Below are positions 1-32,636 of a DNA stretch of 32,636 nucleotides, in pieces (the first letter of the stretch is position 1; each line of letters begins with the position of its first letter). This stretch comes from Synergistaceae bacterium (GTDB lineage Bacteria; Synergistota; Synergistia; Synergistales; Synergistaceae). The DNA lies in NCBI GenBank assembly GCA_031270375.1, contig JAISXR010000039.1, positions 1 to 32,636 of the forward strand, written 5' to 3'. The notes below the pieces were generated by a model. It ran no database searches, had not been told where the DNA came from, and saw only the letters and a list, made by a program, of their open reading frames with translations. The translations under genes and the position numbers were made by a program.

Positions 1-672
1 GACGACGGGCTCATCGACGAGAACGGCGTTCACATAGCGCCCGCGCTCGAACTCGACGCCTACAGGGTCGGGCTGGGCATAGGCGAATACCTCGGCGACT
101 ACGTCAAAAAGAACGGATATCTCGACAATCCTGAAGAGACCGCGTTTCTTCTCATGACCATGTCGGAGGTTTCCTCTTGCGTGCCGAGAAGCGAGGGGGC
201 GCGCGACAAATTCCTGGAGGCTGTCCCCGATTTCGACAAAAAGAAAATTATCGAGGCCGATTACGACGGAACCACCGAGAAGGGCTTCAACGTCGCCGCC
301 GCGACCATAACGGCGAACCCGCAGTACAAAAAATGGATAGTCATGGCGCCGAACGACGAGGGAGCGCAGGGAGCGACGCGCGCCCTCGAACAGGCTAACG
401 CCGACAAGAACGCGATAGTGGCCGGCGTAGGCGGTTATCTCGCGAAGGACGAGTTCAAGAAGGATTATTCCTGCTTCAAAGCCACTGCCTATATCGATCC
501 CAAACTGGACGGCCAGATAGCGGCCGACGCGGCGATGGACTGGTACGAAAAGGGCACGGTTCCTTACGCGGAGTACAAAAAAGAAGGCGGGGCGTTCGGC
601 GTCTATCCGTTCAGCGCGACGATGGTGGACGAGAGCAACTATAAAGAGATAATGGGCGCGGACGCTGAATAA
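1..672 (+). CDS. Sugar ABC transporter substrate-binding protein, L-arabinose-binding (AraF)-like, 5' truncated by the window edge
   Basis: Frame 1 is open from base 1 (DDGLIDENGVHIAPALELDAYRVGLGIGEYLGDYV...) through the listed ORF 154-672 to the TAA stop. It looks like a periplasmic binding protein type I (WIVMAPNDEGAQGATRALEQA...). Confidence 0.8.
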   Translation, partial: DDGLIDENGVHIAPALELDAYRVGLGIGEYLGDYVKKNGYLDNPEETAFLLMTMSEVSSCVPRSEGARDKFLEAVPDFDKKKIIEADYDGTTEKGFNVAAATITANPQYKKWIVMAPNDEGAQGATRALEQANADKNAIVAGVGGYLAKDEFKKDYSCFKATAYIDPKLDGQIAADAAMDWYEKGTVPYAEYKKEGGAFGVYPFSATMVDESNYKEIMGADAE

Positions 673-724
673 TTTTATCAATCAGACGGGAGGCCGCTCA
701 TTACGACGGGCGAGTAGAGTAGCA

Positions 725-752
725 GTAGGGGCGAATAATTATTCGCCCCTAC
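725..752. repeat. 28-nt perfect palindrome GTAGGGGCGAATAATTATTCGCCCCTAC between convergent genes (possible bidirectional terminator or dispersed repeat)
   Basis: Arms gtaggggcgaataa / ttattcgcccctac are exact reverse complements. It lies between the stop at 672 (+) and the gene end at 757 (-). Confidence 0.75.
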
Positions 753-756
753 GTGA

Positions 757-2358
757 TTATTTCAAATGTTCGACCGCGGCACGTTCTATGGCGAGCCCGC
801 GTGAATAGCGCTCCATGTATGCGGCGAACCCCTTCGCGTTATCCTCGTCCGGCTCGGCCGATTCCGAGATAATTTTGTCGAACACCTTGTTCGACAAGTA
901 GCTTTCGAGCGTCTCGCCGGCGGCCTTGCGTCTGCTGTAGGCAGCAAGCAGCGCGATGCCCCACGCGCCGCCTTCACCCGCGGATTCCATCACAGCCACC
1001 GGAACGCCCAAGGCCGACGCCATCAGCTTCTGCCCGACTCCTTTAGCCTTGAAAAATCCGCCGTGCCCCAGGAGTTTGTCGAGATAGACGCGCTCTTTCT
1101 CCGTCAAAATATCCATCCCAATCTTGAGGGTTCCCATGGCGGAATAAAGCGCCGAACGCATCACGTTCGCCAGCGTGAAGCGTCCGTCAGGCAGACGGGC
1201 AAGCAACGGACGCCCTTCGTCGAACCCCGTGATGGGTTCCCCCGCGTAATAATTGTACGACAGGACGCCCCCCGCGTCCTCGTCGCCCTCGAGGGCCTTA
1301 GCGTACATCGCGTCGTAAAGCTCCGGCTTGCGCACTTCATGCCCCCACATCGAAACCGCCTCCCCAAAGAGGCGGATCCACGCGTCGATATCCGACGTGC
1401 AGTTGTTGCAGTGAACCATGGCCACCGGTTTACCCGCCGGCGTGGTCACCATGTCTATCTCGGTGTAGATTTTGGACAGATCGCGTTCCAGCACGATCAT
1501 GGCGAATATGGACGTACCGGCCGATACGTTGCCGGTACGCTCCGCCACGCTGTTTGTGGCGACCATTCCCGTTCCGGCGTCGCCCTCCGGCGGACAGAAC
1601 GGAATGCCCGCCTCCAGATGCCCGGATGGGTCGAGCAGGCGCGCTCCCTCTTCCGTGAGCGACCCCGCGTCGTCGCCCGCGATCAGAACCTTTGGCAGAA
1701 TATCGGTCAAGACCAAGTCCCGTTTAAGCGGCGCCGTGATCTCGGCGAACTTCGCGATCATGCCGGCGTGATAATCGTTGGTTTTGCTGTCGACCGGAAA
1801 CATGCCGGACGCGTCCCCGACCCCCAGCACTTTGCGTCCCGTGAGTTTCCAGTGGACGTAACCGGCAAGCGTCGTCAAAAATTTTACGTCACGGACATGA
1901 CTTTCACCGTTCAACATCGCCTGATACAGGTGCGCCACGCTCCACCGCAGCGGGATGTTGAAGCCGAACTTCTCGGTCAGCAGTGCCGCCGCGCGTTCGG
2001 TGGTCGTGTTGCGCCATGTTCGGAACGGAACGAGCGGTTCTCTGTCGCCGCCAAGGGCGATATATCCATGCATCATCGCGGAAATTCCTATGGAGCCCGT
2101 CGTTTTCAGCTCTGTTCCGTAACGGTTTCGGACATCGTCCGCCAGCTTCCTGAAACTCTCCGTAAGCCCGGACCACACATCAGACCACCGGTAGGTCCAT
2201 ACTCCGTCCTCCAGCCTGTTTTCCCAGTCATATCCGCCCGACGCCACCGGCGTGTGTGATGAATCAATCAACACGGCCTTGACGCGTGTGGAACCTAATT
2301 CTATGCCCAAAGCCGTCCGTCCCTGGATGATATCGAGTTTCGCCTGTTCTTCGCTCAT
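757..2358 (-). CDS. FGGY-family carbohydrate kinase
   Basis: Translation has [18 protein letters not shown], a [13 protein letters not shown] motif and a C-terminal [24 protein letters not shown] motif typical of FGGY kinases. Start set at ATG 2358, which has a GGAGGCGAG RBS, rather than at 2376. Confidence 0.85.
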
Positions 2359-2398
2359 AGTGGCTCGCCTCCGCAAATTTTTTATCCAACCGCGTTAC

Positions 2399-2413
2399 GG
2401 CAATATTCTTGCC
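2399..2413. promoter_or_regulatory. Inverted repeat GGCAA-TATTC-TTGCC, candidate operator in the divergent intergenic region
   Basis: Perfect 5-bp arms. The 11-mer AATATTCTTGC recurs in the spacer of the promoter upstream of the SorC-type regulator (10297-10307). Confidence 0.4.
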
Positions 2414-2567
2414 TTTCAACGCCGGCGGTAAAAACCATTCATAAAATCTTCATGTATATATAATATTGATAATATAGCGCCGTTTTTTTAATTTGTCACT
2501 ATTTATGATGTAGAATTGTTCCATCAGTTTTTTCACAAAAATAGCGAAATTTGGGGAGGTATTTTTT

Positions 2568-4058
2568 ATGAGCAATGTGCCGGAGGTTAAACTTGGTGTA
2601 GTGGCGGTATCGCGCGACTGTTTCCCCATGGCGCTTTCGTCGAGGCGCCTTGCGGCGGTGGTCGAAGAATTGAAGAAAGCCGGGACTAAAGGCGGCTTCT
2701 TCGCCGCAAAGACCGTGGTCGAGAACGAGACCGACGCGCTGAAAGCCCTCGAAGAGCTGCGCGCGGGCGGGGCGAACGCGCTTGTGGTATATCTCGGAAA
2801 CTTCGGCCCGGAGGGGCCCGAGACACTGCTTGCCGCGAAATTCGGCGGGCCTGTGATGTTCGCCGCGGCGGCCGAGGAGACCGGAGAAGACCTGTTCGAT
2901 GGGCGCGGCGACGCTTACTGCGGGATGCTCAACGCGTCGTACAACCTGGGACTGCGGAAGATAAACGCGTATATCCCGGAGTACCCTGTCGGGACGGCGG
3001 CCGAGATCGCCGCGATGATAACGGAGTTCGAGCCGGTGGCGCGCGTCCTGATCGGCGTCAGAAACCTCAAGATTTTCACCTTCGGCCCGCGCCCCTACGA
3101 TTTCCTCGCCTGCAACGCCCCGATAAAATCCCTCTATGACCTTGGCGTCGAGATACAGGAGAACTCCGAACTCGACCTTTTCGCCTGTTTCAACGACCAC
3201 AAAGGCGACAAGAGGATAAAGGCCGTCGTTGAGGACATGGCTAAAGAACTAGGGAGCGGCAACAAACACCCCGGCGTGCTGGAGCGGCTCGCACAGTACG
3301 AGGTGACTCTGACCGACTGGGCCGAGAAGAACCTGGGCGCGTCGAAGTATCACGTGTTCGCGAACAAGTGCTGGCCGGCGTTTCAGACGCAGTTCGGTTT
3401 CGTGCCCTGTTACGTCAACTCGCGTTTCGCCTCGCGCCTGGTGCCCATATCGTGCGAGACCGACATATACGGCGCGCTCTCCGAGTACGTCATCTCGGCA
3501 GCCACACAGGCAGCGCCCACCATACTCGACATCAACAACACGGTGCCGGCCGACCTGCTCGCGCGGCACAAGGACGTCGCGGGTAAATACGGGCCCACCG
3601 ACCTCTTTATGGGCTTCCACTGCGGCAACACTCCGGCGTGTCATCTGGTGAAACCGGCCATGGAACACCAGCTGATAATGAAACGCTCGCTCGAACCTGA
3701 CCTGCCGGAACCGGACATCACGCGCGGCACCCTGGAGGGTACGATACGCGCGGGAGATATCACGATATTCCGCCTCCAGTCGACGGCCGACAGCCAGCTT
3801 AAGAGTTATGTCGCCGAGGGCGAGGTGCTGGATATTCCGCCGCGTTCGTTCGGCGGCATAGGCGTGTTCGCGGTGCCGCAGATGGCGCGTTTCTACAGGC
3901 ACGTCCTAGTGGCGAAGCGTTATCCGCATCATACCGGCGTCGCGTTCTCGCACACGGGCAAGACGCTATACTCGGCCATGAAGCTGCTCGGCGTGGATGA
4001 CGTGGCGTTCAACCACCCCGCCGGCAAGCTGTACGCGGACGAAAATCCGTTTGCGTGA
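2568..4058 (+). CDS. L-fucose/L-arabinose isomerase family protein
   Basis: 496-aa ORF with a good RBS (ggggaggt). It is full-length similar in organisation to the second family member at 15891-17342 (N-terminal KLGVVAVSRDCFP..., C-terminal MGFHCGNTPACHLVKP). Confidence 0.75.
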   Translation: MSNVPEVKLGVVAVSRDCFPMALSSRRLAAVVEELKKAGTKGGFFAAKTVVENETDALKALEELRAGGANALVVYLGNFGPEGPETLLAAKFGGPVMFAAAAEETGEDLFDGRGDAYCGMLNASYNLGLRKINAYIPEYPVGTAAEIAAMITEFEPVARVLIGVRNLKIFTFGPRPYDFLACNAPIKSLYDLGVEIQENSELDLFACFNDHKGDKRIKAVVEDMAKELGSGNKHPGVLERLAQYEVTLTDWAEKNLGASKYHVFANKCWPAFQTQFGFVPCYVNSRFASRLVPISCETDIYGALSEYVISAATQAAPTILDINNTVPADLLARHKDVAGKYGPTDLFMGFHCGNTPACHLVKPAMEHQLIMKRSLEPDLPEPDITRGTLEGTIRAGDITIFRLQSTADSQLKSYVAEGEVLDIPPRSFGGIGVFAVPQMARFYRHVLVAKRYPHHTGVAFSHTGKTLYSAMKLLGVDDVAFNHPAGKLYADENPFA

Positions 4059-4089
4059 CGATTGAGGGACATCAAGACATCGTTCAAAT

Positions 4090-4105
4090 AGCGTTACGTA
4101 ACGCT
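4090..4105. repeat. 16-bp perfect palindrome AGCGTTACGTAACGCT
   Basis: Self-complementary sequence read directly. Confidence 0.6.
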
Positions 4106-4117
4106 GGATACGGTTTT

Positions 4118-4155
4118 AACGGGGCGGCGAGGTGAAGGAAACAAACCGCCCCGTT
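4118..4155. terminator. Hairpin between convergent genes (AACGGGGCGG ... CCGCCCCGTT)
   Basis: 10-bp perfect inverted repeat with an 18-nt loop, between the stop at 4058 (+) and the gene end at 4183 (-). Confidence 0.55.
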
Positions 4156-4182
4156 CGCGCGGATAACCGAACATTTACGATT

Positions 4183-4995
4183 TTACGTTCCACAGCCCCA
4201 GTGCAGGATGGCGCGCAGGGCGGTTTTGACGTCTGGGAACCTCAGGCTGGCGTCCGGTATCATATCGCCTATCGCGGCGAACCAACCGCGGCCGAATTCG
4301 TCGAACGACATCTTGTCTCCGGCCGTGTCGCCGAAATAAACGGGACGTTCGTGACCGAATTTGCCGCATATGTATTCGAGCCCCTTCGCGGACGGTTTTT
4401 TTATACCCATGTCAATATGTACCACCCGTTCGTCGGGGAAATCCGGCCACGATAGCGTTTTTTGCGCAAGACGCCATTCTTTCAGATAGCGTCCCGTGTA
4501 AATATATATGGGCAGTGGCAGACGCTTCCAGCTGACCGTGAGCATCGGTCTGTCGGATATCCATTGCCCGGGCTCTTCATCGGTGCCGGCGTAAAGTTCC
4601 TGCCCCCATATCCGCACCGTCGCGATGTCGAATCTTATCCTCGCCAGTTTTGGGAGCCAGCCGGCGCATTCTCCGCTGTAAGGGGCAAGCATCTCGCCCA
4701 TCTTCTCCGGCGGCGGCAGCGCCTCCGAGAGTTTTTCGTTTCCGCTCTCGAACGCGAGGTTGAGCAGCGCCCAGGCGATGTCATAGTCGTCGTTGAAGGA
4801 GCCGTGATTTTTCAAGACCTCGTTCATCTCAGGCGAATAACCCCTGGTGTCGAGGCCAAAGCCCGCTTTTTTCCATTCGCGCTCCACCAATACGCGTATG
4901 ACTTCCTGGTACGATGTATTCGATTTCACCAGCACACCATCCACGTCGAAGACGATACAGTCCGGCGAAATCTCTCCCAAGCGCAATTCGCCCAA
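4183..4995 (-). CDS. HAD-superfamily hydrolase/phosphatase
   Basis: Motif I CIVFDVDGVLV, motif III region KKPSAKG, motif IV YFGDTAGDKMSFDEFG. Confidence 0.8.
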   Translation of the reverse strand: MGELRLGEISPDCIVFDVDGVLVKSNTSYQEVIRVLVEREWKKAGFGLDTRGYSPEMNEVLKNHGSFNDDYDIAWALLNLAFESGNEKLSEALPPPEKMGEMLAPYSGECAGWLPKLARIRFDIATVRIWGQELYAGTDEEPGQWISDRPMLTVSWKRLPLPIYIYTGRYLKEWRLAQKTLSWPDFPDERVVHIDMGIKKPSAKGLEYICGKFGHERPVYFGDTAGDKMSFDEFGRGWFAAIGDMIPDASLRFPDVKTALRAILHWGCGT

Positions 4996-5011
4996 AACTA
5001 TTCCTCCCGCC

Positions 5012-6283
5012 TCATCGCGTGAGGCTCCCGCGGTCGCGCGATGCGGCGGCCAGTATTTTTTCGCTGTCGAGCGTCATGAACTCGCCGTCCTTGTAGAGGA
5101 TTTTCCCGTCCACGATTGTGGCGCGAACGTCTCTCGACGAGCCGGCGTAGACCACGAATTCAGGCACGTTGCCGGGGTCGCATCCGACATATCTCGGGTT
5201 GTCCATGTCGACGATCACCATGTCCGCGCGTCTTCCGGCCTTTATAAACCCGGCATCGCGGAAACCCGTGCCGTACGAGCCGTTCACCGTCGCCATTTTC
5301 AGTATCTCTCTCGCGCCGGCGACGGTGGGGTCGAGATTGTACCCCTTGTGCAGGAGGGCGGCGAAACGCGTCTCGTCCCACATGTCGAGCCTGTTGTTGC
5401 TCGCGGCGCCGTCGGTTCCCAGCGCCACTCGAACGCCCGAGGAAATGAATTCTTTGAGCGGGGCGTATCCGCTGCCCAGTTTCATGTTGCTCTTGGGATT
5501 GTGGACGAAGGTGACGTTGTCGCGCGCGACGGCCGAGAGCTGGTCGGTCGGATGCCACACGCAGTGCGCCAGTATCAGTTCCTTTACGCCGAGCAATCCG
5601 GTACTTTCCAGATAATCGGCCGGTTCTATCTTATGCTCGTTCCTGAGTGAGTCGAGTTCACCCTTCGTTTCCAGCCAGTGAAAGTGGATTCCCAGATTTT
5701 TGTCGCGCGCCGCGGCCACGATTCGCTCGAGTGCCGGACGCGGGACGGTGTAGATGGCGTGCGGCCCCAATTGAACCGTAATCCGTCCCTCGCGGCCGTT
5801 GTATGCTTCGGCGAGCGCCAGGTTCTCGGCGAGTTTATCGGCGTTGTCCCCCGGGAGCCCGCGGCAGAGCGCGGCGCGCATTCCGCTTTCCAGCACGGAC
5901 TTCGCCACTTCGTCCATAAAATAATACATGTCGGCGAAGCAGGTGACGCCGGCCGCGATCATCTCCATTACGGCGAGATCCGCACCCGAGCGGATATTTT
6001 GCGCGGTGAGCCGGTCTTCAATGGGAAATATTTTTTTTTGCAGCCATTCCATGAGCGGCAGTTCCTCGCCCAGCCCGCGGAGCAGCGTCATGGATACGTG
6101 GGTGTGCGCGTTCACCAGGCCGGGCAGGACGAGACACCTGCCCTTGCAGTCATATAAAATCGGCCCCTCCGCTTCTTTCGGGGCGGTCACGGACGATATG
6201 TAACCGTCCTTTATGACGATATCGCCGTATTCGGCGCGGTCTCGTCCGGTGTCCCAGATGAGCGCGTTTCGAACCGCCGGCAC
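5012..6283 (-). CDS. mtaD: Amidohydrolase, 5-methylthioadenosine/S-adenosylhomocysteine deaminase type
   Basis: GLVNAHTHVSMTLLRGLGEELPLMEWLQ, HCVWHPTDQL, LGTDGAASNNRLDMWDE, all characteristic of the MTA/SAH deaminase family. Confidence 0.85.
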   Translation of the reverse strand: MPAVRNALIWDTGRDRAEYGDIVIKDGYISSVTAPKEAEGPILYDCKGRCLVLPGLVNAHTHVSMTLLRGLGEELPLMEWLQKKIFPIEDRLTAQNIRSGADLAVMEMIAAGVTCFADMYYFMDEVAKSVLESGMRAALCRGLPGDNADKLAENLALAEAYNGREGRITVQLGPHAIYTVPRPALERIVAAARDKNLGIHFHWLETKGELDSLRNEHKIEPADYLESTGLLGVKELILAHCVWHPTDQLSAVARDNVTFVHNPKSNMKLGSGYAPLKEFISSGVRVALGTDGAASNNRLDMWDETRFAALLHKGYNLDPTVAGAREILKMATVNGSYGTGFRDAGFIKAGRRADMVIVDMDNPRYVGCDPGNVPEFVVYAGSSRDVRATIVDGKILYKDGEFMTLDSEKILAAASRDRGSLTR

Positions 6284-6284
6284 G

Positions 6285-7547
6285 TCATTCCCTCCATTCC
6301 TTCAGGTACTTTTCCTGCGTGGGCGTGAGGTGTTCGAGCTTCAGGCCCAGAGACTCAAGCTTGTACTTGACCACCGCGTCGTCTATCGTATCGGGTACAC
6401 TTTGCAGGCCCTTCATGAGGCTCGCCCCTCCGGCTATGTAGAGCGCGCACAAGAGCTGCGTGGCGAAACTCGTGTCCATTATCTCTATGGGGTGGCCGTC
6501 GCCGGAGGCCAGATTGACCAGCCTTCCTTCCGCCAGCAGGTGCAGCCTGCGCCCGTCGTTTAACTCGTAAGTGCGGACATTGACGCGCGCGTCGTAGGAT
6601 TTTGCGGCCAATTCTTCGAGATGGGGGACGTAAACCTCCACGTCGAAATGTCCGGCGTTTGCCAGCAGCACTCCATCGCGCATGAGTTCGAAATGTTCCC
6701 TGCGAATCACCTGCGTGTTGCCGGTGACGGTGATGAATATTTCGCCGCATCGCGCGGCTTCCTTCATGTCCATGACCCTGAACCCGTCCATGTGCGCTTC
6801 GAGGGCTTTGTGCGCGTTTATCTCGACCACTATAACGTGAGCGCCCAGTCCAGACGCGCGGGCGGCCACTCCTTTGCCGCACCAGCCGTAACCGACTACT
6901 ACGACGTTTTTGCCGGCCACGACGCAGTTGGTGGTGCGCATTATCCCGTCCCATACGGACTGTCCAGTGCCGTAACGGTTGTCGAAGAGATACTTGCTCA
7001 GCGCGTCGTTCACCGCGAGCATCGGGAATTTGAGCGCGCCGTCGGCGTCCATCGCTTTGAGTCGTTTGATGCCGGAGGTGGTCTCCTCGCAGCCTCCCAG
7101 CATTCCGGGCGCCAGCTCGGGATAATTAGAGGCAATCAGGGTAACGGTGTCCGCGCCGTCGTCTATTACGATGTCCGGCTCCCATGCGAGCATCCTGTGA
7201 AGGTTCTCCACGTACTCCTCCTCGCTCATCCCGCGTTTGCTGAAAACGTGCACGCCGTATTCCGCGAGGGCGGCGCAAACGGGGTCTTGTGTGGAGAGAG
7301 GGTTGCTCCCCGCCGCCGTAACAATAGCGCCCAGATCCTTGAACACCTTCAGCAGGCAGGCTGTCTTTGCTTCGAGGTGAAGGCAGCAAGCTATCGTATG
7401 CCCCTCGAGCGGCCGTTTGCCTCCCGCGCCCTCCTTTTCGCATATGAGCCTCACCAGCGGCATGTACTGCCACGCCCAATCGATACGATCGCGGCCCTCC
7501 TTCGCGAGCCCGATATCCGCGACATCATAGTTCTCTCTCTCTCTCAT
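6285..7547 (-). CDS. ahcY: Adenosylhomocysteinase (S-adenosyl-L-homocysteine hydrolase)
   Basis: NAD-binding VVVGYGWCGKGVAARASGLGAHVIVVEI; GCEETTSGIKRL; C-terminal LTPTQEKYLKEW. Confidence 0.92.
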   Translation of the reverse strand: MRERENYDVADIGLAKEGRDRIDWAWQYMPLVRLICEKEGAGGKRPLEGHTIACCLHLEAKTACLLKVFKDLGAIVTAAGSNPLSTQDPVCAALAEYGVHVFSKRGMSEEEYVENLHRMLAWEPDIVIDDGADTVTLIASNYPELAPGMLGGCEETTSGIKRLKAMDADGALKFPMLAVNDALSKYLFDNRYGTGQSVWDGIMRTTNCVVAGKNVVVVGYGWCGKGVAARASGLGAHVIVVEINAHKALEAHMDGFRVMDMKEAARCGEIFITVTGNTQVIRREHFELMRDGVLLANAGHFDVEVYVPHLEELAAKSYDARVNVRTYELNDGRRLHLLAEGRLVNLASGDGHPIEIMDTSFATQLLCALYIAGGASLMKGLQSVPDTIDDAVVKYKLESLGLKLEHLTPTQEKYLKEWRE

Positions 7548-7587
7548 GTCGAAATACCTCCCAGTTTATGGTGATAAACGTTTCGTT

Positions 7588-7606
7588 CTATATTGTACCA
7601 ATATAG
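7588..7606. promoter_or_regulatory. Inverted repeat CTATATTG-tac-CAATATAG upstream of ahcY (candidate operator or promoter element)
   Basis: Perfect 8-bp arms, 3-nt centre. On the minus strand it contains TACAAT, a plausible -10 for ahcY. Confidence 0.4.
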
Positions 7607-7820
7607 TTGCGTTTAGCGCCATAAATTCGACGACATACTTCAGACTTTATGAAAAAATCGGCAAAACACGCATCCCGCTCCCTATTTCACCGCCGTCACT
7701 CCGTAATCGCCGATGTTTTAACGCGCTTGTGCCATCGGGATGCACCTTGACGCCGTACTGTCGATGCAAAGAGCCTCCCGTCCTCGTTCACATACTTTCA
7801 TGGAAGGTGTAAACTACGTA

Positions 7821-8555
7821 ATGATGGGAAGTGAGAAAGAAATGACAATTATGGCTCCGGACATTTCGGGCACGGCGCCGAGCCGCGTCGCGGAACGCAG
7901 GCTTCAGATTTATATGCTGCGTCACGGAAAACCACAATTTCCCGACGAGCGCTCCTACGTATACGGCTGGACAGATTACCCGCTTTCGCCTCTGGGGAGG
8001 GAGCAGGCAAAGCATATTGGGGCCGCGCTGTCGTCCATTCGGTTCGATCGCATCATTTCAAGTGACTTGTCGCGCGCCGCCGAAACGGCGGATATTGTCG
8101 CCGCGTCTCAAGCGCCGCCGATTCGCGAGGTCGAGCGTGATCCCGAGCTGCGTGAGATAAATATGGGGGAGTGGGACGGCAAAACCGTCTCCGAAATCAG
8201 GGAAAACTACGTCGATATATTTCGCGAACGCGGCCTCGACCTGGCAAATGTCGCGGCTCCCGGCGGGGAGACTTTCGTGCGCTTGCGTGAACGCGGAATG
8301 AAGGCGTTCGAGCGGATAACGCGTTCCTCGGAGGCGTCGTCGAAGATACTCATAGTCGCGCATGGGGCTTATATGTGGAGCATAATATCCGGGATATTCG
8401 GCATTGAGTTGGGAGATATCTTCCGCTTCGGGCTCGACCACTGCGCGGTCCATCTGGTCGAATACAGGCCGATGCCGACGCAATGGGGAAACTACAGGCT
8501 CATACGGTATAATTGGCTGCCCGACTTGGCGGCGTACAGCGACGATTTAGTTTAA
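7821..8555 (+). CDS. Histidine phosphatase (phosphoglycerate mutase-like) family protein
   Basis: YMLRHGKPQF (RHG motif), SSDLSRAAETADIV, ELREINMGEWDGK, VAHGAYMW. The start is uncertain (7821, 7824 or 7842 rather than 7740). Confidence 0.8.
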   Translation: MMGSEKEMTIMAPDISGTAPSRVAERRLQIYMLRHGKPQFPDERSYVYGWTDYPLSPLGREQAKHIGAALSSIRFDRIISSDLSRAAETADIVAASQAPPIREVERDPELREINMGEWDGKTVSEIRENYVDIFRERGLDLANVAAPGGETFVRLRERGMKAFERITRSSEASSKILIVAHGAYMWSIISGIFGIELGDIFRFGLDHCAVHLVEYRPMPTQWGNYRLIRYNWLPDLAAYSDDLV

Positions 8556-8574
8556 ATGGAAATAAGGTGAATCC

Positions 8575-9669
8575 ATGACTTCGAAAATACTCGTCATCAA
8601 TCCGGGGGCGACTTCCACTAAAATTGCTGTGTTCGGCGATGATCGCGTGACTTTTCAGGAATCCGCCGTGCATGGCGCGTCCCAATTGAAAATGTTTGAT
8701 TCGCTCGCGGACCAGGTCCCTTACAGGAAGAAATTGATCGCCGACATTTTGGAGCGCGGCGGGGTCGACGGCAGGTGTTTTGACGCCGTCGTCGGCAGGG
8801 GAGGGATACTTGCCCCCCTTCCCGGCGGAGTGTACGAAGTGTCGGAGGAGATGATCCTCGACGCGCTCGGCATGAAATACGGCGAACACGCGTCGTGTCT
8901 TGGGCCGGTGCTGGCCGGGAAATTTGCCCGTCAGGCGGGCTGCGCCGCGTTCGTAGTGGATCCGGTATCGACCGACGAATTTATTCCAGAGGCCAGATTC
9001 TCCGGCCTTGCGGGTATCGACAGGGTATCACGTTTTCACGCGCTGAACCAGAAAGCCGTCGCGAGAAAAGTGGCCGCCTCCATCGGGAAACGGTACGAGG
9101 ACACGCGATTTGTGACGGTGCATCTTGGTACAGGTATAAGTGTCGGCGCTCACCTGAATGGCAGGGTGGTCGACGCGAACGACGCGATGAGCGAGGGCAG
9201 TTTCTCGGTGGACAGGGTGGGAAGCGTTCCGGTGATCCCCGTAGTCGACATGTGCTATGAGCGCGGTTATTCCCACAGGGAAGCGCGGCTCAAACTGAAC
9301 GGCGAGGGCGGCGTGTACTCGTATCTTGGCACCAAGGATATGCACGAGGTCGAAAACAGGGTCAGGGCTGGGGACCGCGCCGCGCGCGGCGTTGTGGAGG
9401 CGTTTGCCTTTCAGGTAGCCAAGGACATAGGTTCCATGGCCGCCGTCTGTTACGGCAAGGTGGACCGTGTGATTATCACTGGCGGAATGGCTCGTTTCGG
9501 GCTTTTGACCGAGCTGATACGCGCGCGGGTCGAGTTCATAGCTCCGGTCGAAATTGTCCCTGGAGAGGAGGAGATGAACGCGCTGGCGGAGGGAGTGATG
9601 CGCGTCCTGAAGGGCGAGGCGGATGCGCTGAATTATTCGGAGGAAAAGAGAAAACGCGCGTGCCTATAG
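8575..9669 (+). CDS. buk: Butyrate kinase / acetokinase-family kinase
   Basis: ILVINPGATSTKIAVF, FVTVHLGTGISVGAHLNGRVVDANDAMSEGSFSVDRVGSVP, VIITGGMARF. Confidence 0.9.
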   Translation: MTSKILVINPGATSTKIAVFGDDRVTFQESAVHGASQLKMFDSLADQVPYRKKLIADILERGGVDGRCFDAVVGRGGILAPLPGGVYEVSEEMILDALGMKYGEHASCLGPVLAGKFARQAGCAAFVVDPVSTDEFIPEARFSGLAGIDRVSRFHALNQKAVARKVAASIGKRYEDTRFVTVHLGTGISVGAHLNGRVVDANDAMSEGSFSVDRVGSVPVIPVVDMCYERGYSHREARLKLNGEGGVYSYLGTKDMHEVENRVRAGDRAARGVVEAFAFQVAKDIGSMAAVCYGKVDRVIITGGMARFGLLTELIRARVEFIAPVEIVPGEEEMNALAEGVMRVLKGEADALNYSEEKRKRACL

Positions 9670-9670
9670 T

Positions 9671-10165
9671 TTATGACCCATGAACCGTGAGTATCAGAAA
9701 AACTTTTCCGCCGTTGACCCTGAACGGGAGGGTGAAACTCTTCACGTCGCCTTTGTGCGGTGGAATGGCCTTGATGTTTTCTCCGGAGAGCATCTGAGGA
9801 GGAGTGATATCGAGACCGCGGATATTGGCTTTGATAAGCGCCTGGCCGCTGATCATGTTTGTGAATTCGCCGAGCACGCTCATAGACATCGGGTCGTCGG
9901 TGTCGGCTTTGATCATGCCGCCCGTGAAAGCCGCCACATAAGCTTCGAAGGCTAGCATATCGGCCATCAGCGACGCGGTGCTATGCATGGCGCCTCCCAC
10001 AATGCCGATGAGCGCGGCGACCCTGCTGCCTGGAGCGTTTATGCCGGCGGCTATTTCCGATTTCAAAAATTCGGCAGCGATTCCGACCGTATGGCTGACA
10101 CTGATAAGAGAGCCAGTATATGAATTTACGAGTATCGAAAGGAGAGTGGACGCGTCGGTGGCCAT
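9671..10165 (-). CDS. cheX: CheX-like chemotaxis phosphatase
   Basis: About 164 aa with LGEFTNMISGQALIKA (CheX/CheC-type E-x-x-N-x-x-x-G motif) and GGAMHSTASLMADML. Confidence 0.65.
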   Translation of the reverse strand: MATDASTLLSILVNSYTGSLISVSHTVGIAAEFLKSEIAAGINAPGSRVAALIGIVGGAMHSTASLMADMLAFEAYVAAFTGGMIKADTDDPMSMSVLGEFTNMISGQALIKANIRGLDITPPQMLSGENIKAIPPHKGDVKSFTLPFRVNGGKVFLILTVHGS

Positions 10166-10288
10166 TATTCTTCCCTACCTTCAGTATAAATGCCGGTTAA
10201 TATTTTATCACCAAAAACGTTATTTGCAGGTACACAATCGTAAAAACAGCAAAATTATATCGAAAATTATATCGGCATAAAAATAATC

Positions 10289-10316
10289 TTGACAAAAATA
10301 TTCTTGCTGTTATTAT
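10289..10316 (+). promoter_or_regulatory. Sigma70-type promoter TTGACA-N16-TATTAT upstream of the SorC-type regulator
   Basis: Perfect -35 at 10289-10294 and a 5/6 -10 at 10311-10316. The spacer contains AATATTCTTGC, also present at 2402-2412. Confidence 0.5.
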
Positions 10317-10370
10317 TTTTTCAATTCGTTAATATATATTCTCGGCTGTGAATAAATATTCAAAAAGAGA

Positions 10371-11345
10371 GTGGCGTATTTGAAGACTCAGGAAATTTCG
10401 TTTGAACAACTGCGCTTGATATCCCGTGTCGCTGGCCTTTATTACCGAGAAGGCCTGAGTCAGCCTGTCATCGCGGGCCAATTGTCACTCTCGCAGGCCA
10501 GCGTCTCGCGTCTTTTAAAAATGGGAGAGGAACTGGGCATTATACGAATATCGGTGGAGATGCCGGAGGGCGTGTTTTCTGAGCTTGAAAGCGCCATAGA
10601 GAAAAAATACGGCGTGCGGGAGGTCGTAGTCACTGACAACGGCTCCGACGAACCGAGTTCGCTTTTCAAAGCCCTTGGCGGAGCCGCGGCTTCGTGGCTC
10701 GAAAGCCACATAAGCGATCACGAGGTCATTGGCGTGTCGTCGTGGAGCGAGACGCTCTTCGCTGCGGTCGAGGCGATGCGCGGCCCGATAACCGCGGGCA
10801 GGACGTCTCACGTCGTTCAACTTCTCGGCGGGCTGGGAGTTTCTTCAACGATTTCTTTCGCTACGCAACTGACGGAGTCGATGGCGCGTATCGCCGGCGC
10901 TCAGGGAGTTTTTTTGATGGTGCCTGGAATATGCGAATCCGAGGAAGCGCGCAATGTGCTTCTCGACGACGCGACCTGCCGGCGTGTGTTCGAAATGTAT
11001 GAACGGGCGACCATGCTTTTGGTGGGCATTGGATCTCTCGTTCCGTCCCGTCTGCTTCGCGAATCCCGCAACGAGACCAACAGCGCGGATCAGGAGGAGC
11101 TGCGTTCACTGGGAGCGGTAGGAGACATATGTCTGAGGTATTTTGACAGAGAAGGCAGGATGGTCGATTCCGGTTTTGACAGGCGCGTTATCGGCATATC
11201 CCCCGCGCAGATCAGGCGCATAAACAATACGGTGGTCGTGGGAGGGGGACGCAAAAAACTGGAGGCCATAAAGGCCGCGCTGAAAGGGGGATGGATAAGC
11301 ACATTGATAACCGATTCGGCAGTGGCGTCCGAACTGGCGGCGTGA
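10371..11345 (+). CDS. SorC/DeoR-family sugar-binding transcriptional regulator
   Basis: N-terminal HTH (LYYREGLSQPVIAGQLSLSQASVSRLLKMGEELGIIRISV) and a SorC effector-binding domain (LGGLGVSS, VGIGSLVPSRLL). GTG start. Confidence 0.85.
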   Translation: MAYLKTQEISFEQLRLISRVAGLYYREGLSQPVIAGQLSLSQASVSRLLKMGEELGIIRISVEMPEGVFSELESAIEKKYGVREVVVTDNGSDEPSSLFKALGGAAASWLESHISDHEVIGVSSWSETLFAAVEAMRGPITAGRTSHVVQLLGGLGVSSTISFATQLTESMARIAGAQGVFLMVPGICESEEARNVLLDDATCRRVFEMYERATMLLVGIGSLVPSRLLRESRNETNSADQEELRSLGAVGDICLRYFDREGRMVDSGFDRRVIGISPAQIRRINNTVVVGGGRKKLEAIKAALKGGWISTLITDSAVASELAA

Positions 11346-11348
11346 TAG

Positions 11349-12338
<990 letters not shown>

Positions 12339-12346
12339 CAGACAAA

Positions 12347-12493
12347 ACCTTGGGGCTCTGCCCCAAACCCCGCCGGGGGACTAGTCCCCCGGACCCTTTT
12401 TAATTTTTTTATTTTCACCGCAAGGTGAAAATAAAAAAATTAAGGGGGTGCAGGGGGCTTGTCCCCTGCCGAGTTCGGGCGGAGCCCGAGGTT
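12347..12493. repeat. GC-rich structured intergenic repeat, copy 1, with an extra AT-rich hairpin arm
   Basis: Shares GGGGCTCTGCCCCAAACCCCGCCGGGG... and ...TTCGGGCGGAGCCCGAGGTT with 15762-15866. Internal perfect hairpin 12400-12419 / 12424-12443 with GCAA loop. Confidence 0.85.
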
Positions 12494-12527
12494 CTGCTTG
12501 CGATTCGAGAGAAAAGGGGGAGGAGAT

Positions 12528-13199
12528 TTGCGTATAAAGCTTATAAAAATAGCGGCGTTCGCGTTGTTCGTCATTTTTCTCGCGTTCTCCTGCACGGTTG
12601 AAAAAATAAACACGGACAAAAAGACGGAAGTCGCTTTCTATTTCGACAACGATAAATTCGACGCAAAGCAGTATGTGGCGAGTATTTGGGACGAAAGCGT
12701 TCTCCCGCACATGACGGACAAGGCGGCGGATGCTGCCGGACTGATACACGGGCTGAAAGGCGACGAGGCCGCTACCTGCGAAAAATATGGCTACAGAGCC
12801 GTAAAGGAAAACAATCCTTTCAATTTTTCGCTGAAGGGCAAGGTAAAAATTTTAAGCGTCAGCTCCGAGTCCAATGCGCGCGCGGAAGCCGATCTCGAGC
12901 CGTATGACTGCGTGCCCGACCTCGTGATTCAGGTGGGGCCGATATTCAAAGGAACCGCTATCCGCGATTTTCTCGATTTCGTGAAATTCGAGGATTTCAC
13001 CAACCAGGTGGACTTCGCCAAACTGGCGAACGAGCTGAATTTCAAGGTGCGCGACGACGTCGTGAAGCGGTTTGATTTTAAGAACGAAGATTACAACGGA
13101 GACGAATTTGAGATAATCGGGGCGGCCACATACCTGAACGGAGACCCCAAACTGGTGGTGACGCCGGTCGCGATGGAACGGGCGGGAAGCGGGAATTAG
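12528..13199 (+). CDS. DUF2291-family lipoprotein associated with a sugar ABC transporter
   Basis: TTG start after AGGAGAT, giving MRIKLIKIAAFALFVIFLAFSCTVEKI (lipobox-like LAFSC). It sits between RbsB and RbsA. The listed ORF start at 12459 runs back into the repeat. Confidence 0.65.
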   Translation: MRIKLIKIAAFALFVIFLAFSCTVEKINTDKKTEVAFYFDNDKFDAKQYVASIWDESVLPHMTDKAADAAGLIHGLKGDEAATCEKYGYRAVKENNPFNFSLKGKVKILSVSSESNARAEADLEPYDCVPDLVIQVGPIFKGTAIRDFLDFVKFEDFTNQVDFAKLANELNFKVRDDVVKRFDFKNEDYNGDEFEIIGAATYLNGDPKLVVTPVAMERAGSGN

Positions 13200-13202
13200 C
13201 CG

Positions 13203-14732
13203 ATGGAACCCATATTGACCGCTCGCGGAATAAAAAAAATCTATCCCGGCTTGACGGCCCTCGATAACGTCGATTTCGATGTTTACGCGGGGCGCGTCAA
13301 CGTGCTGGTCGGTGAAAACGGAGCCGGCAAATCGACGCTCATGAAGATAATAGCCGGCGCGGAAACCGCCACGGAGGGCGAAATAGCGATTTTCGGGAAT
13401 GCCGCCCGTTACTCGTCCACTCACGAGGCCGGGATGTACGGCATCGGAATTATTTTTCAGGAACTCAATATTTTCCCGAACATGACGGTCGCGGAAAATA
13501 TATTTATAGCTCACGAACGCATGTCGAACGCTTTTGCCATTGATCACAGGGGGCAAAACGCTCGCGCGTCCGAAATTTTGGGACGCCTTCAGCAAAATAT
13601 CGACCCCGGCACAATCGCCGGCAACCTGCGAATAGGCCAACAACAGATAGTGGAGATAGCCCGCGCGCTGTCGCACGACACGAAAATTCTCATAATGGAC
13701 GAACCTACGTCGGCGCTGAGCGAGCAGGAAGTGGCGGTGTTGTTCCGCGTCATTGATGAATTGAAAGCGAACGGAGTCGCCATAATATACATCTCCCACC
13801 GTCTGGAAGAAATAATGAAGATCGGCGACCGCGTCACGGTGTTGCGCGACGGACGTCTGGTCGCGGAGAGCGACATATCGGACGTGGATCTTCCGTGGGT
13901 AATAAGACAGATGACCGGCAGCGACGATTTTGCCGTCGATTCCCCGGATACGTGTTCCGACGAAATCCTGCTGGAAGTGGAACACCTCTCTCTGCCGGGC
14001 CGCGGCGGCTCGTACAGGGTCGAGGATGTCTCGTTCAAACTCCGCAAGGGCGAGATACTGGGAATATACGGGCTGATGGGAGCTGGCCGTACGGAGCTTT
14101 TGGAATGTCTCATCGGAGCCTTCCCCGAGATGAAGGGGCGAATTTCTCTTGCCGGCACGGATGCCGTTGGAGTTTCCATAGAAGAACGAATACGCAACGG
14201 TTTTTCGCTGATTCCCGAGGACAGAAAAAACCAGGGACTTATCGTCTCCCTGCCGATTCTCGATAACATGACGCTGTCGAGCCTTCGCAAGTACGTCAGG
14301 CTGTTTTCGATAGCGAGCGCCAGGGAACGGCGCGACGTCGAGAGAATGGCGGGCGAACTGGGCCTCAAGACGCATTCCGTGCTGGCCCCGGTCTCGTCGC
14401 TGTCGGGAGGAAATCAGCAGAAGGCGGTCATAGGCAAAAATCTTCTCACCAAGCCGCGCGTCCTGCTGATGGACGAGCCGACACGCGGCATCGACGTGGC
14501 CGCCAAACGGGATGTGTTCAATATAATAACGAAACTCGCGCGTGATGGGCTGGGCATAATTCTCGTGTCATCCGAACTCAAGGAAATACTCACCATACCG
14601 TCCAGGGTGCTGGTACTCTCCAAGGGCAAACTGACCGGAGAATTCAAAAGAGGCGAGATGACGAGGGAAAAACTGGTTCGCGCTTCAGCGGCCAACATCG
14701 CCGCAAACGTGAAAACGGGGGTAGCTGTCTGA
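13203..14732 (+). CDS. Sugar ABC transporter ATP-binding protein with two ATPase domains (RbsA/MglA type)
   Basis: Walker A GENGAGKST, Walker B ILIMDEPTSAL, second domain LSGGNQQKAVIGKNLLTKPRVLLMDEPTRGIDVAAK. Confidence 0.93.
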   Translation: MEPILTARGIKKIYPGLTALDNVDFDVYAGRVNVLVGENGAGKSTLMKIIAGAETATEGEIAIFGNAARYSSTHEAGMYGIGIIFQELNIFPNMTVAENIFIAHERMSNAFAIDHRGQNARASEILGRLQQNIDPGTIAGNLRIGQQQIVEIARALSHDTKILIMDEPTSALSEQEVAVLFRVIDELKANGVAIIYISHRLEEIMKIGDRVTVLRDGRLVAESDISDVDLPWVIRQMTGSDDFAVDSPDTCSDEILLEVEHLSLPGRGGSYRVEDVSFKLRKGEILGIYGLMGAGRTELLECLIGAFPEMKGRISLAGTDAVGVSIEERIRNGFSLIPEDRKNQGLIVSLPILDNMTLSSLRKYVRLFSIASARERRDVERMAGELGLKTHSVLAPVSSLSGGNQQKAVIGKNLLTKPRVLLMDEPTRGIDVAAKRDVFNIITKLARDGLGIILVSSELKEILTIPSRVLVLSKGKLTGEFKRGEMTREKLVRASAANIAANVKTGVAV

Positions 14733-15751
14733 TGGGAAAACGGTTTTCTGTGGTCGACATTCTCATAAATCTGAGGATTTTCATCGCGCTGATTGTGGTT
14801 TTCACGGTGTTCAGCATATTCGTCCCCAATTTCAGGACGCCCGCCACGCTGGTCATACTGGTGAAACACGTCGCCATAAACGCGCTGCTCACCATAGGCA
14901 TGACCTACGTGATACTCACGGGAGGCATAGATCTGTCGGTCGGAGCGGTGGCCGGCCTTACTGGAATGATAGCCGGTGGCCTGATATACGAGGGCGTGAA
15001 GATAGAGGCGTTCGGATATATCCTCTACTTTAACGTGTGGGCCGTCATGGCGGTGTCGGTCGTATTGGGCGCGGTTATCGGCTATGTCAACGGATTTCTG
15101 ATAACCAGGTTCAGCATAGCTCCGTTCATCGTCACGCTCGGAATGATGTATATAGCGCGCGGAGCCGCCCTGCTTCGCTCGGGCGGCAGCACGTTCCCCA
15201 ACCTGACGGGCTCGCCGGAGCACCATAACACAGGTTTTCCCCTCCTCGGAGCGGGAACTTTTCTGGGCATCCCATACAGTATATGGATAATGATAGTCAT
15301 CAGCGCATGTCTGATATATACGGCCCGCAAAACCCCGTTCGGACGCCATGTGTACGCCGTCGGCGGGAATGAGACCGCCGCGCGCCTCAGCGGGGTGAAT
15401 GTCGTCCGCGTCAAGCGGAGGGTTTACATGATATCGGGAATAATGTCGGCCATCGTGGGCCTGATAGTGAGTTCCCAGCTCGTGGCCGCGCATCCCGCGA
15501 CCGGCGAGGCTTTCGAGATGGACGCGATAGCGGCTTCCGTCCTTGGGGGCACGTCATTGGCGGGAGGACGGGGCAGCATAGGAGGGGCGATCATCGGCGC
15601 GTTCGTCATAGGAATAATGAACGACGGCATGGTCATGATGGGCGTGTCGTCGTTCTGGCAGAGGGTCATAAAGGGCGTTGTGATAATAGCGGCGGTAATA
15701 GTCGACCAATTTCAGTCGGAAGTTCAGCGCCGCGCCGCGCTCACCGCGTAG
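14732..15751 (+). CDS. Sugar ABC transporter permease (RbsC type)
   Basis: TYVILTGGIDLSVGAVAGLTGMIAGGL; NETAARLSGVNVVRVKRRVYMISG; AASVLGGTSLAGGRGSIGGAIIGAF. The start overlaps the upstream stop. Confidence 0.92.
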   Translation: MGKRFSVVDILINLRIFIALIVVFTVFSIFVPNFRTPATLVILVKHVAINALLTIGMTYVILTGGIDLSVGAVAGLTGMIAGGLIYEGVKIEAFGYILYFNVWAVMAVSVVLGAVIGYVNGFLITRFSIAPFIVTLGMMYIARGAALLRSGGSTFPNLTGSPEHHNTGFPLLGAGTFLGIPYSIWIMIVISACLIYTARKTPFGRHVYAVGGNETAARLSGVNVVRVKRRVYMISGIMSAIVGLIVSSQLVAAHPATGEAFEMDAIAASVLGGTSLAGGRGSIGGAIIGAFVIGIMNDGMVMMGVSSFWQRVIKGVVIIAAVIVDQFQSEVQRRAALTA

Positions 15752-15761
15752 TAATTTCAGA

Positions 15762-15866
15762 ACCTCGGGGCTCTGCCCCAAACCCCGCCGGGGAACCAGT
15801 TCCCCGGGCCCCTTTTAGAGGGTGCGGGGAGCTTGCTCCCTGCCGGGTTCGGGCGGAGCCCGAGGT
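15762..15866. repeat. GC-rich structured intergenic repeat, copy 2
   Basis: Shared flanks with 12347-12493, with internal palindromes CCGGGGAACcaGTTCCCCGG and GGGAGCttGCTCCC. Confidence 0.85.
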
Positions 15867-15890
15867 TTAAAGGGGAAGGGGAGGATAATT

Positions 15891-17342
15891 TTGAGATTCA
15901 CGGAACGCAAGATTACTTTCGGCGTGATAATAGGCGTGCGGGCGTTTTTTAATCCGGCGCTGGCGGACGGGGACAGGCGCGGCATACTGGAACTGCTGAA
16001 ACGCCTCGATTACGGAGCCGTCATAACGGAGACGTCCGAAACTCCGTCCGGTTCGATAGAGACACTGGCCGACGCGAAACTCTGCGCCGAACTCTTCAAA
16101 CGCCGTCGCGGTGAAATTGACGGTGTGATAGTGTTGCTGCCGAACTTCGGAGACGAGGTCGCGATAGCCGAAACCTTGAAACGTGCCGCGCTCGGCGTGC
16201 CCGTTTTGATTCAGGCGTCCAACGACGATCCGAATCACGTAGACCTCGACAGCCGCAGGGATTCTTTCTGCGGAAAATTATCCGTCTGCAATAATTTGTA
16301 TCAGTACGGCATCCCGTATACCCTCACTGAAACGCACACCTGCGATGTCGCGGGCGAAAATTTCGAGGCCGATGTAATAAAGTTCGCCTCTGTCTGCCGC
16401 ACCGTGAAAGGGCTGCGCGAGGCCCGCGTCGGACTTTTCGGAACGCGCCCCGCCGCTTTCCAGACCGTGCGTTTCAGCGAAAAACTGTTGCAGCGCACCG
16501 GCATAAATGTCGTACCTGTCGACCTCTCTCAGGTGTTTGCAGCCTCGAACCGCGTGAGCGCCGCTGAGGCGGCGTACAGGGACAGGCTGGCGGAAGTCCG
16601 CGATTACGGAAACATCGAGGCCGTTTCCGACGAAGTTCTGTCCAAATCCGTTAAACTGTCGGTCGCCATAGACCGCTTGATGGAGGAGAACGAGCTGGAT
16701 GCGTCGGCCATACAGTGCTGGGACTCCCTCGAAAACAACTACGGTTGCGCCGTCTGCCTGACAATGAGCATGATGGGCGAACGCATGCTGCCGTCCGCCT
16801 GCGAGGGAGATGTCGCCGGCGCGGTATCCATGTACGCGCTCCTTCTGGCGTCGGGCAGCGTTCCGGGCTTCATGGACTGGAACAACAACTATGGTCTCGA
16901 AGCGAACACCTGCGCCAATACCCACTGTTCAAACTATCCAAAGAGCTTCATGAGTAACGCCCTCGAAGTGGGGTATCTGGACGTGCTGTCGCGCACGATA
17001 AAAAAAGAGAAATGCTTCGGGGCGGTAAAGGGAAAGGTTGCTCCGGGCGACGCGACGTATTTCAGGATATCTACGGACGATTCGAGGGGCTTTATAAAGG
17101 GTTACCTCGGGGAAGCCCGTTTCGTCGACCGTCCTTTCGATATGGCCGGCGGCATAGCGGTGGTCGAGATACCAAACATGCGGAGATTGATGAAAACCAT
17201 TTGCCGAAACGGTTTCGAGCACCACGTGGCGATGGCGAGGTCGAAGGCTGCGGCGGCGGTGCACGAGGCCGTGACCCGGTATCTGGGCTGGAAGATATAT
17301 TGGCACGAGCGCCCCGATTCGGAGGACGTGTTCGAGTTTTAG
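15891..17342 (+). CDS. L-fucose/L-arabinose isomerase family protein (second copy)
   Basis: 484-aa frame from TTG 15891 preceded by ggggaggat. SALENNYGC-type and CANTHCSNYPKSF segments. The listed ORF start at 15822 lies inside the repeat. Confidence 0.75.
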   Translation: MRFTERKITFGVIIGVRAFFNPALADGDRRGILELLKRLDYGAVITETSETPSGSIETLADAKLCAELFKRRRGEIDGVIVLLPNFGDEVAIAETLKRAALGVPVLIQASNDDPNHVDLDSRRDSFCGKLSVCNNLYQYGIPYTLTETHTCDVAGENFEADVIKFASVCRTVKGLREARVGLFGTRPAAFQTVRFSEKLLQRTGINVVPVDLSQVFAASNRVSAAEAAYRDRLAEVRDYGNIEAVSDEVLSKSVKLSVAIDRLMEENELDASAIQCWDSLENNYGCAVCLTMSMMGERMLPSACEGDVAGAVSMYALLLASGSVPGFMDWNNNYGLEANTCANTHCSNYPKSFMSNALEVGYLDVLSRTIKKEKCFGAVKGKVAPGDATYFRISTDDSRGFIKGYLGEARFVDRPFDMAGGIAVVEIPNMRRLMKTICRNGFEHHVAMARSKAAAAVHEAVTRYLGWKIYWHERPDSEDVFEF

Positions 17343-17474
17343 GCGGTATACGCCTGCGTGTTCATGGCTTTCAAATATATACGTCGAGGCCGTAAAGCAC
17401 TGGTAAACGTTTTTTTGGGATGGGTATTACGAAACCGCGCAAACGCTGTAAATAGAGCATTTCTTAGGACTTAG

Positions 17475-17535
17475 CCCCGTCAGAGGACAATAATTCCCCG
17501 ATACTCGGGTTATTGTCCTCTGAACTTCCGACGGG
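17475..17535. terminator. Compound hairpin between convergent genes, likely bidirectional terminator
   Basis: CAGAGGACAATAA / TTATTGTCCTCTG perfect 13-bp arms, an inner CCCGA-tac-TCGGG, and an outer CCCGT/ACGGG. Confidence 0.55.
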
Positions 17536-17614
17536 AGAAGGCGCAATCTCTTTACTTGTGCCTTATTCTGCCTTTCAGACGGTTCAGGATTTTGCGCAAG
17601 TGTTCTCATTGCCG

Positions 17615-19192
17615 TCAGTTGTAGGATATTACGCCGTCTCCGGAATATTTGAGGGCGTATTCGACCGTTATCTTTTTCGTCTCGCCCGGTTTCAGCGAGA
17701 TTTCCCATGTCAGCCTGTTTTCCTTGTCCCGCTCCGCCGGAAGCGGATCTATGCGCTTCACTTCGAGGGTTATCTTGTCGGTAGTGGGTATCGGCATGCG
17801 ATCACGGACCGTTATTTTACGCTCCGTATCCATGGCGTTGGTTATTTCCAAGGTGTAGCCGCCATTTCGTGTTTTCTGGCCGAAGATGGTGCTCGCCTCT
17901 GTGGACACGGACATCTCTTTTTTCGACGTGACGCGCGAAGCCATCCCGAATGGTATCCTCATCATGTCCGCGGCGGATTCGGAAATAACAGTCCTCCCTG
18001 ACGGCGCGCCGTCCACTGTGAGCTCGGCCTGGCCCGGCAGGAGCGGAGGCGGCGCCATGTCCATGCTCGCGATGATCCACGCTTCTTTGTTCTGCTCCGG
18101 GATCGATATCAGGACGGGCGTGCTCTTCATGGAGAACGTTCCAATCTCCACTCGCGCGATGTCGCCGTCTCCGCCGACGCGCCCCCTACCCTTCACCGTG
18201 ACGTTTGCCATGGTCGAAATGACCTCAAGCGCCTCTTGCTGCTGGCTGTAATTCGCGCTGTCCGCCGGCATCGGCGGCGCGGCGGCGACCGGAGCCATCC
18301 CATCGAGCGCTGCCGGCGCGCCAAGTCCGCGTCCCCTATCGGCGTCGAGGAGAGAGACGGAAAGTGAGAGGACTTCCGGCGGAGCCACGGCGAACGAAGG
18401 GGCTCTGGTGTGGAACGACAGTTCTCCCTCCGCGTCGAGGCCGGTGTTCTGCCACGCTTCCGCTCTCATGCCCGCGTCGATGTCGCCGGTGGCGCCGTTC
18501 ATGTTCATCTCGTATCCAACCCGCCATCCCGCCGCGTTCGTGCGGGCCTCGAAGACGAGTGTCGCGGGAGACACAACGGTCCCCCGCGCCTTTATCGACA
18601 TATCCGAGTTGAAAGGCTTTTTCGACTCCAGCTCCTGCCGCCTCGTCTCGAATTCCTGGGTGACTTTCTCCCATTCCGCGCGGGCCTTCGATTCTTTCAT
18701 CCCCAAGTCCGCCATGTCGTTCTCGATCTGACGGCGAAATTCGAGCGCGCGCCGGATATATTCGATCCGGGACGCGGCGTCGGACATCTTCTTCGTGAAG
18801 GGAGCCGGCGGCGTTTGCAGCATGGATACGGCCTCCATCATGGCCGACCTATCGCCGGATATCAGGTCCAGCGCCAGTTTCGCGTCGTCGATCTTGCGCC
18901 AGAGTTCCTCCAGTTCCTCCGGAGCGGTTTCCCTGACGAGAACGGCGTCATATTCGAGCGAGGCGACATGTTCCCGCGTCAGGCACCTCACGCTGTCCGG
19001 ATCGAAAGCCCCCGGCAGGTCGAACTCGAAATCGCCGTCTGCTTCCACGCTGAACACGAACTTCGCCCCGGCAGGATAAAAATCGACCGCCCGGACCGAG
19101 GGAGAGGCAGCGCTCGCGATGCTCGAGGGACATAGCAGCAGCGCGGGGAGGAGCGCGGCGGCGAAACATGAGCGAACTATTTTTCTCAACAT
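17615..19192 (-). CDS. DUF4139-domain secreted protein (MuiA-like)
   Basis: Signal peptide (VRSCFAAALLPALLLCPSSIASA), central coiled region, and C-terminal NAMDTERKITVRDRMPIPTTDKITLEVKRIDP...LTWEISLKPGETKKITVEYALKY typical of DUF4139. Confidence 0.75.
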   Translation of the reverse strand: MLRKIVRSCFAAALLPALLLCPSSIASAASPSVRAVDFYPAGAKFVFSVEADGDFEFDLPGAFDPDSVRCLTREHVASLEYDAVLVRETAPEELEELWRKIDDAKLALDLISGDRSAMMEAVSMLQTPPAPFTKKMSDAASRIEYIRRALEFRRQIENDMADLGMKESKARAEWEKVTQEFETRRQELESKKPFNSDMSIKARGTVVSPATLVFEARTNAAGWRVGYEMNMNGATGDIDAGMRAEAWQNTGLDAEGELSFHTRAPSFAVAPPEVLSLSVSLLDADRGRGLGAPAALDGMAPVAAAPPMPADSANYSQQQEALEVISTMANVTVKGRGRVGGDGDIARVEIGTFSMKSTPVLISIPEQNKEAWIIASMDMAPPPLLPGQAELTVDGAPSGRTVISESAADMMRIPFGMASRVTSKKEMSVSTEASTIFGQKTRNGGYTLEITNAMDTERKITVRDRMPIPTTDKITLEVKRIDPLPAERDKENRLTWEISLKPGETKKITVEYALKYSGDGVISYN

Positions 19193-19328
19193 TGAATAAC
19201 CCTCCGTTTCAAATAGAAATGTATCCGATCAATCGTCACGAAGGTATTTTAACACTCCGCTCTCCCTTTGATGGTAAACATCAAATCATGTGTGGGTGTA
19301 CGTGAAAAATGTGTCCCAAATCTTGTTA

Positions 19329-19337
19329 TGATATAAT
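19329..19337 (+). promoter_or_regulatory. Extended -10 element TGATATAAT upstream of the RpiB-like gene
   Basis: TGnTATAAT read directly, 62 nt upstream of ATG 19400. Confidence 0.45.
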
Positions 19338-19399
19338 CAAAATTGATAAATCTGTCTTCGAAGCGTAATTATCAACAATCTGAAAGGACGAACAGTGAG

Positions 19400-19840
19400 A
19401 TGAAAATAGCTATAGGCGCCGATCCAAACGCCGAGGATTTCAAAAAACAGTTGATTCCATACATGAAAGAGCTGGGGCACGACGTGCTGGATTACGGCAG
19501 CGCCGATCCGATATACGCCAACGTGGCTTTCTCCGTCGCCGCCGATGTCGTCGCGGGCAAAGCGGATCGCGGCGTGCTCATCTGCGGCACCGGCATAGGC
19601 ATGTCGATAGCCGCCAACAAAGTGGAAGGCGCGTATGCCGCCCTCGTGGCGGACGTGTATCAGGCGCAGCGCGCGCAGCTCTCCAACAACGCCAATATCA
19701 TGGCGATGGGCTCGCAGGTCACCGGCATCGAGCTGGCAAAGTGCCTGGTCAAAGAGTACCTTGCCAACACTTACGAGCGAAACTCCAGAAGCGCCTCGAA
19801 GGTCGACCGCATAACCGAATACGAGAAGAAAGGCGGATAA
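19400..19840 (+). CDS. RpiB/LacA/LacB-family sugar-phosphate isomerase (atypical)
   Basis: MKIAIGADPNAEDFKKQL..., GVLICGTGIGMSIAANKVEGAYAALVADVYQAQRAQLSNNANIMAMGSQVTG. Confidence 0.85.
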   Translation: MKIAIGADPNAEDFKKQLIPYMKELGHDVLDYGSADPIYANVAFSVAADVVAGKADRGVLICGTGIGMSIAANKVEGAYAALVADVYQAQRAQLSNNANIMAMGSQVTGIELAKCLVKEYLANTYERNSRSASKVDRITEYEKKGG

Positions 19841-19842
19841 CC

Positions 19843-20688
19843 GTGTCCGTCAATCAGGAGACCGTAAAGAAACTGGAACTTCATGCCGCGAGGTGCCGCC
19901 GCAATATAGTCCGCATGGTGCGCGGCGGCGGCGCCGGCCATATGGGGGGGGCCATGTCCTGCATGGACATCCTGACGGCGCTCTATTTCCACGTGATGAA
20001 CATCGACCCCGAAGCCCCCAAAAAACCGGATCGCGACCGTTTCATCCTTTCCGCCGGGCATAAGTGCATGGCGCAGTACGCCGCCCTCGCCGAACGCGGT
20101 TTTTTCGACAAATCCCTGCTCGACACATACGGCAAACTCGGCACGAAACTGCCCGGACATCCCGACATGCACAAGCTGCCCGGCATAGAAGCCAACACCG
20201 GGGCGTTGGGACATGGGCTTTCGATTTCGGTCGGCATGGCGCTCGGCCTGCGCGATTCGGGCGCACGGGTTTATACCGTGACGGGCGACGGAGAACTGCC
20301 GGAGGGCAGCAACTGGGAAGCGGCGGCGACCGCGGCTCATTATGGGCTCGAAAATCTGACAGTTCTGGTTGACGACAACGGCCTCCAGATAAGCGGGCGC
20401 ACGGCGGAAGTGATGAACATGGAGCCGATCGCGCGGCGTTTCGCGGCTTTCGGATGGGCCACGCGTGACATAGACGGCAACGACATGTCCCAGGTGGTCG
20501 GCGCTCTGGAGAGCGTGCCCCTCGAAACATGCCGCCCCACCGCGATTGTTGCCCACACGATTAAAAGCAAGGGATTATCCTTCGCGGAGGGTATAGCCGC
20601 GTATCATTACTGGAAACCGGGTGCCGAAGAACTCTCCGCCGCCGAGCGGGAACTCGACGAGGCCATTCGGCTCGGGGAGGCGTTGTGA
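19843..20688 (+). CDS. Transketolase, N-terminal (TPP-binding) subunit
   Basis: GGGAGHMGGAMSCMDILTALYF, GHGLSISVGMALGL, TGDGELPEGSNWEAAATAAHYGLENLTVLVDDNGLQISG. GTG start. Confidence 0.9.
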   Translation: MSVNQETVKKLELHAARCRRNIVRMVRGGGAGHMGGAMSCMDILTALYFHVMNIDPEAPKKPDRDRFILSAGHKCMAQYAALAERGFFDKSLLDTYGKLGTKLPGHPDMHKLPGIEANTGALGHGLSISVGMALGLRDSGARVYTVTGDGELPEGSNWEAAATAAHYGLENLTVLVDDNGLQISGRTAEVMNMEPIARRFAAFGWATRDIDGNDMSQVVGALESVPLETCRPTAIVAHTIKSKGLSFAEGIAAYHYWKPGAEELSAAERELDEAIRLGEAL

Positions 20689-21626
20689 TGGACGCTAATA
20701 AATATTCCGACCCGCGGAAAACTTTCGGCGCGGCCGTGTACGAGGAAGCGGCGAAAAATCCCGATATCGTGGTGCTGTCGGCGGACAGCGGCGGCAGCTC
20801 CGGCTTGGGCGGTTTTAAAAAAGATTATCCCGAAAGGTATTTCGAGTTTGGCATAATGGAGCAGGGCATCGTTGGCATAGCCAGCGGGCTCGCCACTACG
20901 GGCCGCGTACCGGTGTTCTGCGCGATAGCCCCGTTCGTCACGGCGCGTCCTTTCGAGATGTTCCGTAACGACGTGGGGTATATGAAGCAGAACGTGAAAA
21001 TAGTCGGCCGCAACGGCGGTATATCCTACAGCGATCTGGGCGCCACGCACCACAGCTTGGAGGACTTTGCCATCATCAGGATGATACCGGGTGTCACAGT
21101 GCTTTCCCCGCAGGATCCGGGCGAGATAAAGTCGGCTGTTCACGCCATGCTCGAACATTCCGGGCCGGTGTACATGCGAATTGGCAACGACCCCATTCCG
21201 GAGCTTTTCGAGCCCGGGCCGTTCGTGATCGGCAAAGGCCGCGTGCTGCGTGAGGGCGGGGATGTGACGATAATATCGACCGGCGTTCTCACGGGCACTG
21301 CCATAGAAGCGGCAAGTATTTTGGCAAATGGGGGAGTTGACGCCCGCATAATCGGAATGCCGACCGTATGGCCTATAGATAGGGAACTGGTGATCAGCTG
21401 CGCCCGCAAAACGGGCCGCATCGTCACGCTGGAGGAACACTACGTCATAGGCGGCATGGGCACGATAATACAGGAGATCGTGAGTGAGGAATGCCCGGTC
21501 CCAGTGAAAAAACTAGGCGTACCGCATACGTACGCAACAAGCGGCCCATACAAAGAACTGCTGGCATATTACGGTCTCGACGCCGCCGGAATCGCGAAAT
21601 CGGTCCGGGAGTTCGTGAAAGGCTGA
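20688..21626 (+). CDS. Transketolase, C-terminal subunit
   Basis: TFGAAVYEEAAKNPDIVVLSADSGGSSGL, FEFGIMEQGIVGIASGLATTGRVPVFCAIAPF. The start overlaps the previous stop. Confidence 0.9.
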   Translation: MDANKYSDPRKTFGAAVYEEAAKNPDIVVLSADSGGSSGLGGFKKDYPERYFEFGIMEQGIVGIASGLATTGRVPVFCAIAPFVTARPFEMFRNDVGYMKQNVKIVGRNGGISYSDLGATHHSLEDFAIIRMIPGVTVLSPQDPGEIKSAVHAMLEHSGPVYMRIGNDPIPELFEPGPFVIGKGRVLREGGDVTIISTGVLTGTAIEAASILANGGVDARIIGMPTVWPIDRELVISCARKTGRIVTLEEHYVIGGMGTIIQEIVSEECPVPVKKLGVPHTYATSGPYKELLAYYGLDAAGIAKSVREFVKG

Positions 21627-21697
21627 GGACGAATGACAAGGCGCTAATATGTCTGTGAGGCTATTTGATAAATATATTTATAACGTGCGAAGGTGAA

Positions 21698-22231
21698 ATG
21701 TATATTGTCAAACAAAATTTTACACTGGGCTTGAGTATTGTATTTTTTCTCTTGTCGACCGTGCCGGCTTTTGCCGTCGAAACAGTAGAGGCGAAGGTTC
21801 GTTGTGTCGTCGGCGGTGATGAGATTATCGTCCTTATCGAAGGGGAAGAGGAGCGTGTCCGTTTCATCGGCGCCGACACCCCGGAAACCGCTAAACCGGG
21901 AGAGTCCGCCGAGCCTTTTGGTCCTGAAGCTTTGGCATTCACTGAAAAAAATTTGGCCGGCGAAACTGTCTGGCTGGAAATGGACGAGCCTCCTCGCGAC
22001 GAGTATCGAAGACTGCTCGCGTACGTCTGGCTCTCCCCGCCGGAAAGCGGCGAACCTACGGAGACCGAGATAAGGGAAAATTTATTCAACGCCCTCCTGC
22101 TCTTGGGAGGATACGCGCAGCTTACGACCATTCCGCCAAACGTCAGATACGCCGGCTGTTTCACGCGATTTCAAGAAGAAGCGCGCGAACATGTCCGCGG
22201 ATTGTGGAGCCGCTATTGCCCGTTGCAATGA
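21698..22231 (+). CDS. Secreted thermonuclease (SNase-like) family protein
   Basis: Signal peptide (FTLGLSIVFFLLSTVPAFA), VRCVVGGDEIIVLIEGEEERVRFIGADTPET, DEYRRLLAYVWL. Confidence 0.75.
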   Translation: MYIVKQNFTLGLSIVFFLLSTVPAFAVETVEAKVRCVVGGDEIIVLIEGEEERVRFIGADTPETAKPGESAEPFGPEALAFTEKNLAGETVWLEMDEPPRDEYRRLLAYVWLSPPESGEPTETEIRENLFNALLLLGGYAQLTTIPPNVRYAGCFTRFQEEAREHVRGLWSRYCPLQ

Positions 22232-22269
22232 CTCGTAACCGTTGAATATTTTGCGTATGAGAAGGTGCA

Positions 22270-22479
22270 ATGATGCTGGTCATCGAAAGCGACAAACACG
22301 TCTATGAAATGTCCGCGTCCAACGCTCAAGCCGCTTCTTGCGACGCCGGCGCCACGGTACTATTAAAAACCTGGCTGGTTGCGATCTTCGTGTCGACAGG
22401 CGGTCAAAATCTTTGTTTACTCCAAAGTTGCCTTGAATTTTTCGCCTGTTTTCTTGTATTTATTTTCTTCAAGAGATGA
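22270..22479 (+). pseudogene. Possible truncated remnant of an acetamidase/formamidase-like N-terminus
   Basis: The first ~34 aa, MLVIESDKHVYEMSASNAQAASCDAGATVLLKTW, resemble the N-terminal strand region of acetamidase/formamidase proteins. After that the frame becomes Phe/Leu/Cys-rich non-homologous sequence and stops. Confidence 0.3.
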
Positions 22480-22483
22480 AGAC

Positions 22484-22511
22484 TAAAGATTTCTGTTTTC
22501 ATTGACGATAA
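22484..22511 (+). promoter_or_regulatory. Candidate sigma28 (FliA/SigD) promoter for flagellin: TAAA-N16-GACGATAA
   Basis: TAAAGATT at 22484 and GACGATAA at 22504 compared with the known TAAA-N15-GCCGATAA type consensus. Confidence 0.6.
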
Positions 22512-22634
22512 TCACCGTAGTGGAAGATATATCGGCGTCGCTTGTCGTATTGACGGGAGCACGGATGCGCGTTCAATGCCACGCGGGTCGATCTCACTAA
22601 GTCATCCCCTGAGGAAACGCGGGGAGAACAGTTA

Positions 22635-22646
22635 GTACAGGGAGGT
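22635..22646 (+). promoter_or_regulatory. CsrA-like binding site overlapping the flagellin Shine-Dalgarno (GTACAGGGAGGT)
   Basis: Matches 11 of 12 positions of the CsrA consensus RUACARGGAUGU. The SD GGAGGT lies 9 nt before ATG 22656. Confidence 0.5.
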
Positions 22647-22655
22647 CGCGTAATC

Positions 22656-25106
22656 ATGCGTATTATGAGCAACATACCGGCTCTACAAAGTTATAACGCA
22701 CTGACGGTGACGAACAACGCTCTGTCCAAATCAATAGAGAGGTTGTCCACGGGGCTTCGTATCAACAGTGCCGCCGACGACGCGGCTGGGCTCGCTATAT
22801 CCGAGAAGATGCGTGCCCAGATAAACGGCCTGGACCGCGCGGTGTCGAACGCGCAGGACGGCATCAGCATGATCCAGACGGCGGAAGGAGCGCTCTCCGA
22901 GACGCACTCCATCCTCCAGAGGATGCGCGAGCTGGCCGTGCAGTCGGCGAACGACACACTCACCCAGGAAGACCGCAGTTACATCCAGCTCGAGATTGAC
23001 CAGCTCAAGGAAGAGATTCAGCGTATATCGACCACCACGCAGTTCAACAAGAAAAAACTGCTCGACGGATCGGCCGCCGTGCTTTGGTCGACCAGTGATC
23101 TCAGCACCAAGGTCATCGTAAACGGCGGTTTGAGGCAGGTCGACCAGTTCGGCCAAAAGTCGGCCATGGAAGGCAACTATAAAATATCAATCAATACGAC
23201 AGCCGGCCGGGGAGAGATACAGAAGAGCGACATATTCAAGATCAAACACAAGAACGTGATCATGAACCTGTTGGTCGACAAGAACAGCGGCTTCGAGGAC
23301 ATAGAGGTCGACAATCTGCCCGCCGGTCAGTACAACATCTACCAGCAAGGAGCGTCATCGGCAACATGGCAGGTCGGCGGCACGTACGGCATGACGCGGG
23401 CTCAGTTTACCGCGGCTTTTGCGGTCAATATGTCCTTGATCCAGCAAGCGGCGGATCCGTCGAAACCGAACAACTTGACGCTCCAGAACACCAACATCCT
23501 GCTCGAGGTAATCAATGTCAATACGGGGGCCAATGCGGTGACTTTCCGTGCTCAGGTCAACACATTGGGCGTCGACGGCACATTGTACAGCTATTCCGAC
23601 GATAACCTGATCGTCACCACGGCCGGCGTGGGGCCTGTGAATGGCGGCTACAGCATGCTGGGCTTCACGTTTCTCTCTGACGGCGCAATGAGGCTGACCA
23701 GCGCGGCGGGCGCGATCAAAAATTTCGCGGTTGGCAATAAAATCGTCCTCAACTTGTCGGCCAACGGGCAAGACGCCACTGGGACAGCCAAAGCGAACAT
23801 GACCGACATAGTGGTCTCCGCGACGATAAACCCAACCTGGCCTAACGCATGGTACGCCGGGGTCGACGCAAACGGCGCGCCTGCCGTTTCCGCGGGCGCC
23901 ATAATACAGAACCGGTACACCATCGACGTGAACGAGGTGAAGAACAGGGACGTTCAGTTCAGGAACTTCTACCTGAACTCGGCCAACGGTACGGTGTATG
24001 AAGGCAACATCATAATTACCTTCAACAATAATTTCAGCACTATCGCTAGCGGCACATCACGTCTCCGCGCTTCCTTCGAGGCGGCCTACATCGGCCAGAT
24101 AGCCAAAAGCGATGTCTGCCTGCGGGACCTCGACAAATTCTGGGACGCGAATGGCGTGTTTCTCCTCGACTCGCCCAAGAGCATCACCCTGTTCCAAGGC
24201 GACGGAAAGAACACGACGGTGACGCTGTACTCCACGGACACGCTCAACGACGTCAAGCAGAAACTCAACGACGCCATAGCGTTCGATCTGGGGCAGGCGA
24301 AATACGTCATAGGAAACTCGGACAAATTCGTCTCGTTCGTCGAAGACGCGATTCCCCACTCCAACGAATCGGTGCTCGGCACTTTCGTGATACGTTCGAT
24401 CATGCCAGGGGTGGCGGGGGAGTTGACGTTATCCGGCGACGAGGAGATAGTGAAGGCGTTCTCGCTGAACGTCATTCAAACCTCCAACGAGAGCCGGAGC
24501 AGAATTACCGTCACTGACGCGCACTCGGGGAATCTCATAACGTCGAACGTGAAAATCACCGGAAATATCCTTTACGGACTGGTGCATCCCAATGTCGACG
24601 TGGTGTTCGACCCGATGTCCGGCATTAATGCGACATGGAACGAAAACACCTTGTCGTTCGATACTCTGTCTAGTTCGACACCGACCGAGATCATCGTTCA
24701 CCTCTCCGACAACACGACGGTGTTCCAGATAGGCGCCAACCAGGGCGAGGACATGGCAATCGACATCGGCGACATGGGAGTGCTGTCGCTGGGCCTGAAC
24801 AACCTTGTCGTGACCGACAAGAAGGCAGCGAGCCGCGCTATAGGAGCCATCGACAGCGCTATATCCAAGGTGTCGAGACAGAGGGCCAAGCTGGGCGCGT
24901 ATCAGAACAGATTAGAGTACACCATCAACAACCTGACTACGGCCAGCACGAACACCACCGCCTCCGAGAGCCGCATCCGCGACCTCGACCTCGCCAAGGA
25001 GATGATGAACTTCACGAAGCTCAACATCCTGAGTCAGGCTGGGACCTCGATGCTGGCGCAGGCGAACCAATTGCCGCAGAACGTGCTGTCGCTCCTGCGA
25101 AGCTAA
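22656..25106 (+). CDS. fliC: Flagellin with large central variable domain (816 aa)
   Basis: Conserved N-terminus ([80 protein letters not shown]) and C-terminus ([46 protein letters not shown]). Confidence 0.95.
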
Positions 25107-25135
25107 GCTCCATCATACAGGAACGCGTAAAACGG

Positions 25136-25166
25136 GCGGAAAGGGCGTGGCCCTTTCCGCTTTTTT
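25136..25166 (+). terminator. Rho-independent terminator after flagellin
   Basis: GCGGAAAGGGC-gtg-GCCCTTTCCGC perfect 11-bp stem followed by TTTTTT. Confidence 0.92.
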
Positions 25167-25214
25167 GATGTTTGTGATGGCATATTTTCGCCGCAATGAG
25201 ATAAAATATTTTAA

Positions 25215-26950
<1,736 letters not shown>

Positions 26951-26981
26951 AACAAAAAAAGTGCTCGATGGGGGTAATCAT

Positions 26982-27710
26982 ATGAATTTCGCTTTGATCC
27001 TTGCCGGAGGATTGGGTTTGCGGATGAATCAGGCGGGGGAACCTCCGAAACAGTTTTTCAAGCTGGGCGGTAAACCTGTCTTAATACATACGCTCGACAA
27101 ATTTGAAAGACACGATGAAATCGACTCGGTGTGCGTCGTATGTCTTCCGACGTGGGAGCCTTACCTCAAGGAATTGATAGATTTTTACGGGATCAGAAAA
27201 GCCGATCGTGTGCTCTCCGGGGGCGAATCGCGGCAGATGTCCGTTTACAACGGTTTATGCGCGTTGGAACAAGATTGCGGCCCCGACGATATCGTAGTGG
27301 TGCACGACGGTGTGCGTCCTTTTATAACCCGCGAGATAATCAGCAAGAACATCGAGATCGCTCTAGCCTTCGGCAACGCGATGACAAGTATTCGCAGTAC
27401 CGATTCGCTGATTTCGTCGCCAGACGGGCAATCGGCCTGTACCGCCATGGACAGGGACAGCAGTTTTACCGTTCAAACACCGCAAACCTACCGTCTGCGA
27501 TACGGTCTCGAGCTTTATCGGAGAGCTTATGAACGCGGCATGAACAATACGATAAATTGCTGCGAGATGTTCATCGAACTCGGCGAAAAGGTTTACATCG
27601 TGAACGGGCGGAAGACGAACGTCAAATTGACCACTCCCGACGATATAGCGTATCTGAAAGCCCTTCACGCGATTTTTCAGGAAAATCCCGAGGAAGAGGA
27701 TGTTTTGTAA
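26982..27710 (+). CDS. IspD/TarI-family cytidylyltransferase
   Basis: ALILAGGLGLRMNQAGEPPKQFFKLGGKPVLIHTLDKF, VVVHDGVRPFI, FTVQTPQTYRL. ATG 26982 used instead of 26961. Confidence 0.82.
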   Translation: MNFALILAGGLGLRMNQAGEPPKQFFKLGGKPVLIHTLDKFERHDEIDSVCVVCLPTWEPYLKELIDFYGIRKADRVLSGGESRQMSVYNGLCALEQDCGPDDIVVVHDGVRPFITREIISKNIEIALAFGNAMTSIRSTDSLISSPDGQSACTAMDRDSSFTVQTPQTYRLRYGLELYRRAYERGMNNTINCCEMFIELGEKVYIVNGRKTNVKLTTPDDIAYLKALHAIFQENPEEEDVL

Positions 27711-27711
27711 T

Positions 27712-28755
27712 ATGGCGGCAGAGACGATGGACAGCGCGGTTCTGACTTCGGACATCGAATACTTGGCGAAACTGGGGCTGTGGGATTTTTTTGCCGGGAA
27801 AACAATCTTGATAACCGGCGCCACGGGAATGTTGGGGGCTTATTTGGCTTTATCCGCGATTGAAGTGAATCGAACACGCGGATGCGCGATACGCCTGCTA
27901 CTTTTGGGAAGGGACCGCAGAAAAGCCGCGTCCCTTTTCGGAGAGCGGGAGTGCGAGATGCTGATTCAGGATGTGCGCGCTCCTCTAGCGACGGACCAGG
28001 CGGTCAACTGCGTTTTTCACGCTGCCGGTCCCGTTGGGCCGAGCGTCTTCGGCAGCGATCCGGAGGAAGTGTTGTCGGTGAATATCGAGGGAACGTTTTC
28101 CCTGCTCCGGTATGCGATCAGACATGATTGTGAATGTTTCGCGCTCGCTTCGACGCACGAGGTATACGGCGCCGCTGACGGCGAGAGGGACGAAACGTCG
28201 CCTCTTTTTCCGCTGGATTCCTTGGAGCCCAGGTCGTGCTATGTGCTTGCGAAACAATCTGCCGAAAACGCCCTTTCCTGCTATCATAAAAAATACGGAT
28301 TGCGCGCCCTGTCCGCCAGACTCTCGCGCCTTTACGGCCCGTTGATGAACCTCGAAAGCGGTCTTTTCGTGTGCGATTTCATGAAAGATATCCTGAGCTG
28401 CCAACCGGTGCGGGTGCGCGGCGGAATGAATCTGCTGCGACCGTTATGCTACGTCGCCGACGCGGCGGCGGCGATGCTGTTCGCCGCGGTTTTCGGAAAG
28501 GGTGGGTTCGCGTATAATGTCCAGGGAAGAGAACTCCCCAGTATCGGCGAAATCGCGGGTAATATAGCCCGAATCGGGTGTCGGCACGCGATGTTCGATC
28601 ATCCGGAGACAAAAAACCTGCCGCCGCACGGGCATTGGCTCAATACTGACAGGTTAAAAAACCTCGGCTGGAAACAAACCGTGGGTTTGTCGGAGGGAAT
28701 GGGAAAAACTTTGTCTTTCCTGATGCGGGAAAAGAAAAAAGAGGCTGCGATATGA
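27712..28755 (+). CDS. NAD-dependent epimerase/dehydratase (extended SDR)
   Basis: TILITGATGMLGAYLA (Rossmann motif), STHEVYG, YVLAK (YxxxK), LSRLYGP. Confidence 0.82.
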   Translation: MAAETMDSAVLTSDIEYLAKLGLWDFFAGKTILITGATGMLGAYLALSAIEVNRTRGCAIRLLLLGRDRRKAASLFGERECEMLIQDVRAPLATDQAVNCVFHAAGPVGPSVFGSDPEEVLSVNIEGTFSLLRYAIRHDCECFALASTHEVYGAADGERDETSPLFPLDSLEPRSCYVLAKQSAENALSCYHKKYGLRALSARLSRLYGPLMNLESGLFVCDFMKDILSCQPVRVRGGMNLLRPLCYVADAAAAMLFAAVFGKGGFAYNVQGRELPSIGEIAGNIARIGCRHAMFDHPETKNLPPHGHWLNTDRLKNLGWKQTVGLSEGMGKTLSFLMREKKKEAAI

Positions 28756-29747
28756 TCATAACCAGAACGCCGACGCGAGTGAGCTTTTGCGGGGGAGGCA
28801 GCGATCTTCCGGCTTTTTACAAAAAGCACGGCGGGGCGGTGCTGTCCGTTGCGCTGAACCGTTATATTTACATCTCCATTCATCCGTTCTTCTATCCCGA
28901 TAAACTCATCTGCAAATACTCGAAAAACGAATTGGTCGGCAAGCCCTCTCAATTGAAACACCCGATATTCCGCGTTTTGCTCGGGCAGTTCGGCCTGAAC
29001 GGCGTCGAGATAGCGAGCACGGCCGATGTCCCCGCGGGGACGGGACTGGGTTCGTCCAGCTCTTTCACGGTTGGCCTGTTGCACACACTGTACGCTTATA
29101 CTGGCAAATACGTCTCGGCCGAGCGCCTGGCGTCCGAGGCTTGCCGGACCGAAATAGAACTGCTGGGCGAGCCCATAGGCAAACAAGATCAGTACGCGGC
29201 CGCCTTCGGCGGGCTTCGCGTGTACCGCTTCAACAGGGACGGAACCGTGAGTGTGGAACCGGTGATAATGTCGGAGGAATCGACGGAGCGCATGGAGAGA
29301 AACCTGCTTATGTTCTACACGGGCGATCTGCGTTCCGCGTCCGAAATATTGAAAGCGCAGGGCGACAATATCGCGCGCGACGCTGAGAAAGAAAAAATTC
29401 AAAAAGCCATCGGCGATTTGACCGAAGAACTTCACAAAGAGCTGACGAACGACAATATCGACGCCCTGGGGCCTCTGATGAACGCCGGTTGGGAATACAA
29501 ACGCCGGATGGCGCACGGGATCACGAACACGACTATCGACGACGCTTACGAAGAAGCCATGAAAGCCGGGGCCCTCGGGGGAAAACTGCTGGGAGCGGGC
29601 GGCGGCGGTTTTTTGATTTTCTACGTGCCTGAACACCGGCACAACGCCGTGAAAAATGCCCTGGCGCGTCTTCGGTACATGGAATTCGGCTTCAGCCGCA
29701 ACGGCTCCACGATAATATATGTCGGCGAAAAGCCGAAGGGCATTTGA
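28752..29747 (+). CDS. hddA: GHMP kinase, D-glycero-D-manno-heptose-7-phosphate kinase type
   Basis: RTPTRVSFCGGGSDLPAFYKKHGGAVLSVALNRYIYI, PAGTGLGSSSSFTVGLLHTL, GKLLGAGGGGFLIFYVP. Confidence 0.82.
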   Translation: MIITRTPTRVSFCGGGSDLPAFYKKHGGAVLSVALNRYIYISIHPFFYPDKLICKYSKNELVGKPSQLKHPIFRVLLGQFGLNGVEIASTADVPAGTGLGSSSSFTVGLLHTLYAYTGKYVSAERLASEACRTEIELLGEPIGKQDQYAAAFGGLRVYRFNRDGTVSVEPVIMSEESTERMERNLLMFYTGDLRSASEILKAQGDNIARDAEKEKIQKAIGDLTEELHKELTNDNIDALGPLMNAGWEYKRRMAHGITNTTIDDAYEEAMKAGALGGKLLGAGGGGFLIFYVPEHRHNAVKNALARLRYMEFGFSRNGSTIIYVGEKPKGI

Positions 29748-29783
29748 GGCTGGCGCGATGAGTATCTCGACGGAGAGAGCGAT

Positions 29784-31076
29784 ATGAGAGCCGCGATATT
29801 GGCCGGCGGGCGGGGGACGCGCATGGGCGGAATGTTTCACGATCTGCCCAAGCCCATGATCCCGGTTGCGGGCAAACCGATGCTGCGGCATCAAGTGGAG
29901 TCGCTGGTCAGTCAGGGAATAAGGCGGATAACCCTGATCATTGGTTACAGAGAGAGCCTCATACGTTCGTATTTCAGAGACGGTAAAACGTTTGGCGCGG
30001 AGATCAATTACATCACCGAGGATGTACCCCTTGGCACCGGCGGGGCCCTCTCGCTTCTTCCGCGGGGAAAAACACTGATATTGATGGGTGATGTTTACGT
30101 GGATTTGGATTTCGGCATGTTCATCCGGTTTCATGACGAACACAACGCCGGCGTCAGCCTGTTCGTCCATCCCAACAGCCACCCGCGCGACAGCGACGCG
30201 GTGGTGACCGACGCCCGGGCGCGGGTGACGGCATGGAAGTCCAAACATGACGAACGAAAAGAATACCTGCGCAATCTGGCAAACGCCGGCATATATATCT
30301 TCAGCGAATCAGCGCTCCCTGCGGGAGAGGCGAAAAAACGCGACCTCGACCGGGACGTGATCGCGCCGCTAGTACCTTCGGGCGTCGTTTTCGCCTACCG
30401 CTCCCCTGAATACGCGCATGACATGGGGACGCCAGAGCGCCTTGAGTCCGTGGAGAGAGATATAAAAAACGGCGTTCCCGCCGCGCGCAATTTGAAAAAA
30501 AAGCAACGGGCCGTGTTTTTGGACAGGGACGGGACGATAAATGCCGAGGACGGTTTTATCAGTGATCCGGAGCAAATACTGTTATTGCCCGGCGCCGCGA
30601 AAGCGATAGCCACGCTGAACGCATCGCGTCTGCTCGCGATATGCGTCACCAATCAGCCGGTCGTGGCGCGCGGCGAGGTATCGTTGGAGAGACTGGAAGC
30701 CATCCACGCGCGGCTGGACACTCTGTTGGGCAGCGAGGGCGCGTATCTGGACGATTTGCTGTTCTGCCCGCATCACCCAGACAGGGGCTTCGAGGGTGAG
30801 ATAGCGGAGTACAAGAAAGACTGCGACTGCCGCAAGCCGAAACCGGGGATGTTGCTGAGCGCTGCTGAGCGCTACAACATAGACCTGAACCGCTCGTACA
30901 TGATAGGCGACCGGACGTCGGATATCGCCGCCGGTCAGAGCGCCGGCACCAAAGCAATTGGTGTCCTGACGGGTGCCGCCCTTGCGGACGGCAAATGCGA
31001 GGCCAAACCGGATATGACGTTCGACTGCTTGCGAGACGCCGTAGATTGGATAATGGCTGAGGAGACGACGGTATAG
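29784..31076 (+). CDS. Bifunctional sugar nucleotidyltransferase (HddC-like) / HAD-IIIA heptose bisphosphate phosphatase (GmhB-like) fusion
   Basis: N-terminus MRAAILAGGRGTRMGGMFHDLPKPMIPVAGKPML; C-terminus AVFLDRDGTINAEDGFISDPEQILLLPGAAKAI...DCDCRKPKPGMLL...YMIGDRTSDIAAGQSAG. Single continuous frame. Confidence 0.85.
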   Translation: MRAAILAGGRGTRMGGMFHDLPKPMIPVAGKPMLRHQVESLVSQGIRRITLIIGYRESLIRSYFRDGKTFGAEINYITEDVPLGTGGALSLLPRGKTLILMGDVYVDLDFGMFIRFHDEHNAGVSLFVHPNSHPRDSDAVVTDARARVTAWKSKHDERKEYLRNLANAGIYIFSESALPAGEAKKRDLDRDVIAPLVPSGVVFAYRSPEYAHDMGTPERLESVERDIKNGVPAARNLKKKQRAVFLDRDGTINAEDGFISDPEQILLLPGAAKAIATLNASRLLAICVTNQPVVARGEVSLERLEAIHARLDTLLGSEGAYLDDLLFCPHHPDRGFEGEIAEYKKDCDCRKPKPGMLLSAAERYNIDLNRSYMIGDRTSDIAAGQSAGTKAIGVLTGAALADGKCEAKPDMTFDCLRDAVDWIMAEETTV

Positions 31077-31114
31077 CGCAACACCGCACCTTGAGAACTA
31101 ATTGAACAAACGAT

Positions 31115-31122
31115 GATATAAT
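31115..31122 (+). promoter_or_regulatory. Extended -10 promoter (TGATATAAT core) for the small ORF at 31196
   Basis: gatgaTATAATaa at 31112-31124. The same gatgatataataa string occurs in the opposing antisense promoter. Confidence 0.55.
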
Positions 31123-31173
31123 AAGCGTGATGGGGCCTTCCGGCAAAGCAGGAGCCGGTGAGTGCGGGTCTTG

Positions 31174-31188
31174 ACCTCTGAGGGGGGT
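31174..31188 (+). promoter_or_regulatory. Possible SD-sequestering hairpin in the leader of the small ORF
   Basis: ACCTCT (31174-31179) can pair with GGGGGT (31183-31188), including G-U pairs, across a 3-nt loop, covering the SD gaggggggtg. Confidence 0.35.
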
Positions 31189-31195
31189 GACGCGG

Positions 31196-31348
31196 ATGTC
31201 GAAAGACGGAAACGGCCTTCCCGGCAAAGAAAAAGAGGAGAAAGGCACCCTCTCCAAGGTGATAAGCCTTGCTCCTCTTCTTGCTGTGATCCTCCAGTTT
31301 CTTGAGTTGATACTGTCGATACTCAAGATATTCGGAGTGATCCGGTAA
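31196..31348 (+). CDS. Small hydrophobic protein (50 aa), candidate type I toxin peptide
   Basis: MSKDGNGLPGKEKEEKGTLSKVISLAPLLAVILQFLELILSILKIFGVIR* from ATG 31196 with strong SD gaggggggtg. Charged N-terminus, hydrophobic C-terminal helix. Absent from the ORF track, whose shortest listed protein is 60 aa. Confidence 0.6.
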   Translation: MSKDGNGLPGKEKEEKGTLSKVISLAPLLAVILQFLELILSILKIFGVIR

Positions 31349-31404
31349 ACCGCCGAGAGGCTGGTTCCTTGGGCCGCCCTACCATCGGGGGCGGTTCTTA
31401 CATT
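31200..31404 (-). ncRNA. Hypothetical antisense RNA (antitoxin) overlapping the 3' end of the small ORF; its 3' end is a guess
   Basis: Inferred only from the minus-strand promoter. The start is estimated about 7 nt past the -10, and the other boundary is unknown. Confidence 0.35.
31348..31396 (+). terminator. Terminator-like hairpin abutting the small ORF, with two alternative 5' arms
   Basis: AACCGCC (31348-31354) or CCGCCC (31374-31379) can pair with the shared 3' arm region (GGGCGG 31389-31394 / GGCGGTT 31390-31396). Confidence 0.55.
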
Positions 31405-31410
31405 GATATT

Positions 31411-31439
31411 ATTATATCATCCCTCAAACGGTTTTTCAA
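31411..31439 (-). promoter_or_regulatory. Near-consensus minus-strand promoter TTGAAA-N17-TATAAT directed into the 3' end of the small ORF
   Basis: Reverse complement of 31411-31440 is TTTGAAAAACCGTTTGAGGGATGATATAAT. The -35 has 5/6 matches, the spacer is exactly 17, the -10 is perfect, with an extended TGn. Confidence 0.65.
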
Positions 31440-31504
31440 AATTGGATCGCGCTTAAATTTTCGGTCAGGCACGGAAGTAACAACACTAATAGGGAGACGA
31501 TGAT

Positions 31505-32636
31505 ATGAGGCTCGTTATTTTGGGTGGGGGGCTGGCCGGCATTTCGCTGGCTTATTTTTTGCAAAACGAACCGGATATAACCACGGTGGATATAATCGAA
31601 AAAGAGAGCCGGGTTGGCGGGCTGTGCCGCAGTTTTATCCACGACGGGCGTTTCGTAGATATCGGCCCTCATATATTTTTTTCGAAGGACGGTGAAACAC
31701 TGTCGTTCATGTTGGATATCCTGGGAGATAACGTGAACAGCCTGCGCCGTTCGAACAGGATCATTCACAAGGACCGTTTCGTGCAGTATCCGTTTGAAAA
31801 TGACCTGTCGCGCCTGCCGCGCGAGGATTGCGAAAGATGCCTCAAGGAATTTCTCGATAATCCTTACCGCGATTACGAGGCGCGCAACATGCTGCAATTT
31901 TTCCTCAAAACATTCGGACAGGGCATAACCGACCTTTATCTGCGGCCTTATAACGAAAAAATCTGGAAATTCGACCCCTCTTTCATGGACACCCAGATGG
32001 TCGAGCGCATTCCCCGCCCTCCCGACGAGGATATCATGCGAAGCGCGGCGGGAGAGACGGTCGACGGCTATACTCACCAGCTATATTTTTCTTATCCCAA
32101 AGCCGGGGGTACCGCCGCTTTCATCGACGCGTTCGCCGGCAGGCTGAACGAAAAAGTCAAGATTCATACTTCGCGCGCCGCAACGTCCGTGCGAAAAGAA
32201 AACGCCGTCTGGCGCGTGGAGGCCGGAGGCGCGGTTTTCGAGGGAGACATACTCGTCTCGTGTATCCCCGTAAATATCCTTGCCGGCATATACGAGGGCA
32301 TCGGCCAGGATGTCGCGCGCCGCGCCGAAGATTTGAGATACAACAACATCATGATAGCGGTAGCCACAGTGTCTAAAGACCGCGCCGGAGACAATTTCGC
32401 TTTCATGACAGCCGACAGAGGCGTCATTTTCCACCGTGTGAGCAAATTGGATTTTTTGGGTGAAGAGTACGCCCGCCCCGGAACGGCGACCTACATGATG
32501 GAATACACATACCGCGGCGGCGACCCGCGCGCTGGCCTGAGCGACGGCGCGCTGACGGAAGAATTTCGCGGCGGCCTGAAACGCATCGGCTTCGTGGAGA
32601 ACGACGGGGAAATACTGTCGTTCACCGTAAAAAAAT
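31505..32636 (+). CDS. FAD/NAD(P)-dependent oxidoreductase, protoporphyrinogen oxidase / UDP-galactopyranose mutase-like, 3' truncated by the window edge
   Basis: ATG 31505: MRLVILGGGLAGISLAYFLQNEPDITTVDIIEKESRVGGLCRSFIHDGRFVDIGPHIFF..., open to the window end. Not in the ORF track because no stop is reached. Confidence 0.75.
   Translation, partial: MRLVILGGGLAGISLAYFLQNEPDITTVDIIEKESRVGGLCRSFIHDGRFVDIGPHIFFSKDGETLSFMLDILGDNVNSLRRSNRIIHKDRFVQYPFENDLSRLPREDCERCLKEFLDNPYRDYEARNMLQFFLKTFGQGITDLYLRPYNEKIWKFDPSFMDTQMVERIPRPPDEDIMRSAAGETVDGYTHQLYFSYPKAGGTAAFIDAFAGRLNEKVKIHTSRAATSVRKENAVWRVEAGGAVFEGDILVSCIPVNILAGIYEGIGQDVARRAEDLRYNNIMIAVATVSKDRAGDNFAFMTADRGVIFHRVSKLDFLGEEYARPGTATYMMEYTYRGGDPRAGLSDGALTEEFRGGLKRIGFVENDGEILSFTVKK

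Follow-up and report, generated by a model that had tools for sequence, protein, structure and literature searches.

Results

A candidate type I toxin-antitoxin family in Synergistaceae

In a 32,636-nt stretch of DNA from a Synergistaceae bacterium (hereafter, the window), a short element encoding a 50-amino-acid hydrophobic peptide and an opposing antisense RNA very probably represents a new family of type I toxin-antitoxin modules. This reading had been put forward in a first-pass annotation made without database searches, and it is supported by a multi-copy family of relatives, compensatory changes in the hairpins, an antisense terminator located inside the open reading frame (ORF), and a candidate antisense promoter in all scorable copies (47/47). 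The features characteristic of type I systems that were found are a hydrophobic peptide of fewer than 60 aa with translation signals, an antisense gene recognizable as a set of sequence features, and a multi-copy distribution. A recurrent, mobile or multi-copy distribution is usual for type I systems, but it is not strictly defining. The features of the window copy are as follows.

31114..31122, plus strand: extended -10 of the peptide mRNA (TGATATAAT), from the window sequence
31140..31158, plus strand: leader hairpin of the peptide mRNA, CCGGC...GCCGG; position the same in relatives, with paired changes
31174..31190, plus strand: Shine-Dalgarno (SD) region within a small hairpin (CCTCTGAGGGGGGTGA); most copies show base pairing across the SD itself
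31196..31348, plus strand: peptide ORF, putative toxin (VISLAPLLAVILQFLELIL); 50 aa, polar N-terminal part and one hydrophobic helix
31371..31397, plus strand: sense terminator hairpin; stem 31371-31380 / 31388-31397, mutated loop reading CCGATGG in the window
31411..31439, minus strand: antisense promoter of the outer type, TTGAAA-N17-TATAAT with TG extension; TTGAAA 31439-31434, TATAAT 31416-31411
31225..31404, minus strand: predicted antisense RNA, about 180 nt in the window copy, from a covariance model match and fold
31288..31342, minus strand: antisense RNA, first hairpin (CTTGAG...CTCAAG), whose outer stem includes GATC and CTCC/GGAG
31225..31279, minus strand: antisense Rho-independent terminator; stem 31279-31266 / 31246-31233, T-tract 31236-31225

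On the plus strand, the coding part of the ORF spans 31196-31345 and is followed by TAA at 31346-31348, as read from the window sequence. The encoded peptide is identical to the one first written down for this locus, and its 19-residue Kyte-Doolittle maximum is 2.39. The extended -10, which had been placed about 75 nt upstream, lies 73 nt 5' of the ATG, and the SD that had been reported is present as GGGGGGTGA immediately 5' of the start codon. A hairpin does exist 3' of the stop codon, as had been proposed, but its stem begins about 22 nt beyond the stop and not at the stop itself. When the window leader was folded alone, the minimum-energy fold differed from the leader hairpin at 31140..31158.

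On the minus strand, the TTGAAA-N17-TATAAT promoter pointing back at the ORF was located where it had been claimed to be. With 11 of 12 bases fitting the consensus, no sigma70-like match within 2.6 kb is stronger; three sites of this strength occur in the 32.6 kb (both strands), compared to 0.3 in shuffled sequence. The antisense terminator falls in the codons for KEKEE and LAPLL, and the first antisense hairpin doubles as the codons for the VILQ...LELIL...GVI part of the peptide. A covariance model of the antisense RNA matched the window at 31391-31225 (minus strand) with 125 bits and an E-value of 1.7e-28, the window copy being part of the training set, and the fold of the RNA had a z-score of -3.96; the start at 31404 was placed from the position of the promoter. 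The overlap with the 3' end of the ORF, which the first-pass annotation had suggested, is thus predicted as well; however, the antisense RNA would not be confined to the 3' end and would reach back through most of the ORF, to about codon 11.

The element is a dispersed, multi-copy family

A protein search of 201 relatives revealed four copies in the genome of the window and further copies in many related genomes, some of them in tandem, with peptide matches in other genomes reaching an E-value of 1.3e-13. Two other copies in the window's genome share 73-74% DNA similarity with the window copy over the leader and ORF. A profile built from 24 peptides matched 23 of 188 Synergistota genomes (E <= 0.01). 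The covariance-model search of Synergistota genomes, which had been proposed as a check on the locus, was also positive: the antisense RNA model matched 25 of the 188 genomes (E <= 0.1), with up to eight matches per genome and E-values down to 3e-33 outside the window's genome. The outer edge of this distribution is soft, because the best E-values in four genomes (G040, G168, G142 and G051) are only 0.002-0.015. The named relatives, which came from a distant-homology scan with a closer subset of the alignment, are all Synergistaceae represented by metagenome-assembled genomes (MAGs) or by a single-cell-type assembly, and their isolate codes suggest that the hosts are termites and cockroaches.

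Two or three tandem copies, with spacings from a few hundred nt up to roughly 2 kb, were observed at five loci (L038 on G031:C24, L041 on G028:C115, L126 on G038:C150, L136 and L137). For five copies (L002, L011, L047, L051 and L139), the contig ends at most a few hundred nt away, as though the repeats had interrupted the MAG assemblies; the real number of copies is probably greater. Decayed copies, in which the 3' part or the leader is lost or the frame is broken, were found as well (L014, L129, L131, L139 and, in L038, the third copy). Such decay would be expected of dispensable modules, but also of a non-toxic repeat.

Anatomy is shared across copies

The anatomy was read from about 48 copies, and their comparison shows, at the level of sequence, the gene, both promoters, both terminators, and the hairpins along with their conservation. 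The common layout consists of a -10, a leader, a short one-helix ORF and a sense terminator, with the antisense promoter and a two-hairpin RNA on the opposite strand. In most of the complete copies the -10 hexamer is found 70-90 nt 5' of the start codon, and the leader is about 70-80 nt long in most copies. The arms of the leader hairpin co-vary among copies (CCGGC/GCCGG, CCAGC/GCTGG, TTCGAG/CTCGAA and CAGGC/GCCTG), and most copies have a second leader hairpin over the SD (CCCTC/GAGGG, CCCC/GGGG or CTCCC/GGGAG). The SD and the start codon are kept in the family, and the sense terminator takes the form GCCGCCCTACCGTCAAGGGCGGC followed by T.

In most copies the antisense promoter reads TTGACG-N17-TACAAT and lies right past the stop codon; in most relatives its -35 (TTGACGG) falls in the sense terminator loop. 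The first antisense hairpin of the family is CTTGAG/CTCAAG, lengthened by CTCC/GGAG and TTGATT/AATCAA; the second (AGAGGAGCAAGGC...GCCTTGCTCCTCTTTTTT) is a textbook Rho-independent terminator that is built from the codons for KKEEQ and LAPLL. Because the terminator is formed by these codons, the antisense RNA in inner-promoter copies is predicted to be about 125 nt long and to face the part of the ORF between about codon 11 and the stop. In the aligned copies the position of the terminator is 3' of about codon 9, so that the SD would fall outside the predicted RNA.

Evidence for selection on the predicted antisense RNA and for promoter turnover

Across 27 aligned copies, 64 cells of the antisense stems were changed on both sides, compared to 23.0 (sd 5.2) after shuffling, and 84.8% of cells were paired versus 38-50% when the partner was slid. 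The helix of the antisense terminator was 94.9% paired, with double changes at 7 of 13 pairs, and a U-turn-like YUNR motif is present in its loop in 22 of the 27 copies. A hairpin of at least threshold strength lies within the ORF in 47 of 48 copies, compared to 30% of shuffles, and is followed by a T-rich tail in 38 of 48. Furthermore, an antisense promoter scoring at least 10 points was found in 29 of 48 copies versus 0.4% in shuffles.

The candidate antisense promoter occupies one of two positions. An inner promoter is found within the sense terminator in 38 of 47 copies, its -10 being 6-21 nt past the stop. The nine copies that lack it, including the window copy, all have an extended -10 immediately after the sense terminator, at a distance of 51-73 nt from the stop. 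At this outer position the inner-promoter copies score low compared to the nine (Mann-Whitney p = 2e-6), a value that serves only as a guide because the score and cut-off were set post hoc and relatedness was not corrected for; some of the nine outer promoters have modest scores, and seven of the nine are related order-level copies. In the window copy the inner -35 reads CCGATGG and the inner -10 is gone; because these common antisense -35 and -10 elements are lost there, control of this copy would rest on the outer promoter. This turnover, taken as a natural case, suggests that antisense transcription is needed.

Evidence that the ORF is maintained as a membrane peptide

The peptides of the family are 40-58 aa long and combine a single membrane helix with an N-terminal part that is polar and often basic. 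A hydrophobic helix was present in 23 of 23 representative peptides, with 19-residue Kyte-Doolittle maxima of 1.3-2.8. The N-terminal part of the main group is near neutral or acidic, unlike that of many known type I toxins. Frame 0 had the lowest pN/pS of the six frames (0.605 in the main group and 0.54 in the second group), only modestly under the other frames because the RNA stems constrain the DNA too. Codon position 2 was best conserved (entropy of 0.68 versus 0.98 and 1.11 at the other positions), the pattern that a stretch of hydrophobic codons should produce. In two copies (L043 and L049), the 5' arm of the stem is read in a shifted frame, KKEEQ becoming KQRSK or KNRGV, and the frame is regained before the hydrophobic part; in these copies the structure and the hydrophobic C-terminal part are preserved, while the N-terminal residues are not. 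In more distant copies, which come from order-level relatives and from a basic group within the family, sequence similarity is low, yet these copies retain the promoter, leader, basic N-terminal part, single membrane helix and antisense terminator.

Alternative explanations

A non-toxic small membrane protein under the same antisense RNA control, such as a membrane enzyme modulator or a stress peptide, is the most serious competitor of the type I reading, and it is considered unlikely. The anatomy fixes the regulation and says nothing about the effect of the peptide, and ordinary housekeeping genes adjoin copies in addition to integrases, both of which such a protein would accommodate. However, high copy number, tandem and decayed copies, presence or absence in close relatives, and divergence under a fixed layout form the usual pattern of type I systems and are less typical of a cellular function that is conserved.

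It is less probable still that the RNA is the functional product, either as a dispersed structured non-coding element or as a trans-acting sRNA, with the ORF a by-product of its hairpins. Much of the codon sequence is indeed dictated by the two antisense hairpins, and synonymous sites are constrained; nevertheless, the SD and start codon are kept, the frame is regained after the local frameshifts, and the hydrophobic C-terminal part is retained in relatives with barely alignable DNA. A pure non-coding RNA was rejected because of the conservation of codon position 2 and the frame restoration. Chance, meaning that a short ORF and consensus-like promoter sequences arose at random between two genes, has a negligible probability: although small ORFs for hydrophobic peptides occur frequently, as do sites resembling promoters, the family already refutes it through the peptide and RNA matches in other genomes (E-values of 1.3e-13 and 3e-33) and the compensatory changes.

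Comparison with known type I systems

The first-pass annotation had described the locus as being of an unrecognized sequence type, and this description held in all four databases. The window peptide had no match in Pfam (E <= 10) or NCBIfam, 24 family members searched against Pfam gave chance matches only, the family had no match in the PDB, and Rfam at the gathering score gave no hit in the window, with only chance matches below threshold at the locus. These Pfam and NCBIfam searches revealed no sequence relation to TxpA/BsrG-type toxins.

In the TxpA/RatA and BsrG/SR4 modules of Bacillus subtilis, the RNAs overlap by about 75 and 120 nt at their 3' ends and RatA stays outside the coding region (PMC4147584). 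The TxpA/RatA duplex is destroyed by RNase III, cleavage and not SD masking being the documented route, and the BsrG mRNA forms a larger SD hairpin upon pairing with SR4 (PMC4147584). The present family resembles both in having an mRNA for a small hydrophobic peptide, a cis-encoded antisense RNA over its 3' part and a free SD; it differs in that the predicted antisense RNA crosses most of the ORF and has its terminator inside it. In the AapA/IsoA systems of Helicobacter pylori, an antisense RNA of 80 nt lies opposite a small ORF, several copies occur per chromosome, and structures in the toxin mRNA sequester the SD (PMC6733600, PMC8322730). The antisense position, multiple copies and SD-sequestering structures are shared with the present family; however, IsoA3 masks the aapA3 SD from a promoter within the ORF (PMC6733600), whereas here the antisense promoter lies past the stop and the predicted RNA leaves the SD uncovered, and AapA3 has 30 aa.

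The par locus of pAD1 (Fst/RNAII) is similar in its convergent toxin mRNA and antisense RNA, the terminator region used by both, and its small membrane peptide (PMC4147584, PMC7472228); the pAD1 RNAs have the terminator and direct repeats in common, and their overlap does not extend into coding sequence (PMC4147584). Dissimilar from Fst/Ldr, the present peptide lacks the PXXXGC-type motif (PMC8309996), reads LAPLLAVIL and has no Pfam match. A 2025 paper presents MsoT1/MsoA1 of Microcystis as the first candidate type I system to be reported beyond Proteobacteria, Firmicutes and Tenericutes, the only phyla that it lists apart from its own cyanobacterial candidate (PMC12390103). By description the present family is like MsoT1/MsoA1 in being a type I candidate from a phylum with none described before (PMC12390103); the cyanobacterial system was tested in the laboratory, whereas the present family rests on comparative support. 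Among the open-licence literature, no paper on type I systems in Synergistetes/Synergistota was found.

Proposed mechanism and significance

For transcription, RNA pairing, RNase III cleavage and toxicity, we infer the following course. The plus strand would give rise to a short mRNA for a membrane peptide of 40-58 aa, with a leader folded over the SD that would keep translation low. On the opposite strand, a promoter located at the mRNA terminator or slightly past it would drive an antisense RNA of about 125-180 nt. This RNA would be perfectly complementary to the mRNA over a stretch that begins at about codon 11 and continues through the stop and further. Pairing probably begins at the hairpin loops (YUNR in the antisense terminator loop), and the duplex, because it would leave the SD uncovered, is most likely removed by RNase III after the example of TxpA/RatA; alternatively, pairing may alter SD accessibility as in BsrG/SR4. 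When the antisense RNA is missing, the peptide would insert into the membrane and growth would stop.

Type I modules are hard to detect by sequence. If the type I reading is true, these systems extend to Synergistota, apparently for the first time, and the dozens of aligned copies allow the antisense promoter, terminator and pairing loops to be read from evolution alone. The element is probably the first type I family of this phylum, with a nested antitoxin whose terminator arms encode KKEEQ in the polar N-terminal part and LAPLL at the start of the helix, an antisense -35 in the loop of the toxin terminator, and replacement of a decayed promoter about 45 nt further out. The family also offers a case in which the amino acid sequence of a small peptide is dictated in part by a predicted antisense RNA encoded opposite to it.

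Genomic surroundings

Some copies (L037 and others) are flanked by phage integrases or prophage tail genes, and others by housekeeping genes. The element was rejected as a phage or plasmid gene, since tblastn of phage and plasmid records gave no match despite some integrase neighbours; viral contigs searched for the element likewise gave no match. In one relative (G002), the orthologous upstream gene is present at 82% identity and the element is absent after it; because the next gene also differs, this represents presence or absence and not a precise insertion.

In the window, the element lies next to a fused nucleotidyltransferase/HAD phosphatase gene and a flavin amine-oxidoreductase-like gene, as identified by Pfam. 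A palindrome at 31404-31419 (TGATATTATTATATCA) gives an extended -10-like sequence on each strand; the one on the plus strand could be used by the gene that follows at 31505. Sugar-nucleotide genes (nucleotidyltransferases and kinase-like, epimerase-like and mutase-like proteins) are clustered at 25227-32635, where the Pfam check covered only the two genes flanking the element, and this cluster is probably a surface glycan locus.
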